Source: Rhodobacteraceae bacterium WFHF2C18 (lineage in GTDB: Bacteria; Pseudomonadota; Alphaproteobacteria; Rhodobacterales; Rhodobacteraceae). Taken from it: DNA of 64,000 nt. A program made the translations under genes and the position numbers. The stretch is from contig NHTQ01000002.1 of NCBI GenBank assembly GCA_002166865.1, positions 1 to 64,000 of the forward strand. The letters are read 5' to 3'. A model generated the notes under the pieces. The model searched no databases. It saw only the letters and a program-made list of their open reading frames with translations, and was not told the DNA's origin. Positions 1-64,000 of this stretch are shown in pieces; within the stretch, counting starts at the first letter, position 1; each line of letters opens with the position of its first letter.

Positions 1-1
1 C

Positions 2-2140
2 GCGGCCCGGGCCGCGGCCGCCGCGCCCGAACCTCCTGCAGCGGCCCGGTCCGTGGCGGCGCCCGATGCCCGGCCCGCGCCGGCCGAACCCGAGGCGGGG
101 CCGGCGCGCGGCGGGCTGCTGGCGCGGATGCCGGGGCTGGTGCGCCGGCCCGACCTGCCCGAGCCGGAACTGGTGGAGCCCGAGGGGCCGGACGAGCCCG
201 CCGAGGCCCCGGGCGAGGACCGCGTGCGCGCCAAGATCGCCGACGTGATCAAGGCCCGCGTGCGGCGCGATCCGCAGATCCAGTCCGAGACCCTTGCGCC
301 GCTGACCAAGGGCCGCGGGCGCGGGCCCGATCCGCTGGTGCTGAATACCGCGCGGACAGAGGATCTGCCGCCGGAACCGCCCCTGACGGCCGAGCGCCAA
401 TCCCTGCCGGAGGAACCGCCGCTGACCGCCGCGCCGGCGGAGCCGCAGCCCCGGGCGGAGGCGGATCCGACGCCCCGGCCCCAGCCGCAGGCGGCCAAGC
501 CGCGCATCCCGGTGGCCGAGCCGAAGAAGGTGGTTCAGCACGCGCCGAAGCGTCCGGCGCAACCCTCGCAGCAGGCCATGCAGGAGGCGCAGCCGGCGCT
601 GCAGTTCGACCAGCCCCCCGAGGAGGAGTTCGAACTGCCCGCCCTGGGCCTGCTGACCAACCCCGAGCATATCCAGCGCCACCACCTCAGCGACGAGGCC
701 CTGGAAGAGAACGCCCGGATGCTGGAGACGGTGCTGGACGACTACGGCGTGAAGGGCGAGATCGTCAGCGTCCGCCCCGGCCCGGTCGTGACCATGTACG
801 AACTCGAACCCGCCCCGGGGCTGAAGGCCAGCCGGGTCATCGGGCTGGCCGACGATATCGCGCGGTCGATGAGCGCGCTGTCGGCGCGCGTCTCCACCGT
901 GCCGGGGCGCAGCGTGATCGGGATCGAACTGCCCAATGACCGGCGCGAGATGGTCAGTTTCCGCGAGATCCTGTCCAGCCGCGATTACGGCGACGGCAAC
1001 CAGAAGCTGCCGCTGGCGCTGGGCAAGGACATCGGCGGCGATCCGATCGTCACCAGCCTGGCCAAGATGCCGCATCTGCTGATCGCGGGGACGACCGGCT
1101 CGGGCAAGTCGGTGGCGATCAACACCATGATCCTGTCGCTGCTCTACAAGCTGACGCCGGACGAGTGCCGGCTGATCATGATCGACCCGAAGATGCTTGA
1201 ACTTTCCGTCTATGACGGCATCCCGCACCTGCTGAGCCCGGTGGTGACGGACCCCAAGAAGGCCGTGGTCGCGCTCAAGTGGGTCGTGGCCGAGATGGAG
1301 GAGCGCTACCGCAAGATGTCGAAGATGGGGGTGCGCAACATCGACGGCTACAACGGCCGGGTGGAGGAGGCGCTCGCGAAGGGCGAGACCTTCTCGCGCA
1401 CCGTCCAGACGGGCTTCGACGACGAGACCGGCGAGCCCGTCTTCGAGACCGAGGAGATCGTGCCCGAGAAGATGCCCTACATCGTCGTCATCGTGGACGA
1501 GATGGCCGACCTGATGATGGTGGCCGGCAAGGAGATCGAGGCCTGCATCCAGCGCCTGGCGCAGATGGCGCGGGCCAGCGGCATCCACCTGATCATGGCC
1601 ACGCAGCGGCCCTCGGTCGACGTCATCACCGGCACGATCAAGGCCAACTTCCCCACGCGCATCAGCTTCCAGGTGACGTCGAAGGTGGACAGCCGCACAA
1701 TCCTGGGCGAAATGGGGGCCGAGCAGTTGCTGGGCATGGGCGACATGCTCTACATGGCCGGGGGCGGCCGGATAAAGCGGTGCCACGGGCCCTTCGTGTC
1801 CGACGAGGAGGTGGAAGAAGTGGTCAACCACCTCAAGCAGTTCGGCCCGCCCGATTACGTCAACGGCGTGCAGGAGGGCCCCGAGGAGGACAAGTCGGGC
1901 GAGATCGACCAGGTTCTGGGCCTGTCCACCGGCGGCAATACCGACGGCGATGACGCGCTCTATGATCAGGCCGTGGCCATCGCGGTGAAGGATCGCAAGT
2001 GCTCGACCTCCTATATCCAGCGCAAGCTGGCCATCGGTTACAACAAGGCCGCCCGGCTGGTGGAGCAGATGGAGGAGCAGGGTGTCGTCAGCCCCGCCAA
2101 CCACGTCGGCAAGCGCGAGATCCTGGTACCGGAGCAATAG
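2..2140 (+). CDS. ftsK: DNA translocase FtsK, C-terminal part (5' truncated by window)
   Basis: FtsK is the septal, ATP-driven DNA pump that clears and aligns chromosome termini at cell division. The frame is open to the window edge, so the N-terminal membrane domain lies upstream; an in-frame GTG at 53 is internal, not a proven start. What is visible is a Pro/Ala/Glu-rich linker (to about 640), then the motor with Walker A GTTGSGKS (nt 1088-1111), Walker B around [11 protein letters not shown], and the C-terminal gamma winged helix (from about 1955) that reads KOPS-type sequences. The next gene, lolA, follows after 83 nt on the same strand, a common order in Rhodobacterales. The identification is secure; only the upstream extent is unknown. 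Confidence 0.97.
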
Positions 2141-2223
2141 CTTGGCGCCATTCCGCCCGTGCATCGCCCCCGCGGCGAAGGCGGGGGGTGCAAAGGGCGC
2201 CGGGCGCGCATAGATAGGGTTGC

Positions 2224-2832
2224 ATGAAACTGGCGCGCATTCTTCTGGCCCCCGCGCTCTGCGCGGTGATGGCGGCCCCGGCGGCGGCGGAAAAGCTCTC
2301 GCTCGGGGCGATCTCCGGCTACCTCAACGGCCTTGCGACGGCCGAGGGGGAGTTCACGCAGGTCAATGCTGACGGTTCGATCAGCACCGGGCAGCTTTAC
2401 ATCAAGCGCCCCGGCCGGATGCGGTTCGAATATGACCCGCCCGAGGAGACCCTGGTGGTGGCCGATGGGGACACGGTGGGCGTTGTGGACCCCAAGTCCA
2501 ACACCGGGCCCGAAGCCTATCCGCTGCACCGGACGCCGCTGAAGATCATCCTGGCGCGTCACGTGGACCTGACGCGCGAGCGGATGGTCACGGGCCATGC
2601 CAGCGACGGCAAGACCACCACGGTGCGCGCGCAGGATCCCGAGCATCCCGAATACGGGCATATCGAACTGGTCTTCACCGGCGATCCGGTGGAACTGCGC
2701 CAGTGGGTGATCGATGATGGCCAGGGCAGCCGCACCACGGTGATCCTGGGCGACCTGCAGACCGGCGTGCGGCTGTCCAACGACCGCTTCGAGATCCCCG
2801 GCGTCGGGCCGGTGGGCCAGCCGACCCGATAG
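2224..2832 (+). CDS. lolA: Outer-membrane lipoprotein carrier protein LolA
   Basis: LolA is the periplasmic chaperone that takes lipoproteins from LolCDE at the inner membrane to the outer membrane. The 202-residue protein starts with a typical signal peptide (positive MKLAR, hydrophobic core, cleavage after AAPAAA near residue 23). The mature part has the LolA pattern: a G-EFTQ strand (AEGEFTQVNADGS), a GRMRFEYDPPEET segment, VADGDTVGVVDP, and a late strand LRQWVIDDGQGSRTTV. Length is normal for the family. It lies just behind ftsK on the same strand and is followed by a GC-rich tandem repeat/hairpin region facing a convergent gene. Confidence 0.93.
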   Translation: MKLARILLAPALCAVMAAPAAAEKLSLGAISGYLNGLATAEGEFTQVNADGSISTGQLYIKRPGRMRFEYDPPEETLVVADGDTVGVVDPKSNTGPEAYPLHRTPLKIILARHVDLTRERMVTGHASDGKTTTVRAQDPEHPEYGHIELVFTGDPVELRQWVIDDGQGSRTTVILGDLQTGVRLSNDRFEIPGVGPVGQPTR

Positions 2833-2877
2833 ATCCTGCCGCGGGACAACCGGCCCCGCCCGAACGGGGGAGACGAG

Positions 2878-2955
2878 CGTCGCCCGCCCCGGCCCCCGAG
2901 GGTTGCCCGCCCCGGCCCCCGAGCGTCGCACGCCCCGGCCCCCGAGCCGGGGCCT
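2878..2955. repeat. Three tandem 23-bp GC-rich repeats ending in a hairpin
   Basis: Three direct copies of a 23-bp unit lie at 2878-2900, 2901-2923 and 2924-2946; each contains the core CGCCCCGGCCCCCGAG with small changes at the 5' side. The last copy runs into GCCGGGG, so CCCCGGC/GCCGGGG can pair as a short hairpin. The array fills the gap between the convergent lolA and lytic transglycosylase genes. It may act as a transcription barrier but has no T-run, so terminator function is only a guess. Confidence 0.7.
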
Positions 2956-2988
2956 CCATGCGCCCGGAGCCGCCGCGCGCCGGGGGGC

Positions 2989-3591
2989 TCAGAACAGGCC
3001 GGCGCGCCCGCGGCCGCAGCGCTGAAGCTGCGCCTGGTACATGAGGGAGCGTTCCTCCACCTTGTCGGCCACGCGCAGCAGCCAGGGCTTGGCGTTGTAG
3101 CTGCCCCGGCGATAGCCGGTGCGCCCCTCGTGATAGGCGAGGTACTGGTTGCGTGCGTCGTCCAGCGGGATGCCAAGGTTCTCGCGTGACTTGGCCATGT
3201 ACCAGCCCATGAAATCGGTGGCGTCGTAGATGTCGTTGCGGCGGGCGCTGAAGCGGTTGGTCTCTTCGCGGTATTCGTCCCAGGTGCCGTCGAGCGCCTG
3301 CGAGTAGCCGTAGGCCGAACTCTGCCGGCCCATCGGGATCACCCCCAGGACGTAACGGAAGGGGGTGCGGGCCTCGCCGTCGAAGCGGCTTTCCTGGTGG
3401 ATGGTGGCCATCTGCACGTGCACGGGCACGCCCCAGCGGCTGGCGGTGGCGCGGAAGGCGCGCATGTACTGCGGCTGCTCGTCGAGGATGGCGCAGGCAT
3501 TGTCCAGGTCGCGCGGGATCGGGCCGCTGACGCGGCCGCCGCAGGATCCCACCAGCACCAGGATCGCCAGCGCGCGAAGAAGTCTGCTCAT
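2989..3591 (-). CDS. Lytic transglycosylase-fold lipoprotein (SLT domain)
   Basis: This is a 200-residue putative murein lytic transglycosylase, cleaving the MurNAc-GlcNAc bond from the outer membrane or periplasmic side. The N-terminus is a lipoprotein signal with lipobox LVGSC (Cys17). The SLT-like catalytic Glu is in HQESRF; AYGYSQALDGTWDEY and the NQYLAYHEGRTGYRRGSY stretch match the family's later motifs. It is a compact form, with only the catalytic domain. It is convergent with lolA and reads away from the AEC transporter behind it on the same strand. Substrate has not been inferred beyond peptidoglycan. Confidence 0.85.
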   Translation of the reverse strand: MSRLLRALAILVLVGSCGGRVSGPIPRDLDNACAILDEQPQYMRAFRATASRWGVPVHVQMATIHQESRFDGEARTPFRYVLGVIPMGRQSSAYGYSQALDGTWDEYREETNRFSARRNDIYDATDFMGWYMAKSRENLGIPLDDARNQYLAYHEGRTGYRRGSYNAKPWLLRVADKVEERSLMYQAQLQRCGRGRAGLF

Positions 3592-3666
3592 CTGCCTCTC
3601 GCTCGTTCGTTTTGCCGTCGATTCTAGCGGAAAGCGGCGGCGGTGGGAATCATGAATTGGCCGCCC

Positions 3667-4548
3667 TCACAGCAGCAGGGCCAGCAGCACCGGCAGCGCG
3701 CCCACGGCCATCAGGGTGGAGACCACCACCAGGCCGGCGACCGCCTGGGCATCGGCGCCGTATTTCTCGGCCAGCAGGTAGGAAGTCACGGCCACCGGCG
3801 TGGCGAGCTGAAGGGTCAGCACCGCCAACGCCGTGTCGTCCAGCCCAATCCACCGGCCCACGCCCCAGCCCACGGCGGCGCAGACCACAACCTTGACCGC
3901 CGAAAGGGCCGCGGCCCGGCCCACCCCGCGCGGCGACAGCCGGGCCACCGCCACGCCCAGGGTGATGAGCATAAGCGGGATCGCCATCTGCCCCACGAGG
4001 TCCAGCGCGTTCGTCAGGAAGACCGGGGTCTGCCAGCCCTGCCAGAGGAAAAGCCCGCCCAGAAGCGTGGCGCCCACTAGCGGCTCGCGCAGGATCTTGA
4101 AGGGCGAGCCGCCGCCGGCGACCACCCAGAGCCCGAAGGTGAAGGACCAGACCGCCATGATCGCGAAGACGACCACGGCATAGCCCAGCCCCGTCTGCCC
4201 GAAGGCGAAGAGCGCCAGCGGCAGGCCGAGGTTGCCCGTGTTGCCGAAGATCAGCGGGGCGAGGTAGGTGCGCACCTGGAGCCCGGCCAGCCGCACCAGC
4301 GCGGCCATCACGGCCGTGATCGCCGCGTAGGCCGCCAGCGTCGCCGCCGAGAGCCGGGTCAGCGCGGCGGGGTCGATCTCGGTCTTCATCAGTGCGGTGA
4401 AGACCAGGCAGGGCACCGCCAGGGTCATCGCCAGTTGCGTGACGAACTGCATCCGGTATTCGACCCCCAGCCGCACCCAGGCGAAGCCGACACCGGCCAG
4501 CAGGAAGACCGGCGCGACGATTTCGAGCACTGTCAAGGCGAGGTTCAC
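3667..4548 (-). CDS. AEC (auxin efflux carrier) family transporter
   Basis: This is a membrane transporter of the AEC/BART superfamily with about ten hydrophobic segments; bacterial members export small organic acids such as malate or malonate, but the substrate here cannot be read. I chose the GTG at 4548 (VNLALTVLEIVAP) because GGGGGA lies 8 nt upstream and the first transmembrane helix starts at once. A longer in-frame start at 4629 would nearly touch the divergent hspQ start and add a polar N-terminus. Family features include GNTGNLGLPLALFAFG in the middle and a C-terminal half beginning with MAIPLMLITLGVAVARL. The start is moderately sure, the family secure. Confidence 0.88.
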   Translation of the reverse strand: MNLALTVLEIVAPVFLLAGVGFAWVRLGVEYRMQFVTQLAMTLAVPCLVFTALMKTEIDPAALTRLSAATLAAYAAITAVMAALVRLAGLQVRTYLAPLIFGNTGNLGLPLALFAFGQTGLGYAVVVFAIMAVWSFTFGLWVVAGGGSPFKILREPLVGATLLGGLFLWQGWQTPVFLTNALDLVGQMAIPLMLITLGVAVARLSPRGVGRAAALSAVKVVVCAAVGWGVGRWIGLDDTALAVLTLQLATPVAVTSYLLAEKYGADAQAVAGLVVVSTLMAVGALPVLLALLL

Positions 4549-4633
4549 AGACTGTTTCCCCCGGATTTGTGGCGGAAAGTTGGACAAACGGGCCTTGAAT
4601 TCCTTAAGGTGTGCCGATAGGGGCTGCAACGTG

Positions 4634-4960
4634 ATGCTGAAGACGCGGGCAAAATATCATCTGGGCCAGGTCGTACGGCACAAGAAACATCCGTTCCGGG
4701 GGGTGGTCTTCGACGTTGATCCCGAGTTCTCGAACACCGAGGAATGGTATCAGTCGATCCCCGAGGAGGCGCGGCCGGACCGCGAACAGCCGTTCTATCA
4801 CCTGCTGGCGGAGAACGACCAGAGCTACTACATCGCCTATGTCAGCGAGCAGAACCTGGTTGCCGATTACTCGGGCGAACCGGTGGATCATCCCGATATT
4901 CCCGACCTCTTCGGTCCCTTCGAGGACGGGCATTACCCGCTGCATTTCCAGTTGAACTGA
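4634..4960 (+). CDS. hspQ: Heat shock protein HspQ (YccV-like)
   Basis: HspQ is a small hemimethylated-DNA-binding/YccV-fold protein known in enterobacteria as a specificity factor for the Lon protease. The 108-residue product shows the family signature: KYHLGQVVRHKKHPFRGVVFDVDPEF at the N-terminus, then PFYHLLAEND, AYVSEQNL and a GPFEDGHY-like end. ATG at 4634 is preferred; a GTG directly upstream (4631) would add one residue. It is divergent from the AEC transporter, leaving about 85 bp for both promoters. No heat-shock promoter could be identified with confidence. Confidence 0.92.
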   Translation: MLKTRAKYHLGQVVRHKKHPFRGVVFDVDPEFSNTEEWYQSIPEEARPDREQPFYHLLAENDQSYYIAYVSEQNLVADYSGEPVDHPDIPDLFGPFEDGHYPLHFQLN

Positions 4961-5004
4961 CCGGGGCGCGCGCCGCCGCGCCCCCGGCAATTGCCGCCTG
5001 CGTG

Positions 5005-6579
5005 CTAGTATCCCAGGGCGCAGCCGTCCTTGCGCCCGTCGCTGGCGCCTTCCAGAACGCCGTTGTCGCGGATCGCGATGGCCTGGGCGCCGCCGATCGC
5101 CTCGTCCGGGGTGACGATCCTGTGCCCCTTGTCGGCCAGCGCGCGGCGCACGCTGTCGGCGTAGCCGCGTTCCACCCGCAGCTCCGCCCCATCGGCGAAG
5201 CAGCGCGGCGCGTCGATGGCCGCCTGCGGATCCATGCCGAAATCGGTCAGGTTCGACACGAACCGCGCGTGCCCGCAGGGCTGGTAGGCGCCGCCCATGA
5301 CGCCGAAGGGCATGGCCACGCGCCCTTCCGCGCGCAGCATGGCCGGGATGATCGTGTGCATCGGCCGTTTGCCGCCGGCCATCTCGTTGGGGTGTCCGGG
5401 CTCCAGCGTGAAGCCGGCGCCGCGGTTCTGGAACAGGATGCCGAATTTCTCGCTGGCGATGCCGGATCCGAAGCCGTGGAAGATCGAGTAGATCAGCGAG
5501 ACCGCCATGCGGTCGCGGTCCACGACGGTGATGTAGACGGTATCGCGGTGCACCGCCTCGGTCAGCGGCGCGGGGGCGGCCATGGCGTGGTCCGGGTCGA
5601 TCAGCGCGGCGAGGCGCGCGGCCGTCTCGGGGGCCAGCATGTGCTCCAGCCGCGTGGTGTGATCGGGATCGGCAAGCAGGCGGTTGCGCGCGTCATAGGC
5701 CAGCTTGGTCGCCTCGGCCTCGATGTGGGCGCGGGCGGCGCCGAAGGGATCCATCGCCGCGAGGTCGAAATGCTTGAGGATGTTGAGCAGCAGGATCGCC
5801 GTGGCGCCCTGGCCGTTGGGGGGATGCTCCACCAGCTCCGTGCCGGCGTAGTCCCCGCTGATCGGCGTGGCCGGATCGCAGGCGGCGGCGGCGAAATCGG
5901 CCGCCGTGTGCCCCCCGCCCATTTCCGCGAGCGCGGCCACCATGTCCTCGGCCACCTCGCCGGTGTAGAAGGCATCCCGCCCGTCCCGGGCGATCCGGCG
6001 CAGCACCTCGGCCTGTCCGGGCGCGCGGAAGACCTCGCCGGTGGTGAGCGGCCGGCCGCCGTCACTGTAGTGCGTGCGGCCGTGCCCCTGTAGGGCCTGG
6101 CCGGCGCGCGGCCAGTCGAAGGCCACCCGCGGCGCCACCGGCACGCCCTCTTCGGCGTAGTGGATGGCCGGCGCGAGGAGCGCATCCAGCCCCAGGCGCC
6201 CCTGCGTTTCGGAGAGGTGACAGAAGGCCGCGACCGCGCCGGGGATGGTCACGGCCTCGGGGCCGTGGGGCGGCACGGCTTGCAGGCCCCTGGCGCGCAG
6301 CGCCGCGGCGTCGGCCGCCGCCGGGGCGCGGCCCGATCCGTTCAAGGCCGAAACCGGGGACCCGGGGCGGGAGTGGAGCACGAAGCAATCCCCGCCGATG
6401 CCGGTCATGTGCGGTTCGCAAAGGCCCAGCAGCATGCCCCCCGCGATGGCGGCGTCCATGGCATTGCCGCCGCGGCGGAGGATGTCCACCGCGGCCTGCG
6501 CGGCCAGCGGGTGCGAGGTGGCGCAAAGCCCGTTGGTGGCGAGAACCGGCGAGCGGCCGGGAAGATGGAAGTCGCGCAT
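5005..6579 (-). CDS. ggt: Gamma-glutamyltransferase family protein
   Basis: This is an N-terminal-nucleophile hydrolase of the gamma-glutamyltranspeptidase family, acting on glutathione and related gamma-glutamyl compounds, made as a proenzyme that cleaves itself. The start at 6579 has GAGGGA upstream; a longer frame to 6696 lacks support. The chain is 524 residues. The N-terminal part has ATSHPLAAQAAVDILRRGGN and GIGGDCF. The predicted nucleophile is Thr347 in DTVYITVVD, four residues before VVD as in the E. coli enzyme; GSGIASE and the PHTIIPAM-like MHTIIPAML follow. No signal peptide is apparent, so the enzyme is probably cytoplasmic, which is typical of this short subgroup. Confidence 0.9.
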   Translation of the reverse strand: MRDFHLPGRSPVLATNGLCATSHPLAAQAAVDILRRGGNAMDAAIAGGMLLGLCEPHMTGIGGDCFVLHSRPGSPVSALNGSGRAPAAADAAALRARGLQAVPPHGPEAVTIPGAVAAFCHLSETQGRLGLDALLAPAIHYAEEGVPVAPRVAFDWPRAGQALQGHGRTHYSDGGRPLTTGEVFRAPGQAEVLRRIARDGRDAFYTGEVAEDMVAALAEMGGGHTAADFAAAACDPATPISGDYAGTELVEHPPNGQGATAILLLNILKHFDLAAMDPFGAARAHIEAEATKLAYDARNRLLADPDHTTRLEHMLAPETAARLAALIDPDHAMAAPAPLTEAVHRDTVYITVVDRDRMAVSLIYSIFHGFGSGIASEKFGILFQNRGAGFTLEPGHPNEMAGGKRPMHTIIPAMLRAEGRVAMPFGVMGGAYQPCGHARFVSNLTDFGMDPQAAIDAPRCFADGAELRVERGYADSVRRALADKGHRIVTPDEAIGGAQAIAIRDNGVLEGASDGRKDGCALGY

Positions 6580-6795
6580 TGAGTCCCTCACGTCGTGCCT
6601 ATGAGAGGCGCAGCCTAGCGCCGGGCGCGGGGAATGCCAAATGCTTCGGGGGAAAGAAGACCTCGGCGCCGCGCACTGGGTGGGGGCTGTTGACAACGCG
6701 ACGCCGAGGGAAGCCTATTGCAGCTACAGGCCTAGGTATGCCCCCCCAATCGGGCGCTTTTTCGAAGGGATCGTGGCAAGTTTTGGGCGATGCGC

Positions 6796-7248
6796 TCAGC
6801 CACCGGCGGGCGGCCAGCAGAAGGTCAGCATCAGCCGGTTCACCCCGCCGGCGCGCCGGTAATCCACGCCATTGGCCAGGTCGCGAATCAGGAACCAGCC
6901 GAAGCCGCCTTCGGGCAGGGTGTCGCGCGCGGGATCCGTTGGCGGGCGCTCGCCGCTGGGGGCGACGCGGCCGGGCAGGGGCGCGCCGTGATCTTGCAGG
7001 CGCACCTTGAGCCGGCCGGGGCGGAGCACCGCCAGCAGATGCACCGGCCCCGGGGCTTGGCCCGCATAGGCATGTTCGGTGATATTGTTCAGCGCCTCGG
7101 CCACCCCGAGTTCGACGCTGTGTAGCGGGGCGCCGTCGGCCCGTGCCGCCAGCCAGCGGCGCAGATCGGCCAGCATGGCGCGCACCGCCAGGTCGGTGGC
7201 CGGCGATACCATGCTGAGCCTGGCAGGGGGCGGTCCGGGGGAGGACAC
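6796..7248 (-). CDS. RsbW/SpoIIAB-like ATP-binding anti-sigma factor (GHKL kinase)
   Basis: This looks like a serine kinase/anti-sigma factor of a partner-switching module. The Bergerat ATPase pattern is present: N box ELGVAEALNNITEHAY, G1 box LQDHGAPLP and G2 region EGGFGWFLIRDLANGVDY. I favour the GTG at 7248 (about 150 residues); an upstream TTG at 7305 would overlap the STAS gene by 44 nt, so the start is uncertain. It follows the STAS anti-anti-sigma gene directly, and the two are surely co-transcribed. No sigma factor or PP2C phosphatase gene is adjacent, so the target is unknown. Confidence 0.82.
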   Translation of the reverse strand: MSSPGPPPARLSMVSPATDLAVRAMLADLRRWLAARADGAPLHSVELGVAEALNNITEHAYAGQAPGPVHLLAVLRPGRLKVRLQDHGAPLPGRVAPSGERPPTDPARDTLPEGGFGWFLIRDLANGVDYRRAGGVNRLMLTFCWPPAGG

Positions 7249-7261
7249 GGCGTGCGCCCGG

Positions 7262-7594
7262 TCAATCGGCGGGGCCGGCGGGCTCGACCCGGTCGTGAAT
7301 GACAAAGACGCTGTCCATCCGTGTCAGGCGGAACACCTTGTCGACCTCGGGTCGGAGCGCGGCGAGATCCAGCCGGCGGTCCGGGCCGATCTGTTTCATT
7401 GCCGCGACGATCGCGCCCAGGCCGCTGGAATCGACGAAGTCCACCTGGCCGAGATCCAGGATCACATGGTCGGGCCCCTCGGCCGTGACCCGGCGCATGG
7501 CATCCTTGAACTGGATCGCGGCGGCAGCATCGATTCGGGGCGCGTTGACGGTGACGATAAGGTGGTCGTTCTGCGCAGTGCTGGAGAGATCCAT
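7262..7594 (-). CDS. STAS-domain anti-anti-sigma factor (RsbV/SpoIIAA-like)
   Basis: This 110-residue STAS protein is the expected partner of the kinase encoded just downstream. When unphosphorylated such proteins bind the kinase and free the sigma factor. The phospho-acceptor loop is VDFVDSSGLGAI (Ser57 by position, the serine before Gly). ATG at 7594 is preferred because GGGCAGG lies upstream and the STAS fold starts at once (MDLSSTAQNDHLIV); a longer frame to 7642 would add 16 unrelated residues. It is divergent from the thiolase gene, with about 95 bp between the starts. Confidence 0.87.
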   Translation of the reverse strand: MDLSSTAQNDHLIVTVNAPRIDAAAAIQFKDAMRRVTAEGPDHVILDLGQVDFVDSSGLGAIVAAMKQIGPDRRLDLAALRPEVDKVFRLTRMDSVFVIHDRVEPAGPAD

Positions 7595-7689
7595 GAAAAC
7601 CTGCCCGTGATAGGTAGTAATACCAGAAAGGCTAGACCGCATTCCTTAGCATTCGGTATGCACGGGACCGAGGACAAGGAGGACGAGCG

Positions 7690-8862
7690 ATGAAAGAGGT
7701 GGTGATTGCCGGGGCCGCGCGCACGCCCATGGGCGGGTTCCAGGGCGATTTCGACGGGGTGCAGGCCCCCGTGCTGGGTGGCGCGGCGATCCGGGCCGCG
7801 CTGGAGGCCGCGGGCTGCGAGACGGTTCAGGAGGTCGTGATGGGCTGCGTCCTGCCGGCGGGGCAGGGGCAGGCGCCGGCGCGGCAGGCCGGGTTCGCGG
7901 CCGGGCTGGGCGAAGACGTGCCCGCGACCACGCTGAACAAGATGTGCGGCTCGGGCATGAAGGCCGCGATGACCGGCTTCGACCAGGTCGCGCTGGGCCA
8001 GGTCGAGACCGTGGTGACGGGCGGCATGGAGAGCATGTCCTGCGCGCCCTACCTGCTGCCGAAAATGCGTGGCGGCGCGCGCCTGGGCCATGCGCAGGTT
8101 GTCGACCACATGTTCCTGGACGGGCTGGAGGACGCCTATGACAAGGGCCGGTTGATGGGCACCTTCGCAGAGGACTGCGCGGAGACCTACCAGTTCACGC
8201 GCGAGGCGCAGGACGAATATGCCATCCAGTCGCTCGAATCGGCGCTGGCCGCGCAGAAATCCGGCGACTTCGAGGGCGAGATCGCGCCGGTCACCCTGTC
8301 GTCGCGGCGCGGTGACGTGACGGTGGCGGCCGACGAACAGCCGGGCAAGGCGCGCCCCGACAAGATCCCCTCGCTCAAGCCCGCCTTCCGCGCCGACGGC
8401 ACGGTGACGCCGGCGAACGCCTCGTCGATCTCGGACGGGGCGGCGGCGCTGGTTCTGGCCTCGCGCGAGGCGGCCGAGGCGCAGGGGTTGGGTATCCGCG
8501 CCCGTATCCTCGGCCACGCCAGCCACGCGCAGGCGCCGGGCTGGTTCACCACGGCGCCGGTGCCGGCGGCGCAGAAGCTGTTGAAAAAGCTGGGCTGGTC
8601 CGTGGAGGACGTGGACCTGTGGGAGGTCAACGAGGCCTTCGCGGTGGTGCCCATGGCCTTCATGCGCGAGATGGGGTTGCCGCGCGAGAAGGTGAACGTC
8701 AACGGCGGGGCCTGCGCGCTGGGCCATCCCATCGGGGCCTCCGGCGCGCGGATCATGGTCACCCTGCTCAACGCCTTGGAGAAGCGGGAGCTGCGCCGCG
8801 GGGTCGCCGCCATCTGCATCGGCGGGGGCGAGGGCACGGCCATCGCCATCGAACGTGTCTGA
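7690..8862 (+). CDS. Acetyl-CoA C-acyltransferase (thiolase)
   Basis: This is a thiolase that condenses or cleaves acyl-CoA with CoA, most likely an acetoacetyl-CoA thiolase of the type II group. At 390 residues it has full family length. The catalytic residues are visible: nucleophile Cys86 (NKMCGSGMKA), His346 (ALGHPIGASG) and Cys376 (AICIGGGEG). A strong AAGGAGG ribosome site precedes ATG 7690. The stop overlaps the next gene by 8 nt if that gene starts at 8855, suggesting co-transcription. No PHB reductase or synthase gene is adjacent, so a role in PHB synthesis versus fatty-acid or ketogenic degradation is not decided by context. Confidence 0.92.
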   Translation: MKEVVIAGAARTPMGGFQGDFDGVQAPVLGGAAIRAALEAAGCETVQEVVMGCVLPAGQGQAPARQAGFAAGLGEDVPATTLNKMCGSGMKAAMTGFDQVALGQVETVVTGGMESMSCAPYLLPKMRGGARLGHAQVVDHMFLDGLEDAYDKGRLMGTFAEDCAETYQFTREAQDEYAIQSLESALAAQKSGDFEGEIAPVTLSSRRGDVTVAADEQPGKARPDKIPSLKPAFRADGTVTPANASSISDGAAALVLASREAAEAQGLGIRARILGHASHAQAPGWFTTAPVPAAQKLLKKLGWSVEDVDLWEVNEAFAVVPMAFMREMGLPREKVNVNGGACALGHPIGASGARIMVTLLNALEKRELRRGVAAICIGGGEGTAIAIERV

Positions 8863-9379
8863 TTCGGACGGGGGCGGCGCGCCTAAGCCCCCCGGCCCGC
8901 CCGGGGACAGCGCCGTGACGATCGACTACGCGGCCACGGCCCGGACCATCGCCGCCCTGACCGAGGGCGAGAGCGACACCATCGCGCTGATGGCCACGGT
9001 GGTCTGCGAACTCCACCATGCCGACGCGCGCTTCGACTGGACCGGTTTCTACCGCGTGGTGGCGCCCGAGCTTCTGAAGATCGGGCCGTACCAGGGCGGG
9101 CACGGCTGCCTGGTGATTCCCTTCGCGCGCGGGGTCTGCGGGGCGGCGGCGCGCTGGCGCGAGGTGCAGCGGGTGGACGACGTGGAGACCGTCGCGGACC
9201 ATATCGCCTGTTCGGCCAGCACCCGCTCGGAACTGGTGGTGCCGGTGGTGAACGCGCGCGGCGCGTTGCTGGGCGTTCTGGATATCGACAGCGACCGCCC
9301 GGCGGCCTTTACCGATCGCGATGCCGAGGCGCTGAAGGCCATCCTGGCCGAGGTCTTCGCCCCCTGCGCCCCGGCCTGA
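8855..9379 (+). CDS. msrC: Free methionine-(R)-sulfoxide reductase (GAF-domain fRMsr)
   Basis: fRMsr reduces free L-methionine-(R)-sulfoxide with thioredoxin as reductant. The protein is a single GAF domain carrying the three signature cysteines: Cys85 and Cys95 in GCLVIPFARGVCGAA and Cys119 in DHIACSASTRSELV (numbered from GTG 8855). The start is ambiguous. GTG 8855 overlaps the thiolase stop by 8 nt and gives a Gly/Pro-rich lead; GTG 8914 (VTIDYAATARTI) gives the more typical N-terminus and has GGGGA upstream. Co-expression with the thiolase is likely. Confidence 0.87.
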   Translation: MSDSDGGGAPKPPGPPGDSAVTIDYAATARTIAALTEGESDTIALMATVVCELHHADARFDWTGFYRVVAPELLKIGPYQGGHGCLVIPFARGVCGAAARWREVQRVDDVETVADHIACSASTRSELVVPVVNARGALLGVLDIDSDRPAAFTDRDAEALKAILAEVFAPCAPA

Positions 9380-9487
9380 GCCGCCGTCGCCGCGCCGCGG
9401 CGTGAGGAATCCCTTGATCCCGCGCCAGAATGGGCCACCGTGAGGGGGGTGCGGCCGGGCCGCGCCCGTAACGCGCGGGGAAGACGG

Positions 9488-9868
9488 ATGCAGACGGGAT
9501 CATGCCTGTGCGGCGCGGTGGCCTTCGCCTTCGACGGCCCGGCCTGCGCGCCCATCGCCTGCCATTGCGAACAGTGCCGGCGCCAGTCCGGCCATGCCTT
9601 CGCCGCGACCGGGGTGGCCGAGACGGAGCTGACCTGGCGCCGGCAGGCGGGGCTGGCCTGGTATCGCGCCTCGGACATCGCCAGCCGCGGCTTCTGCCGG
9701 ATCTGCGGATCGACCCTGTTCTGGAAGCCTGACTCCGGCGGAACGATCATGGTGGCCATGGGATCGCTCGATGCGCCCACGGGCCTGCGGCTGGACCGGC
9801 ATGTCTGGGTGAGTTGCAAGGGCGACTATTACGACATCGCCGACGGCCTGCCGCAGCAGGACCGCTAG
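9488..9868 (+). CDS. GFA family zinc protein (glutathione-dependent formaldehyde-activating fold)
   Basis: This is a 126-residue member of the GFA/CENP-V family. The zinc ligands are visible: CLCG at the N-terminus, HCEQCRRQSG, and FCRICGSTLFW. Some family members speed the addition of formaldehyde to glutathione, but most are uncharacterised and the assignment of activity is by family only. ATG 9488 is the first start in frame with the Cys motif (MQTGSCLCG). The next gene, an MDR oxidoreductase, follows after 27 nt with a good AGGGAGGAG ribosome site, so the two may share a transcript. Confidence 0.86.
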   Translation: MQTGSCLCGAVAFAFDGPACAPIACHCEQCRRQSGHAFAATGVAETELTWRRQAGLAWYRASDIASRGFCRICGSTLFWKPDSGGTIMVAMGSLDAPTGLRLDRHVWVSCKGDYYDIADGLPQQDR

Positions 9869-9895
9869 CGGCGTGCGACCGGAAGGGAGGAGCCG

Positions 9896-10978
9896 ATGAT
9901 TCCCGAAACGATGTGCGGTGTCCATCTGACCGGGCACGGCGGCCCGGAGATGCTGGAGTGGCGCGCGGACATCCCCGTGCCGCGCCCCGGCCCCGGCGAG
10001 GTGCTGGTGCAGGTGCTGGCGGCGGGCGTCAACAACACCGATATCAACACGCGCACGGGCTGGTACGCGGTGGAGGTGACCGGCGCCACCGGCGAGGCCG
10101 AGACCGAGGTCGAAGCGGGCGGCTGGGGCGGGGCGCTGGCGTTCCCGCGCATCCAGGGCGGGGACCTTTGCGGCCGGGTGGTCGAGACCGGGCCGGGGGT
10201 GGACGGGCTTGCCCCGGGCCGGCGTGTGACCTGCCCCATCAACCAGCCCCGCCCGACCGAGGACAACCCCGTGGGCTTCGTCGCGCTCGGGTCGGAATAC
10301 GACGGGGCCTTCGCCGAATACTGCCTGCTGGCGGAAAGCGACCTTCACGATGTCACCGCCTCGCCGCTTTCGGACGTGGAGATCGCGGCGATGCCCTGTG
10401 CCTTCGGCACCGCCGCCAACCTGCTGCACCGCGCCGGGGCCGGGGCGGGCAGGGTGGTGCTGGTCACCGGCGCCTCGGGCGGGGTGGGGATGGCGGCCGT
10501 TCAGCTGGCCGCGCGCAAGGGCGCGCGGGTCGCCGGCATCGCCGCCCCGGACAAGGCCGAGGCGGTGCGGGCGGCCGGCGCGGACGAGGTCATCGCCCGT
10601 GGTGCGGCGCTGCCCGAGGGGCGCTACGACTGCGTGATCGATCTGGTGGCCGGCGAGGTCTGGCCCGATTTGATAGAGGCGCTGAGGCCGGGCGGGCACT
10701 ACGCCGTCGCCGGCGCCATCGCCGGACCCGTCGTCGAGGCCGATCTGCGCCGCATCTACCTGCGCGACATCACCCTCCACGGCTGCACCTATCAGCCGGC
10801 GGAGGTCTTTGCCGAGCTGGTGGCGACGATCAACGCGGGCGCGATCCGCCCGCGCGTCTCGCGCAGTTACCCGCTGGAACGGATCGCCGAGGCGCAGGCG
10901 GATTTCATGGCCAAGAAATACCCCGGCAAGCTGGTGCTGATCCCGCCCGGCCCCCACCGGGAGGGCGCGCAGGAATGA
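9896..10978 (+). CDS. MDR-family alcohol dehydrogenase/quinone oxidoreductase-like
   Basis: This is a 360-residue medium-chain dehydrogenase/reductase. The N-terminal GroES-like domain (PGPGEVLVQVLAAGVNNTDI) is followed by a Rossmann domain with the NADPH motif VTGASGGVGMAAVQLA. There is no structural-zinc Cys cluster, which places it with the zinc-independent quinone oxidoreductase-like group. An extra acidic insertion (TGATGEAETEVEAGGWGG, about residues 62-79) is characteristic of one subfamily. The stop shares ATGA with the start of the following decayed PPOX gene, so the two were once translationally coupled. Confidence 0.87.
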   Translation: MIPETMCGVHLTGHGGPEMLEWRADIPVPRPGPGEVLVQVLAAGVNNTDINTRTGWYAVEVTGATGEAETEVEAGGWGGALAFPRIQGGDLCGRVVETGPGVDGLAPGRRVTCPINQPRPTEDNPVGFVALGSEYDGAFAEYCLLAESDLHDVTASPLSDVEIAAMPCAFGTAANLLHRAGAGAGRVVLVTGASGGVGMAAVQLAARKGARVAGIAAPDKAEAVRAAGADEVIARGAALPEGRYDCVIDLVAGEVWPDLIEALRPGGHYAVAGAIAGPVVEADLRRIYLRDITLHGCTYQPAEVFAELVATINAGAIRPRVSRSYPLERIAEAQADFMAKKYPGKLVLIPPGPHREGAQE

Positions 10979-11379
10979 CGCTCAATGCCCATGCCCGCGA
11001 CCTGATCGCCCCCTTCCCGCCGGGCTTTGTCGCCACGGTGACGCCCGAGGCCCGCCCGGCGGTCAGTGCCAAGGGCACCTTCCTGGTGCTGGACGCGGAG
11101 ACCATCGCCTTCGGCGAAATCCGCTCGCCGGGCAGACGGGCCATTCCGGTCACCGCGCCGAGGCCAAGGTCAACGTCATCGACCAGTGGACGCGCAAGGG
11201 GCTGCGCGTGCGCGGGCCGGCGCGGGTGGTGGAACCGGACGCGGAGTTCGACCGTTGTGCCGGGCGCTGGCGCCGCGCCGGAGGCCAGGCCGGTGCCGAC
11301 CCCGTCCCATGACAACGGGGTGAGCGAGGCCAAGAGGATCGTCCCCCACAAACGCAAGTTCGCGGAGATTTCCACATGA
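10975..11379 (+). pseudogene. Decayed pyridoxamine 5'-phosphate oxidase-family gene
   Basis: The region starts as a normal PPOX/FMN-binding split-barrel protein (MTLNAHARDLIAPFPPGFVA... IRSPG) coupled by ATGA to the gene before. Near 11130-11155 the homologous reading moves to another frame (EAKVNVIDQWTRKGLRVRG, then EFDRCAGRWRR), which stops at 11310-11312. The expected C-terminus (SHDNGVSEAKRIVPHKRKFAEI) is then found back in the first frame, ending at 11379. About 15 codons normally found after GRWR appear missing. Two frame changes plus a deletion point to a true pseudogene rather than one sequencing error. The final stop overlaps the ATG of the next gene. Confidence 0.72.
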
Positions 11380-12272
11380 CCGAGATAACGCTTCTGGACG
11401 GCTCGATCGGGCAGGAACTGGTCAAGCGGTCCGGCGACAAGGCGACGCCGCTATGGTCCACGCAGGTGATGATCGAGCACCCCGAGCTGGTGCGCGCCGT
11501 CCACGACGCCTATTTCGCCGCCGGCGCCACCGTGGCGACCACCAATACCTACGCGGTGCTGCGCGACCGGCTGAAGCGGGTCGGGCTGGAGGACAAGATG
11601 GGGGCGCTGACCGACGTGGCCGTGCAGGCGGCCCGCGATGCGCGCGACGCCAACGGCGCCGGCCGCGTCGCCGGGGCGCTGGGCCCGCTCATCGCCTCTT
11701 ACCGGCCGGACGTCTGCCCCGCCCCGGGCGAGGCGGCGGAGATGTATGCGGAGCCGGTGCGCCTGATGCAGGACAACGTCGATCTGTTCCTGATCGAGAC
11801 CATGTCGTCGGTCGAGCAGGCCGAGGGCGCGTTGCAGGCGGCGACGGGGCACGGCGTGCCGGTCTGGCTGGCGGTGACGGTGGATGACGACAGCGGATCG
11901 CGCCTGCGTTCGGGCGAGGCCGTGGCCGAACTGGCGCCGGTGGTGATGCGGCATGCGCCGGAGGCGGTGCTGGTCAACTGTTCCCGGCCCGAGGCGATCT
12001 CGGACGCGCTGGCGGACGTCAAGGGCTTCGGCCTGCCCTTCGGGGCCTATGCCAACGGATTCACCCGGATCACCGACGGCTTCCTGACCGAGGCGCCCAC
12101 GGTGGACGCGCTGCAGGCGCGCACGGATCTGACGCCCGCAGCCTACGCCGATTTCGCCATGGGCTGGGTGGACCAGGGCGCCACCATCGTCGGTGGCTGT
12201 TGCGAGGTGGGCCCCGATCATATCGCGGAACTGGCCAGCCGGCTGGTCGCCGCCGGCCACCGGATCGTCTGA
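11376..12272 (+). CDS. Homocysteine S-methyltransferase family protein
   Basis: This is a 298-residue zinc-dependent methyltransferase of the Pfam S-methyl_trans family, transferring a methyl group to a thiol such as homocysteine. The barrel begins with LLDGSIGQEL (family LLDGAMGTEL). The zinc ligands are the Cys in VLVNCS and the paired Cys in VGGCCEVGPDHI at the C-terminus. The donor (S-methylmethionine, betaine or another methylated compound) cannot be told from sequence. Its ATG lies within the stop of the decayed PPOX gene, so it remains in the same operon as the MDR oxidoreductase. Confidence 0.88.
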   Translation: MTEITLLDGSIGQELVKRSGDKATPLWSTQVMIEHPELVRAVHDAYFAAGATVATTNTYAVLRDRLKRVGLEDKMGALTDVAVQAARDARDANGAGRVAGALGPLIASYRPDVCPAPGEAAEMYAEPVRLMQDNVDLFLIETMSSVEQAEGALQAATGHGVPVWLAVTVDDDSGSRLRSGEAVAELAPVVMRHAPEAVLVNCSRPEAISDALADVKGFGLPFGAYANGFTRITDGFLTEAPTVDALQARTDLTPAAYADFAMGWVDQGATIVGGCCEVGPDHIAELASRLVAAGHRIV

Positions 12273-12433
12273 GCGCGGGCGGGCCCCGACGCGGTGCGCG
12301 GCCCAAGGGCCGCGCGCATGATCTCTCGTCCTCGACCTGCGGTCTCGTCCTCGGCGGGCGCCGGCGGGCAATTCGGGGCAGGATGACGGCCCGGGGCGTG
12401 GCCTTCGGGGCGGGATTGCGCTATCGGGCGGGC

Positions 12434-13078
12434 ATGTCAGACTATGCCCCGCCCGACACGCCGCTTGCGGTGCTTCACGCCGATCACGAAGTGCTGGCCG
12501 TGGACAAGCCCGCGGGCCTCTTGTCCGTGCCGGGCAAGGGGCCGGAACTGGCCGACTGTCTGCTGGCGCGGGTACAGGCGGCCTTTCCCACCGCCCTTCT
12601 GGTGCATCGGCTGGATCGTGATACGTCGGGCGTGATGGTCTTTGCCCTGAGCCCGCACGCGCAGCGCCACCTGGGGCTTCAGTTCGAGAAGCGGCAGGTC
12701 AGGAAGACCTACGTGGCCCGGGTGCAGGGGCACCTGGAGCCGAAGGCCGGCAGCGTGGACCTGCCCCTGATCGTGGACTGGCCCAACCGGCCGCGGCAGA
12801 AGGTCTGCCACGAAACGGGGAAGGCGGCGGTGACCGACTGGCGCGTGCAGCGCCGCGGCGCCGGGGAAAGCCGGGTGAAGCTGATGCCGCGCACCGGGCG
12901 CAGCCATCAGCTGCGCGTGCACATGCGGGCCCTGGGCCATCCGATCCTGGGCGATCCGCTTTACGCGGAGGGCGCGGCGGCGGAGGCCCCCCGGATGATG
13001 CTGCATGCCGAGGAGTTGCGCCTGCGCCATCCCGATGGCGGGGCGGGCATCCGGTTTCGCGCCACAGCGCCGTTCTGA
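12434..13078 (+). CDS. rluA: RluA-family pseudouridine synthase
   Basis: This enzyme converts specific uridines to pseudouridine in 23S rRNA and/or tRNA. The 214-residue chain is the short RluA type, lacking an N-terminal S4 domain. The catalytic Asp is Asp61 in VHRLDRDTSG; KPAGLLSVPGKG, RQVRKTYVA and the C-terminal TGRSHQLRVHM motif are all present. ATG 12434 (MSDYAPPDTP) is chosen because upstream in-frame codons lack family similarity. It converges with the kinase-like gene after only 4 nt. Confidence 0.9.
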   Translation: MSDYAPPDTPLAVLHADHEVLAVDKPAGLLSVPGKGPELADCLLARVQAAFPTALLVHRLDRDTSGVMVFALSPHAQRHLGLQFEKRQVRKTYVARVQGHLEPKAGSVDLPLIVDWPNRPRQKVCHETGKAAVTDWRVQRRGAGESRVKLMPRTGRSHQLRVHMRALGHPILGDPLYAEGAAAEAPRMMLHAEELRLRHPDGGAGIRFRATAPF

Positions 13079-13082
13079 CGCC

Positions 13083-14129
13083 TCAGCGCTTGAAGACCCG
13101 GTCGGTGAGGTTGCAGCGCCCCGCCACGATGGGGGCAAGCGTTTCGGCGAGGGCCGGATCGGCCTGCTGCAGGCGGTCGAGTTCGTCCAGGCGGTTGGCC
13201 GCCACCAGGTCCAGCGCATCGAGCCGCACGCTGCCATCGGCGTGACGCGGCAGGGCGGGAACGGGCTGTATGAGGTCGGGGCCCGGGGCCGGCGCATGGG
13301 CGCGCACCGTCTCGGCCGGCAGGTCGGTTTCGACGAAGGCATAGAGGCCCACGCCCTTGGCGGGGCGGGCGTAGGTGCACAGCGCCACGTCGGCGATCCC
13401 CGGCGCGGCCAGCAGGGCGCGGCGCAGGGCCGGGCCCTCGCGGGCGATGCGGTCCTCGGTGCCCTCGCTGTCGGACCAGTTCATGAGCCGGCGGGTGACG
13501 AAGTTGTAGGCCCGTTTGCCCGTGGCCATCCAGACCCGGGCGGGCCAGGCCTTGTGCGCCAGCATCCGCCGCTCGGCCGGGGTGAGAAGGTGCGCGGCAT
13601 AGGCGCGCTTCTGCTTGAGCAGGTGGCGCAGATCCTCGCGCGCCATGAGCCGAAAGAGCCGCCCCCGCCGGCGGTGGACCGAGGCCAGCTGGAAATCGAT
13701 CACCGCCGCGCGGCCCTCGGGCGTGACCAGCCAGTTCTGCGGCTTGGCGATGTCGTTGTGTGTGACACCGGCGCGGCGCATTTCGCGCAACAAACGCTTG
13801 GCATCGCGATACCATTCGGGATCGGTGGGTTTTGCCAGTTGCAGCGGAGTGCCTTTGGTCCAACTCCGCAGGAGGCCGGTTTTGTCGACGCGTAACAGAA
13901 GGGGGCAGCCTTCTATGCCTTGCACGGCGCGTAACGCGCGGATCTCCTTCCGGGCGAGGGCCCACGCGATAGGCTTGGCGTAAACCGGCACGGTGTCGAG
14001 TTTGCGCAGGACCACCGGGAAATCGGGGTGTCCGTCAAGCGTGCCGGAAATGGTTTCGGAGAAGATATCGCGCTTGTGCACGGTTTGCGGAAGGAAACGA
14101 GCCTTGGCGATATCCGGGGTGACCGTCAT
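13083..14129 (-). CDS. Kinase-like protein with C-terminal ANL-ligase-like lobe
   Basis: This is a 348-residue protein of unknown role. The N-terminal two thirds look like an atypical protein/small-molecule kinase of the RIO/InaA kind: VVLRKLDTVPVYAKPIAW as a Lys-bearing region, a catalytic loop GVTHNDIAKPQNWLV (HND replacing HRD), and VIDFQLAS in place of DFG. The last 110 residues resemble the small C-terminal domain of adenylate-forming (ANL) enzymes: GIADVALCTYARPAKGVGLYAFVE followed by LPRHADGSVRLDAL, where the usual catalytic Lys is not seen. It lies downstream of two glycosyltransferases on the same strand, so a cell-surface substrate is possible but unproven. Confidence 0.7.
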   Translation of the reverse strand: MTVTPDIAKARFLPQTVHKRDIFSETISGTLDGHPDFPVVLRKLDTVPVYAKPIAWALARKEIRALRAVQGIEGCPLLLRVDKTGLLRSWTKGTPLQLAKPTDPEWYRDAKRLLREMRRAGVTHNDIAKPQNWLVTPEGRAAVIDFQLASVHRRRGRLFRLMAREDLRHLLKQKRAYAAHLLTPAERRMLAHKAWPARVWMATGKRAYNFVTRRLMNWSDSEGTEDRIAREGPALRRALLAAPGIADVALCTYARPAKGVGLYAFVETDLPAETVRAHAPAPGPDLIQPVPALPRHADGSVRLDALDLVAANRLDELDRLQQADPALAETLAPIVAGRCNLTDRVFKR

Positions 14130-14170
14130 GGCGCTGTCTTAGTGGTTTTCAGGCACGGGGGAAAGCGGCG

Positions 14171-15004
14171 TTAGAGCCGCTGCCAAGACGGCGGGCAGAT
14201 ATCATCATGCTCTAAAGAATTTTGGTTAAACCATTTCTTTGGCGTTATTACTAATTTATTAGGATTCTGATTTAACCACGCGCCCCACCATGAAAAAGTA
14301 GAGTTCGCAATGACATTATGAGAGCACAATGACATCAGATGTAAGTCCAAGTGACCTTTGTCTGCACCGTTGATATCAACATATACTGTATCACATTCAA
14401 TATTAAGATTATCCCTTGCCCAAGAAATATCGTTGGAAAATACGAAACAAGTTATGGGTTTTGAGGTGCGTTGGCATATTTCATAGATTGCCTCTTTATA
14501 ATATTCCATATCCAATAAGTTAAAAATTCCAAAAGAGAGGTAATCACCGCGGCGAATATGTAGGGACACCGCGTTGTCATTCTCCTTGATTGTATCAGCC
14601 ATTTTCTTATTGACGTTATCGAGGGGTGTTGTGAGCATCAATTCTTTTTCAAGTTCACTCTTAACTTTTTCTGCATATTTGTAGCTATGCCAGTAGCCTT
14701 GAATGTAAGTTCCTTCAGGGCAATTGAATAGATTGGCGTCATACTTACGCCCGCTTTCTCGAAAAAGAGGTATGCCAAATCCCAAATGACGCCATGCCCA
14801 ATACTTTATTGGATTGGAGTTTTTCGACGGCGGAAGATGCTTAGGAGGAGACAAATACGCATGCGAAAAATGTTCCAGCCCATTTTCCTCAACATAACGA
14901 GTGTCCAATGCGAGCAGTTCGTTGTTAGCTTTCGCTAATGCTCTACCAGCCGCATATTGAAAGAGCTGGTTGCCTAGACCGCCCATTAGTCGAGACACGA
15001 TCAT
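14171..15004 (-). CDS. Alpha-1,2-fucosyltransferase-like glycosyltransferase (GT11)
   Basis: GT11 enzymes transfer fucose to galactose in surface polysaccharides. The 277-residue protein has the conserved start GGLGNQLFQYAAGRALA, the GDP-fucose-binding motif HIRRGDY (residues 149-155) and the late motif NSTFSWWGAWLN. It is clearly AT-rich with codons unlike its neighbours, pointing to recent transfer. It is encoded behind the GT25 gene, 41 nt apart, probably co-transcribed. The family call is firm; linkage and acceptor are inferred from family only. Confidence 0.9.
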   Translation of the reverse strand: MIVSRLMGGLGNQLFQYAAGRALAKANNELLALDTRYVEENGLEHFSHAYLSPPKHLPPSKNSNPIKYWAWRHLGFGIPLFRESGRKYDANLFNCPEGTYIQGYWHSYKYAEKVKSELEKELMLTTPLDNVNKKMADTIKENDNAVSLHIRRGDYLSFGIFNLLDMEYYKEAIYEICQRTSKPITCFVFSNDISWARDNLNIECDTVYVDINGADKGHLDLHLMSLCSHNVIANSTFSWWGAWLNQNPNKLVITPKKWFNQNSLEHDDICPPSWQRL

Positions 15005-15650
15005 ATCTTTTTCTTTCTTATGCTTAAATTGTGCGCCAAGCTATCTTACTCACGATTCGATAAAATCCTGACCTTTCGACGATAAATAGTTCGTTTTATT
15101 TCACGCCTTATTTTTTGAATAAGGTTTTCGGGGGAGTGCTGTATTGTCGTTCCTCCCACTTTGTGATCACAATGGTAAACTCCGGAAGGATAAATGACAC
15201 AGGGTTGTAAGCCTGTGTACCAATAACTCTGTACGAATGTATCGACTGGGCGATCAATTACTACAGAGCGTTCAAGCAACTGCTTTGCAGCTTTAGAGCT
15301 TACCATTTGAGCAGTCGCACCTAATCCGGGCTCCCGAGATTTCACAAGATTTGCCGTCGATAGATGATCAAGAACTTGGTATTTTGCTTTCGGAGGGTGT
15401 GATTTGAATTTAATAAATCCAAGGGATTCTATGTGAATTGAAGCTAGTTGGACAGCTGAAGAGAATTCGCTTTCAATTATTTTAATATCGTCTTCCAAGA
15501 TCAGCGCCGCATCTAGTTCTTTGTTCAAGATGTCAGCCCAGATTTGCCGATGACTCAAGAAGCAACCGATTTCGCCTGCGTTCAGAGGAAAGGGATATTC
15601 CGGCTGAAATAGCCGTGGGCATATTACAGCGGAGCGCTCGTCTTGGGACA
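14200..15650. other. AT-rich island (acquired surface-glycan DNA)
   Basis: Between roughly 14200 and 15650 the base composition falls to visibly AT-rich sequence while both flanks are strongly GC-rich. The edges are inside genes: the right edge is within the first 40-50 codons of the GT25 gene and the left edge is within the last codons of the GT11 gene. No transposase, integrase, tRNA or terminal repeat was found at either edge. Homologous exchange between two strains with conserved flanks would explain this better than insertion by a mobile element. Confidence 0.75.
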
Positions 15651-15774
15651 TCGCTGTCCCGTCCACTGCGGGCCAGATTTCTCCCTCCAGCCCGCAGGTT
15701 TCAAGTAGCCTGTCCGCATTGGCGCGGCGGGCCGTGGCCCGCTCCAAGTGCAGAACGTAGGCGCGGATCCGCAT
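15046..15774 (-). CDS. Glycosyltransferase family 25 protein, chimeric base composition
   Basis: This is a GT25/LOS-type glycosyltransferase of 242 residues, probably adding galactose or another sugar to lipopolysaccharide. The N-terminus RAYVLHLERATARRANA, the AGEIGCFLSH motif and the acidic metal site LILEDD (94-96) match the family. The first 40-odd codons are GC-rich like the host chromosome; the rest is AT-rich like the fucosyltransferase gene behind it. This suggests a recombination joint inside the gene. It starts only 7 nt after the aldehyde dehydrogenase stop, so it may be read from that gene's promoter. Confidence 0.85.
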   Translation of the reverse strand: MRIRAYVLHLERATARRANADRLLETCGLEGEIWPAVDGTAMSQDERSAVICPRLFQPEYPFPLNAGEIGCFLSHRQIWADILNKELDAALILEDDIKIIESEFSSAVQLASIHIESLGFIKFKSHPPKAKYQVLDHLSTANLVKSREPGLGATAQMVSSKAAKQLLERSVVIDRPVDTFVQSYWYTGLQPCVIYPSGVYHCDHKVGGTTIQHSPENLIQKIRREIKRTIYRRKVRILSNRE

Positions 15775-15781
15775 CGGACCG

Positions 15782-17224
15782 TCAGGCGCCTGGCGTCCAG
15801 CCCGAGACGGCCTTGACCTCGAGGAAGTCCTCGATGCCCCACTTGCCGCCCTCGCGGCCGTTGCCCGACTGCTTCATGCCGCCGAAGGGCGCGCCGAGGC
15901 CGCGGGGCTGGCCGTTCATCTCGACCATGCCCGAGCGCAGGGCCAGGGCAACCCGGTTGGCGCGGGCGCCGTCCTGCGTCTGGACGTAGTTGGTCAGCCC
16001 GTAGGGGGTATCGTTGGCGATCGCGATGCCCTCTTCCTCGGAGTCGAAGGGGATGATCGACAGGACCGGGCCGAAGATCTCTTCGCGCGCGATCGTCATG
16101 TCGTTGGAGACATCCGCGAAGACGGTGGGACGCACGAAGTAGCCCCGGTTGAGCCCCTCGGGCCGGCCGGTGCCGCCGGCGACCAGCTTGGCGCCCTCGT
16201 CGATGCCGGTCTGGATGAGGTCCTGGATCTTGTCGAACTGCACCTCGTTGACCACGGGGCCCATGTGCGGCCCCTCTTCGTGGGCAGAGGCGACGCGTGT
16301 ATTCTCCGCCGCCTCGGCGGCGGTTTCCACGGCCTTGTCGTAGACCTCGCGCTGGACCAGCATCCGGGTGGGCGCGTTGCAGGATTGCCCGGAGTTGTTC
16401 ATGCAGTGCGCCACGCCCCGGCGCACGGCCTCGTCGTCGGCATCGGCGAAGATCAGGTTGGCCCCCTTGCCGCCCAGTTCCAGGCTGACACGCTTCAGCG
16501 ACTCGGCGGCGGTCTTGGAGATCAGCTTGCCCGCGCGGCTGGAGCCGGTGAAAGAGATCATGTCGATATCCGGGTGCTCGGACATCTGCGAGCCGACCCC
16601 GGCGCCATCGCCGTTCACCAGGTTGAACACCCCCGGCGGCACGCCGGCCGCGTCCAGCATCTCGGCGAAGAGCATGGCGTTGAGCGGGCTTTCCTCCGAC
16701 GGCTTGAGCACCATCGTGCAGCCGGCGACGATCCCGGCGATGACCTTGAGCGTGATCTGGTTCATCGGCCAGTTCCAGGGCGTGATCATGCCCACCACGC
16801 CGATGGGTTCGTGCACGATCCGGTCGTTGGGCGCGTGATCGCCCAGGGGCTGGATGAACTCGAACTCGCGGCCGACCTTCATGAAGGCCTTCATGTGGCC
16901 GATGCCGGCGCCGACCTGCTGCTTGCGGGCAAGGTCGATGGGCGCGCCCATCTCCAGGCTGATCGCCCGGGCCATGTCCTCGCCGCGGGATTTGTAGATC
17001 TCGTAGAGCTTCTCGATCAGTGCCAGGCGCTCCTCCTTCGAGGTGCGCATCCAGTCGGGGAAGGCGGCACGCGCGGCCGCCACGGCGGCGTCGGTGTCGG
17101 CCGGTCCGCCGAGGCTGATGACCGCGCAGGGCTCCTCGGTGGAGGGGTCGATCACGTTGTGATCGCGGCCGTCCTTGGGTTGCACCCATTCGCCGCCTAT
17201 GTAGAAGTTGCGTTTCTCGATCAT
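15782..17224 (-). CDS. NAD(P)-dependent aldehyde dehydrogenase
   Basis: This 480-residue enzyme of the aldehyde dehydrogenase superfamily oxidises an aldehyde to the acid. The general base Glu249 (SLELGGKGANL) and nucleophile Cys282 (NNSGQSCNAPTR) are in place, as are the ITPWNWP and FTGS cofactor motifs and the EEIFGPVLSII motif. ATG 17224 is chosen for its GGAGGT ribosome site; the frame upstream to 17278 is not homologous. It is divergent from the peroxiredoxin gene. The natural substrate is not evident from context. Confidence 0.91.
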   Translation of the reverse strand: MIEKRNFYIGGEWVQPKDGRDHNVIDPSTEEPCAVISLGGPADTDAAVAAARAAFPDWMRTSKEERLALIEKLYEIYKSRGEDMARAISLEMGAPIDLARKQQVGAGIGHMKAFMKVGREFEFIQPLGDHAPNDRIVHEPIGVVGMITPWNWPMNQITLKVIAGIVAGCTMVLKPSEESPLNAMLFAEMLDAAGVPPGVFNLVNGDGAGVGSQMSEHPDIDMISFTGSSRAGKLISKTAAESLKRVSLELGGKGANLIFADADDEAVRRGVAHCMNNSGQSCNAPTRMLVQREVYDKAVETAAEAAENTRVASAHEEGPHMGPVVNEVQFDKIQDLIQTGIDEGAKLVAGGTGRPEGLNRGYFVRPTVFADVSNDMTIAREEIFGPVLSIIPFDSEEEGIAIANDTPYGLTNYVQTQDGARANRVALALRSGMVEMNGQPRGLGAPFGGMKQSGNGREGGKWGIEDFLEVKAVSGWTPGA

Positions 17225-17355
17225 GGTTGACCTCCGTAGATTCGGCGGCACAGTGGCACCGCAATCGCCGACCCGCAAGATCGGACGTCAAGAGAACTGC
17301 CGGAATTTGATCAAATTCCGAAACGCGTCAAACTGCAACCGGAAAGGATACACGC

Positions 17356-18006
17356 ATGGGACTGCGCATCAACGACACGATCCCGAACCTCACCGTGGAG
17401 ACCGACCAGGGCACCTTCGATCTGCATGACTGGATCGGTGACAGCTGGGCGATCCTGTTTTCGCATCCCAAGGATTTCACCCCCGTCTGCACCACCGAGT
17501 TCGGCGCCGTCGCGCGCCTGGCCGACGAATGGGAAAAGCGCGGCACGAAGGTGATCGGCGTCAGCGTGGACAGCGTTGACGATCACAAGCAGTGGAAGAA
17601 GGACATCGAGCATGTCTGCGGCGCGCCGGCGGGCTTTCCCATCATCGCCGACGAGGGGCTGGAGGTGTCCAAGGCCTTCGACATGCTGCCGGCCGACGCC
17701 TACCTGCCCGACGGCCGCACCCCGGCCGACAGTGCCACGGTGCGCGCCGTCTTCATCATCGGCCCGGACAAGCAGCTGAAACTGTCGATGACCTACCCGA
17801 TGAACGTGGGGCGCAATTTCGCCGAAGTGCTGCGCGCGCTCGACGGCCTGCAGACCGCCTCCAAGGGCGTGGCCACTCCGGCCGACTGGACCGTGGGCCA
17901 GGATGTCATCATCCCCCCGACGGTCAGCGATGCCGAGGCCAAGGAGAAGTTCGGCGAATACGAGGTCGTTCTGCCCTACCTGCGCAAGACGAAGGCGCCG
18001 GTCTGA
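17356..18006 (+). CDS. 1-Cys peroxiredoxin (Prx6 group)
   Basis: This reduces hydroperoxides through one cysteine. The 216-residue length and C-terminal extension are typical of the Prx6/1-Cys class. The peroxidatic Cys45 lies in FTPVCTTEFG, and the resolving Cys of 2-Cys types is absent from the end of the chain; Cys88 in EHVCGAPAG is not in a resolving position known for the family. A GGAAAGGA ribosome site precedes ATG 17356. It is followed by a clear intrinsic terminator, so it is probably a single-gene unit sharing a divergent promoter region with the aldehyde dehydrogenase gene. Confidence 0.93.
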   Translation: MGLRINDTIPNLTVETDQGTFDLHDWIGDSWAILFSHPKDFTPVCTTEFGAVARLADEWEKRGTKVIGVSVDSVDDHKQWKKDIEHVCGAPAGFPIIADEGLEVSKAFDMLPADAYLPDGRTPADSATVRAVFIIGPDKQLKLSMTYPMNVGRNFAEVLRALDGLQTASKGVATPADWTVGQDVIIPPTVSDAEAKEKFGEYEVVLPYLRKTKAPV

Positions 18007-18030
18007 GGCCGGCGGCCGCCGAAATCCAGA

Positions 18031-18058
18031 GGCCCCGCGCGCCGCGCGGGGCCTTTTT
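18031..18058 (+). terminator. Intrinsic terminator after peroxiredoxin gene
   Basis: A perfect 10-bp stem GGCCCCGCGC / GCGCGGGGCC with a 3-nt loop is followed at once by five T residues. It lies 24 nt past the peroxiredoxin stop. Confidence 0.9.
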
Positions 18059-18153
18059 CGTTGCGCGGACGACGTGCCTCAGCGCTCCGGACCCTGCACA
18101 TGGACAGGCCTCGCGAACTGGCGTATCCCCGCCTTGACGGAAAGGATGACGGC

Positions 18154-19194
18154 ATGACCAGTCGCAGTCGAAAAGCGTTCGAGATCAACGGAACATGCGT
18201 GGCCCCGGGCACGCGGCAGACGGTCGATGTGCCCGTCAGCATGTTGTCGGATCACACCCCGGTGCACCTGTCGGTGAATGTTGTGCACGGGCGCAAGCGC
18301 GGGCCGGTGCTGTTCGTTTCGGCGGCGATCCACGGCGACGAGGTGATCGGGGTCGAGATCGTCCGCCGGCTTCTCAAGGCGGAGGCGCTGAAGACGATGC
18401 GCGGCACGCTGCTGGCCGTGCCGATCGTGAACAGTTTCGGCTTTCTCACCCATTCGCGCTACCTGCCCGACCGGCGGGATCTCAACCGCTGCTTTCCGGG
18501 CCTGTCGCAGGGCTCGATGGCCTCGCGGCTGGCGCATATCTTCATGACCGAGGTCGTGCAGCGTGCGGATGTGGGCATCGACCTGCACTCTGCGGCGATC
18601 CACCGCACCAACCTGCCCCAGATCCGCCTGTCGCCCGACAACGCGCGTCTGAACGACCTGGGCCGGGCCTTCGGGGCGCCGGTGATGATGACGTCGAAAC
18701 TGCGCGAGGGGTCGCTGCGCATGGCGGCCGAGGAGGCCGGCGTTGACGTGCTGCTGTACGAGGGCGGCGAGGGCATGCGTTTTGACGAACTGGCCGCGCG
18801 GGCGGGGGTGACCGGGATCCTGCGGGTCATGCATCATCTGGGCATGATCGCGAAGAAGCACCTGCCACGGCACCGGGCGCAATCGGTGGAGTGCAGCGGA
18901 TCGAGCTGGTACCGTGCGCCGGTGGGCGGGCTGTTCCGGGGGTTCCTGGCCATCGGCGACGTGGTGTCGCCCGGCACGGTGCTGGGCGCGGTCTCGGACC
19001 CCTTCGGCGAGATCGAGACCGAAGTCGTCGCCGATCACACCGGTATCCTGATCGGGCGCACGAACATGCCGGTGGTCTACGAGGGCGATGCGCTGTTCCA
19101 TGTGGCCGAGACCTCCCGCCCCGATGCGGCGGCCGAGCGGGTGAGTGCCCAGATGGAGGCCGAGCCGCTGTTCGACGAGGACGAGATCATCTGA
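18154..19194 (+). CDS. Succinylglutamate desuccinylase/aspartoacylase-family zinc deacylase
   Basis: This is a 346-residue M14-type zinc carboxypeptidase-like protein of the AstE/AspA group, hydrolysing an N-acyl amino acid or a related amide. The zinc-binding residues are expected in AAIHGDEVIG (His, Glu) and GIDLHSA (His); the NPxA-like stretch is replaced by PDRRDLNRCFPG, which carries the substrate Arg. The C-terminal part (GLFRGFLAIGDVVSPGTVLG) has the biotinyl-like barrel common to the subfamily. ATG 18154 has GGAAAGGA upstream. The actual substrate is unknown; no ast pathway gene is nearby. Confidence 0.85.
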   Translation: MTSRSRKAFEINGTCVAPGTRQTVDVPVSMLSDHTPVHLSVNVVHGRKRGPVLFVSAAIHGDEVIGVEIVRRLLKAEALKTMRGTLLAVPIVNSFGFLTHSRYLPDRRDLNRCFPGLSQGSMASRLAHIFMTEVVQRADVGIDLHSAAIHRTNLPQIRLSPDNARLNDLGRAFGAPVMMTSKLREGSLRMAAEEAGVDVLLYEGGEGMRFDELAARAGVTGILRVMHHLGMIAKKHLPRHRAQSVECSGSSWYRAPVGGLFRGFLAIGDVVSPGTVLGAVSDPFGEIETEVVADHTGILIGRTNMPVVYEGDALFHVAETSRPDAAAERVSAQMEAEPLFDEDEII

Positions 19195-19208
19195 GCCCGC
19201 CCCGGGGC

Positions 19209-19880
19209 TCAGCCCTTGTCGAACCGGCCGCGGTTCGCCGGGGCCCAGAAGATCGACAGCGCGATCACGCTGAAGACGAATTCATAGACCTCCCATTTCC
19301 GGGGCAGGTCGATCACCGCGATCAGAAGGCTGGCGCCGAAGGCGATGCCGGCGTGGCGCAGGCCCGGCAGCGGCACCGCCAGCGTGTCGGTCAGCCGCGC
19401 CAGGACCGGCACCCGCGGGTAGAGCAGCGGCAGCACCACCAGATAGAGCAGCAGGACGACCGTCAGGACCGATCCGAACAGCGTCTTGGCCAGCTGCTGT
19501 TCGCCGACCACCAGGTTGTGCAGGTTCGTTTCGCGCTGATAGTTGTGTTCGCGGAAGAACTCGGTCGTTTCCCAGCCGAACACGCGCTGGCCCCAGGAAA
19601 TCTCCTCGCCCGCGGCGAAGAAGAACAGCAGCGCGTAGAACGCCACCAGCGCCGTCGCCCCGAAGGCCCGGCGCCCGGCAAGGCGGGCGGCCTGCCAGAC
19701 CAGCACGCCCGAGGCGCCCAGCAGGAAGAGCGCCGTGCTCCATTCCACGGGTCCGTCCTCGGCGGCGAAGCCTTCCGCGAAGGGCTGCGCGAAGCCGGTC
19801 AGATAATACAGCACCGAAAAGAAGAGGCTGGCGTAGGCCAGTCCGAAAAGGAGTTGATCGACGGGGCTGAGGCGGGGCAT
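19209..19880 (-). CDS. Conserved polytopic membrane protein (EEISWGQR motif)
   Basis: I do not know a function for this protein of 223 residues. It has about six hydrophobic helices, with the most distinctive sequence in the middle: FFAAGEEISWGQRVFGW, then ETTEFFREHNYQRETNLHN. The charged EEISWGQR and NLHN elements next to membrane helices suggest a polar site within the bilayer, as in intramembrane enzymes or transporters, but this is inference. It converges with the deacylase gene (14 nt) and lies behind rpsU on the same strand, separated from it by a terminator. Confidence 0.75.
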   Translation of the reverse strand: MPRLSPVDQLLFGLAYASLFFSVLYYLTGFAQPFAEGFAAEDGPVEWSTALFLLGASGVLVWQAARLAGRRAFGATALVAFYALLFFFAAGEEISWGQRVFGWETTEFFREHNYQRETNLHNLVVGEQQLAKTLFGSVLTVVLLLYLVVLPLLYPRVPVLARLTDTLAVPLPGLRHAGIAFGASLLIAVIDLPRKWEVYEFVFSVIALSIFWAPANRGRFDKG

Positions 19881-19989
19881 GGGCGCGTCCTGTCACTGGG
19901 ATTTCAGGATGTGGCGGTACCCTAGGCGCCGACGGGAGGCAAGCCCGCAGGGACGGCGGCAGCGACAGGTCGCGGGCCGGTCTGCCCCG

Positions 19990-20025
19990 GAAACGACAAA
20001 CCCCCGAAGCGTGTCGCCCGGGGGT
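19990..20025 (-). terminator. Probable terminator of rpsU
   Basis: Reading the minus strand after rpsU, an ACCCCCG ... CGGGGGT stem (20025-20019 with 20006-20000) with a 12-nt loop is followed by TTTGTCGTTT. It separates rpsU from the membrane protein gene downstream. Confidence 0.7.
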
Positions 20026-20060
20026 CGTCCGATTTCAGTGTTCCAAGCTGCGGCGCAGAC

Positions 20061-20267
20061 TCAGAGAAGGCCTTCGCGCTGCGCTTTCTTGCGCGCGAGC
20101 TTGCGGGCCCGGCGGATCGCCTCGGCCTTTTCGCGCGCCTTCTTTTCGGACGGTTTCTCGAAATGCTGCTTGAGCTTCATTTCGCGGAAAACGCCCTCGC
20201 GCTGCAGCTTCTTCTTCAGGGCACGAAGCGCCTGATCGACATTGTTGTCGCGAACACTAACCTGCAT
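20061..20267 (-). CDS. rpsU: 30S ribosomal protein S21
   Basis: S21 is a small, very basic protein of the 30S platform near the 3' end of 16S rRNA, needed for initiation. The 68-residue sequence ([22 protein letters not shown] ... then a lysine/arginine-rich helix) is the normal alphaproteobacterial form. A strong GGAAGGTGGTG ribosome site lies just before the ATG. It is divergent from the COQ9 gene, with about 110 bp that must hold both promoters. Confidence 0.97.
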
Positions 20268-20376
20268 ATGGTGTCACCACCTTCCTAAGTTAAAGTTGCA
20301 TGTCTGTGCAGGAACCGGTGATATAGCAAGGCGTTCGCCCGTTGTCCAGACCGGCGGACCGGAAAGGAGAGCCGCA

Positions 20377-21069
20377 ATGACCGAGACCGACGTCAAGGAC
20401 GCCCTTCTGCAAGCGGCCAAGGCCCATGTGCCCTTCGACGGCTGGAGCGAGGCGGCCTTCCGGGCCGCGATGCAGGATGCCGGGATCGACCCGGGCCTTG
20501 CCAAGGCCGCCTGCCCCCGGGGGGCGGTGGATCTGGCGCTGGCCTACCACGAGGAGGGCGACCATGCCATGCTGGCGCGCATCGAGACCGAGCACATGGA
20601 AGACATGCGGATGCGCGACAAGATCGCGGCCGCCATCCGCTACCGGCTGGAAGCCGTCGATGACAAGGAGCTCGTGCGCCGCGGCGTGACCCTGTTTTCG
20701 CTGCCGCAGCATGCCGCCGACGGGGCGCGCGCGGTCTGGACGACCTGTGACCGGATCTGGACGGCCCTGGGCGACACGGCCGACGATTACAACTGGTACA
20801 CCAAGCGCGCCACGCTGGCCGGGGTCTACAGCGCCACGGTGCTTTACTGGCTGGGCGATGACAGCCCGGGCTACCGGGCGACCTGGGACTTCCTGGACCG
20901 GCGCATCGACGAGGTGATGCGATTCGAGAAACTCAAGGCCCGGGCGCAGGACGCGCCGGTGATCGGCACCCTGATGGCCGGGCCGCTGAAGGTGCTGCGC
21001 CAGGTCCGCCCGCCCACCGGGCGCCGCCAGCAGACGGGCATGCCGGGGCGCTGGCAGGACGGTCGATAG
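20377..21069 (+). CDS. COQ9 family protein (ubiquinone biosynthesis accessory)
   Basis: COQ9 proteins are TetR-fold lipid-binding factors that support the COQ7/UbiF-type hydroxylation in ubiquinone synthesis. The 230-residue protein has the family hallmarks: ALLQAAKAHVPFDGWSEAAFRAA at the N-terminus, the RMRDKIAAAIRYRLE stretch and WYTKRATLAGVYSATVLYWL, followed by FLDRRIDEVMRFEK. ATG 20377 follows GGAAAGGAGAG. It leads a plus-strand run of four closely spaced genes (10 nt to the next), so operon membership with a quinone oxidoreductase is likely. Confidence 0.9.
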   Translation: MTETDVKDALLQAAKAHVPFDGWSEAAFRAAMQDAGIDPGLAKAACPRGAVDLALAYHEEGDHAMLARIETEHMEDMRMRDKIAAAIRYRLEAVDDKELVRRGVTLFSLPQHAADGARAVWTTCDRIWTALGDTADDYNWYTKRATLAGVYSATVLYWLGDDSPGYRATWDFLDRRIDEVMRFEKLKARAQDAPVIGTLMAGPLKVLRQVRPPTGRRQQTGMPGRWQDGR

Positions 21070-21079
21070 GAGCAACGCG

Positions 21080-22063
21080 ATGGCCGAGACGATGAACGCC
21101 GTGGAGATCACCGAGCCCGGCGGCCCCGAGGTTCTGGCGCCGACCACCCGCCCCCGGCCCGAGCCCCGCGCCGGCGAGGTCGTGATCCGGCTGGCCTATG
21201 CCGGGGTCAACCGTCCCGACGCGCTTCAGCGGGCCGGGGCCTATGATCCGCCCCCCACTGCCAGCGACCTGCCGGGCCTGGAGGGCGCGGGCGAGGTCGT
21301 GGCGCTTGGCGAGGGCGTCACCGGGGTCAGGCGCGGCGATCCGGTCTGCGCGCTGCTGCCCGGGGGGGGTTACGCCGAATACGTGGCCACCCCGGCCGCG
21401 CATTGCCTGCCCGTGCCGCAAGGGATGGCGCTGCGCGAGGCGGCCTGCCTGCCCGAGACCTTCTTCACCGTCTGGTCGAACGTTTTCATGCGCGGCGGGC
21501 TGGTGGCGGGCGAGCGGTTCCTGGTGCACGGGGGATCCTCGGGCATCGGGACCACGGCGATCCAACTGGCCCGGGCCTTCGGCGCGCGGGTCTTCACCAC
21601 CGCCGGGTCCGAGGAGAAATGCGCGACATGCGCCGATCTGGGCGCGGAACGCGCGATCAACTACAGGACCGAGGATTTCGTCTCGGTGCTGCGGGCCGAG
21701 GGCGGGGCCCACCTGATCCTGGACATGGTGGGCGGCGACTACATCCCGCGCAACGTCAAGTCGCTGACCGAGGAAGGCCGGCTGGTGATGATTGCCTTCC
21801 TGCAGGGGCCCAAGGCGGAACTGAACTTCGCGCAGGTGATGGTGCGGCGGCTGACGCTCACCGGCGCGACCCTGCGGCCGCAGAGCGATCTGGCCAAGGC
21901 GCGCATCGCCGAGGCTCTGCACGAACATGTCTGGCCGCTGCTGGACGCGGGCCGCGTGGGGCCGGTCATGGATTCCGAGTTCGATCTGGCCGAGGCCGCG
22001 CAGGCTCATGCACGCATGGAAAGCAGCGCGCATATCGGCAAGATCGTGTTGAAGGTGGCCTAG
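21080..22063 (+). CDS. NAD(P)H-quinone oxidoreductase (PIG3/zeta-crystallin-like MDR)
   Basis: This is a 327-residue zinc-free medium-chain reductase. The GroES-like half has VIRLAYAGVNRPDALQRAG, the family hallmark of the PIG3-type quinone reductases, and the Rossmann half has VHGGSSGIGTTAIQLAR for NADPH. It reduces quinones or other activated alkenes. It lies 10 nt behind the COQ9 gene and 4 nt before the sialidase-like gene. The link to ubiquinone is suggested by context only. Confidence 0.9.
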   Translation: MAETMNAVEITEPGGPEVLAPTTRPRPEPRAGEVVIRLAYAGVNRPDALQRAGAYDPPPTASDLPGLEGAGEVVALGEGVTGVRRGDPVCALLPGGGYAEYVATPAAHCLPVPQGMALREAACLPETFFTVWSNVFMRGGLVAGERFLVHGGSSGIGTTAIQLARAFGARVFTTAGSEEKCATCADLGAERAINYRTEDFVSVLRAEGGAHLILDMVGGDYIPRNVKSLTEEGRLVMIAFLQGPKAELNFAQVMVRRLTLTGATLRPQSDLAKARIAEALHEHVWPLLDAGRVGPVMDSEFDLAEAAQAHARMESSAHIGKIVLKVA

Positions 22064-22067
22064 GGCC

Positions 22068-23192
22068 GTGGGGGCGGCTCAACTGGCGATCCTGGGGCTT
22101 GTCCTGCTCAGCCTCGGGCTGAGCGGGTACGCGTTGTGGCGCGACGAGCCGCCGGCGTGGCGCTTCGCGGTGCCCGAGGCCGTCGCGGCGCGGGGCGCGC
22201 CGCGGCTGGAGAAGGTTTTCGACTACCGTCCAACGACAGGGCAGGCGCATTCCCCGGCGATCCTGATGCACGAGGCGGGATTCTCGCTGGCCTGGTTCGA
22301 GGGATCGCAGGAGGCGCAGGCGGACGTGGACATCCACGCCGCCCGTTTCACGCGCGGTGGCGGGGGCTGGCGCCATGACCAGCCCGCGCCGCTGGTCACC
22401 CGCGGGAACCTGGGCGCGGCGATGGTGCCGCGGCAGCTGGTCGTGACCCTGGGCAACACGGTGGAAAACGAAGCCGCGCAGGCGGGGCTGTTCGCGACCG
22501 TGGTCTCGCTGGGGGGCTGGGCCATGGCCTCGGTCGCCGATGTGCGGCTGGACGGAGGCGGGCCCGTCCGGGCGCGGAAGCTGAACCTGTCGCCCTTCCT
22601 CAACCGGTCGCATCTGGTGAAGTCCCCGATGGTGGACTACGCCGACGGCAGCCGGGCGCTGCCCGCCTATTTCGAGATGGGCGCGATGCATGGCGTGCTG
22701 GTGCGATTCGGGCCCCGGGGCCGGGTGCGCGATGCGCGGCGGATGCTGGGGCAGGCGGCGCTCAAACCCATCCAGCCGATGGTGGTGCCGCTGGACGCGC
22801 AGCGCGCGGTCGCCTTCCTGCGCGATTTCGGGGATAGCGGAAAGCTTCTGGTCAGCCGCACCGCCGACGGCGGGCAGAGCTGGTCGCGGGCCGTGGCCAC
22901 GGATGTCGCGCATCCCTCCGCCCCGGTGGCGGCCCTGCCGCTGGGAGAGGGGCGCATCCTGATGGCGATGAACCGGCTGCCCGGCAGCGGCGAGGGCCTG
23001 CACCTGGCGGTTTCGGCGGATGAGGGCGAAAGCTGGCGCCGCCTTGTCACGCTGGAAGACGATGGCGGCGCGGCGCGTTACCCGATGCTGCGGCGACTGC
23101 CACGGGGCGAGATCCTGCTGAGCTATTCCACGGACAACAAGCGCGGCATCCGCGCCTGGGTGTTCAACGATGCCTGGGTGGCGGCGCAATGA
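22068..23192 (+). CDS. Membrane-anchored sialidase-fold (BNR/Asp-box) protein
   Basis: This 374-residue protein begins with a single N-terminal hydrophobic helix (about residues 3-22) and continues as a beta-propeller of the sialidase/neuraminidase superfamily. Asp-box repeats are visible in SRTADGGQSWSRA and AVSADEGESWRRL. The catalytic Arg triad, Tyr and Glu of true sialidases cannot be assigned with confidence, so enzymatic activity is not claimed. GTG at 22068 is used. The stop overlaps the ATG of the next gene, a small membrane protein, which points to a functional pair, possibly in surface polysaccharide handling. Confidence 0.78.
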   Translation: MGAAQLAILGLVLLSLGLSGYALWRDEPPAWRFAVPEAVAARGAPRLEKVFDYRPTTGQAHSPAILMHEAGFSLAWFEGSQEAQADVDIHAARFTRGGGGWRHDQPAPLVTRGNLGAAMVPRQLVVTLGNTVENEAAQAGLFATVVSLGGWAMASVADVRLDGGGPVRARKLNLSPFLNRSHLVKSPMVDYADGSRALPAYFEMGAMHGVLVRFGPRGRVRDARRMLGQAALKPIQPMVVPLDAQRAVAFLRDFGDSGKLLVSRTADGGQSWSRAVATDVAHPSAPVAALPLGEGRILMAMNRLPGSGEGLHLAVSADEGESWRRLVTLEDDGGAARYPMLRRLPRGEILLSYSTDNKRGIRAWVFNDAWVAAQ

Positions 23193-23743
23193 CGGGGGTG
23201 CTGGCCTGGGGCTCGGTCGCGATCGTGCTGGCCTGGACGGTCTTTGCCCTGGCCGGGCTGGGCCTGCCGGCGCCGACGGCCGCGGCCCTGGGCGCGGTGG
23301 CGGGGTTCGCGGCCGTGGTGCTGGCCCGCGATACCCTGGTGCTGCGCGGGGTGGTGGCGGTGCTGGCGCCCCTTGGCGTGATGCTGCCGGCCCTGGCCCT
23401 GCGCCATGCTGGGGCCCGGCTGGGCGTGCCGGTGCAGCCCTTCGCGACGGCGGAACTGGCGGTTTTCCTGGTGGCCCATGTCGGATTCCTTGCCGCCGCC
23501 TTCGGGGTGCTGCCGATCAACCTATACCGGCTGGGCTATGCGCCCGGCGCGGTCGCGGTGATGGTGCTGGCGATCTGCGCCTACGGGGCCTGGCGGGGCA
23601 ACCTTTTCCTGCCGTTCGTGGCGGTGGCCGGGCAGGCGGCCTGGGTCGCCGGGTGGGGCAGCAGCAACTGGTTCGATCATGTCCTGCACGCGCTGCTGGT
23701 GCCCGTCGTGGTGGTCGTCTTGCTTGGGCGGCTGGTCTGGTAG
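23189..23743 (+). CDS. Small polytopic membrane protein, partner of sialidase-like protein
   Basis: I do not recognise a family. The 184 residues are almost all hydrophobic, forming about six helices (for example GVLAWGSVAIVLAWTVFALAG and VAVMVLAICAYGAWRG). The ATG overlaps the stop of the sialidase-fold gene (ATGA), so translation is coupled and the two products probably work together. It converges with the RNase T2 gene after 4 nt. Confidence 0.7.
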   Translation: MTGVLAWGSVAIVLAWTVFALAGLGLPAPTAAALGAVAGFAAVVLARDTLVLRGVVAVLAPLGVMLPALALRHAGARLGVPVQPFATAELAVFLVAHVGFLAAAFGVLPINLYRLGYAPGAVAVMVLAICAYGAWRGNLFLPFVAVAGQAAWVAGWGSSNWFDHVLHALLVPVVVVVLLGRLVW

Positions 23744-23747
23744 GGGC

Positions 23748-24404
23748 CTATCGCACCGGGGCGAGAAGCGCGTCCTGCAACGCGCAGTCCCGCGCGACGT
23801 CGGGCCCGCAGGGGCGGGGCGCCAGGTCTTTCGTCAGGCACAGCCGCGCCTCCTGTATGCGGCCCCGCCGGCAGGTGGTGGTCAGCATCGCGGCCTGCCA
23901 GCCGGGGTTGGCGCGCAGGAAGGCGGCCTCGACCACCGCGGCGGGCAGGGTCACGGGGCTGTCGAGCTTGCGCAGGACGGCCGGCCGGACCACGGCCGCG
24001 TAGGCGCGGCGCGAGAGGTCGAAATAGGCCCGCGCCGAAAGACCCGAGCAGGTGCCGTGCTTTCGCCACTGATGCCGGGCCAGCGTGGTGCTGCCCATGA
24101 TGTCGGCCATGCCCCGGACCATCGCGCGGGACGGGGCCCGGTGCGGGGTGTCGCAGTAGGCCGGCCAGCCGCGCCTGTGCTGCGGCCAGAGGCCGTGCAG
24201 CACCCAGCCGTGTCCGGCGCCGGGCGCGCACTGCGCGGCGCCCCGCGACCGCCCTTCGAGCGCGCACCATGTCGGGGACCAGCTGAGGCTGAGCACGTAA
24301 TAGGCGAAATCGCCCGCGCGGTCCGCCGCGGCCGGCCGCGGCGCGAACAGCATCAGGCCAAGGGCGAGGATCAGCGGTAGCGCGCGCATTCTTGGGGCTT
24401 TCAT
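23748..24404 (-). CDS. Secreted ribonuclease T2 family protein (Glu to Gln in CAS II)
   Basis: RNase T2 enzymes cleave RNA through 2',3'-cyclic phosphates in the periplasm or outside. The 218-residue protein has a signal peptide (MRALPLILALGLMLFAPRPAAA; ATG at 24404 or 24389). The first catalytic segment is WVLHGLWPQ (His70). The second reads HQWRKHGTC, where the family consensus is HEWxKHGxC: the Glu that helps polarise the phosphate is a Gln here. Several Cys pairs fit the family disulphides. Activity may be altered or the Gln may be a lineage trait; the family call itself is firm. Confidence 0.87.
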   Translation of the reverse strand: MKAPRMRALPLILALGLMLFAPRPAAADRAGDFAYYVLSLSWSPTWCALEGRSRGAAQCAPGAGHGWVLHGLWPQHRRGWPAYCDTPHRAPSRAMVRGMADIMGSTTLARHQWRKHGTCSGLSARAYFDLSRRAYAAVVRPAVLRKLDSPVTLPAAVVEAAFLRANPGWQAAMLTTTCRRGRIQEARLCLTKDLAPRPCGPDVARDCALQDALLAPVR

Positions 24405-24524
24405 TTTCCGGACGTGGCCACTATATACGCCGCGAGTTCCCCGACAATGGACCCCGTTTCGGACCTCGACCGGAACAGCCGATTCAGGCGACGGGAAAGA
24501 TATGCGTTAAGGAGACCGGGACAA

Positions 24525-25292
24525 ATGGCAAAACCGATCATGGCCAAGGCCACCGCCGTCTGGCTGGTGGACAACACCACGATCAGCTTCAAGCAGATCG
24601 CCGATTTCTGCGGGCTGCACGAGCTGGAAGTGCAGGGCATCGCCGACGGCGACGTGGCCGCGGGCGTGAAGGGGTTCGACCCCGTGGCCAACAACCAGCT
24701 TACGCAGGAGGAGATCGACAGGGCCGAGGCCGATCCGCTGCACAAGCTCAAGCTCAAGCACAACCCCGCCGCCGTCGGCGAGGAGAAGCGGCGCGGTCCG
24801 CGCTACACGCCGCTGAGCAAGCGGCAGGACCGCCCCAATGCGATCCTGTGGCTGGTGAAGTTCCACCCCGAACTGGCCGATTCCCAGATCGCCAAGCTGG
24901 TGGGCACGACCAAGCCGACGATCCAGTCGGTGCGCAACCGCACGCACTGGAACATCTCGAACATGCAGCCGGTCGATCCGGTGGCGCTGGGCCTGTGCAA
25001 GCAGACCGAACTGGATGCCGCCGTGCAGAAGGCCGCGGCCAAGCGGGCCCAGGAAGGCGAGGCCATGGGCGACGACGAGCGCCGCAAGCTGCTGGACACC
25101 GAGCAGAGCCTGGAGGCCGAGGCCGAGCCGAAGATCCCCAGCGCCATCGAGGGGCTGGAAACCTTCAGCCTGGGCGGCGAGGAACCGGAAACGTCCCGGC
25201 CCGATCCCGAGGAGGTCGACGCCGACAGCTTCTTCAACCTGCCGGACGACAGCGACGAGGACGACGAAGAAGACGAGACCTCGCGCGGCTGA
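24525..25292 (+). CDS. trcR: Cell cycle transcriptional regulator TrcR (DUF1013)
   Basis: TrcR is a conserved alphaproteobacterial DNA-binding protein linked in Caulobacter to the CtrA/cell-cycle network and seen to associate with RNA polymerase. The 255-residue product has the DUF1013 N-terminus (AVWLVDNTTISFKQIADFCGLH), a second helix-turn-helix (IAKLVGTTKPTIQSVRNRTHW), and an acidic Asp/Glu-rich tail. ATG 24525 is preceded by TAAGGAGACC. The RNase T2 gene is divergent. No adjacent cell-cycle gene supports function beyond the family. Confidence 0.9.
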   Translation: MAKPIMAKATAVWLVDNTTISFKQIADFCGLHELEVQGIADGDVAAGVKGFDPVANNQLTQEEIDRAEADPLHKLKLKHNPAAVGEEKRRGPRYTPLSKRQDRPNAILWLVKFHPELADSQIAKLVGTTKPTIQSVRNRTHWNISNMQPVDPVALGLCKQTELDAAVQKAAAKRAQEGEAMGDDERRKLLDTEQSLEAEAEPKIPSAIEGLETFSLGGEEPETSRPDPEEVDADSFFNLPDDSDEDDEEDETSRG

Positions 25293-25416
25293 CACCCCGG
25301 GCCCGCGCGGCGTTTGCCTCGCGGCGGCTTCGCTTGGCCCCGCCTGCCCCGCCGTGGAACCGCCGGCCGCGCTGCTGCGTTACCAAAGGGTGCACAGGCA
25401 ACATGCGGGGGGCGTC

Positions 25417-26598
25417 TTGCAGCAACAGACACGCCTGGCGCTGACGGGTTTTCTGTCCACGAGCGTCACCTACGGGCCGGCCCGCATGGGGTTCGGCCTG
25501 TTCCTGCCGCAGTTCCGCGAAAGCTTTGCGCTGTCGTCCGAGACCGCCGGGCTGATCGCCAGCGGCGCGTTCTTCGCCTTCGTTCTGACGGTCGTCCTTG
25601 CGGGGGCGATGACCGCGCGAACCGGCCCGCGCGCGCCGGTGGTTCTGGCGGCCATGCTGGCCGTGGCCGGCATGGCGCTGGTGGCGGGAGCGCAGAGCAC
25701 GGGCATGCTGGCCGCCGGTGTCGTTCTGGCCGGATCCAGTGCCGGGCTTTCCTGGTCGCCCTTCAACAACGCCAGCAACCGGCTGGTGCCCGCGCCCGCG
25801 CGGCCCGGCGTTCTGTCGACGGTCAGCACCGGTACCACCGTGGGCGTGGCGCTGGCAGGCGCGCTTGCCCTGGCGGCGGCCTTTACCGGGGTGGGCTGGC
25901 GGGCGGTCTGGGCGCTTTTCGCCGGGGTCGGCGTGGCGGCCGGCCTTGTGGCGGCATCGGCCCTGCGCCCCCTGGCGGGCGGGGACGGTTTCGGTGCACA
26001 GGGCCGCGACATCCGTGCGCTGCTCAGCCGGGACATGCTGCCGCTATGCCTTGCGGCGGGGGCCTTCGGCATGACGGCGGCGATCTATATCTCCTTCGCC
26101 GCCGACTGGGTGGTGCGGTCGGGCAAGATGGCCGTGCTGCCGCCCGATGCGGTGGGCCCGGTCCTGTTCATGGCCTATGGTCTTTTCGGCCTGACGGGGC
26201 TGTTCACCGGGGCGTTGGAGCGGCGTCTGGGCCTTGTGCTGCTGCTGCGGGTGATCTTTCTGTGCGCTGCCGTTTCGTTGGCGCTTGTGGCGCTCGTGCC
26301 CGGGATCCTGGCGGCGGTCATCGTCTCGGCGGGGTTGCAGGGTATCTGCGTCATGACGATCAGCGCGGTGCTGTCGTTCTGGAGCGCGCGGCTGTTCCCC
26401 GCGATGCCGGCCTGGAGCTTCACCGCGGCCCTGCTGGCCGTGGCCACGGGATCGGTCGTGGGGCCGGCCGCCGCCGGCATCGTGATGACGCGGGTCGGCA
26501 CGCCCGAAAGCTTTCTGGCGGCTGCCGCTCTGGCCCTGATCTCGGCCGCAGTGCTGCGGTCGCGCCGGATCCGCACGGCACCGGCGGACCCGGCGTGA
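25417..26598 (+). CDS. MFS transporter (YbfB-like)
   Basis: This is a major facilitator transporter with about twelve helices, around 393 residues. The start is uncertain: TTG 25417 has GGGGGG four bases upstream and puts the first helix (LALTGFLSTSVTYGPARMGFGLF) right at the N-terminus; a GTG at 25390 would add nine residues. The opening GFGLFLPQF and internal SWSPFNNASNRLVP stretch resemble the YbfB/sugar-drug group. Substrate unknown. It is convergent with recR. Confidence 0.83.
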   Translation: MQQQTRLALTGFLSTSVTYGPARMGFGLFLPQFRESFALSSETAGLIASGAFFAFVLTVVLAGAMTARTGPRAPVVLAAMLAVAGMALVAGAQSTGMLAAGVVLAGSSAGLSWSPFNNASNRLVPAPARPGVLSTVSTGTTVGVALAGALALAAAFTGVGWRAVWALFAGVGVAAGLVAASALRPLAGGDGFGAQGRDIRALLSRDMLPLCLAAGAFGMTAAIYISFAADWVVRSGKMAVLPPDAVGPVLFMAYGLFGLTGLFTGALERRLGLVLLLRVIFLCAAVSLALVALVPGILAAVIVSAGLQGICVMTISAVLSFWSARLFPAMPAWSFTAALLAVATGSVVGPAAAGIVMTRVGTPESFLAAAALALISAAVLRSRRIRTAPADPA

Positions 26599-26641
26599 TG
26601 CAGCGCCGCGGGCCTGCGCCCTGTCCGCCCGACCTGCGGGC

Positions 26642-27235
26642 TCAGAGCTGCTTGCGCGCCGACAGGGCAGCGCTGATCGTGCCGTCGTCGAGGTAGTCGA
26701 GCTCGCCGCCGATCGGCACGCCCTGGGCCAGCGAGGTCAGCGCGACGCGCCCCTCGAGCTGGTCGGCGATGTAATGGGCGGTGGTCTGGCCGTCGACGGT
26801 GGCGTTGAGCGCGAGGATGACCTCGGACACCTCTTCGGCTGCGACACGGTCCACAAGCTGGGGGATGCGCAGATCCTCAGGTCCGACCTGGTCGAGCGCC
26901 GAAAGCGTGCCGCCGAGCACGTGATACCGCCCCTTGAAGGCCGCGCCACGTTCCATCGCCCAGAGGTCGGCCACGTCCTCGACCACGCAGATCTGGCCGT
27001 TCGCCCGGCGCGCGTCGGCGCAGATCGCGCAGATCTCGTCGGTTCCGATGTTGCCGCAATTGAGGCATTCGCGCGCCGTCTGGGCCACGCGGCGCATCTG
27101 CTCGGCCAGCGGCGCGAGCTGCATGTCACGCTTGGAGATGAGGTGCAGCACCGCCCGCCGGGCGGACCGCGGCCCCAGCCCGGGGATTCGGGCCATCATC
27201 TCGATCAGCGCGTCGATGTCGCGGGTGGCGGACAT
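26642..27235 (-). CDS. recR: Recombination mediator RecR
   Basis: RecR works with RecO and RecF to load RecA on gapped DNA. The 197-residue protein has the HhH segment ([19 protein letters not shown]), the zinc ring [16 protein letters not shown], and a Toprim domain with [14 protein letters not shown] and [18 protein letters not shown] 27235 follows a GGAG site; an upstream in-frame extension is not conserved. It is the last gene of the minus-strand dnaX-ybaB-recR operon, an arrangement kept across many bacteria. Confidence 0.97.
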
Positions 27236-27320
27236 TGCGAACTCCGGGCAGAGCGGCACCGCGCGGCGCGACCCGCGCGCCGCCGCAGTCGGCCGGGGCG
27301 CGCAAGGGGGCAGTGCGGGA

Positions 27321-27665
27321 TCAGAATGGCAGCTTCATGTCCTTGGGCAGGCCCATTTCCTCGCTGATCTTGCCCATTTCCTCCTGTGCGCGGTCCTGGG
27401 CCTTGGCCTGGGCGTCCTTGACGGCGGCCAGGATCAGATCCTCGGCCACTTCCTTGTCCTCGGAGTTGAAGATCGATGGGTCGATGTCGAGCGATTTCAA
27501 CTCGCCCTTGGCGGTGCAGGTGGCCTTGACCATGCCGGCGCCGGCCTCGCCCTCGACGACGATGTTGTGCATCTCTTCCTGCAGATCGGCCATGCGCTGC
27601 TGCATGTCCTGGGCTTTCTTCATCATTCCGGCCATGTCGCCCAGCTGGCCCAGTCCCTTGAACAT
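27321..27665 (-). CDS. ybaB: YbaB/EbfC nucleoid-associated protein
   Basis: EbfC proteins are small dimeric DNA-binding proteins of the nucleoid. The 114-residue sequence has the long N-terminal helix ([22 protein letters not shown]) and the [20 protein letters not shown] strand pair normal for the family, with a typical Met-rich start. AAGGAG precedes the ATG. It sits between dnaX and recR in the conserved recombination/replication operon. Confidence 0.95.
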
Positions 27666-27775
27666 TCTCTCACTCCTTGCTCGGCGCGGGCGGCGGGCCC
27701 GCGCGCGTGGTCTGGCGTCGCGTTGCTGTTAATCATATCGGGCCGCGGAAGGCGACAGGCAAGCGGTGGCGCGCC

Positions 27776-29545
27776 TCAATCCTCCTCGAAGGGGTCCCAT
27801 TCGTCCTCCACCTCGGGCAGCGCCGCGTTCTCGGCGGCGGCGGCCTGGTCGTCCGGGGTCCTGATGTCTTGGATCCGTGCCTGCGGAAAGGCCTCGAAGA
27901 CCGCCCGGACAAGCGGATGCCCGCGGGCCTCGGCCTCCAGCGCGGTGCGTTCCGCGTCGCGGCGCTCGGCGATCGTCTCGCCGCCGCCCTCGTTGACCAG
28001 GGTGACGGCCCAGCGGGCGCCGGTCCAGCGTTGCAGCGCGGCGCCAAGCCGTTGCGCAAGGTCCTGCGGGGCGTCGGCGGTTGGTTCGACCTCGATCCGG
28101 CCCGGACGGTAGGCGGCGAGCCGCAGGCAGGTCTCCACCTCGATCAGCAGCTTGGCGTCGCGGTTGGCGCGGATCAGTTCGACCACGTGGTCGAAGGTGG
28201 GATAGGCCGCCAGCGCCGCCTCGGCCTGCGGGGCGCGGGCCGTGCTCTGGCCCTGGGGGCCGCTTGGACCCGCAGGCGCGGGCGTGCCGGCCTGCGGGGC
28301 GACCCCGGCCGCGCCCGCCTGGCCGGCCGGGGCGGCGGCCTGCCCGCCCCCGTTGCCGGGACCGGGCGGCGGGGACGAGGGCGCATCGCGCAGCTTGCGC
28401 ACCAGGTCCTCGGGGCTGGGCAGATCGGCCACATGGGTCAGGCGGATGATCGCCATCTCGGCCGCCATCATGGCGTTCGGGGCCTCGGCCACCTCTTCCA
28501 GTGCCTTGAGCAGCATCTGCCACATCCGCGTGAGCACCCGCATCGGAAGCGCCTCGGCCATGGCCTGGCCCCGGGCGCGTTCGTCGGGGCCGATGGTGGG
28601 ATCCTCGGCGGCCTCGGGCGTGATCTTGACCACCGATATCCAGTGCGTGACCTCGGCCAGATCGCGCAGGACCGCCATCGGATCCGCCCCCTCGGCATAT
28701 TGCGCGGAGAGTTCGTGCAGGGCCCCGGCGGCGTCGCCCTTCATGATCATGTCGAAAAGGTCCAGCACCCGCCCCCGGTCCGCCAGACCGAGCATGGCGC
28801 GGACCTGCTCGGCCCCCGTCTCGCCGGCGCCGTGGGCGATCGCCTGGTCCAGCAGCGAGGTGGCGTCGCGGGCCGATCCCTCGGCCGCGCGGGTGATGAG
28901 GGCCAGCGCGTCGTCGCTGATCCGCGCGCCCTCGGTTTCGGCGATGCGGCGCAGCAGGCCGATCATCTCCTCCGGTTCGATCCGGCGCAGGTCGAACCGT
29001 TGGCACCGCGACAGCACGGTGACGGGGACCTTGCGGATCTCGGTGGTGGCGAAGATGAACTTCACATGCGGCGGGGGCTCTTCCAGCGTCTTCAACAGCG
29101 CGTTGAAGGCGTGGGTCGAGAGCATGTGGATCTCGTCGATGATGTAGATCTTGTAGCGCGCGCTGGAGGGCGCGTAGGACACCGAATCGATCACCGCGTC
29201 GCGGATGTTGTCCACGCCCGTGTTGGAGGCGGCGTCCATCTCCATCACGTCGACGTGGCGGCTTTCCATGATGGCGCGGCAGTGTTCGCAGACCCCGCAG
29301 GGATCCGTGGTGGGCCCGCCCTGGCCGTCGGGGCCGATGCAGTTCATGCCCTTGGCGATGATCCGCGCCGTCGTCGTCTTGCCGGTGCCGCGGATGCCCG
29401 TCATGATGAAGGCCTGCGCGATGCGGTCCGCGGCGAAGGCGTTCTTGAGCGTGCGCACCATCGCGTCCTGCCCCACCAGATCGGCGAAGGTTTCCGGCCG
29501 GTACTTGCGCGCGAGAACCTGGTAGGCGGTTTGAGGATCGGACAT
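27776..29545 (-). CDS. dnaX: DNA polymerase III subunits gamma/tau
   Basis: DnaX builds the clamp loader; its long form tau also binds the polymerase and DnaB. The 589-residue protein has the AAA+ domain with Walker A GIRGTGKTTTAR, the zinc module ending CGVCEHCRAI, Walker B IYIIDEIHMLS, and the SRC-like motif VLSRCQRFDLRR. A Pro/Ala/Gly-rich linker (about residues 375-430) precedes the C-terminal part that contacts polymerase alpha. It heads the dnaX-ybaB-recR operon. I saw no convincing A-run frameshift signal for making a short gamma form. Confidence 0.97.
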   Translation of the reverse strand: MSDPQTAYQVLARKYRPETFADLVGQDAMVRTLKNAFAADRIAQAFIMTGIRGTGKTTTARIIAKGMNCIGPDGQGGPTTDPCGVCEHCRAIMESRHVDVMEMDAASNTGVDNIRDAVIDSVSYAPSSARYKIYIIDEIHMLSTHAFNALLKTLEEPPPHVKFIFATTEIRKVPVTVLSRCQRFDLRRIEPEEMIGLLRRIAETEGARISDDALALITRAAEGSARDATSLLDQAIAHGAGETGAEQVRAMLGLADRGRVLDLFDMIMKGDAAGALHELSAQYAEGADPMAVLRDLAEVTHWISVVKITPEAAEDPTIGPDERARGQAMAEALPMRVLTRMWQMLLKALEEVAEAPNAMMAAEMAIIRLTHVADLPSPEDLVRKLRDAPSSPPPGPGNGGGQAAAPAGQAGAAGVAPQAGTPAPAGPSGPQGQSTARAPQAEAALAAYPTFDHVVELIRANRDAKLLIEVETCLRLAAYRPGRIEVEPTADAPQDLAQRLGAALQRWTGARWAVTLVNEGGGETIAERRDAERTALEAEARGHPLVRAVFEAFPQARIQDIRTPDDQAAAAENAALPEVEDEWDPFEED

Positions 29546-29613
29546 GGGGTGCTTTTGTTCGGATTCGGCTGCCGGCAGAGCCTAGGGCCAAGGCCGCGCG
29601 GCGTCCACCGCTT

Positions 29614-29979
29614 CTAGAGCCGCCAGAGGATGACCCCGACGGCGAGGGTGCCCAGGGTGAGCGCGCCGGCGAGCAGGTGGAAATTGCGCGTCGGCGTGAC
29701 CTCGGCATCGCCCGACGACAGGCGTTTGTGCGTCTTGTGTGCCTTGAAGGCGGCGAGCCAGTAGATCAGCAGCGAGATCGCAAGGAAGGTGCTGGCGACC
29801 ACCTTGGCCGCCCACTTAGGTTCGACCGCGCCGAAGACGGCGCGCAGCGCCAGCGCCACGCCAACGGCGCCCATGCCGGCCCCCACCCAGCTGGCGAAGG
29901 TCCGCTCGTTGGCCAGGATCGTGCGGTCCTCGGCCCAGTCGGTGCGTTCTTCGGCGAGTTCCTCGCGCGGGTCTGACAT
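29614..29979 (-). CDS. YidH/DUF202 family inner-membrane protein
   Basis: This 121-residue protein has the DUF202 pattern: an acidic soluble lead (DPREELAEERTDWAEDRT), then LANERTFASWVGAGMGAVGVALALRAV and two more hydrophobic helices. Function is unknown for the family. The ATG at 29979 is the only start in good register with the first conserved motif (WAEDRTILANERTF). It is divergent from the phosphatase gene and lies behind nothing obvious on its own strand. Confidence 0.85.
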   Translation of the reverse strand: MSDPREELAEERTDWAEDRTILANERTFASWVGAGMGAVGVALALRAVFGAVEPKWAAKVVASTFLAISLLIYWLAAFKAHKTHKRLSSGDAEVTPTRNFHLLAGALTLGTLAVGVILWRL

Positions 29980-30167
29980 GGCCTGAGTATAGGGCGGCAA
30001 GTGCGGCTTTGCAGCCCCATCCGAAAACAGATTGCGGCAAAAAAGGGTTGCGCCGTTTGAGCCTTCCCACGGGGCGGCTATAGTCGGGCGGTGCGAACCG
30101 GGGGGAGCCGCATGCAGGACAGCGATGCCAGAAGACGCGCCGGGGGGCGTGACGGAAAGGGAACGCC

Positions 30168-30650
30168 GTGTCGGGCTTCGTGATCCATGCGCTGCCGGTG
30201 GCCGGCGGGATCCTGGCGCTTGCCCCGCTGCCGGGGCGCGGCGGGCACTATGCCGAGGACATGGCCCATTTGCACGACTGGCAGCCGGCCCTCGTGGTAA
30301 CCCTTGCCACCGAGTCCGAACTGCGCGGCCACGGCGCCGAGGCGCTGGGTGCGGACGTGCAGGACATGGGCACGCGCTGGATCCATGTGCCGGTGGCGGA
30401 CATGGACGTTCCGGATGCCGCTGCCGGGGAGGCCTGGCACCGGGCAAGCAACGCGGCGCTGGCTGCCCTGCAAGGGGGTGGCCGGGTTCTGGTGCATTGC
30501 CTCGGCGGGCGCGGCCGGGCCGGCATGGCCGCGCTGCGGCTGATGATCGAGGCGGGCGAGGCCCCCGAGGCCGCCCTGACCCGGCTGCGCGCGATCCATC
30601 CCGGCGCGGTGGAAACGCAGGCACAGCTTGCTTGGGCGAAAGAGGCTTGA
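30168..30650 (+). CDS. Dual-specificity/tyrosine-phosphatase-like protein
   Basis: This 160-residue protein carries the CX5R phosphatase signature: VHCLGGRGRAG with Cys111 and Arg117. A candidate general acid Asp lies in VPVADMDVPD. Similar small bacterial phosphatases resemble the CDKN3/KAP group. GTG 30168 follows a strong GGAAAGGGAA site. It lies next to the SRP RNA gene, which is on the opposite strand. The natural substrate is unknown. Confidence 0.82.
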   Translation: MSGFVIHALPVAGGILALAPLPGRGGHYAEDMAHLHDWQPALVVTLATESELRGHGAEALGADVQDMGTRWIHVPVADMDVPDAAAGEAWHRASNAALAALQGGGRVLVHCLGGRGRAGMAALRLMIEAGEAPEAALTRLRAIHPGAVETQAQLAWAKEA

Positions 30651-30702
30651 GGCGTGCCGGGCCGTCCGGATGAACAGCTCCCGCAACAGGGCCGCGGGAT
30701 CG

Positions 30703-30802
30703 GGTGAGAGGTTGGAAAACGACCCAAGCGGGGCTCGTTACGGCTGCTCCCTTCCGGGCCTGACCGGGTTGGCGAGGCGCTTGCCCGCACCAACCTCTCA
30801 GT
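30703..30802 (-). ncRNA. ffs: Signal recognition particle RNA (4.5S RNA)
   Basis: The small bacterial SRP RNA binds Ffh and targets membrane proteins. On the minus strand the universally conserved domain IV core is present as GGTCAGGCCCGGAAGGGAGCAGCC-like sequence (30769 down to about 30746), including the GGAAG tetraloop region and the asymmetric loop. The RNA ends pair with each other: GAGAGGTTGG at the 5' side and CCAACCTCTC at the 3' side. Total length is about 100 nt, normal for the class. Exact ends are set from the pairing and may be off by a few bases. Confidence 0.93.
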
Positions 30803-30845
30803 CGCCCAGATAGGCCGTCGCGCGCGGATTCGCAAGGGCCGGTGC

Positions 30846-32768
30846 TTACAGGGGCATCCGGAAGCGGGCGAACCCCGCCGCGCTGTCGCCGAGATCCTGC
30901 AGGCGCAGGCGCGCGATTTCCTCGGGATAGGCGCGCAGGCCCGGGCCCGTTTCAAAGGTGACATGCGTGCCCGGCATCGGCACGAATTGCCATCCCGGTC
31001 GTGCCGCGGCAGCGATCGGGCCCGTTGTGCGGATGTGGGCCGCCAGGACATCGCGCACCGCGCGCTGGTCGTCGCAAACGACCGCCGCGGCCGGAATGGG
31101 GGCGTAGGGCCCCCCGCCGAAGGCGCGGTAGCTGTTGGTCGCCACCACGAAACGGGCCCCGGCCTCCACCGGCGTGCCGTCGTGACGCAGATCGCGGATG
31201 CGCCACGCCCCCGGGTCGATCAACTCGCCTGCAGGCGTGTAGCGTGCCGGGCGACCGAGGTCGATCCGGTAGCTGAGCCCGTCGATCACGTCGAAGGCAT
31301 GGCCCGGAACCCGCGGGTCGAGGAGCGGCTGGTCCTTGGCACCCGGGGTGATCCGGTTGAAACAGATCGCCGCGCGCTCCAGCCATTCGCGCAGGTCCGC
31401 GCCCGAGATCACCACCCCGCAGAGCGTGTTGGGGAAAGGATAGAGGTCGCTGACATGGCGCAGGCGCAGCGGCCCGGGCGGAATGTCGGTGAAGAACTGC
31501 GGGCCGCCGCGCCCGCCCGTGCGAAAGGGGGCCGTGGTCGCCAAGAGCGGCAGGTGGTCAAGCCCGGCCTCGGCCAGACAGGGGGCGAGCGCGGCGCGCT
31601 TGGCCTCGGTCACCAGTTGCAGGGCCGGGTCGTTCCGGACCATCGCGAGGTAGCTGTGCAGCGGGCCGGTGGAGTGCCCCAGCGGCTGTTCGATCAGCCG
31701 CAGCGTTTTCGCGTGCGCCGGAGCAACGGCGGCGCATATGCCGGGGTCGGGCGGGACGGGCGGCGCGGTGGTGGACGCAACGGGCCGCGCCTCGGCTCGG
31801 TGGCCCACGGTGTGCCAGCGCCCGCCGCGCCGTTCCAGGGTTAGGTCCAGCACCCCAAGGTGCGACCCGCGAAACCCGGCCATGACCGCCGGCGTACCGG
31901 CAAGCGTTCCGGCGCGCGCATCCACGCCGTCGGGCGCTGCGGGACAGGCGCCCGGGAACACCTGGTGGCTGTGGCCGGCAAGAACGGCATCTATTCCGGC
32001 CACGCCGGCCAGAGGCAGCGCTGCGTTCTCCATTTCGGGATAAGCGGGGCCGTCCTCGATCCCGGTGTGGGCCAGCGCCACGATCAGGTCGGCGCCACGG
32101 TCGCGCAGGCGGGGCACGAGGGCCCGGGCGGTTTCGACCATGTCGCGGCTGTCCAGACGGTCGCGCAGATGCGCGCGGTCCCAGGTGGTGATCTGGGGCG
32201 GCACGAGGCCGATCACCGCGATCCGCAGGCGGTGGGCGCCTCCGGCGGTGTCGTGCACCTGCCGCTCCAGCAACAGGTAGGGCGCGAACAGGGGGGCGGC
32301 TCCGTCCCCGCCGGTCAGGGCGACGGCGTTGGCGCAGGTGACGGGGAAAGCGGCCTCCCGCAGCGCCCGTTCCAGCCAATCCAGACCAAAGTTGAAATCG
32401 TGGTTGCCAAGGGCCACGGCATCATACCCCAGCGTGTTCATGGCGCCGATGACGGGATGCCGCCCTGTCCCGCGCTGCACGGTGATATCGGTGAGCGGCG
32501 TGCCTTGCAGGAAGTCGCCCGCATCGAACAGCAGGCTATTGGGCACCTCGGCCCGGGCCCGGCGGATCAAGGTCGCCGTCCGCGCTAGGCCGAAGGGGGC
32601 GTCCGCCTGCCCCGCGTGGTAGTCGAAAGGCAGAAGGTTGCCGTGCACGTCGGTGGTTTCCAGCAGACGCAGGCAAAGCCGGGTTCCAACGGCCGGCGTG
32701 GCGGGCCGCTCCGGCTCGGCGAGGGCGTGCAAACCGGCCGGATCGGGGCTGGGCAAGTCTGTCGGCAC
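30846..32768 (-). CDS. cpdB: 2',3'-cyclic-nucleotide 2'-phosphodiesterase/3'-nucleotidase, no signal peptide
   Basis: This is a 640-residue metallophosphatase of the CpdB/UshA type. The dinuclear metal site appears in LLETTDVHGNLL, FDAGDFLQGTP, LGNHDFNFG, ALAHTG and LAGHSHQVFPG. The C-terminal domain holds the nucleoside-binding motif (NSYRAFGGGPY and the LYPFPNTLCGV stretch). CpdB is normally periplasmic, yet here the GTG start leads straight into a polar sequence without a hydrophobic segment, and an in-frame stop five codons upstream rules out a longer N-terminus. It lies downstream of the divergent nudC region. Confidence 0.9.
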   Translation of the reverse strand: MPTDLPSPDPAGLHALAEPERPATPAVGTRLCLRLLETTDVHGNLLPFDYHAGQADAPFGLARTATLIRRARAEVPNSLLFDAGDFLQGTPLTDITVQRGTGRHPVIGAMNTLGYDAVALGNHDFNFGLDWLERALREAAFPVTCANAVALTGGDGAAPLFAPYLLLERQVHDTAGGAHRLRIAVIGLVPPQITTWDRAHLRDRLDSRDMVETARALVPRLRDRGADLIVALAHTGIEDGPAYPEMENAALPLAGVAGIDAVLAGHSHQVFPGACPAAPDGVDARAGTLAGTPAVMAGFRGSHLGVLDLTLERRGGRWHTVGHRAEARPVASTTAPPVPPDPGICAAVAPAHAKTLRLIEQPLGHSTGPLHSYLAMVRNDPALQLVTEAKRAALAPCLAEAGLDHLPLLATTAPFRTGGRGGPQFFTDIPPGPLRLRHVSDLYPFPNTLCGVVISGADLREWLERAAICFNRITPGAKDQPLLDPRVPGHAFDVIDGLSYRIDLGRPARYTPAGELIDPGAWRIRDLRHDGTPVEAGARFVVATNSYRAFGGGPYAPIPAAAVVCDDQRAVRDVLAAHIRTTGPIAAAARPGWQFVPMPGTHVTFETGPGLRAYPEEIARLRLQDLGDSAAGFARFRMPL

Positions 32769-32841
32769 GTCGAGACCGTTTCAATTCGCAGGCGGGCAGG
32801 TTAAGCACCGAACAGCAACTGGGTAACGCTACAATCCTGAC

Positions 32842-32976
32842 ATGCCATTTCGCGTCGAGCAATCCTCCATGGGTAGAAAAATGATGTATTCCGGATATTT
32901 GGTTGGCAAGCCGAGGCACCAATATGACGTGGAGGCGGCCGCGGACCGATCTTTTCCGCAAGGAGGGCCGGCATGA
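32842..32976 (+). CDS. Possible small ORF coupled to nudC (speculative)
   Basis: A 44-codon frame runs from ATG 32842 to a stop that shares ATGA with the nudC start. It would encode MPFRVEQSSMGRKMMYSGYL and a short Arg/Asp-bearing tail. Part of it is AT-richer than neighbouring genes. No homologue is known to me and the ribosome site is weak, so this may be only leader DNA; the exact stop/start overlap is the sole support. Confidence 0.25.
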   Translation: MPFRVEQSSMGRKMMYSGYLVGKPRHQYDVEAAADRSFPQGGPA

Positions 32977-33935
32977 AGCGCGCCGAAACGGTCACGTTCG
33001 GGGGCTCGGCGCTTGACCGGGCGGCCGAGCTCCGCGGTGCCACGGCGGACCTTGACGCTGCGGCGGCCGGGGCCGAGGCGGTGCTGCTGTGGCGCGGCAA
33101 ACCATTGACGGCCGGCGCGGCACGGGACCGCCTGCTGCGCCTGCCGATGGATCATCCCGTGCTGCGCGCCGAGGACGGGCCGCCGATCCTGCTGGGGCGC
33201 GAGGGAAACAGGCTCGTTTTCGCGCGGGACATATCCGCCTGGCGGGTCGCGGGCGAGGAGACGGCCCGACCGGAGCGATTCGCGGACCCGTCGGAGCAAA
33301 GCCACCCCGACCTGCCCGACGACAGCGCCTTCGTCGAGTTGCGCGGGGTCATGGCGCGGCTCGGCCCGCGCGACGCGGAACTGGCCGCCACCGCCAAGGC
33401 GCTCCTTGGCTGGCACGACAGCCACCGGTTCTGCGCGCGCTGCGGGGCCGAAAGCCGCATGGTCATGGCCGGCTGGCAGCGGCTGTGCGACACCTGCGGC
33501 GGCCGGCACTTCCCACGCACCGATCCGGTGGTGATAATGCTTGTCACCTGCGGCAACTCGGTGCTGATGGGCCGGTCCCACGGCTGGCCCGAGGGATTCT
33601 ATTCGCTGCTCGCGGGCTTCGTCGAACCCGGCGAGACGCTGGAGGCCGCGGTGCGCCGCGAGGTATTCGAGGAAACGGGCGTCCGCGTCGGCGCGGTGGG
33701 CTACCTGGCGAGCCAGCCCTGGGCCTTCCCCGCCTCCTTGATGGTGGGCTGCCACGGCACCGCGCTCAGCACCGATATCGCGGTCGATCCCGTCGAACTC
33801 GACGACGCGATGTGGCTGAGCCGCGAAGAGGTGCTGGCGGTGCACGCGGGAACCCATCCGCGCATCCAGCCGGCGCGGGAGGGCGCCATCGCGCATTTTC
33901 TGTTGCGCAACTGGCTTGCGGACACGCTGGATTGA
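32973..33935 (+). CDS. nudC: NAD(+) diphosphatase / NADH pyrophosphatase NudC
   Basis: NudC hydrolyses NADH/NAD to NMN(H) and AMP and can remove NAD caps from RNA. The 320-residue protein has the zinc ribbon FCARCG / LCDTCGG, the Nudix box GFVEPGETLEAAVRREVFEETGV, and the NADH-specific motif SQPWAFPASLM just after it. A strong CAAGGAGGG site precedes ATG 32973. It is followed after 40 nt by the SRPBCC gene on the same strand. Confidence 0.95.
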   Translation: MKRAETVTFGGSALDRAAELRGATADLDAAAAGAEAVLLWRGKPLTAGAARDRLLRLPMDHPVLRAEDGPPILLGREGNRLVFARDISAWRVAGEETARPERFADPSEQSHPDLPDDSAFVELRGVMARLGPRDAELAATAKALLGWHDSHRFCARCGAESRMVMAGWQRLCDTCGGRHFPRTDPVVIMLVTCGNSVLMGRSHGWPEGFYSLLAGFVEPGETLEAAVRREVFEETGVRVGAVGYLASQPWAFPASLMVGCHGTALSTDIAVDPVELDDAMWLSREEVLAVHAGTHPRIQPAREGAIAHFLLRNWLADTLD

Positions 33936-33975
33936 ATGAAGAATGGCAGTGGGGCAGTAAGGGACAGGTTGACCG

Positions 33976-34449
33976 ATGCAGTTCCGCGCGAAGCAGGACA
34001 TCGAGGCACCGATCGATTTCGTGTTCGGGCAGGTGTCGGATTTCCACGCCTTCGAACGCTCGGCCATGCGCCGCGGGGCCGAGGTGCAGCGCGTCGACAG
34101 CCTGAGCAAGCCCGGCGTGGGCATGGCCTGGGACGCGGCCTTCGACCTGCGGGGCAAGCGGCGCGAGATCAAGATGCAGCTGGCATCCTTCGATCCGCCC
34201 AACGGGCTGAGCCTGACCTCGCGCGCCGCCTCGATGGGCGGGGATTTCGTGGTCGAACTGGTCGCCCTGTCCCGCGGACGCACGCGGATGGACGTGTCCC
34301 TGACGCTGGAGCCGCGCAACCTGTCGGCCCGGCTGCTGGTGCAATCGTTGAAGCTGGCCCGGAGCAATCTCAAGCGCCGGTTCGAGGCGCGTCTGGCCAA
34401 TTTCGCCCGCGATGTCGAGGAACGCTACAAGCGCCGCGCCCGGGCATAG
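33976..34449 (+). CDS. SRPBCC-fold protein (START/Bet v1-like)
   Basis: This 157-residue protein has the SRPBCC lipid/small-ligand-binding fold, seen from its start (MQFRAKQDIEAPIDFVFGQVSDFHAFE) and the long C-terminal helix rich in Arg/Leu (LVQSLKLARSNLKRRFEARLANFARDVEERYKRR). Such proteins bind hydrophobic ligands; no particular role can be assigned. It lies between nudC and a PHP-domain gene on the same strand and may share their transcript. Confidence 0.78.
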   Translation: MQFRAKQDIEAPIDFVFGQVSDFHAFERSAMRRGAEVQRVDSLSKPGVGMAWDAAFDLRGKRREIKMQLASFDPPNGLSLTSRAASMGGDFVVELVALSRGRTRMDVSLTLEPRNLSARLLVQSLKLARSNLKRRFEARLANFARDVEERYKRRARA

Positions 34450-34564
34450 GCCGAGCCCGGCGCCGCCGGCAGGGGGCGCGGCCCGGGCCTGTTTCGGCGC
34501 GGGAGCTGTCACAAAACCATCGCGTTTCTGCGGTAGCGCGGCGGGAAAATCCAGGGGGATCATC

Positions 34565-35488
34565 ATGACGTTGTCAGCCTTCACCGCGCCGGGGCGGTTC
34601 TACCGCGGGAACCTGCATACCCATTCTACCCTGTCCGACGGGGCGCTGGCCCCGGGCGAGGTCGTGCGCCGCTACCGTGACGAAGGCTACGACTTCATGG
34701 CGCTGACCGATCATTTCATCGGCCTGTTCGGCTATCCCATCGCCGACACCAAGGATTTGCGCGCGCCGGGCTTCACCACCCTGCTGGGCGCCGAGCTGCA
34801 TTCCGGCGCCATGCAGAACGGCGAATTGTGGCACCTGCTGGCCGTGGGCCTGCCCGAAGATTTCGCCGCCCCCAATGCCCCGCACTTCACCCCCGTGCCG
34901 GACCAGGAAAGCGGCCCGGAGATCGCGGCGCGCGCGCGGGCGGCCGGGGCCTTCGTCGCGGTCGCCCATCCGCAGTGGTCGGGATTGACGCTGGAGGACG
35001 CTCGTTCGATCGAGGCGGCGCATGCGGTGGAAATCTACAACCACGGCTGCGCCATCGGCTGCGACCGGGCGGACGGGTTCCATACCGCCGATCTGCTGTT
35101 GTCGGAGGGGCGGGACCTGACGCTCGTGGCCACCGACGACGCGCATTTCGGCGAACCCGATCATTTCGGCGGCTGGGTGATGGTCAAGGCCGAGGAGAAC
35201 GAGCCCGAGGCGCTGCTGGCAGCGTTGAAGCAGGGCGCCTTCTACGCCTCGCAGGGGCCGGAGCTGCGCGGGCTCGCCATCGAGGACAAGAGCCTCGTCG
35301 TGGAAAGCTCCCCGGCGGTCACGGTGATCGTGCAGGGCCACGGCAGCGCGGCGGTCGCCAAGCACGGCCAGTCCATGACGCGGACGCGGATCGGGCTGGC
35401 GCGCTTCGCCGACAGCCCCTGGATCCGGGTGACGGTGGTGGACCGGGCGGGGCGCAAGGCCTGGTCCAACCCCATCCACCTGCGCTGA
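34565..35488 (+). CDS. PHP-domain metal-dependent phosphoesterase
   Basis: The PHP domain hydrolyses phosphate esters using a metal cluster. The 307-residue protein has the N-terminal HxH motif NLHTHSTLSDG, ALTDHFIG, and later AVAHPQWSG and VATDDAHF, which together fit the trinuclear site. It is close to the YciV/CehA-type stand-alone PHP enzymes. ATG 34565 is preferred as the first start before the motif. A sequence beyond the domain (VTVIVQGHGSAAVAKHG) forms a beta-rich tail. Substrate unknown. It converges with the repeat protein gene. Confidence 0.85.
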   Translation: MTLSAFTAPGRFYRGNLHTHSTLSDGALAPGEVVRRYRDEGYDFMALTDHFIGLFGYPIADTKDLRAPGFTTLLGAELHSGAMQNGELWHLLAVGLPEDFAAPNAPHFTPVPDQESGPEIAARARAAGAFVAVAHPQWSGLTLEDARSIEAAHAVEIYNHGCAIGCDRADGFHTADLLLSEGRDLTLVATDDAHFGEPDHFGGWVMVKAEENEPEALLAALKQGAFYASQGPELRGLAIEDKSLVVESSPAVTVIVQGHGSAAVAKHGQSMTRTRIGLARFADSPWIRVTVVDRAGRKAWSNPIHLR

Positions 35489-35505
35489 CGCCGGCGGCCA
35501 TCCAT

Positions 35506-35538
35506 GAAAAAGGGCGCCCCGGAGGATCCGGGGCGCCC
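35506..35538 (-). terminator. Intrinsic terminator of the repeat-protein gene
   Basis: A perfect 12-bp stem GGGCGCCCCGGA / TCCGGGGCGCCC (35512-35523 with 35527-35538) with a 3-nt loop is followed, on the minus strand, by five T residues (35511-35507). It supports the minus strand as the true coding strand of the repeat gene. Confidence 0.88.
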
Positions 35539-35566
35539 GCGGCATGCATCGGGATGGCCGGCGATG

Positions 35567-36325
35567 TCAGGCGATGTCGAAGCCGTCCTTGCGATCGTTG
35601 ACATCGCGGGCGGCAATCTCGAAGCCGTCCTTGCGATCGTTGAGGTCGCGGGCTGCGATGTCGAAGCCGTCCTTGCGGTCGTTGACATCGCGGGCGGCGA
35701 TGTCGAAGCCGTCCTTGCGGTCGTTGAGGTCGCGGGCGGCAATCTCGAAGCCGTCCTTGCGGTCGTTGACATCGCGGGCGGCGATGTCGAAGCCGTCCTT
35801 GCGGTCGTTGAGGTCGCGGGCGGCGATCTCGAAGCCGTCCTTGCGGTCGTTGAGGTCGCGGGCTGCGATCTCGAAGCCGTCCTTGCGGTCGTTGACATCG
35901 CGGGCGGCGATGTCGAAGCCGTCCTTGCGGTCGTTGAGGTCGCGGGCGGCGATGTCGAAGCCGTCCTTGCGGTCGTTGACATCGCGGGCGGCGATCTCGA
36001 AACCGTCCTTGCGGTCGTTGACATCGCGGGCGGCGATCTCGAAGCCGTCCTTGCGGTCATTGAGGTCGCGGGCTGCGATGTCGAAGCCGTCCTTGCGGTC
36101 GTTCAGGTCGCGGGCGGCGATCTCGAAGCCGTCCTTGCGGTCGTTGAGATCGCGGGCTGCGATGTCGAAGCCGTCCTTGCGGTCGTTGACATCGCGGGCG
36201 GCGATCTCGAAACCATCCTTGCGGTCGTTGAGGTCGCGGGCGGCGACGTCGGTTGCCGGGGTCAGGGCCACGGCGGCGGGGATGGCTGTCGCGGCGAGAA
36301 GGGAGAAGAGGGTCAGGGTACGCAT
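35567..36325 (-). CDS. Exported protein of sixteen 14-residue repeats
   Basis: This 252-residue protein is unlike any family I know. It starts with a signal peptide (MRTLTLFSLLAATAIPAAVA, likely cleaved after AVA) behind AAAGGAAC. The rest is 16 copies of AARDLNDRKDGFEI with only two variable places: Leu/Val at position 5 and Glu/Asp at position 13. Each repeat has Arg, Arg, Lys against four acids, and no Cys, Pro, aromatic other than one Phe, so the structure is likely a regular solenoid or an extended chain. D-x-N-D and KDGF(D/E) could bind metal, but it does not match RTX or EF-hand spacing. An intrinsic terminator follows. Function unknown. Confidence 0.85.
   Translation of the reverse strand: MRTLTLFSLLAATAIPAAVALTPATDVAARDLNDRKDGFEIAARDVNDRKDGFDIAARDLNDRKDGFEIAARDLNDRKDGFDIAARDLNDRKDGFEIAARDVNDRKDGFEIAARDVNDRKDGFDIAARDLNDRKDGFDIAARDVNDRKDGFEIAARDLNDRKDGFEIAARDLNDRKDGFDIAARDVNDRKDGFEIAARDLNDRKDGFDIAARDVNDRKDGFDIAARDLNDRKDGFEIAARDVNDRKDGFDIA
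35573..36244 (-). repeat. Sixteen tandem 42-bp repeats
   Basis: The array is exactly 16 x 42 bp, in frame, coding the repeats of the exported protein. Variants are not random: Val always comes with Asp codon GAT before it (GATGTC) and Leu with GAC (GACCTC), so two linked bases differ at once; the D/E change is a single base. All four combinations occur (5 LE, 4 LD, 3 VE, 4 VD). Because the period is a multiple of three and lacks stops, other frames also stay open through it. Confidence 0.9.
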
Positions 36326-36666
36326 TTTGAAGTTCCTTTCGATGTCGATCTCGTTTCGTCCGTTCTGGCGGGTGTTTCGTGCCCGCCGGCTGTGCTTCAA
36401 AATTGGGCCCGAAATCCGCTTCGGGAAAGCTGCGGTCCGCCGCTCGTGAACGGGCGGTCACGGGGGCGCTCGGCCTCGTGATCACGCCGTCATCCCTTGC
36501 TCACCCCACTGAGAGGCGCGGCGGATGGAGCGGTGCAAAAACCTGAATTTTCAAGGGGATGACGTGTTACACGTCCAGCGCGCGCAGCGCCGGGCCCGAC
36601 GGCGCCCGACCAGGGCCGCGGGAGGGGATTTGAAACAGTTGAACGCGCGTGACCGGGCCGTGCGGT
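36326..36666. other. 341-bp gene-free interval upstream of repeat gene
   Basis: This interval lies between the divergent-looking ends: upstream of the repeat-protein start (minus) and downstream of prephenate dehydratase (minus). I see no gene in it. It holds the repeat gene's ribosome site and promoter, the latter not assigned, and a 15-bp perfect inverted repeat described separately. Confidence 0.6.
36561..36575. promoter_or_regulatory. Perfect 15-bp palindrome GACGTGTTACACGTC
   Basis: Arms GACGTGT and ACACGTC flank a single T. It lies in the gene-free interval 236 bp upstream of the repeat-protein start and about 90 bp past the prephenate dehydratase stop. The shape suits a dimeric regulator's operator; no regulator is known for it and a single copy was seen. 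Confidence 0.4.
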
Positions 36667-37500
36667 TCAGTGCCGGCGCGGATCGGCCGGGTAGACGCCC
36701 AGCATGGTGATCTCGGAGGTGAAATAATCCAGTTCCTCCAGCGCCCGGCGCACGGCCGGATCGTCGGGATGGCCCTCTATGTCGGCGTAGAATTGCGTGG
36801 CGTGGAACGTGCCGCCCAGCATGTAGCTTTCCAGCTTGGTCATGTTCACGCCGTTGGTGGCGAAGCCCCCCATCGCCTTGTAGAGTGCCGCGGGGATGTT
36901 GCGCACCTCGAAGACGAAGGTGGTCATCATCCCGTCCTCGCCCCGTCGGGTCCAGTCGGGTTCGCGCGCCATCACGAGGAAGCGGGTGGTGTTGTTGCCC
37001 TCGTCCTCGATGTGGTGTGCCAGCACATCCAGCCCGTAGATCTCGCCGGCCAGTTCGCTGGCCAGGGCGGCGAGGTGGGGATCGCCCGTCTCGGCCACGT
37101 GCTTGGCCGAGCCGGCCGTGTCGGCGCCGGTGACCCGGTGAATGCCGTGCCGCGCGAGGAAATCGCGGCACTGGCCGAGGAGCATGGTGTGACTCATGGC
37201 GCGATCGATGCCGTCAAGCCCCGCCCCGGGCAGCGCCAGCAGGTTGATGTGCACCCGCACGAAGGCCTCTGACACGATGTAAAGCCCGGATTCGGGCAGC
37301 AGGTGATGGATGTCCGCGACCCGCCCGAAGGTGGAATTTTCCACCGGCAGCATGGCCAGATCCGCGGTGCCGTCGCGCACCGCCTCGATCGCGTCCTCGA
37401 AGGTGCGGCAGGGAAGGGCTTCCATCTCGGGATAGGTTTCGCGGCAGGCTTGATGCGAATAGGCGCCCGGCTCGCCCTGGAAGGCAATGCGTTTCGTCAT
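36667..37500 (-). CDS. pheA: Prephenate dehydratase
   Basis: This stand-alone dehydratase makes phenylpyruvate from prephenate in phenylalanine synthesis. The 277-residue protein has AFQGEPGAYSHQA at the start, LPVENSTFGRV in the active site region, NNTTRFLVM (Thr-Arg-Phe signature), and a C-terminal ACT domain (TFVFEVRNIPAALYKAMGGF, KLESYMLGG) for feedback by Phe. ATG 37500 is used; longer in-frame sequence upstream overlaps the cytochrome gene and is not conserved. No chorismate mutase domain is fused. Confidence 0.95.
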   Translation of the reverse strand: MTKRIAFQGEPGAYSHQACRETYPEMEALPCRTFEDAIEAVRDGTADLAMLPVENSTFGRVADIHHLLPESGLYIVSEAFVRVHINLLALPGAGLDGIDRAMSHTMLLGQCRDFLARHGIHRVTGADTAGSAKHVAETGDPHLAALASELAGEIYGLDVLAHHIEDEGNNTTRFLVMAREPDWTRRGEDGMMTTFVFEVRNIPAALYKAMGGFATNGVNMTKLESYMLGGTFHATQFYADIEGHPDDPAVRRALEELDYFTSEITMLGVYPADPRRH

Positions 37501-37618
37501 CCTCGATGTCCTGTCGAAAAGGGCCCGATCGGGCGTTTGGTCGCGCAAACTACACCTTGCGCCAAGATAGGGGAAGCGGATAGATACCGCGCGACGGATA
37601 TCAAATGGAACGGGGCCT

Positions 37619-38725
37619 ATGTTCGATACAATGACATTGACCAAGGTCGTTGGCGGCTTCTGCGGTGCGCTTCTGATCTTCCTTCTCGGCCAGTGGGCGG
37701 CCGAGGTGCTGTACTCCACGGCCGGCGGCCACGGCGAGCATCATGAGCAGGCCTATGTGATCGATACCGGCGACGACGAAGGCGAAGCCGAGGCCGAGGA
37801 AGAGCAGGGCCCGACCTTCGCCGAGCTTTTCGTCCAGGCCGACGCCGGCAAGGGCGAGCGGGTCTTCAACAAGTGCAAGGCCTGCCACAACGTTGAAGAC
37901 GGCGCCAACGCCACCGGCCCCCACCTGTACGGTGTCGTGGGCCGCGAAGTGGCCTCGGTCGATGGCTTCGGCTATTCCGGCAGCCTCAAGCCCGTGGCCG
38001 ATGCCTGGACGCCGCGCGAACTCAGCGCCTTCCTCGCAGACCCCTCGGGCTATGCGCCCGGGACGACCATGGGCTTTGCCGGCCTGGGTGACATCGAGGA
38101 CCGGGCGAACGTGATCGCCTATCTCGACCAGACCGACGGCGACACCTACGAGATCGAGATGCCCGAGGAAGAAGCCGCTGCCGAAGAGGCGGCCACCGAG
38201 GAGGCAGCGACTGAAGAGGCGGCGGCCGAGGAGGCTGCAACCGACGAAGCGGCCACCGAGGAGGCCGCGGCCGAGGAAGGTTCCGCCGAGGGCGCCGCCG
38301 CCGAGGAGGCTGCGACTGAACAGGCCGCTGCCGAGGAAGGCACGACCGAGGAACAGGCCGTTGCCGAGGATACCGCGGCGGCCGAGGGCACCTCGGAGAT
38401 TGCGCAGATGGTAGCCGCCGCCGATCCGGGCGAGGGCGAGCAGGTCTACCGCCGCTGCAGCGCCTGCCACCGGCTGGAGGAGGGCGCCAATGCCGTCGGG
38501 CCGCACCTCTACGACACGGTGGGCCGCGAGATCGCCGGCGTCGAGGGCTTCCGCTACTCAAAGGCGCTGGAGGAACTGGAGGGCACCTGGACGGTCGAGG
38601 AGCTCGACGCCTGGCTGGAGAACCCGCGCGAATACGCGCCGGACAATCGCATGAGCTTTGCCGGGCTGCGCAAGGCCGAGGACCGGGCCGCCGTCATCGC
38701 CTACCTCAAGACCATCGGCGACTGA
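37619..38725 (+). CDS. Membrane-anchored cytochrome c with two heme domains
   Basis: This 368-residue protein has an N-terminal membrane helix (about 10-30), a cytochrome c domain with CKACH (86-90) and axial Met151 (GTTMGFAG), an Ala/Glu-rich acidic linker (about 181-262), then a second c domain with CSACH (280-284) and Met345 (NRMSFAGL). CycM/cytochrome cy-type relatives in Rhodobacterales carry a single domain and shuttle electrons from bc1 to oxidases; here the domain is duplicated, the halves sharing GANAxGPHLYxxVGRE. Role as a membrane electron carrier is inferred. The stop is followed by a terminator. Confidence 0.88.
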   Translation: MFDTMTLTKVVGGFCGALLIFLLGQWAAEVLYSTAGGHGEHHEQAYVIDTGDDEGEAEAEEEQGPTFAELFVQADAGKGERVFNKCKACHNVEDGANATGPHLYGVVGREVASVDGFGYSGSLKPVADAWTPRELSAFLADPSGYAPGTTMGFAGLGDIEDRANVIAYLDQTDGDTYEIEMPEEEAAAEEAATEEAATEEAAAEEAATDEAATEEAAAEEGSAEGAAAEEAATEQAAAEEGTTEEQAVAEDTAAAEGTSEIAQMVAAADPGEGEQVYRRCSACHRLEEGANAVGPHLYDTVGREIAGVEGFRYSKALEELEGTWTVEELDAWLENPREYAPDNRMSFAGLRKAEDRAAVIAYLKTIGD

Positions 38726-38747
38726 GCCGCGCCGTCCCCGTCACCAG

Positions 38748-38780
38748 GGGCCGCCGCCCGCCCGGGCCGGCGGCCCTTTT
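38748..38780 (+). terminator. Intrinsic terminator after the cytochrome gene
   Basis: A GGGCCGCCG / CGGCGGCCC stem (38748-38756 with 38768-38776) with an 11-nt GC-rich loop is followed by four T residues. Confidence 0.82.
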
Positions 38781-38901
38781 CGTTGCCGGCACCTTTCCGC
38801 GGTTGCGCGACTTTCGCCGCTTGAATGTTCGCCCGCCGGTCATTTAGCTTGCCCTCGACGCCAACCGCTCCCAAATCCACGGGCGGTAAAAGGAGACACG
38901 C

Positions 38902-40845
38902 ATGACCGGACAACGCAGCCGCGCGGCCACCCGGACGCGGGCAGAGGGGGGATTGCCCGGCCTGGTCGCGGCCCTGATGGGGCTGACGATCGCCGCGGTT
39001 CTGGCCCTGCCCGCCGCCGCCCAGCAGGACGGCGAAACCATCATCCGCAGCCATGGTTATTCCTTCTACGGCGACCTGAGTTACCCGCCGGATTACGAGC
39101 ATTTCGATTACGTCAATCCGGATGCGCCGAAGGGCGGCGAGATCTCGCTTTATGCGCCCGGCACCTTCGATTCGATGAACCCCTATTCGCGCAAGGGGCG
39201 GGCGGGCGCCCTGTCCTGGATGGTCTACGAAAGCCTGCTTGGTGAAACGCTGACCTCTGGGGCGCCACTGCCGGCCGACACCTACGGCGAGATGTACGGG
39301 CTGCTGGCCGAAAGCCTGGAATACGACGCGGGCAAGACCTGGGTGATCTTCCACATGCGGCCCGAGGCGCGCTTCGCCGACGGGCACCCCGTCACGGCCG
39401 AGGACGTCGTCTTTTCCCACAACCTGTTCCTCGAACAGGGGTTGCCCTCTTATGCGCAGGCGGTCAGCCGGCGGGTGACCGGGGCCGAGGCGCTGGACGA
39501 GCACCGGGTGAAGTTCACCTTCAAGAAAGGCATCTCGCGCCGCTCGCTGATCGACCAGGTGGGCAGCACCCCGGTCTTTCCCAAGCATTGGTTCGAAGCC
39601 AACGACGCCCGCCTGGACGAACCGCGGCTGGAGGCCGCGCCGGGCTCGGGCCCCTACCAGCTGCACGACTACGAGGTGAACCGCCGCATCGTCTACAAGC
39701 GCAACCCCGATTACTGGGGCGCGGACCTGCCGATCAACCGTGGCCGGCACAACTTCGACAGCATCCGGATCGAGTATTTCGCGGACGACAGCGCCGCGTT
39801 TGAGGCCTTCAAGGCCGGCGAATACACCTTCCGGTCCGAGACGAATTCCAAGAAATGGGCCACCGCCTACGACTTCCCGGCGGTGGACGAGGGCTCGGTG
39901 AAGCTGGAGGAGCTTCCCGACGGCACACCGCCCACGCCCTCCGGCATCGTGTTCAACCTCGGCCGGGAGAAGCTGCAGGACAAGCGGGTGCGCCGGGCCA
40001 TCGCGCTGGCCTACAATTTCGAATGGACCAACGAGTCGCTTCAATACGGCCTGTTCGAGCAGCGGCACTCCTTCGTGCAGGACACGCCGCTACAGGCCGA
40101 GGGCAAGCCCGAGGGCGCGGAATTGGCGCTTCTGGAATCCCTGGGCGACGTGGTGCCCGAGGCGATGCTGACCGAACCGGCGGTGCGCGCGCACGAGTCC
40201 TCCCCCCGCCGCCTGAATGATCGGCGCAACCTGCGCCGCGCCATGCGGCTGCTGGACGCGGCGGGCTGGCGCGTGGATGACAAGGGCCTGCGGCGCAACG
40301 CGGACGGCGAGACGCTGACCATCGATTTTCCCATCCCGTCCTCCTCCTCGGCCACGCTGGGGGCCGTGGTGGAAAGCTTCGTGAGCAACCTGAAACTGAT
40401 GGGGATCGATGCGAACTACGAGTCGATCGATCCCTCGCAATTCACCATGCGCAACCGCGAGCGCGATTACGATCTCGTCTTCGACAGCTACGCCGCCTTC
40501 CTGGAGGCGGGCACGGGGCTGATGCAGCGCTACGGCTCAAGCGAGGCCGAGTTCAGCCTTTTCAACCCCGCCGGCCTGGCCAGCCCGATGGTCGATGCCA
40601 TCATCAACAAGGCCCTGGATGCCCAGACCCGCCAGGAGGAGCGCGTGGCGCTGACCGCGCTGGACCGGGCCCTAAGGTTCGAGCGTTTCATGGTGCCGGT
40701 GTGGTACAACGACGACAACTGGGTCGCCTACTGGGACATCTACGACCACCCAGAGACGCTGCCCCCCTACGCGCTGGGCGCGCTGGATTTCTGGTGGTAC
40801 GACGCGGAGGCGGCCGAAACCCTGAAAGAGGCGGGCGCCCTGTGA
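38902..40845 (+). CDS. yejA: Peptide ABC transporter substrate-binding protein (YejA-like)
   Basis: YejA-type proteins deliver oligopeptides, including microcin C in E. coli, to the YejBEF importer. The 647-residue protein starts with a long signal sequence ending near ALPAAAQ and has the SBP family 5 fold (GGEISLYAPGTFDSMNPYS, KTWVIFHMRPEARFADGHPVTAEDVVFS). AGGAG lies before ATG 38902. It heads the yejABEF-type operon of four genes; permease yejB follows after 56 nt. True peptide range cannot be told from sequence. Confidence 0.93.
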   Translation: MTGQRSRAATRTRAEGGLPGLVAALMGLTIAAVLALPAAAQQDGETIIRSHGYSFYGDLSYPPDYEHFDYVNPDAPKGGEISLYAPGTFDSMNPYSRKGRAGALSWMVYESLLGETLTSGAPLPADTYGEMYGLLAESLEYDAGKTWVIFHMRPEARFADGHPVTAEDVVFSHNLFLEQGLPSYAQAVSRRVTGAEALDEHRVKFTFKKGISRRSLIDQVGSTPVFPKHWFEANDARLDEPRLEAAPGSGPYQLHDYEVNRRIVYKRNPDYWGADLPINRGRHNFDSIRIEYFADDSAAFEAFKAGEYTFRSETNSKKWATAYDFPAVDEGSVKLEELPDGTPPTPSGIVFNLGREKLQDKRVRRAIALAYNFEWTNESLQYGLFEQRHSFVQDTPLQAEGKPEGAELALLESLGDVVPEAMLTEPAVRAHESSPRRLNDRRNLRRAMRLLDAAGWRVDDKGLRRNADGETLTIDFPIPSSSSATLGAVVESFVSNLKLMGIDANYESIDPSQFTMRNRERDYDLVFDSYAAFLEAGTGLMQRYGSSEAEFSLFNPAGLASPMVDAIINKALDAQTRQEERVALTALDRALRFERFMVPVWYNDDNWVAYWDIYDHPETLPPYALGALDFWWYDAEAAETLKEAGAL

Positions 40846-40901
40846 TCCGGGGTCTGGCGGCAGGGACGGCCCGCGCCCCGCGCGCGGCGGAGGGCGTCTG
40901 A

Positions 40902-41990
40902 ATGGGCGCCTACATCCTTCGCCGTGTCCTGCTGATCGTGCCCACGCTGTTCGGGATCATGGTGATCAACTTCGTACTCGTGCAGTTCGTGCCCGGCGGC
41001 CCGGTCGAGCAGGTGATCGCCAACATGCAGGGGCAGGGCGACGTCTTCGAAGGCTTCGCCGGTTCGGGCAGCGATGCCGGCGAGGACAGCACCCGCGCCG
41101 GCGGCGAGGACTACGTGGGCGCCCGCGGCCTGCCGCCGGAACTGATCGAGGATCTGGAACGGCAATTCGGCCTCGACAAGCCGCCGCTTGAGCGGTTCGT
41201 GAACATGATGTGGAACTACATGCGCTTCGACTTCGGCGAGAGCTATTTCCGCAAGATCGAGGTGACCGACCTGGTGCTGGAAAAGATGCCCGTCTCGATC
41301 AGCCTCGGGCTGTGGTCCACGCTCATCGCCTACCTGGTCTCGATCCCGCTGGGAATCCGCAAGGCGGTGAGTGACGGTTCGCGCTTCGACACCTGGACCA
41401 GCGGCGCGATCATCGTGGCCTATGCGATCCCGTCGTTCCTGTTCGCGATCATGCTCCTGGTGCTGCTGGCCGGGGGGAGCTACCTGCAGCTTTTCCCGCT
41501 GCGCGGGCTCACATCGGACAACTGGGAACAACTCAGCCTGCTGGGCAAGGTGGCGGACTATTTCTGGCATATCGCGCTGCCGGTGGCGGCCTCGACCATC
41601 GCCGCCTTCGCCACGTTGACACTGCTGACCAAGAACAGCTTCCTCGATGAGATCAAGAAGGCCTATGTCATGACCGCCCGGGCCAAGGGGCTGGGCGAAC
41701 GCCGGGTGCTTTACGGCCATGTCTTCCGCAACGCCATGCTGATCGTGATCGCCGGCTTCCCGGCGGTCTTCATCGGCATATTTTTCGGCGGCTCGGTTCT
41801 GATCGAGACGATCTTCTCGCTCGACGGTCTGGGGCGGCTGGGCTTCGAGGCCGCGGTGGGGCGCGACTACCCCGTGATGTTCGGCACGCTCTTCCTGTTC
41901 GGGCTGATCGGCCTGCTGGTCAACATCATCAGCGACCTGATGTACGTGCTTGTCGATCCGCGCATCGATTTCGAGAAGCGGGAGGGCTGA
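40902..41990 (+). CDS. yejB: Peptide ABC transporter permease (YejB-like)
   Basis: This is a 362-residue inner-membrane permease of the DppB type. It opens with [20 protein letters not shown] and carries the EAA loop as [22 protein letters not shown], typical of peptide importers. YejB members have a long insertion after the first helix, seen here as [20 protein letters not shown] onward. It is followed by yejE after 3 nt from the stop to the ATG at 41994. Confidence 0.94.
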
Positions 41991-41993
41991 GTG

Positions 41994-43103
41994 ATGATCC
42001 GGCTCTCGCCCCTCAACCGGCGCCGGTGGCGCAACTTCCGCAGGAACAAGCGCGCCTACTGGTCGCTGGTGATCTTCACCATCCTCTTCGTGGTTTCGCT
42101 GGCGGCCGAGTTCGTGGCGAACGATCGTCCCATCCTGGTGCAGTATCGCGGCGAGTTCTACACGCCCATCTTCAACTTCTATCCCGAAACGGCCTTCGGC
42201 GGCGATTTCCAGACCGAGGCGATCTACCGCGATCCGGAGGTCGAGTGCCTGATCGTCTCGGGCGGGCTGGATGCCTGTTTCGACGATCCAGAGGGCATCA
42301 TCGCGGACGCGCAGGACGGGCTGGTCAACGGCGAGGAGGTCCAGACCGGCTGGACCCTCTGGCCGCCCATCCCCTACAGCTACGACACCACGGTGGACCG
42401 GCCCGGCGCCGCGCCGCTGCCGCCCAACGAACAGAACTGGCTGGGCACGGACGACACCAAGCGCGACGTGCTGGCGCGGGTGATCTACGGCTTCCGCCTT
42501 TCGGTGCTTTTCACCCTGATCGTTACGACGCTTTCGTCGGTCATCGGGATCTTCGCCGGCGCGATCCAGGGCTATTTCGGGGGCTGGCTGGACCTCATCT
42601 TCCAGCGGATCATCGAGATCTGGGCGGCGACGCCGCAGATCTACGTCATCATCATCCTCTTCGCGATCCTGCCGCGAAGTTTCTGGTTGCTGGTGGTGAT
42701 CACGGTGCTCTTCGGCTGGATGGCGCTGGTGGGGGTGGTCCGGGCCGAGTTCCTGCGCGCGCGCAACCTGGAATACGTGCGCGCGGCCAAGGCCCTGGGC
42801 GTGTCCAACCTGACCATCATGTTCCGCCACATGCTTCCCAACGCCATGGTCGCCACGCTGACCATGCTGCCCTTCATCGTCACCGGCACAATCTCGCTGC
42901 TGGCGGGGCTGGATTTCCTGGGCTTCGGCCTGCCGTCCTCGGCGCCCAGCCTTGGCGAGTTGACCTTGCAGGCCAAGCAGAACCTGCAGGCGCCGTGGCT
43001 GGCCTTCACCGCCTTCTTCGCCTTCGCCATCATGCTGTCGCTGCTCGTCTTCATCTTTGAGGGCGTGCGTGACGCCTTCGATCCGCGGAAAACGTTCCAA
43101 TGA
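41994..43103 (+). CDS. yejE: Peptide ABC transporter permease (YejE-like)
   Basis: This is the second, DppC-type permease of the importer, 369 residues. The N-terminus RLSPLNRRRWRNFRRNKRAYWS fits YejE, as does the large periplasmic loop before the core. The EAA loop is RAAKALGVSNLTIMFRHMLPNAM. ATG 41994 is preferred over GTG 41991 because it sits 7 nt from GGAGGG. It shares ATGA with yejF. Confidence 0.94.
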   Translation: MIRLSPLNRRRWRNFRRNKRAYWSLVIFTILFVVSLAAEFVANDRPILVQYRGEFYTPIFNFYPETAFGGDFQTEAIYRDPEVECLIVSGGLDACFDDPEGIIADAQDGLVNGEEVQTGWTLWPPIPYSYDTTVDRPGAAPLPPNEQNWLGTDDTKRDVLARVIYGFRLSVLFTLIVTTLSSVIGIFAGAIQGYFGGWLDLIFQRIIEIWAATPQIYVIIILFAILPRSFWLLVVITVLFGWMALVGVVRAEFLRARNLEYVRAAKALGVSNLTIMFRHMLPNAMVATLTMLPFIVTGTISLLAGLDFLGFGLPSSAPSLGELTLQAKQNLQAPWLAFTAFFAFAIMLSLLVFIFEGVRDAFDPRKTFQ

Positions 43104-44689
43104 GCCTGCTGGAGGTCACGGACCTGAAGGTGAGTTTCCGGCAGGACGGGGTGACGACCCCGGCCGTGAAGGGGGTTTCCTTCTCGGTGAACCGGGGCGA
43201 GACGGTCGCGCTGGTGGGCGAATCCGGGTCGGGCAAGTCGGTGACGGCACTGTCCACCGTGTCGCTGCTCGGGCCCTCGGCGGAGGTGTCGGGCAGCGCG
43301 GTCTTCGACGGGCAGGAACTCATCGCGGCGGACCGGCGCACCCTGCGGCGGGTGCGGGGCAACGACATCAGCTTCATCTTCCAGGAGCCGATGACCTCGC
43401 TCAATCCCTTGCACACCCTGGAAAAGCAGATCCGCGAAAGCCTTGAGATTCACCAGGGCCTGACCGGCGACGAGGCGCAGCAACGCATCGTGGACCTGCT
43501 GGACCGGGTCGGCATCCGCAATCCCGCGCAGCGGCTGAAGGATTATCCCCACCAGCTCTCGGGCGGGCAACGACAGCGCGTGATGATCGCCATGGCGCTG
43601 GCGAACAGGCCCGGCATCCTGATCGCCGACGAACCCACCACCGCGCTCGACGTGACGATCCAGGCGCAGATCCTGGAGCTTCTCGCCGAACTCAAGCGCG
43701 AGGAGGGCATGGGCTTGCTGTTCATCACCCACGACCTGTCGATCGTGCGCCGGATCGCCGATCGGGTCTGCGTGATGAAGGACGGCGAGATCGTGGAGGC
43801 CGGTGCCACTGCCGAGATCTTCGCGAACCCGCAGCATCCCTACACGCAGAAACTTCTCGGCGCGCAGCCGTCCGGCGCCCCCGAGCCCGTGCCCGCCGAG
43901 GCGCGCGAACTGGTCCGGACGGACAACCTGCGCATCTGGTTCCCGGTGCAGCGGGGCTTCCTGCGCCGGACAGTGGATCACGTGAAGGCGGTGAACGATG
44001 CCAATATCACGGTGCGCGCGGGCGAAACGCTGGGATTGGTGGGCGAATCCGGGTCGGGCAAGACGACCTTGGCCCTGGCGATCATGCGCCTGATCGGATC
44101 GGAGGGGAGGATCATCTTCGACGGCGAGGACGTGAACGGCTGGTCCACGCGCCGGCTGCGCAAGCGCAGGCGCGACATGCAGATCGTGTTTCAGGATCCC
44201 TTCGGAAGCCTCAGCCCAAGGATGAGTTGCATGCAGATCATCGCCGAGGGGCTTGGCGTGCACGGCAACACTTCGGGCCGGTCCGCGCGCGATCTCGTGG
44301 CCGAGGTGATGGAGGAAGTGGACCTCGACCCCGCCACGATGGACCGGTATCCGCACGAGTTCTCGGGCGGTCAGCGACAGCGCATCGCCATCGCCCGCGC
44401 CATGATCCTGCGGCCCAAGATGGTGGTCCTGGACGAGCCGACCTCGGCCCTGGACATGACCGTGCAGGTGCAGATCGTGGACCTTCTGCGCCGGTTGCAG
44501 GTGAAATACGGGCTTGCCTACCTTTTCATCAGTCACGACCTGGCGGTGGTCCGCGCCATGAGCCACCGGGTCGTGGTGATGAAGGACGGCGACATCGTGG
44601 AATACGGCACGGCCCAGGACCTGTTCGAGGCGCCGAAAACGGACTACGCCAGGACCCTGCTGCACGCGGCGCTGGATCCCGTGATCTGA
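43100..44689 (+). CDS. yejF: Peptide ABC transporter ATP-binding protein with two ABC domains (YejF-like)
   Basis: YejF fuses the two ATPase subunits of the importer into one chain, here 529 residues. The first domain has Walker [11 protein letters not shown] and signature [15 protein letters not shown]; the second has [10 protein letters not shown] and [15 protein letters not shown]. Each ends with the oligopeptide-transporter C-terminal motif ([14 protein letters not shown] and [13 protein letters not shown]). It overlaps yejE by 4 nt and ends the operon, converging with an endonuclease/phosphatase-family gene. Confidence 0.95.
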
Positions 44690-44699
44690 GCCGCACGCG

Positions 44700-45608
44700 T
44701 CACAGCCCCGGAAATTCCACGACGATCGCGGCATGATCGCTTGCGTGCGGGCGGTGGCGGCCGACGTCGGGCAGATGCGCGCCGGTGTGCCGGTGGGCCT
44801 CCAGCCCCAGCCCCTCGCGGATCACCTCGGGTACGGCATCGGCGAAGGCGCGCGCCAGCGCGGGACTGGCCAGGAGCTTGTCCGGCCGGCCGTAGAGCCC
44901 CGACCAGGCATCGAAGTACGACCACCGCTCGCCCCGCGGCCGCCGGTCCATGAGGCTGACCGAGAAGGGCGGGCGCAGGGGGGCCGTGGCCGGCTCGCGG
45001 CCGGGTTGGACGGGATCGTTGAGATCGCCGGCGATCAGCCACATCGCGGCCCCCGGTTCGTCGAACCGCGCCTCGACCAGTTTGCGCACCGCCTGCGCCT
45101 CAAGGTGGCGCACCGGCCAGGCGGCTGCCGGATCCGGGTAGGGGGCCTTGAAATGGCAGGCGAAAACCGTGAGCCCGGCCAGGTCCACCCGCAGGCAGTC
45201 GCGGCGGAATATGGGCGTCTCGGCGCGTTCGCCCGGCGGGACGTCAAGGCCAAGGTCCGCGGGCTGCAGGTGGGCGTGGCTGACGATCTCGGCGGGGGTG
45301 GCGCGCGCCAGGATCGCCAGTTCCTGCCCGCGGCCGTCGTTGCCGGGCAGGCAGACGCGGCAGGGATAGGGCGCAACCCCCGCCGGCACCAGGAAGTTGT
45401 CGTGAAAATGATCCAGCGTGGCCTGATCGAAGACTTCCTGAAGAACCACGACATCCGCCCCGAGATCGCGGATCACCTGTGCCGTCAGCCGCCGGTCGGC
45501 CCGGTCGGTGGCGGCATCGGGCGCCTCGTCCGTGTCGCCGTCGCGCGCCCCGTTCAGGTGCCCGGCGCGCAGCCGCATGTTCTGAAGGTTGAAGGTGGCG
45601 ATACGCAC
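44700..45608 (-). CDS. Endonuclease/exonuclease/phosphatase-family protein
   Basis: This 302-residue protein has the EEP fold of Mg-dependent phosphodiesterases: RIATFNLQNM (Asn of the active site), VVVLQEVF (metal-binding Glu), IAGDLNDP (Asp, Asn) and ASDHAAIVVEF (Asp-His). Substrates in the family range from DNA to phospholipids and nothing here narrows it. It starts 12 nt after the hemN stop on the same strand, so it is probably expressed with hemN under the same FNR-controlled promoter. Confidence 0.85.
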   Translation of the reverse strand: MRIATFNLQNMRLRAGHLNGARDGDTDEAPDAATDRADRRLTAQVIRDLGADVVVLQEVFDQATLDHFHDNFLVPAGVAPYPCRVCLPGNDGRGQELAILARATPAEIVSHAHLQPADLGLDVPPGERAETPIFRRDCLRVDLAGLTVFACHFKAPYPDPAAAWPVRHLEAQAVRKLVEARFDEPGAAMWLIAGDLNDPVQPGREPATAPLRPPFSVSLMDRRPRGERWSYFDAWSGLYGRPDKLLASPALARAFADAVPEVIREGLGLEAHRHTGAHLPDVGRHRPHASDHAAIVVEFPGL

Positions 45609-45620
45609 GCCGGCCGGCCG

Positions 45621-46976
45621 TCAGATGGCCGAACTGTGGCCGGCGGTGCTGAGCTCGTAGGCATCCAGGTGGCGCGCGACCATCCGGGTCAGCGGGCGGG
45701 CCTCCGGCGGGATGGCCAGGCCCGCGGCCGTGACATCCAGCAGGCCGGGGAAGGCGGCCGCCACGTCCTCGAACAGGCGCGTCAGCGCCGGACCCGCGAT
45801 CCCGAACCGGTCGCGGATCTCGGCGGCGTCGATCCGGAAATCGCACATCAGCGCCTCGATCATCCGCCCGCGCATCAGGTCGTCGCCGGCGAAGACATGG
45901 CCGCGCGCGGTCGAAAACCGGCCCTCGCGGATGGCGGCGGTATGCGCGCCCGTGGCTGGCGCGTTCTGCGCGTACCCCTGCGGGAAGCGCGAGATCGACG
46001 AGGCGCCGAGCCCGATCAGTGCTTCGGCGGTGTCATCGGTGTAGCCCTGGAAATTGCGCCGCAGCTGGCCGGTCTTCTGCGCGATGGTCAGCCCGTCGTC
46101 GGCGGTGGCGAAATGGTCAATCCCGATCTCGGCGTAGTTGTCCCACAGGAACAGCCGCCGGGCGGTCTCGAACAGGTCCAGCCGCTCCTGCGGGGTCGGT
46201 AGCGCGTCGGAGGGAATCATCTGCTGGCGTTTCGCCATCCAAGGCACATGCGCATAGCCGTAAAGCGCGACCCGGTCCGGCTCGAGCGAGAGCAGCTTCT
46301 GCACGCTTTCGGTGATCCGGGCCTGGGTCTGGTAGGGCAGGCCGTAAAGGATATCGGCGTTCAGGCTGGTCACGCCGCGCGCGCGGATTTCCTCGGCCGC
46401 CCAGCGGGTGATGTCATAACCCTGCAGCCGGCCGATGCTCTGCTGGATCTGCTCGTCGAAATCCTGCACGCCGATCGAGGCGCGGTTCATGCCGGCCTCG
46501 GCCAGGGCGTCCAGCCGGGCGCCGTCGATCTCGTTGGGGTCGATCTCGACCGAGAATTCGGTGTTTTCGGCGAAGGGCGCGACATCCCGGATGGCCTGCG
46601 CCAACTCGTGCATCATCGGGGGCTGCAGCAGGGTGGGGGTGCCCCCGCCCCAGTGCAGGCGCGACAGAGTGACGCCCTCGGGCAGGTGCCCCCCCAGCAT
46701 CTCCAGTTCCGCCTTGAGCGTCTCCATGTAGGCCTGCACGGGCTTGTCGCTCTTGGTGCCCTGGGTGCGGCAGGCGCAGAACCAGCAAAGCCGCCGGCAG
46801 AAGGGCACATGGACGTACAGCGAGATCTGTGCGCCCTTCGGAACGGCCTCGATCCAGCGCGTGAAATCGGCCGGGCCCACGTCGCGGCCGAAGTGCGGGG
46901 CAGTCGGGTAGCTGGTGTACCGCGGGACTTTCGCGTCAAAGAGACCCAGCTTGCCCAATTGTTCTTTCGTCACCAT
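45621..46976 (-). CDS. hemN: Oxygen-independent coproporphyrinogen III oxidase
   Basis: HemN is the radical-SAM enzyme that turns coproporphyrinogen III into protoporphyrinogen IX without oxygen, needed for heme under low oxygen. The 451-residue protein has PRYTSYPTAPHF, the 4Fe-4S motif CRRLCWFC (Cys60, 64, 67) and the HWGGGTPTLL glycine stretch. No ribosome site precedes ATG 46976, and a likely -10 element ends only about 8 nt away, so the transcript may be nearly leaderless. The divergent fnrL and shared FNR box at 47012 point to anaerobic control. Confidence 0.95.
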   Translation of the reverse strand: MVTKEQLGKLGLFDAKVPRYTSYPTAPHFGRDVGPADFTRWIEAVPKGAQISLYVHVPFCRRLCWFCACRTQGTKSDKPVQAYMETLKAELEMLGGHLPEGVTLSRLHWGGGTPTLLQPPMMHELAQAIRDVAPFAENTEFSVEIDPNEIDGARLDALAEAGMNRASIGVQDFDEQIQQSIGRLQGYDITRWAAEEIRARGVTSLNADILYGLPYQTQARITESVQKLLSLEPDRVALYGYAHVPWMAKRQQMIPSDALPTPQERLDLFETARRLFLWDNYAEIGIDHFATADDGLTIAQKTGQLRRNFQGYTDDTAEALIGLGASSISRFPQGYAQNAPATGAHTAAIREGRFSTARGHVFAGDDLMRGRMIEALMCDFRIDAAEIRDRFGIAGPALTRLFEDVAAAFPGLLDVTAAGLAIPPEARPLTRMVARHLDAYELSTAGHSSAI

Positions 46977-47011
46977 GTCAGCCGCGTTAGATTATCGGCG
47001 GACCGGAAGCC

Positions 47012-47025
47012 TTGACCCAGATCAA
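47012..47025. promoter_or_regulatory. FNR box between hemN and fnrL
   Basis: TTGACCCAGATCAA matches TTGAT-N4-ATCAA with one change. It lies 36 nt from the hemN start and 23 nt from the fnrL ATG. For hemN, CTAACG at 46990-46985 is placed 21 nt beyond the box, as in the usp promoter. For fnrL it probably acts as a repressor site (autoregulation), being so near the start. Confidence 0.85.
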
Positions 47026-47047
47026 AACGCTCGAAAAAGTATCACCC

Positions 47048-47794
47048 ATGCTGGAAAACGAAACCGCCGCCATCCCCAAGGACTGCGCGGAATGCCCAAT
47101 CAGGCATCGTGCCGTCTGCGCCCGGTGCGAGGCCGACGAGCTGGAGCAGCTTGACGACATCAAGTATTACCGCAGCTTCGAGGCCGGACAGACGGTGATC
47201 TGGGCCGGGGACAAGATGGATTTCGTCGGCTCTGTCGTCTCGGGGATCGCGACGCTCACCCAGACGATGGAAGACGGCCGAACACAGATGGTGGGGCTGC
47301 TCTTGCCCAGCGATTTCGTCGGGCGCCCGGGGCGCGAGACGGCGGCCTACGATGTGGTGGCAACCTCTGACCTGGTCATGTGCTGCTTTCGCAAGAAACC
47401 CTTCGAGGAACTGATGGCTGTGACCCCGCACATCGGCCAGCGCCTGCTGGAGATGACGCTGGACGAACTGGACGCCGCGCGCGAGTGGATGCTGGTGCTG
47501 GGCCGCAAGACCGCGCGCGAGAAGATCGCGTCGCTCCTTTCGATCATTGCCCGCCGCGACGCAACGCTCAAGCTGGCCGGAGCCGGCGGCCCGATGGTCT
47601 TCGACCTGCCGCTGACGCGCGAGGCGATGGCCGATTACCTGGGCCTCACGCTCGAGACGGTGAGCCGCCAGATCTCGGCGCTCAAGCGCGACGGGGTCAT
47701 CGCGCTCGAAGGCAAGCGCCATGTCACCATCCCCGATTTCGACCGCCTCCTGGACGAGGCGGGCGACGACAGCGATGGCGGCATGCTGGCCTGA
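47048..47794 (+). CDS. fnrL: Oxygen-sensing regulator FnrL (Crp/Fnr family)
   Basis: FnrL binds a 4Fe-4S cluster and, when oxygen is low, dimerises and activates genes with FNR boxes. The 248-residue protein has N-terminal cysteines Cys13, Cys16, Cys24 and Cys27 (CAECPIRHRAVCARC) and later Cys112/113 (LVMCCF) as a possible fourth ligand. The helix-turn-helix reads TREAMADYLGLTLETVSRQIS. ATG 47048 is used. Four FNR boxes lie within 7 kb (near hemN/fnrL, usp/ccoN, and ccoG), which fits its place as local regulator of heme and cbb3 oxidase genes. Confidence 0.95.
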   Translation: MLENETAAIPKDCAECPIRHRAVCARCEADELEQLDDIKYYRSFEAGQTVIWAGDKMDFVGSVVSGIATLTQTMEDGRTQMVGLLLPSDFVGRPGRETAAYDVVATSDLVMCCFRKKPFEELMAVTPHIGQRLLEMTLDELDAAREWMLVLGRKTAREKIASLLSIIARRDATLKLAGAGGPMVFDLPLTREAMADYLGLTLETVSRQISALKRDGVIALEGKRHVTIPDFDRLLDEAGDDSDGGMLA

Positions 47795-47804
47795 TGGCAT
47801 GTTC

Positions 47805-47825
47805 GCCCGGCCGCGAGGGCCGGGC
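47805..47825. terminator. Hairpin between convergent fnrL and usp
   Basis: GCCCGGCC / GGCCGGGC pair with a 5-nt loop between the ends of fnrL and the universal stress gene. There is no T-run, so it is a candidate bidirectional barrier only. Confidence 0.5.
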
Positions 47826-47839
47826 GTCACCGTCTGGCG

Positions 47840-48679
47840 TCAGTGCGCCATGAAGACCGGCAGCTTGGCCTGTTCCAGCATGTTGCGGGTGGCGCCGCCG
47901 AAGATCGCCTCGCGGAAGCGCGAGTGCCCGTAGCCCCCCATCACCAGCATATCGGCATCCATGTCGTCCGCATGGCGGTTGAGCACGTCCGAAACCCGCG
48001 GCAGCGTCTTCGACAGCACGTCGATCTCGACCTTCACGCCGTGGCGCGACAGATACTGCGACAATTGCCCGCCCGGGTCCGACCGGTTCGGCCCGTGCTG
48101 GGGCGGATCGATGACCACCACGTGCACCACCTCGGCCTGCTTCAGCAGGGGCATGGCGGCGCGCACCGCGTTCAGTGCCTCGATGCTCTCGTTCCAACCG
48201 ATCATCACCCGCTTCGGTTCGGGGTCGGGGTCGCGCCCCTCGGGCAGCACCAGCGTCGGGGTATGGCCTTCGAAGAGCGCCGATTCCGTCACCGGCTCCA
48301 GCTCGGCCCCGCGCCCCTCGCCGTAAGGTTGGGGCAGGATGACGAGATCGGAGAAACGCACCCGCGCGGCCACGTGCCGGCCCAGGTCGGCCAGCTGGGC
48401 CACGCCGGTTTCTGTCGCCCAGCGAATGTCGCTGGCCTCCAGGGCCTTGCGCACCCGTTTCTGGATGTTTTCCGACTCGGCATTGGCGCGGGTGATGGTC
48501 TCCTGCAGGACGACCGCGCTGGCACCGGCGTAGTAGTAGCCGGTCTGGCTGCGGTCCACGCCCATGCACAACACGTCCAGATGTGCATCGTAGCTTCGCG
48601 CCATGGCCATGGCATGTGCCATGACGCCATCGACCAGATCCTCGTCCGTGACGATGGAGAACAGGCAGTTGTATGTCAT
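47840..48679 (-). CDS. Universal stress protein, two-domain UspA type
   Basis: The 279-residue protein has two Usp folds. The second carries the conserved nucleotide loop as MGGYGHSRFREAIFGGATRNML, and the middle has VMIGWNESIEALNAVRAA. ATG 48679 (MTYNCLFSIVTDEDL) follows AAGGAATT; sequence upstream in frame lacks homology. It is divergent from ccoNOQP and has its own proximal FNR box at 48743, with CTAACG 22 nt past it. Expression under low oxygen is therefore likely. Confidence 0.9.
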   Translation of the reverse strand: MTYNCLFSIVTDEDLVDGVMAHAMAMARSYDAHLDVLCMGVDRSQTGYYYAGASAVVLQETITRANAESENIQKRVRKALEASDIRWATETGVAQLADLGRHVAARVRFSDLVILPQPYGEGRGAELEPVTESALFEGHTPTLVLPEGRDPDPEPKRVMIGWNESIEALNAVRAAMPLLKQAEVVHVVVIDPPQHGPNRSDPGGQLSQYLSRHGVKVEIDVLSKTLPRVSDVLNRHADDMDADMLVMGGYGHSRFREAIFGGATRNMLEQAKLPVFMAH

Positions 48680-48742
48680 TTCGAATTCCTTGTTTCGCGG
48701 TTCGTCCTGAATCACGTTAGGCATGAGGCAGCTTGCCGCGCC

Positions 48743-48756
48743 TTGATACGCATCAA
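48743..48756 (-). promoter_or_regulatory. FNR box of the usp promoter
   Basis: TTGATACGCATCAA is a perfect TTGAT-N4-ATCAA palindrome. Its centre is about 32 bp from a CTAACG element (48720-48715), fitting an activator site near -41.5 for a transcript starting at about 48708, 29 nt before the usp start. Confidence 0.87.
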
Positions 48757-48774
48757 CCGCCGCGCCCGATGGCT

Positions 48775-48788
48775 TTGATGCAGATCAA
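48775..48788 (+). promoter_or_regulatory. FNR box of the ccoNOQP promoter
   Basis: TTGATGCAGATCAA is a perfect FNR palindrome. CATTAACG (48811-48818) follows at about 22 nt, giving an expected start near 48823 and a leader of about 60 nt to ccoN. It is 32 bp from the usp box, so two dimers would sit on nearly the same helix face (three turns). Confidence 0.88.
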
Positions 48789-48882
48789 GGCGATGGTTGC
48801 CTGATCCCCTCATTAACGCCACAGTCTAAACGCGCCTGCGCGGGGCTGTCGAATCGCGCGGACAAAGACGAAGGGACGCAAA

Positions 48883-50484
48883 ATGGCAAACTACCTCAAG
48901 CTGATCGTGCTCGGCGTGATCACGCTGTTGGCATTGATCGCGGCCAATTACGCCCGCGATCTGGCCTATCTGGTGAACGCGCTGACCGTGGCCGCGGCGG
49001 CAGGCATCGCATTCCTCTGGGTGCTGCGGCATACCGACGAACCGGTGATGCCGGCCCCCGAGACGCAATACATGGATGGTGTCGTGCGCGCGGGGGTGAT
49101 CGCCACCGCCCTTTGGGGCGTCGTGGGCTTTCTGGCCGGCACATTCATCGCCTTCCAGCTGGCCTTCCCCGAACTGAACTTCGAATGGGCCCAGGGGTAC
49201 ATGAACTTCGGCCGGCTGCGCCCGCTGCACACAAGCGCGGTGATCTTCGCCTTCGGAGGCAACGCCCTGATCGCCACGTCATTTTACGTGGTCCAGCGCA
49301 CCTCCGCCGCGCGGCTTTGGGGGGGGAACCTCGGGTGGTTCGTGTTCTGGGGCTATCAGCTCGTGATCGTCCTGGCCGCGACGGGTTACCTGCTGGGTGC
49401 GACCCAATCGCGCGAATACGCCGAACCGGAATGGTACGTTGACTGGTGGCTGACCATCGTCTGGGTGGCTTACCTCGCCGTCTTCCTCGGCACGATCGTC
49501 AAGCGCAAGGAACGCCACATCTACGTGGCCAACTGGTTCTACCTGTCGTTCATCATCACCGTGGCGATGCTGCACATCGTCAACAATCTCAGCATCCCGG
49601 TCTCGATCTTCGGCTCCAAATCCGTCGCGCTTTTCGCGGGTGTGCAGGACGCCATGACGCAGTGGTGGTACGGCCACAACGCCGTCGGCTTCTTCCTGAC
49701 GGCCGGGTTCCTGGGGATGATGTACTACTTCGTCCCCAAGCAGGCCGAGCGCCCGGTCTATTCCTACAAGCTGTCGATCATCCACTTCTGGGCGCTGATC
49801 TTCATCTACATCTGGGCCGGTCCGCACCACCTGCACTACACCGCGCTGCCCGACTGGGCCTCGACGCTGGGCATGGTGTTCTCGGTCGTGCTCTGGATGC
49901 CGTCCTGGGGTGGCATGATCAACGGGCTGATGACGCTGTCGGGCGCTTGGGACAAGCTGCGCACCGACCCGGTGATCCGGATGATGGTGATCTCGGTGGG
50001 CTTCTACGGCATGTCGACCTTCGAGGGGCCGATGATGTCGATCCGGGCCGTGAACTCGCTGTCGCACTACACCGACTGGACGATCGGCCACGTGCACTCC
50101 GGCGCCCTGGGCTGGAACGGCATGATCACCTTCGGCGCGCTGTACTTCCTGGTGCCGCGCCTGTGGAACCGCGAGCGACTGTACAGCATCCGCATGGTCA
50201 GCTGGCACTTCTGGCTCGCCACCATCGGCATCGTGCTCTACGCCGCCGCAATGTGGGTGACTGGTATCATGGAGGGCCTGATGTGGCGCGAGGTTGACGC
50301 CAACGGCTTCCTGGTGAACTCCTTCGCCGACACCGTGGCCGCCAAGTTCCCGATGTACGTGGTGCGTGGTCTGGGCGGCGTGCTCTACCTCGCCGGTGCG
50401 ATCATCATGTGCTACAACCTATACATGACCGTGCGGCGCAACCCGGCTGTCGAAAGCAGCCACTCCGCGGTCCCGGCCGAATAA
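48883..50484 (+). CDS. ccoN: cbb3-type cytochrome c oxidase subunit I
   Basis: CcoN is the catalytic subunit of the high-affinity cbb3 terminal oxidase, with about twelve helices, heme b, heme b3 and CuB. The 533-residue protein shows the active-site YGHNAVGFF and the paired copper histidines [22 protein letters not shown] further on carries heme ligands. GAAGGGA lies before ATG 48883. It opens ccoNOQP, behind a perfect FNR box, and ccoO follows after 13 nt. Confidence 0.97.
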
Positions 50485-50497
50485 GGAGGCCATCATC

Positions 50498-51292
50498 ATG
50501 AGTTCCGACAAGAAACCCCCGATGCCTGAATCGGCAAGCGGCGCGGGCGAACGTCCGAAGAAGCGCAGCCTTCTCGACCGGCACGTGATCCTCGAGAAGA
50601 ACATCACGCTTCTGTCGATCTTCGCCTTCCTGGTTGTGACCGTGGGCGGTATCGTCCAGATCGCGCCGCTGTTCTGGCTGGAGAACACCATCGAGGATGT
50701 GGAGGGCATGCGCCCCTACACCCCGCTGGAGCTGACCGGGCGCGACATCTACATCCGCGAGGGCTGCTACGTCTGCCACAGCCAGATGGTACGGCCCATG
50801 CGCGACGAGGTGGAGCGTTACGGCCATTACAGCCTCGCCGCGGAAAGCCAGTACGACCACCCGTTCCAGTGGGGCTCCAAGCGGACCGGGCCGGACCTGG
50901 CCCGGGTCGGCGGCCGCTACTCGGATGAGTGGCACGTCGACCATCTGCGCGACCCGCAGGCGGTGGTGCCGGAATCGGTGATGCCCAAGTACGGCTACCT
51001 GGAGGACCGGATGATCGAGCCCGAGTACATCGAGGACCGGCTCTGGGCCGACCGCATGGTGGGTGTGCCCTACACCGACGAGATGATCGAGAACGCCGCG
51101 GCCGACTTCGAGGCGCAGATCGATCCCTTCGGTGACGTGGACGGTTTGTTCGAGCGGTATGGCGAAAACGTCAACGTGCGCAACTTCGACGGCCAGGCCG
51201 GCATTTCCGAGGCTGACGCGCTGATTGCCTATCTGCAGATGTTGGGCACGCTGGTCGACTTCTCGACCTTCACGCCCGTGGCAAGCCGGTAA
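50498..51292 (+). CDS. ccoO: cbb3-type cytochrome c oxidase subunit II (mono-heme)
   Basis: CcoO is the membrane-anchored mono-heme cytochrome c of the oxidase that passes electrons to CcoN. The 264-residue chain has one N-terminal helix ([19 protein letters not shown]) and a heme site [11 protein letters not shown] (Cys90-His94); the likely axial Met is in MPKYGYL. TAAGGAGG stands before ATG 50498. Placement between ccoN and ccoQ is normal. Confidence 0.97.
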
Positions 51293-51303
51293 ACGGGGAC
51301 GAG

Positions 51304-51516
51304 ATGGAAACCTATTCCGCTCTTCGTCAATTCGCCGATAGCTGGGCCCTTCTGGCGCTGTTCATCTTCTTCATAGGGGTGGTGGTCTGGGTGTTCCGGC
51401 CCGGCGCCAGCAAGACCTACAAGGATCCGGCGAACATTCCGTTCCGGCACGAGGACAAGCCCGCGCCCGAAAAGGGCGACAAGACGGACGAGGAGCCCTC
51501 CGACAAGGATGGGTAA
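51304..51516 (+). CDS. ccoQ: cbb3 oxidase subunit CcoQ
   Basis: CcoQ is a small single-helix protein that stabilises the oxidase core. The 70 residues have one membrane helix (SWALLALFIFFIGVVVWVF) and a polar acidic/lysine tail. It lies between ccoO (11 nt) and ccoP (24 nt), the standard place. Small size and location make the call; sequence conservation in the family is low. Confidence 0.92.
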   Translation: METYSALRQFADSWALLALFIFFIGVVVWVFRPGASKTYKDPANIPFRHEDKPAPEKGDKTDEEPSDKDG

Positions 51517-51540
51517 GACGCCAAGGAGGCGTGTGAGACA

Positions 51541-52404
51541 ATGGCAAAGCAACCCAAAGACAAGAATCAGGAACCCGAAACCACCGGGCACGAGTGGGAC
51601 GGAATCCAAGAATACAACAACCCTCTGCCCCGGTGGTGGGTCTGGATCTTCTACGCGACGATCATCTGGGGGATCTGGTACACGATCGCCTATCCGGCCT
51701 GGCCGATGATCCAGGACGCCACCTCGGGCTACAAGGGCTGGTCGACCCGCGCCAACGTGGAGCAGGCCATCCAGGAACACGAGGCGGCCAACGCCGAGAT
51801 CAACGAGAAGCTGACCTCGGTCGAACTGGCCTCGATCTCGGAAGACCCCGAGTTGATGGCCTATTCCCGCTCCGCCGGCGAAGCGGTGTTCGAGACCTGG
51901 TGCGCGCAGTGCCACGGCTCGGGCGCGGCGGGCGCCAAGGGCTACCCCAACCTGCTGGACAACGCCTGGCTCTGGGGTGGCTCGATGGAGGCGATCCACA
52001 CCACGGTCAAGCACGGTATCCGCAACGAGGAAGACCCCGATGCGCGCTATTCGCAGATGCCCGCTTTCGGTGACATCCTCGACGAGCAGCAGATCGACCA
52101 GGTCGTGAACTACGTGATGTCGATGTCGGGCGAGCCGCGCGACGCCGAGGCCGCCGCGGCCGGCGAGGAGGTCTTTGTCAACAACTGCGCGGCCTGTCAC
52201 ATGGAGGACGGTACCGGCGACCAGTTCCAGGGCGCGCCGAACCTGACCGACGCCATCTGGCTTTACGGCGGGGATTACGAAACGCTCACGGAAACCGTCA
52301 CCAACTCGCGCTTCGGCGTGATGCCGCCCTGGGACGAGCGCCTGTCCGACGCCGAGATCCGGGCTGTGTCGGCCTACGTGCACCAGTTGGGTGGCGGCCA
52401 GTAA
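51541..52404 (+). CDS. ccoP: cbb3-type cytochrome c oxidase subunit III (di-heme)
   Basis: CcoP is the di-heme cytochrome c of the oxidase, receiving electrons from soluble or membrane cytochromes. The 287-residue protein has the Trp-rich helix start [19 protein letters not shown], heme sites CAQCH (121-125) and CAACH (216-220) and axial Met in QMPAFG and GVMPPW. AAGGAGG precedes the ATG. It is the last gene of ccoNOQP and is followed by a hairpin without a T-run. Confidence 0.97.
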
Positions 52405-52420
52405 ACCCCCGACAAGAAAT

Positions 52421-52446
52421 ACCCGCGGGCGGTATCGCCCGCGGGT
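52421..52446 (+). terminator. Hairpin after ccoP
   Basis: A perfect 10-bp stem ACCCGCGGGC / GCCCGCGGGT with a 6-nt loop lies 16 nt past the ccoP stop. The T-run is missing, so it may end or protect the ccoNOQP message. Confidence 0.65.
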
Positions 52447-52529
52447 CCGGCACCGGCCCTTCCGTCCTGTTCGCGCGTTTCCTGGAAAGGCCGGTGCCAT
52501 CTTCCCCGCATGTGCGGAAACCCGTGCCG

Positions 52530-52685
52530 TCAGTCGCGCCGCCGCGCTGTCGTATGCGCCTCCAGTTCGGCGTGCCGGCGCTCGTCGAAGCGGCGGCCAG
52601 ACTGCCACTGGGCCTGTGCGTGCCAACGGGCGGTCCGGTCCGTCCGGGCGGCTGTCATGAAAGATTTTGCGAAGATATTGAACAT
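52530..52685 (-). CDS. 51-residue basic protein, divergent from LysR gene
   Basis: I do not recognise this protein. It begins MFNIFAKSFMTAARTDRTAR and ends in a Gln/Arg-rich, strongly basic tail (TTARRRD). The ATG at 52685 has an excellent GGAAAGGAAACGCC lead, better than many neighbours, which is the main reason to accept it. It is divergent from a LysR regulator 98 bp away, a layout in which the regulator often controls the divergent gene. It could be translated under that control; homologue search is the test. Confidence 0.6.
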   Translation of the reverse strand: MFNIFAKSFMTAARTDRTARWHAQAQWQSGRRFDERRHAELEAHTTARRRD

Positions 52686-52767
52686 GGCGTTTCCTTTCCC
52701 GAAGGTGTTTCCGCCATTGAATGTGCCGGTGAAAGGGCTGATATTCCACTCAGGAAAAATGCCCGAT

Positions 52768-52784
52768 TGTAAGCTGTGATTACA
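52768..52784. promoter_or_regulatory. Candidate LysR operator TGTAA-N7-TTACA
   Basis: TGTAAGCTGTGATTACA is a 5-bp dyad separated by 7 bp in the intergenic region of the LysR gene and the 51-residue divergent gene; it touches the LysR start codon. It could serve autoregulation. There is no clear ribosome site for the LysR ATG in the same DNA. Confidence 0.4.
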
Positions 52785-53719
52785 TGACGAACTGGCAGTC
52801 CCTGCCCTCGCTGACCGCTCTGCGCGCGTTCGCGGCACTGGCCGAAACGGGATCGGCCAGTGCCGCGGGGGCGCAACTCAACGTCAGCCACGCCGCCGTC
52901 AGCCAGCAGGTCCGCGCGCTGGAGGACCGTATCGGCGTTGCGCTTGTCGATCGCTCGGGCCGCCGGCTGGCGCTGACCGCCGAAGGCAGCGAACTGGCCG
53001 AGGCCCTGAAAGTGGGTTTCGGAACCATCGCGCGCACTGTCGATGCGCTGACGGGCGCGGATGCCGATCGCCCCGTGCAGGTTTCCTGCACCCCCACCTT
53101 TGCCGCGCAATGGCTGATGCCGCGGCTCAGCGCCTTTCGCGCGGCGCATCCCTCGATCGACCTGATGCTCTCGCCCACGCCCGATCTGGTCACCCTCGAA
53201 CCCGGCGGCATCGACATCGCGGTGCGGTTCGGGCGCGGCAACTGGCCGGGCCTCGACGCCACGCTTTTGTTCGAGGCCACGCTGGTTGCGGTCACCGCCC
53301 CGGGGCTGGTGGCCGGGCGGCACATCCGCGACCCGGCCGACCTGACCGATCTGCCCTGGGTGCAGGAATACGGCACCACCGAGGCGAGCGACTGGCTGCG
53401 CCGCCGCGGCGTTACCAAGGACCGCGCCGGCGGGTTGACGCAGATGCCGGGCAACCTGCTCCTGCAGGCCCTGCGCGAGGGCTACGGCGTGGCGGTGACG
53501 GTCAAGGAATGGATCCGCGAGGACCTGGCGGCGGGGCATCTGGTAAAGCTTTTCGAGGACGCCGACGATACGGGCTACTACATCGTCACCCGGCCCGGCG
53601 CCCTGCGCCCCAAGACGCGGGCCTTCGCCACCTGGCTGCGTCAACAAGTCCGCGCGGACAGGGGCAAAACGTCCGCCCTGACCGAAGAAGCGCCTGGACG
53701 GGCTGCGGAAAAAAGATGA
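52784..53719 (+). CDS. LysR-family transcriptional regulator (GcvA-like)
   Basis: This 311-residue LysR protein starts with the winged helix (PSLTALRAFAALAETGSASAAG, VSHAAVSQQVRALEDRIG), then an effector domain with the GcvA-type pattern (TPTFAAQWLMPRLSAFRAAHPSIDL). It lies between ccoP and ccoG, which is unusual as the two oxidase operons normally adjoin. The effector is unknown and a link to the oxidase genes is not shown. It may regulate the divergent 51-residue gene. Confidence 0.9.
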   Translation: MTNWQSLPSLTALRAFAALAETGSASAAGAQLNVSHAAVSQQVRALEDRIGVALVDRSGRRLALTAEGSELAEALKVGFGTIARTVDALTGADADRPVQVSCTPTFAAQWLMPRLSAFRAAHPSIDLMLSPTPDLVTLEPGGIDIAVRFGRGNWPGLDATLLFEATLVAVTAPGLVAGRHIRDPADLTDLPWVQEYGTTEASDWLRRRGVTKDRAGGLTQMPGNLLLQALREGYGVAVTVKEWIREDLAAGHLVKLFEDADDTGYYIVTRPGALRPKTRAFATWLRQQVRADRGKTSALTEEAPGRAAEKR

Positions 53720-53735
53720 ATATGAGATAATCATT

Positions 53736-53749
53736 TTGACACAGGTCAA
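53736..53749 (+). promoter_or_regulatory. FNR box of the ccoGHIS promoter
   Basis: TTGACACAGGTCAA fits TTGAC-N4-GTCAA, a symmetric variant of the FNR palindrome. It stands 68 bp before the ccoG start, so a transcript beginning near 53784 would leave a leader of about 33 nt. It supplies ccoGHIS with its own control apart from ccoNOQP. Confidence 0.8.
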
Positions 53750-53816
53750 AGCCCAGTCCGCAGGCCCGTGAGACAAGTCCAATCAACGCGAATCCCCATA
53801 GGACCGAGTACGCGCC

Positions 53817-55253
53817 TTGAGCACCACCGACCCCGATACCGCGCCCTCCCTCTACGCCGCGCGGGAGCCCGTCTTTCCCAAGAAGGTGACGGGCCACTTC
53901 CGCAATCTCAAGTGGGTGATCATGATCGTCACCCTCGGCATCTACTATGTCACGCCGTGGATTCGCTGGGACCGTGGACCGAACCTGCCCGATCAGGCGG
54001 TGTTGGTGGACTTGGCGAACCGCCGGTTCTTCTTCTTCTGGATCGAGATCTGGCCGCACGAATTCTACTTTATCGCGGGCCTGCTGGTGATGGCGGGGCT
54101 GGGGCTGTTCCTGTTCACCTCGGCCCTGGGGCGGGTCTGGTGCGGATACGCCTGCCCGCAGACCGTCTGGACCGATCTCTTCATCCTCGTGGAGCGCTGG
54201 ATCGAGGGCGACCGCAACGCGCGCTTGCGCCTGCACCGGCAGAAAAAGCTGGATTTCCGCAAGGCGCGCCTGCGGTCCACGAAATGGCTTGTCTGGCTGC
54301 TGATCGCCGTCGCCACCGGCGGGGCCTGGGTCTTCTACTTCACCGACGCGCCCACGCTCCTGGTGGATCTCTTCACGCTCGACGCGCATCCCGTCGCCTA
54401 TACCACCATCGCGATCCTGACCGGCACCACCTTCTTCTTCGGCGGCTTCGCCCGGGAACAGATCTGCATCTACGCCTGCCCCTGGCCGCGCATCCAGGCC
54501 GCCATGATGGACGAGGACACGCTGACCGTGGGCTACCGCGAGTGGCGGGGCGAACCGCGCAAGCATTCCGAGGAAGTCAAGAACGGCGCCGAGCAGGGCG
54601 ACTGCATCGACTGCATGGCCTGCGTCAACGTCTGCCCGATGGGCATCGACATCCGCGACGGACAGCAGCTTGAGTGCATCACCTGCGCGCTGTGCATCGA
54701 CGCCTGCGACGACGTGATGGCCAAGATCGGCAAGCCGCGCGGCCTGATCGACTACATGGCGCTCACCGACGAAGAGCGCGAACGCTCCGGCAAGCCGCCC
54801 AAGCCGATCATCAAGCACATCCTGCGGCCGCGCACGGTGCTCTATACCTCGCTCTGGGCGCTCGTGGGGGCGGGGCTGATCTTCGCGCTCTTCATCCGTC
54901 CCGAGATCGACATGACCGTCGCCGCCGTGCGCAATCCCACCTACATCACCCTGGCCGACGGCACGATCCGCAATACCTACGAAGTGCGCCTGCGCAACAA
55001 GCACGGCGAGGCGCGGCCTTTCCGGCTGACCGTCAAGGGCCACCCCGCGGTCCGGGTCACGCTGGAGGGCACGCCCTATCAGACCGTCGAGGTGCCCGCC
55101 GACACCATGCTGAACCAGCGAGTCTATCTGCAGGCGCCCCCGGGGTCGGCACCGGCGAAGGACGAACGCACCGACGTGCGCCTCTGGGTCGAGGACATCT
55201 CCACCGGCGACCGCGCCTACGAGGACACCTTCTTCAACGGAAAGGCCAACTGA
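53817..55253 (+). CDS. ccoG: cbb3 oxidase assembly protein CcoG (iron-sulfur)
   Basis: CcoG is a membrane ferredoxin-like protein that helps copper delivery to the oxidase by reducing Cu(II). The 478-residue protein has membrane helices, the CGYACPQTVW segment, and two 4Fe-4S clusters in CIDCMACVNVCPMG and CITCALCIDACDD; the C-terminus is an Ig-like domain. The TTG at 53817 (MSTTDPDTAPSLYAAREP) is chosen from the family's N-terminus. The stop overlaps ccoH (TGATG). Confidence 0.94.
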   Translation: MSTTDPDTAPSLYAAREPVFPKKVTGHFRNLKWVIMIVTLGIYYVTPWIRWDRGPNLPDQAVLVDLANRRFFFFWIEIWPHEFYFIAGLLVMAGLGLFLFTSALGRVWCGYACPQTVWTDLFILVERWIEGDRNARLRLHRQKKLDFRKARLRSTKWLVWLLIAVATGGAWVFYFTDAPTLLVDLFTLDAHPVAYTTIAILTGTTFFFGGFAREQICIYACPWPRIQAAMMDEDTLTVGYREWRGEPRKHSEEVKNGAEQGDCIDCMACVNVCPMGIDIRDGQQLECITCALCIDACDDVMAKIGKPRGLIDYMALTDEERERSGKPPKPIIKHILRPRTVLYTSLWALVGAGLIFALFIRPEIDMTVAAVRNPTYITLADGTIRNTYEVRLRNKHGEARPFRLTVKGHPAVRVTLEGTPYQTVEVPADTMLNQRVYLQAPPGSAPAKDERTDVRLWVEDISTGDRAYEDTFFNGKAN

Positions 55254-55708
55254 TGGGCGAAAGACAGATCACCGGAAAGCACGTCTTGATCGGTTTCGTG
55301 GCGGCGTTCACCGTCATCATCGGGGTCAATCTGGTGCTCGCCTACTCGGCCGTGAACACTTTCCCGGGTCTGGAGGTCGAGAACTCCTACGTCGCCAGCC
55401 AGACATTCGACGACCGCCGCGCGGCGCAGGAAAGCCTGGGCTGGACGGTGCGGGCCGCCCATGCCGGCGGGATTCTGACCCTGTCGATCACCGACCCCCA
55501 CGGCGCGCCGGTGAAGCCCCAAAGCCTGGACGCCACGGTGGGCCGCGCGACCCATGTCTTCGAGGATGTGCGCCCGGATTTCCGGTTCAACGGCAAGGCC
55601 TTCGTGGCGCCGGTGGAACTGGGCGACGGGAACTGGAATATCCGCATGGAGGCAACCGCGGCGGACGGGACGGAATTCGAGCAACGCGTGGTCCTGCACA
55701 AGGAGTGA
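55253..55708 (+). CDS. ccoH: cbb3 oxidase assembly protein CcoH/FixH
   Basis: CcoH is a single-helix protein needed for stable cbb3 assembly. The 151-residue chain has the helix HVLIGFVAAFTVIIGVNLVLAYSAVNTFPGLEVENSYVAS, with the typical VNTFPGLxVxNSYxAS motif, and a beta-rich periplasmic part. It begins within the ccoG stop and ends 7 nt before ccoI, so the operon is tight. Confidence 0.94.
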   Translation: MGERQITGKHVLIGFVAAFTVIIGVNLVLAYSAVNTFPGLEVENSYVASQTFDDRRAAQESLGWTVRAAHAGGILTLSITDPHGAPVKPQSLDATVGRATHVFEDVRPDFRFNGKAFVAPVELGDGNWNIRMEATAADGTEFEQRVVLHKE

Positions 55709-55715
55709 CCGCACG

Positions 55716-57902
55716 ATGACCGCCACCATGCGCCCTTCGCCCTCGGGCTGTCCCGCCTGTGCTGCCGCCCCCGCGGCCGAGCAGCTGGCCGAGCGCGCCC
55801 CGGCGCCGCAGGCGCAGATCGCCCTGTCCCTGCCCACCATCCATTGCTCGGCCTGCATCACCAAGATCGAGAAGGCGCTGAACGCCCACCCGGGCGTGAA
55901 ATCGGCGCGGGTGAACCTCACGCTCAAGCGCGCCAGCATCGAGGCCGCGCCCGAGGTGACCGCCCCCGAGCTGAAGGCGCTGGTGGAATCGCTGGGCTAC
56001 GAGGCGCATGAACTCGATCCCGGCACGCTCAGCGCCACCGCCACCGACCGGGCGGGCCGCGAGCTGCTGATGCGTCTGGCCGTGGCCGGCTTCGCGATGA
56101 TGAACGTGATGCTGCTGTCGATCTCGGTCTGGTCGGGCGCCGAGGGGCCGACGCGCGACCTTTTCCACTGGATTTCCGCGGCCATCGCCCTTCCGGCCAT
56201 CGCCTTCTCGGGGCAGCCCTTCTTTCGCAATGCCGCCGCGGCCCTGAAGAACCGCCAGCTCAACATGGACGTGCCGATCACCCTGGCGATCGTGCTGGCG
56301 GTGGTCACGTCGCTGTGGGAAACCTCGCTGTCGGGCAAGCACGCCTATTTCGACGCGGCGATCGCGCTCACCTTCTTCCTGCTGGCCGGGCGCTACCTCG
56401 ATCACCGCACCCGGGCCATCGCCCGGTCCGCCGCCGAGGAACTGACCGCGCTGGAGGTGCCGCGCGCCTGGCGCGTGACCGACGCGGGCGAGGAGCAGGT
56501 CAGCGTCTCGGATCTGGCGGCGGGGGAGCTGATCCGCGTCCGCCCCGGCGGGCGGATGCCCGTGGACGGCGAGATCGTCGAGGGCACATCGGAAATCGAC
56601 CGCTCCCTGCTCACGGGCGAGACGGTGCCGGTCTTCGCGGGGCAGGGGCAGGCCGTGAGCGCGGGCGAGGTCAACCTGACCGGCCCGCTGACGGTGCGCG
56701 CCACTGCCGTGGGGGCCGATACCTCGCTGCACCGCATGGCCGATCTGGTCGCCGTCGCCGAGTCGGGGCGCTCGCGCTATACCTCGCTGGCCGACAAGGC
56801 CGCCAAGCTCTATGCGCCGGGGGTGCACCTTCTGTCGGCCGTCGCCTTCGCCGGCTGGTACCTCTACACCTGGGATCTGCGCACGGCGCTCAACATCGCC
56901 GCCGCCGTTCTCATCATCACTTGCCCCTGTGCGCTGGGCCTGGCCGTGCCGGCGGTGACCACCGCGGCCTCGGGCCGGCTTTTCCGCCGCGGCATGCTGA
57001 TCAAGCATGAAACCGCGCTGGAGCGGCTGGCGCAGGTGGACACTGTGGTGTTCGACAAGACCGGGACCCTGACCGCGGGCACGCCGGAACTCACCAATCT
57101 CGACGATCTGCCGCGCGGCGATGCCGAGGTCGCGCTGGCCCTGGCCGAAGGGTCGTCGCACCCGCTGGCGCAGGCCGTGGCCCGCGCCGCCCGCGACGCG
57201 GGGATCGCGCCCGCCCCCGTGCGCGCGGTGACCGAGGTGCCGGGGTATGGCACCAAGGGAACCCTCGACGGCCGCGAGGTGCGCCTTGGCCGGGCAAGCT
57301 GGGTGGGGGCCGACGGCACCGCGCAGACCGCCACCTGGCTGGCGTGCGGCGACAGGCCGCCACGCGCCCTCACCTTCACTGACCGCCTGCGCGACGGCGC
57401 CGAAGAGGCCGTGCAGGCGCTTCAGGATGCGGGCAAGTCCGTCTATCTGATGTCCGGTGACAGCACCCCCGCGGTCGAGGCACTGGCCCGCCGTCTGGGC
57501 ATCGCCCACTGGATGGCCGAGGCGCTGCCGGCGGACAAGGCCGCGCGGGTGCAGGCCATGGCCGAGGACGGGCGCCGGGTGTTGATGGTGGGCGACGGGC
57601 TCAACGACACGGCCGCGCTGGCCGCCGCGCATGTCTCGATCTCGCCGGCCTCGGCGCTGGACGCCGCCCGCGTGGCCAGCGACATCGTGCTTCTGGGCGG
57701 GGACCTGTCGCCGATTGCGGCGGCGTGTCGCACGGCCCGGGCCGCGACCCGGCGGATCCGCGAAAACTTCCGCATTGCCACCGTTTACAATATCGTCGCG
57801 GTGCCGCTGGCCGTGGCCGGCCTTGCCACGCCGCTGATCGCGGCCTTGGCGATGTCGGCCAGTTCGATTACGGTATCCCTGAACGCGCTGAGACTGAGGT
57901 GA
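55716..57902 (+). CDS. ccoI: Copper-transporting P1B-type ATPase CcoI/FixI
   Basis: CcoI is the copper-exporting ATPase that supplies metal for CuB. The 728-residue protein has an N-terminal metal domain with IHCSACITKIEKAL, eight helices with CPCALG (TCPCALGLAVPA), the phosphorylation site FDKTGTLT, and MVGDGLNDTAAL. An N-terminal SGCPACAAAP segment adds another Cys pair. ATG 55716 is used; AAGGAG is close. ccoS follows after 4 nt. Confidence 0.96.
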   Translation: MTATMRPSPSGCPACAAAPAAEQLAERAPAPQAQIALSLPTIHCSACITKIEKALNAHPGVKSARVNLTLKRASIEAAPEVTAPELKALVESLGYEAHELDPGTLSATATDRAGRELLMRLAVAGFAMMNVMLLSISVWSGAEGPTRDLFHWISAAIALPAIAFSGQPFFRNAAAALKNRQLNMDVPITLAIVLAVVTSLWETSLSGKHAYFDAAIALTFFLLAGRYLDHRTRAIARSAAEELTALEVPRAWRVTDAGEEQVSVSDLAAGELIRVRPGGRMPVDGEIVEGTSEIDRSLLTGETVPVFAGQGQAVSAGEVNLTGPLTVRATAVGADTSLHRMADLVAVAESGRSRYTSLADKAAKLYAPGVHLLSAVAFAGWYLYTWDLRTALNIAAAVLIITCPCALGLAVPAVTTAASGRLFRRGMLIKHETALERLAQVDTVVFDKTGTLTAGTPELTNLDDLPRGDAEVALALAEGSSHPLAQAVARAARDAGIAPAPVRAVTEVPGYGTKGTLDGREVRLGRASWVGADGTAQTATWLACGDRPPRALTFTDRLRDGAEEAVQALQDAGKSVYLMSGDSTPAVEALARRLGIAHWMAEALPADKAARVQAMAEDGRRVLMVGDGLNDTAALAAAHVSISPASALDAARVASDIVLLGGDLSPIAAACRTARAATRRIRENFRIATVYNIVAVPLAVAGLATPLIAALAMSASSITVSLNALRLR

Positions 57903-57906
57903 CGCG

Positions 57907-58065
57907 ATGAATGTTCTCGCCTTCCTGATCCCGGTCTCCCTGATCCTGGGCGGGGTCGGTCTGTTGTTCTTCGTCTATACGGTGAAGACCAACCAGTACG
58001 ACGACCCCGAGGGCGATGCGCGCCGCATTCTCAGCGACGAATACGACGACCACCCCAAGCAGTGA
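57907..58065 (+). CDS. ccoS: cbb3 oxidase assembly protein CcoS
   Basis: CcoS is a tiny membrane protein needed for cofactor insertion in CcoN. The 52-residue product has one helix (LAFLIPVSLILGGVGLLFFVYTV) followed by the family tail KTNQYDDPEGDARRIL. It ends the ccoGHIS operon, 4 nt past ccoI, and faces the carboxypeptidase gene. Confidence 0.93.
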   Translation: MNVLAFLIPVSLILGGVGLLFFVYTVKTNQYDDPEGDARRILSDEYDDHPKQ

Positions 58066-58076
58066 GCATGCCGCCG

Positions 58077-58096
58077 GGCACGCGGGTCCGCGTGCC
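58077..58096. terminator. Hairpin between convergent ccoS and carboxypeptidase genes
   Basis: GGCACGCGG / CCGCGTGCC pair almost end to end. No T-run follows on either strand, so the role as terminator is uncertain. Confidence 0.45.
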
Positions 58097-58138
58097 GTGG
58101 CGGATGTGTCCGGGTGGTCCCGGCCGGTGCAGGCACCC

Positions 58139-59605
58139 TCAGGCGCCGCTGCCCGGTTCGATCATGAAGCAGGTGACCTGCTTGGCCTGCAGGCGCCGGC
58201 AGGCGCGGTCGGCCGTCTCCCGCGTCAGCCCCATGAAGTTGGCGTCATAGCCGCCGGGGCGTTCCACCACCTTGCGCAGGCTGCCGTCCAGCGTGCTGAT
58301 CTCGTTGAGCGCGGTGCGCAGCAGCACCTTGCGCGCCGCGTAGCGGTTGGGATAGCGGCCCACGTTGATGCCCCAGTTGCGCCCGCCCGAAGTGGAGACG
58401 CGCGTGACGACCTCCTGCACCGGGTCACCCGCGGGCTCGTTGCGGGCCAGGGCAAGGTCCTTGGGCCGGACAACGGGGGTGATCGCGGGGGCCGTTTCCG
58501 CCACCGGCGCTGCGGCGGGTTTCGACCCGGCGGCCGTGTCCGCCCCGGCTGCCTGTGCCGCTGCCACGGCCTTGTCGATGTCGGCCTTCGCCGCGACCGT
58601 GATCTTTTCGGGGGCGGGCTCGGGCAGGGGGCGCGGCTGGGGCCGCAGGCTGCGCTTGACCGCCGCCGCCTCGGCCAGCCGGACCCGCCGGCCAAACCCG
58701 CCGGGCACGCCCTCTCCGACCTTGCCCAGGTAGGGGGGACGCTCGGGTTGCTGCACGCTGGCGTGGCGCGGGGACCGGCGGAACCCCAGGTCCAGCAATT
58801 CGGCCACCTTCTTGTTGCGCGACGCGGTCGACCGGCCGCCGAAGACCGTGGCAATGATGCGCTTGCCCCCGCGTTCGGCGCTGGCGGTCAGGTTGAACCC
58901 CGCCGCGCGGGTATAGCCCGTCTTGATCCCGTCCGCACCGCGGTAGCTGCGCAGCAGCTTGCGGTTGGTGTGATAGACCTTGCGCACGCCCGCATGGGCC
59001 GTGATGCGCGAGAAGAGGTTGTAGTACGCCGGGTAGTCGTAGAACAGGTGCCGGCCCAGGATCGTCATGTCGCGCGCGGTGGACAGGTGCCCCGATTCCG
59101 TCAGCCCGTGGGCGTTCTTGAAGGTGGTCCGCGTCATGCCCATGGCCTTGGCCGTGCGGTTCATCCGCCGGGCGAAGCGCGCCTCGGAACCCTCGATCGC
59201 CTCGGCCAGGGCGGTCGCCGCGTCATTGGCCGATTTCACGGCCGCCGCCCGGATCAGGTAGCGCAGCCGGATCTTCTGGCCGGCGCGCAGGCCCAGCTTG
59301 CTGGGCGGCTCGCTGGCCGCGAAACGCGAGACGGTGACGGTCGTGTCCAGATCGATCTCGCCGTTCTCCACCGCCTCGAAGACGACGTAAAGCGTCATCA
59401 TCTTGGTCAGGGAGGCCGGGTGCAGCCGGGTGTCGGCATTGCGCGAATGCAGGACCTCGCCAGAGCGTGCATCCATCACCAGCGCCGCATAGGGCGCTGC
59501 GGCCGCACTGAGCGGGACAACCACCAGCATCCAGATGGCCGCCAGAGTCACCAGTCCCCAACGGAAGGGCTGCCTGTTTCGCACCTTCATGAGCCTGCTC
59601 TTCAT
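58139..59605 (-). CDS. D-alanyl-D-alanine carboxypeptidase with SPOR domain
   Basis: This penicillin-binding protein trims the terminal D-Ala of peptidoglycan stems. The 488-residue protein has an N-terminal hydrophobic segment for export, SLTK (nucleophile Ser65, Lys68), SAN (125-127) and KTG (228-230). After a Pro/Ala linker, the C-terminus shows a SPOR-like fold (NWGINVGRYPNRYAARKVL) that binds denuded septal glycan. Length is typical for this alphaproteobacterial DacA form. The upstream 240 bp hold a terminator of the ABC operon. Confidence 0.92.
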   Translation of the reverse strand: MKSRLMKVRNRQPFRWGLVTLAAIWMLVVVPLSAAAAPYAALVMDARSGEVLHSRNADTRLHPASLTKMMTLYVVFEAVENGEIDLDTTVTVSRFAASEPPSKLGLRAGQKIRLRYLIRAAAVKSANDAATALAEAIEGSEARFARRMNRTAKAMGMTRTTFKNAHGLTESGHLSTARDMTILGRHLFYDYPAYYNLFSRITAHAGVRKVYHTNRKLLRSYRGADGIKTGYTRAAGFNLTASAERGGKRIIATVFGGRSTASRNKKVAELLDLGFRRSPRHASVQQPERPPYLGKVGEGVPGGFGRRVRLAEAAAVKRSLRPQPRPLPEPAPEKITVAAKADIDKAVAAAQAAGADTAAGSKPAAAPVAETAPAITPVVRPKDLALARNEPAGDPVQEVVTRVSTSGGRNWGINVGRYPNRYAARKVLLRTALNEISTLDGSLRKVVERPGGYDANFMGLTRETADRACRRLQAKQVTCFMIEPGSGA

Positions 59606-59788
59606 TCTGCCTCGGGCCGCCGGTTTTGTCCCGACGGTTCATTTATGCTTGTACGCTAGCATAGGGGTCGGCCCGAAGAAAGCCTTCGTTCCCGGGGGTT
59701 TTGACATCTGCCGCTCCAGATGTGGTGGGCCGCACGCGGTCGGCCGCAAAACCGGCGATTGTGGCCGAAATTGGGCAAGGGGAGCGAC

Positions 59789-59818
59789 GAAAAGACCCGG
59801 GCCGCCACGGCCCGGGTC
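59789..59818 (-). terminator. Intrinsic terminator of the ABC operon
   Basis: On the minus strand, GACCCGGGCC / GGCCCGGGTC pair around a 5-nt loop and are followed by CTTTTCG. It lies 30 nt past the stop of the substrate-binding protein gene. Confidence 0.85.
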
Positions 59819-59847
59819 GTCATCCTTTCGGGGCTGCGCAGGCCCGA

Positions 59848-60855
59848 TTACCAGGCGCCCGGGCTGTAAAGCGCGCGATCCGAGATCAGCCGCGTCCAGG
59901 CGTCCTCGGGCCGTTCGGTGATCACCGGATCCGAGCCGCCGGCCAGCAGCGTCTCGACCGTGCGTTCATAGTCCGCCGGGTCGAGCGAGCCGTCGGAACC
60001 TTCGGTCAGCTTGGCGATCTCGCTCATCATCCGCTTCTGGTGCTTCTCGGTCTGGGCCCCGGTGGCGTCGTTTTCCAGCACGATCATCGCCGCGGCGTCG
60101 GGGTTGTCCTCGGCCCATTTCCAGCCCTTCATGGAGGCGCGCACGAAGCGCACCAGCTTGTCCACCTCGGCCGGGTCTTCCAGCTTCTCCTCGAGGACGT
60201 AGAGGCCATCCTCCAGCGTCGCCACGCCCTGGTCCTCGTACTTGAAGGTGATCAGCTCCTCGGGCTTGATGCCGGCGTCGATCACCTGCCAGTACTCGTT
60301 GTAGGTCATGGTCGAGATGCAGGCGGCCTGCCCCTGCAGAAGCGGATCGACGTTGAAGCCCTGCTTGAGCACCTCGACGCCGTCCTCGCCGCCCTCGGTG
60401 GGAATGCCCAGCTGGCTCATCCAGCTCAGGAACGGAAATTCGTTGCCGAAGAACCAGACCCCCAGGGTCCGCCCCCGCAGGTCCTGCGGATCCTCGATCC
60501 CCGTGCTCTTCAGGCAGGTCAGCATCATGCCCGAACTCTTGAAGGGCTGGGCGATATTGACCAGCGGCAGGCCCTTTTCGCGGGCCGCCAGCGCCGCGGG
60601 CATCCATTCCACGGTCACGTCCGCGCCGCCGCCGGCGATCACCTGCGTCGGTGCGATGTCCGGGCCGCCCGGCTTGATCGTGACGTCGAGGTTCTCTTCG
60701 TCGTAGAACCCCTTGTCCTTGGCCACATAATATCCGGCGAACTGCGCCTGGGTGACCCATTTCAGTTGCAGTGTCAGTTCGTCGGCGGCCTGCGCCATGC
60801 CGGCCCAAAGGCCGACCGCCGCAAGCCCCAGTGTTTTCGTGAGTGTCTTCATCAT
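59848..60855 (-). CDS. ABC transporter substrate-binding protein (NMT1/THI5-like)
   Basis: This is a 335-residue periplasmic binding protein of the NMT1/THI5 family, whose members bind pyrimidines, riboflavin or related rings. It has a signal peptide (TLGLAAVGLWAGMAQAAD) and the family start LTLQLKWVTQAQFAGYYVAKDKGFYDEENL. ATG is possible at 60855 or 60852; GGGAGA suits the second. It is the last gene of the operon with two permeases and an ATPase, behind a dihydropyrimidinase-like gene, so pyrimidine or hydantoin uptake is a reasonable inference. Confidence 0.9.
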   Translation of the reverse strand: MMKTLTKTLGLAAVGLWAGMAQAADELTLQLKWVTQAQFAGYYVAKDKGFYDEENLDVTIKPGGPDIAPTQVIAGGGADVTVEWMPAALAAREKGLPLVNIAQPFKSSGMMLTCLKSTGIEDPQDLRGRTLGVWFFGNEFPFLSWMSQLGIPTEGGEDGVEVLKQGFNVDPLLQGQAACISTMTYNEYWQVIDAGIKPEELITFKYEDQGVATLEDGLYVLEEKLEDPAEVDKLVRFVRASMKGWKWAEDNPDAAAMIVLENDATGAQTEKHQKRMMSEIAKLTEGSDGSLDPADYERTVETLLAGGSDPVITERPEDAWTRLISDRALYSPGAW

Positions 60856-60945
60856 CGTCTCCCTGGTTGAGGTTTTGGTTGCATCACGGCGTTATCCTTC
60901 GCCGTTTCATGATGCGCCACCGGCCAGAGGCCGGCGGCGCGGATC

Positions 60946-61800
60946 TCATGCTCGCCCGCGCTGCGAAGGGTGCCAGAAGGTCACCGTCTTCTCCAACAGG
61001 GCGATCCCGCCGTAGAAGCCCGAGCCGGCGATCGCCGCCACGACGATTTCGGCCCAGACCAGGTCCAGCGCCAGTTGCCCGACGGAGGTCGAGATGCGAA
61101 ACCCCATCCCCTTGATCGGCGAGCCGAAGAATTCCGCCACGATGGCCCCGATCAGCGCCAGGGTCGAGGTGATCTTGAGCCCGTTGAAGATGAAGGGCAT
61201 CGCCGCCGGAAGCCGCAGTTTCAGCAGCGTCTCCCAGTAACCGGCGGCATAGGTCCGCATCAGGTCGCGCTGCATGGCGCCGGTGTCTTTCAGGCCCTGG
61301 ACCGTGTTCACCAGCATCGGGAAGAACACCATCACCACCACGACCGCGGCCTTCGATTCCCAGTCGAAGCCGAACCACATGACAAGGATGGGCGCGGTGC
61401 CGACGATCGGCAGTGCGGCGACGAAATTCCCCACCGGCAGAAGCCCCCGCTGGAGGAAGGGAAACCGGTCCACCGCGATGGCGGTCAGCACCGCCACCCC
61501 GCAGCCCAGGACGTAGCCCGTCAGCGCCCCCTTCACCACCGTCTGCACGAAGTCCTCCCACAGGATGTCGGCCTGGGCGGCGAATGTCTGTGCGATCTGG
61601 CTGGGCGGCGGCAGCAGCACCGCCGAGATTTCCAGCCCGTGCACGACGCATTCCCAGATCACGATCACGGTGACGCCGAAGATGACCGGCACCGCCAGCC
61701 GGGTGAAGCGGGTTCTGGGCCGGTGCGCCAGCGCCGAATTTGTCCACCAGCCCACGGCCCAGGCCAGGAAGGCGGCGATCAGCCAGGTCCCCTGCATCAT
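60946..61800 (-). CDS. ABC transporter permease (BPD family), second
   Basis: This is a 284-residue inner-membrane permease of the ABC importer. It has about six helices with the EAA loop seen as TYAAGYWETLLKLRLPAAMPF. The start MMQGTWLIAAFLAWAVG overlaps the stop of the other permease (ATGA), so translation is coupled. The 90 bp to the binding protein gene may carry a stem-loop but nothing clear was found. Confidence 0.91.
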   Translation of the reverse strand: MMQGTWLIAAFLAWAVGWWTNSALAHRPRTRFTRLAVPVIFGVTVIVIWECVVHGLEISAVLLPPPSQIAQTFAAQADILWEDFVQTVVKGALTGYVLGCGVAVLTAIAVDRFPFLQRGLLPVGNFVAALPIVGTAPILVMWFGFDWESKAAVVVVMVFFPMLVNTVQGLKDTGAMQRDLMRTYAAGYWETLLKLRLPAAMPFIFNGLKITSTLALIGAIVAEFFGSPIKGMGFRISTSVGQLALDLVWAEIVVAAIAGSGFYGGIALLEKTVTFWHPSQRGRA

Positions 61801-62732
61801 GCCATTCCCATGCGTTTGAGCGTGATCCGCTGCACCAGCCCGATGAGTCCCACCAGGACCGCCGCCAGGATGGCCGCCATGATGAGCGCGCTCCAGATCT
61901 GGATGGTCTGCCCGTAGTAACTGCCGGCCAGAAGCCGCGCGCCCAGCCCGGCCACGGCACCCGTCGGCAACTCGCCCACGATCGCGCCCACGAGGCTTGC
62001 CGCCACGCCCACCTTCAGCGAGGCGAAAAGATAGGGCATCGACGAGGGCAGGCGCAGCTTCCAGAAGGTCTGCACCGAGGTGGCGTTCCAGGTGCGCATC
62101 TGGTCAAGCTGCATCGGGCCGGGGCTGCGCAGGCCCTTCACCATGCCCACCACCACCGGGAAGAACGACAGATACATCGAAATCATCGCCTTGGGCAGAA
62201 GGCCCGAGATGCCGACGGCGTTGAGCACCACGATGATCATCGGCGCGATGGCCAGGATCGGGATGGTCTGGCTGGCGATCACCCAGGGCATCACGCTCAT
62301 GTCCATCGTCCGGTTGTAGACGATGCCCACTGCCAGCGCGATGCCCAGCGCCGTGCCCAGCACGAAGCCCAGGGCGGTGGAGCTGAAGGTGATCCAGCTG
62401 TGATAGATCAGCGAGCGCTTCGAGGTGACGCTCTTTTCGGCCGTGGTGTTCCAGATCTCCACCGCCACCTGGTGCGGCGCGGGCAGCTTTGGTTTCTGCT
62501 GCGACCAGGTGTCGGCGACGAGCTGGGTGAAGGTCAGATCGCGGCCCAGCCGCTCGGCCATGTTGTAGGCCCAGGTGGCGTTCAGCGCCATGGCGGCGGC
62601 GTACCAGATGACGAAGATGGCGGCCACGACCGTCAGGACCGGCAGGACGGACCGCAGGCCCTGACCGCCGTGCCGCGCGACCCGCGCCATCGGCGTCAGT
62701 CCCACGGGCGAGCGATGGATGGTGCTGGCCAT
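61797..62732 (-). CDS. ABC transporter permease (BPD family), first
   Basis: This 311-residue permease pairs with the other one in the importer. Its EAA loop is TFWKLRLPSSMPYLFASLKVGVAASLVG and the N-terminal helix is QGLRSVLPVLTVVAAIFVIWYAA. It starts 1 nt after the ATPase stop. The two permeases are only distantly alike, as in other NMT1-type importers. Confidence 0.91.
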   Translation of the reverse strand: MASTIHRSPVGLTPMARVARHGGQGLRSVLPVLTVVAAIFVIWYAAAMALNATWAYNMAERLGRDLTFTQLVADTWSQQKPKLPAPHQVAVEIWNTTAEKSVTSKRSLIYHSWITFSSTALGFVLGTALGIALAVGIVYNRTMDMSVMPWVIASQTIPILAIAPMIIVVLNAVGISGLLPKAMISMYLSFFPVVVGMVKGLRSPGPMQLDQMRTWNATSVQTFWKLRLPSSMPYLFASLKVGVAASLVGAIVGELPTGAVAGLGARLLAGSYYGQTIQIWSALIMAAILAAVLVGLIGLVQRITLKRMGMA

Positions 62733-62733
62733 C

Positions 62734-63519
62734 TCACACCTCGTCCGTCATGCCGGCCCGCAGGCCCTCGCGCACCCGGTGGGCCACGTCGATGAAATCC
62801 TGCGTGTCGCGGATCTCCAGCGGGCGTTCGGCGGGCAGGGGGCTTTCGATAACGTCCGAAATCCGCCCCGGCCGCGGGCTCATCACCACGATCCTGGTCG
62901 AAAGGTAGACCGCCTCGGGGATCGAGTGGGTGACGAAGCAGATGGTCTTGTTCGTGCGCGCCCAGAGATCCAGGAGTTGTTCGTTGAGGTGATCCCGCAC
63001 GATCTCGTCCAGCGCGCCGAACGGCTCGTCCATCAGCAGGATATCGGCGTCGAAGGCCAGCGCGCGCGCGATCGAGGCGCGCTGCTGCATCCCGCCCGAG
63101 AGCTGCCAGGGAAACTTCTTCTCGAAGCCGGCCAGGTCCACCAGCTCCAGCACCGATTTCACCCGGCGGTCCTGTTCGTCCTTGGCGTAGCCCATGATTT
63201 CCAGCGGCAGGCGCACGTTCCCGGCGATGGTGCGCCACGGATAAAGCCCCGCCGCCTGGAAGACGTAGCCATAGGCCCGTGCGCGGCGGGCCGCCTCGGG
63301 GGTCACGCCGTTGACGCTGATATCGCCCGCCGTGGGGTGCTCCAGGTCGGCCATGACCCTCAGGAAGGTGGTCTTGCCGCAGCCCGAGGGGCCGATGAAA
63401 CTGACGAAATCCCCCTTGTCCACGTCAAGGTTGATGTCCTTGAGCGCATGTACCGGCCCGTCGGCCGTCTGAAAGGTCAGCGACAAATCCTTGGCGCTGA
63501 TGACTGTCTCGTTGGTCAC
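62734..63519 (-). CDS. ABC transporter ATP-binding protein
   Basis: This 261-residue ATPase has Walker A GPSGCGKTTFL, signature LSGGMQQRASIARAL, Walker B DILLMDEPFGALD and an H-loop in FVTHSIPEAVYLS. It resembles the SsuB/TauB group used by NMT1-type importers. GTG 63519 follows GGGGGA. It starts about 100 nt after the hydantoinase-like gene and opens the transporter part of the operon. Confidence 0.92.
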   Translation of the reverse strand: MTNETVISAKDLSLTFQTADGPVHALKDINLDVDKGDFVSFIGPSGCGKTTFLRVMADLEHPTAGDISVNGVTPEAARRARAYGYVFQAAGLYPWRTIAGNVRLPLEIMGYAKDEQDRRVKSVLELVDLAGFEKKFPWQLSGGMQQRASIARALAFDADILLMDEPFGALDEIVRDHLNEQLLDLWARTNKTICFVTHSIPEAVYLSTRIVVMSPRPGRISDVIESPLPAERPLEIRDTQDFIDVAHRVREGLRAGMTDEV

Positions 63520-63616
63520 TCACTGTCCCCCGCTTGCGCGCGCTTTCATTGCGCTTGGCTGGCGTCTTCTTGTCAAGCCGCCGCCCGGCACCCGGGGCCG
63601 GCCGGCGGCGTGTTTT

Positions 63617-64000
63617 TCAGATCCCTGCCGGAATGTTGGTCGGATCGCGCTGCACCTGCTTGGGCGCGGTCAGTTCCTTCCACTTCGACAGGGCCTTGTG
63701 CGCCGAGGGGAAGGCGGGCCGCGGAACGAAACGCCCGCGCCCGGGCTGGGGCTGGCTGTTCTGCCCCCAGGCCCAGATCACCTCGCCGCGGGAAATGGTG
63801 TAGCGCGGCTGTGCGGTTACCTCGAAGCCCTCGAAGACGTTGTAGTCGAGGATGGAGTGGTGGTTCGAGGCGCTGATCGTCTTGGAGATCGCGGGGTCCC
63901 AGACGGTGATGTCGGCATCCGCGCCCTCCACCAGCGCGCCTTTCTTGGGGTAGATGTTGAGGATCTTGGCCACGTTGGTCGAGGTGACGGCGACGAACTC
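63617..64000 (-). CDS. Dihydropyrimidinase/D-hydantoinase, C-terminal end (5' beyond window)
   Basis: The last 127 or so residues of a cyclic amidohydrolase are visible, with the frame open to the window edge. TNVAKILNIYPKKGALVEGADADITVWDP matches the conserved C-terminal turn where these enzymes close the barrel, followed by GEVIWAWGQ and FVPRPAFPSAH. Dihydropyrimidinase opens the ring of dihydrouracil/dihydrothymine. The active-site residues lie outside the window. It precedes the ABC importer on the same strand. Confidence 0.88.
   Translation of the reverse strand, partial: EFVAVTSTNVAKILNIYPKKGALVEGADADITVWDPAISKTISASNHHSILDYNVFEGFEVTAQPRYTISRGEVIWAWGQNSQPQPGRGRFVPRPAFPSAHKALSKWKELTAPKQVQRDPTNIPAGI

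What the first reader, a model, noticed from the sequence alone, without database searches (positions are those of the whole stretch)
14171..15774. Glycosyltransferase gene with a composition joint inside its coding sequence
The GT25 gene starts with GC-rich host-like codons, then becomes AT-rich from about codon 40, and the adjoining GT11 fucosyltransferase is AT-rich until its last codons. Both edges fall inside genes and no mobile element is present. This looks like allelic replacement at a surface-glycan locus by homologous recombination anchored in conserved ends.
Basis: partly seen in the sequence, partly recalled or inferred. Interest (0 to 1): 0.58.

Follow-up and report, generated by a model that had tools for sequence, protein, structure and literature searches.

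The report
Glycan gene swapped by nested recombination
In this Roseovarius-type bacterium a pair of sugar-transferase genes was partly overwritten with AT-rich foreign versions that joined in the right place and reading frame, a clear example of a known way in which bacteria change genes for surface sugars.

Summary
GT25 (15046-15774) and GT11 (14171-15004) form one of only two tracts under 0.48 GC (1-kb scale) in 464 kb of the contig. One joint lies at GT25 codon 39 (window ~15658), the other at ~14204, about ten codons before the GT11 stop.

ALDH-GT25-GT11-kinase is an orthologous locus: 42 of 60 chosen relatives of the genus have all four genes, with near-host GC3. So an allele was exchanged in place. 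GT25 codons 1-42 group with G293/G276/G254, codons 43-242 with G319/G313/G258.

The GT11-kinase spacer and kinase codons 1-122 are also G293-clade-like in sequence and GC3, whereas the rest of the kinase and rpoB group with the host's sister G251. The locus looks nested: host / G293-like / AT-rich / G293-like / host.

Best explanation: at least two homologous-recombination events at a variable glycosyltransferase locus, a new member of a known kind. The donor of the AT-rich block was not found, and some controls are mixed (ALDH AU test, hyp19).

The parts
14205..15657 (-). AT-rich inner block (GC 0.416): GT25 from codon ~40 to its stop, the GT25-GT11 spacer, and GT11 up to about ten codons before its stop
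   Evidence: breakpoints; GC; trees
15658..15774 (-). GT25 codons 1-39, GC-rich, like G293/G276/G254
   Evidence: identity 0.85 to G293 before the joint, 0.49 after; tree 99/96* on codons 1-42
15046..15774 (-). GT25 gene, open chimeric frame, 242 aa
   Evidence: PF01755, E 1.2e-21, residues 5-180
14171..15004 (-). GT11 gene (fucosyltransferase family), 277 aa
   Evidence: PF01531, E 3.9e-30, residues 7-275
13764..14204 (-). Right G293-like segment: last GT11 codons, 41-bp spacer, kinase codons 1-122
   Evidence: aa identity of kinase 1-122: 0.93/0.91/0.88 to G293/G254/G276, 0.74 to G251; breakpoint codon 122, range 105-156, 0 of 10000 permutations; GC3 0.72 against 0.91
13083..14129 (-). Kinase-like gene, mosaic, 348 aa
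   Evidence: NF006620 (PRK09188 serine/threonine kinase) E 7.5e-134 but 446 bits, under that model's cut-off of 490; no Pfam family; trees
15782..17278 (-). Aldehyde dehydrogenase gene, left flank; outer left edge placed roughly at ~15803 (range 15760-15970)
   Evidence: PF00171; best break after ALDH codon 492, 229 of 10000 permutations as good

Best explanation
The locus ALDH-GT25-GT11-kinase of this Roseovarius-type bacterium is a mosaic made by at least two homologous recombination events. One brought in DNA like that of the G293/G276/G254 clade, from about the ALDH/GT25 junction (~15803) to kinase codon ~122 (~13764). Inside it, 1.45 kb (about 14205-15657, GC 0.42) comes from an AT-rich allele of the same two glycosyltransferase genes, joined at GT25 codon 39 and about ten codons before the GT11 stop, so that both frames stay open. 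Shown: composition, synteny, tree conflict, breakpoints. Inferred: the crossover mechanism, that the enzymes decorate a surface glycan, that selection (phages, for example) favours the change, and the order of events. The simplest history is a donor of the G293 clade that already carried the AT-rich block; two successive exchanges in this lineage fit as well.
For: Orthologous locus in 42 of 60 chosen relatives with GC3 near the flanks. Inner joints by identity scans; the stretches identical to G293 (15699-15668) and to G319 (15681-15658) overlap at the left joint. GT25 N and C parts in different clades, 99/96* and 100/99*, C part 100/98* in a protein tree with other genera. Kinase codons 1-120 with the G293 clade 99/93*, codons 121-348 with G251 96/87*; AU tests reject kinase N with G251 (p 0.008) and kinase C with the G293 clade (p 0.029). 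Site likelihoods change sign at codon 122, 0 of 10000 permutations, while ALDH shows no break (4204 of 10000). 41-bp GT11-kinase spacer shared, of 43 relatives measured, only with G293, G276 and G254. Kinase GC3 drop -0.19 against mean 0.001, sd 0.044 in 53 relatives. rpoB, codon positions 1+2: window sister to G251, 99*.
Against: AU tests do not exclude all reverse groupings: GT25-C with the G293 clade p 0.06, GT25-N with the G319 type p 0.219, ALDH with the G293 clade p 0.128. The groups tested were chosen after seeing the identities, so the p values are optimistic. In the ALDH tree the window lies in a starred set of seven rows and G251 is not its nearest row. The kinase N protein tree puts G293 nearest but no starred branch holds the window. 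Of four neighbouring genes scored, ALDH and TSA favour G251 (-36.8, -13.4) but AstE and hyp19 the G293 clade (+4.6, +23.5), so G293-like signal is not confined to this tract. The left outer edge is weak (229 of 10000). No donor of the AT-rich block was found.
Confidence: 0.8

Rival explanations
1. Single exchange only: the AT-rich block replaced the native allele, and the G293-like ends are simply what the host lineage inherited (no outer layer).
For: hyp19 and AstE nearby also favour the G293 clade (+23.5, +4.6); ALDH with the G293 clade is not rejected (p 0.128).
Against: The kinase changes sides inside one gene, in tree, likelihood and GC3 at the same codon; rpoB and kinase C go with G251.
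Confidence: 0.15
2. The AT-rich pair entered by a mobile element or illegitimate insertion.
For: Strong composition contrast; the donor is unknown.
Against: The genes are orthologues of those at the same place in 42 of 60 chosen relatives, the joints lie inside the homologous genes and in frame, no mobile gene among 15 window proteins scanned, no tRNA.
Confidence: 0.02
3. Assembly or contamination chimera.
For: Only one genome with this block is held; no reads were seen.
Against: The block lies inside a 770-kb contig of a genome rated 99.56% complete and 0.1% contaminated; the joints keep frame at homologous positions, and the kinase has a second, independent joint.
Confidence: 0.02
4. No import: local mutation bias or relaxed selection made the genes AT-rich.
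For: GT genes of relatives are slightly below their flanks in GC3 (mean -0.04).
Against: The shift here is about ten times as large, and tree and composition change at the same place.
Confidence: 0.01

Closest known systems
Replacement flexible genomic islands exchanged by homologous recombination in aquatic prokaryotes (Lopez-Perez et al. 2014, PMC4033161; abstract and outline seen)
   Same: Same place, similar function, different sequence; exposed structures; exchange by homologous recombination
   Different: There whole islands and raised substitution at the borders; here two genes, with joints inside coding sequences, across a large GC difference and between species
Capsule and O-antigen locus exchange through conserved flanking genes (review PMC6249986; passages seen)
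   Same: Conserved flanks with a variable glycan cassette between them
   Different: Here the crossovers of the inner block lie inside the glycosyltransferases themselves, and the locus holds one to three glycosyltransferase genes
Gene-level exchange and mosaic organisation of Campylobacter lipooligosaccharide loci (review PMC7248181; passages seen)
   Same: Exchange within a glycosyltransferase locus
   Different: Other organism; the passages seen describe gene and locus classes, not base-level joints with a composition change

Membership tests
Allelic replacement by homologous recombination (mosaic gene) | Recipient locus is orthologous and syntenic in relatives | tested here: met
   42 of 60 chosen relatives have ALDH, GT25, GT11 and kinase
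Allelic replacement by homologous recombination (mosaic gene) | Parts of one gene have conflicting trees | tested here: met
   GT25 N 99/96* and C 100/99*; kinase N 99/93* and C 96/87*; but AU p 0.06 and 0.219 for GT25
Allelic replacement by homologous recombination (mosaic gene) | Joints in stretches of sequence identity | tested here: met
   Left joint: 32 nt identical to G293 and 24 nt to G319, overlapping; right joint only short: alignment, breakpoint by identity
Allelic replacement by homologous recombination (mosaic gene) | A donor carrying the imported allele | tested here: not met
   None in genus, family and class samples, plasmids, phages; viral contigs searched for GT11 only
Replacement flexible genomic island (exposed structure) | Variable glycan genes between conserved flanks | tested here: met
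   Between ALDH and kinase: nothing in 6, GT25 without GT11 in 5, GT25-GT2-GT11 in 1 of the 60 relatives
Replacement flexible genomic island (exposed structure) | Enzymes act on LPS, capsule or another surface glycan | not testable with these tools
   Only family membership: PF01755, PF01531

The most novel reading that the evidence does not exclude
GT25 works in this genus as a swap module: a conserved N-terminal stretch of about 40 codons is kept and serves as crossover point, while divergent, AT-richer C-terminal parts of one minority type (window, G319, G313, G258) circulate among distant species with different partner genes (GT11 or GT2), a pool of glycan alleles that crosses species lines. 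In support: these four C parts group at 100/98*, their carriers are spread over the rpoB tree, the three others are next lowest in GC3 against their flanks, and the GT11 of G258 stays with its rpoB relatives.
Probability: 0.3. Interest if true: 0.5.

Novelty: new member of a known kind. Interest (0 to 1): 0.32.

Why it matters
It gives near base-level joints of an exchange that crossed a large sequence and GC difference while leaving two enzyme frames open, and it shows how one small glycosyltransferase cassette between ALDH and a kinase varies through a genus. The kind of process is well known; the use is as a worked case and as a test locus for phage or surface selection in roseobacters.

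Tried and rejected
Phage origin: GT11 matches 102 phage records, all under 60%, the 12 listed at 31-34%; GT25-C matches 3, at 27-33%; one viral contig matches GT11 at 35% (GT25 was not searched there). Plasmid origin: GT11 9 records at 26-34%, GT25-C 18 records, the 15 listed at 28-37%. Donor search, own genome included in each count: GT11 in the class 6 of 385 genomes at E <= 1e-30 and in the family 50 of 345 at E <= 1e-20; GT25 in the family 51 of 248 at E <= 1e-10. Outside the genus nothing exceeded 46% (GT11) or 45% (GT25); within it the best were 51% and 59%.

Placing the window's GT11 failed: beside distant outside rows at 80/80 in one tree, at the base of the genus clade in another. What holds in both is that it is not in the G293 clade and not sister to G251 alone. 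hyp19 and AstE went against the simple outer-layer picture. RluA and BHMT could not serve as controls, for lack of taxa.

The 60 relatives were picked by me from the 83 of the genus for a GT25 or kinase match, so their shares are not frequencies in the genus. Trees are void: family rows on the minus strand had been translated without turning them; redone. In one search one row (f_G802) was still out of frame; it was left out.

Full report
Observation. The finding is real and well placed. GT25 and GT11 have GC3 0.45 and 0.41 between ALDH (0.92) and a kinase-like gene (0.85). At the 1-kb scale the tract is one of two below 0.48 GC in 464 kb of its contig. In the other (C5:388223-389940) no ORF of 90 aa or more lies between L282:4333 and 5831, and a tRNA lies at L282:5637-5718. 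The block 14205-15657 has GC 0.416.

Who carries the locus. The four named hits are all Roseovarius, so the genus is probably Roseovarius. In the genus, 71 of 84 genomes have a GT25 match and 53 of 84 a GT11 match at E <= 1e-10, own genome and distant paralogues included. I fetched 60 relatives chosen for a GT25 or kinase match. Of these, 42 have ALDH, GT25, GT11 and kinase with GT25 and GT11 next to each other; 6 have ALDH and kinase without either; 5 lack GT11 only; 3 show ALDH-GT25-GT11 without the kinase there; 2 ALDH-GT25; 1 an extra gene between GT25 and GT11; 1 the kinase only (61 rows with the window). The extra genes scanned are family-2 glycosyltransferases (PF00535) in G319 and G278 and a PF04488 protein in G313, which is followed by a further frame that reads like a GT2 but was not scanned. 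The place is thus a variable glycosyltransferase cassette.

Composition in relatives. GT25 GC3 minus the mean of the flanks is -0.43 in the window; 53 relatives have mean -0.043, sd 0.043. The next lowest are G258 (-0.22), G319 (-0.17) and G313 (-0.15), the very genomes whose GT25 C part groups with the window's.

Inner joints. Identity of GT25 to G293 falls from 0.85 to 0.49 after nt 117 (2-lnL range 114-120; 0 of 1000 permutations); G276 and G254 give nt 117 and 116. There the window shares 32 identical nt with G293 (15699-15668) and 24 with G319 (15681-15658); the overlap is where a crossover between the two types would lie. Codons 1-42 group with G293/G276/G254 (99/96*, only 126 columns); codons 43-242 with G319/G313/G258 (100/99* DNA; 100/98* protein with other genera). 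The reverse groupings are not firmly excluded: p-AU 0.06 for the C part with the G293 clade, 0.219 for the N part with the G319 type. The right joint is at 14204 against G254 (14200-14205). Against G276 it is 14191 with a wider range, and against G293 the best point is 14124 with 14205 at the edge of its range, so this joint rests mainly on G254. Both frames are open; GT11 matches its Pfam family over residues 7-275 of 277, GT25 over 5-180 of 242.

Outer layer. Right of the joint, the 41-bp spacer has a length shared, of 43 relatives measured, only with G293, G276 and G254 (0.76, 0.80 and 0.88 identical). Kinase residues 1-122 are 0.93, 0.91 and 0.88 identical to G293, G254 and G276, and 0.74 to G251, which ranks 50 of 54. 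In residues 123-348 G251 is fifth of 53 (0.78), G293 49th (0.71), G276 44th and G254 24th. DNA trees: codons 1-120 with the G293 clade 99/93*, codons 121-348 with G251 96/87*. AU tests reject the N part with G251 (0.008) and the C part with the G293 clade (0.029); the groups were chosen after seeing identities. A quick protein tree of the N part puts G293 nearest but no starred branch holds the window. Site likelihoods change sign at codon 122 (range 105-156; 0 of 10000 permutations), while ALDH shows no break (4204 of 10000). Kinase GC3 is 0.19 lower before codon 122 than after; 53 relatives average 0.001 with sd 0.044, and G251 has 0.89 in that part. rpoB (codon positions 1+2, quick tree) puts the window beside G251, 99*. 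The left outer edge is only roughly placed, near ALDH codon 492 (229 of 10000 permutations).

Results against a neat picture. Of four neighbouring genes scored between the two placements, ALDH and TSA favour G251 (-36.8, -13.4), AstE and hyp19 the G293 clade (+4.6, +23.5). In the ALDH tree the window sits in a starred set of seven rows, its nearest row is not G251, and holding it with the G293 clade is not rejected (p-AU 0.128). G293-like DNA may therefore have entered this neighbourhood more than once.

Donor. None was found. The window's GT11 is a deep branch whose place changes with the rows used. Plasmids, phages, viral contigs (GT11 only) and genomes of class and family gave nothing closer than the genus alleles.

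Mechanism. Uptake of homologous DNA and exchange by crossovers in conserved stretches accounts for gene order, frame, spacer and the lack of mobile genes. One genome cannot tell whether one donor of the G293 clade already carried the AT-rich block or two exchanges followed each other here. That the enzymes decorate a surface glycan is inferred from their families; selection by phages, grazers or hosts is not tested.

What is known. Exchange of loci for exposed structures by homologous recombination is described for aquatic prokaryotes (PMC4033161, abstract and outline seen; PMC4119200, passages) and for capsule and O-antigen loci with conserved flanking genes (PMC6249986, passages). A search for Roseovarius with glycosyltransferase and recombination listed three papers, none with these words in title or abstract; further searches were on the process, not this genus. 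So I found no report of this locus in the open-licence library; other literature was not searched. The finding is a new member of a known kind.

Noticed in passing
C5:388223-389940 of the own genome (L282:4223-5940): The only other tract under 0.48 GC (1-kb scale) in 464 kb; no ORF of 90 aa or more between L282:4333 and 5831, and a tRNA at L282:5637-5718.
   Followed up: partly
window 19209-19880 (hyp19): This gene favours the G293 clade over G251 by 23.5 lnL units although its GC3 (0.89) is host-like: perhaps another, older exchange.
   Followed up: no
G258, C7:147304-148990 (L126): Minority-type GT25 next to a GT11 that groups with its rpoB relatives; both genes about 0.21-0.22 lower in GC3 than the flanks: probably an independent exchange at the same locus.
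   Followed up: partly
G109 (other genus of the family), C71:47804-49806: Its GT11 and GT25 C part group with those of G286 of this genus (100/99*; 95/76), a sign of exchange between genera.
   Followed up: no
G304, G280, G306, G297, G275, G268 (L177-L182): ALDH and kinase lie 96-281 bp apart with no glycosyltransferase between them: empty-site form of the cassette.
   Followed up: partly
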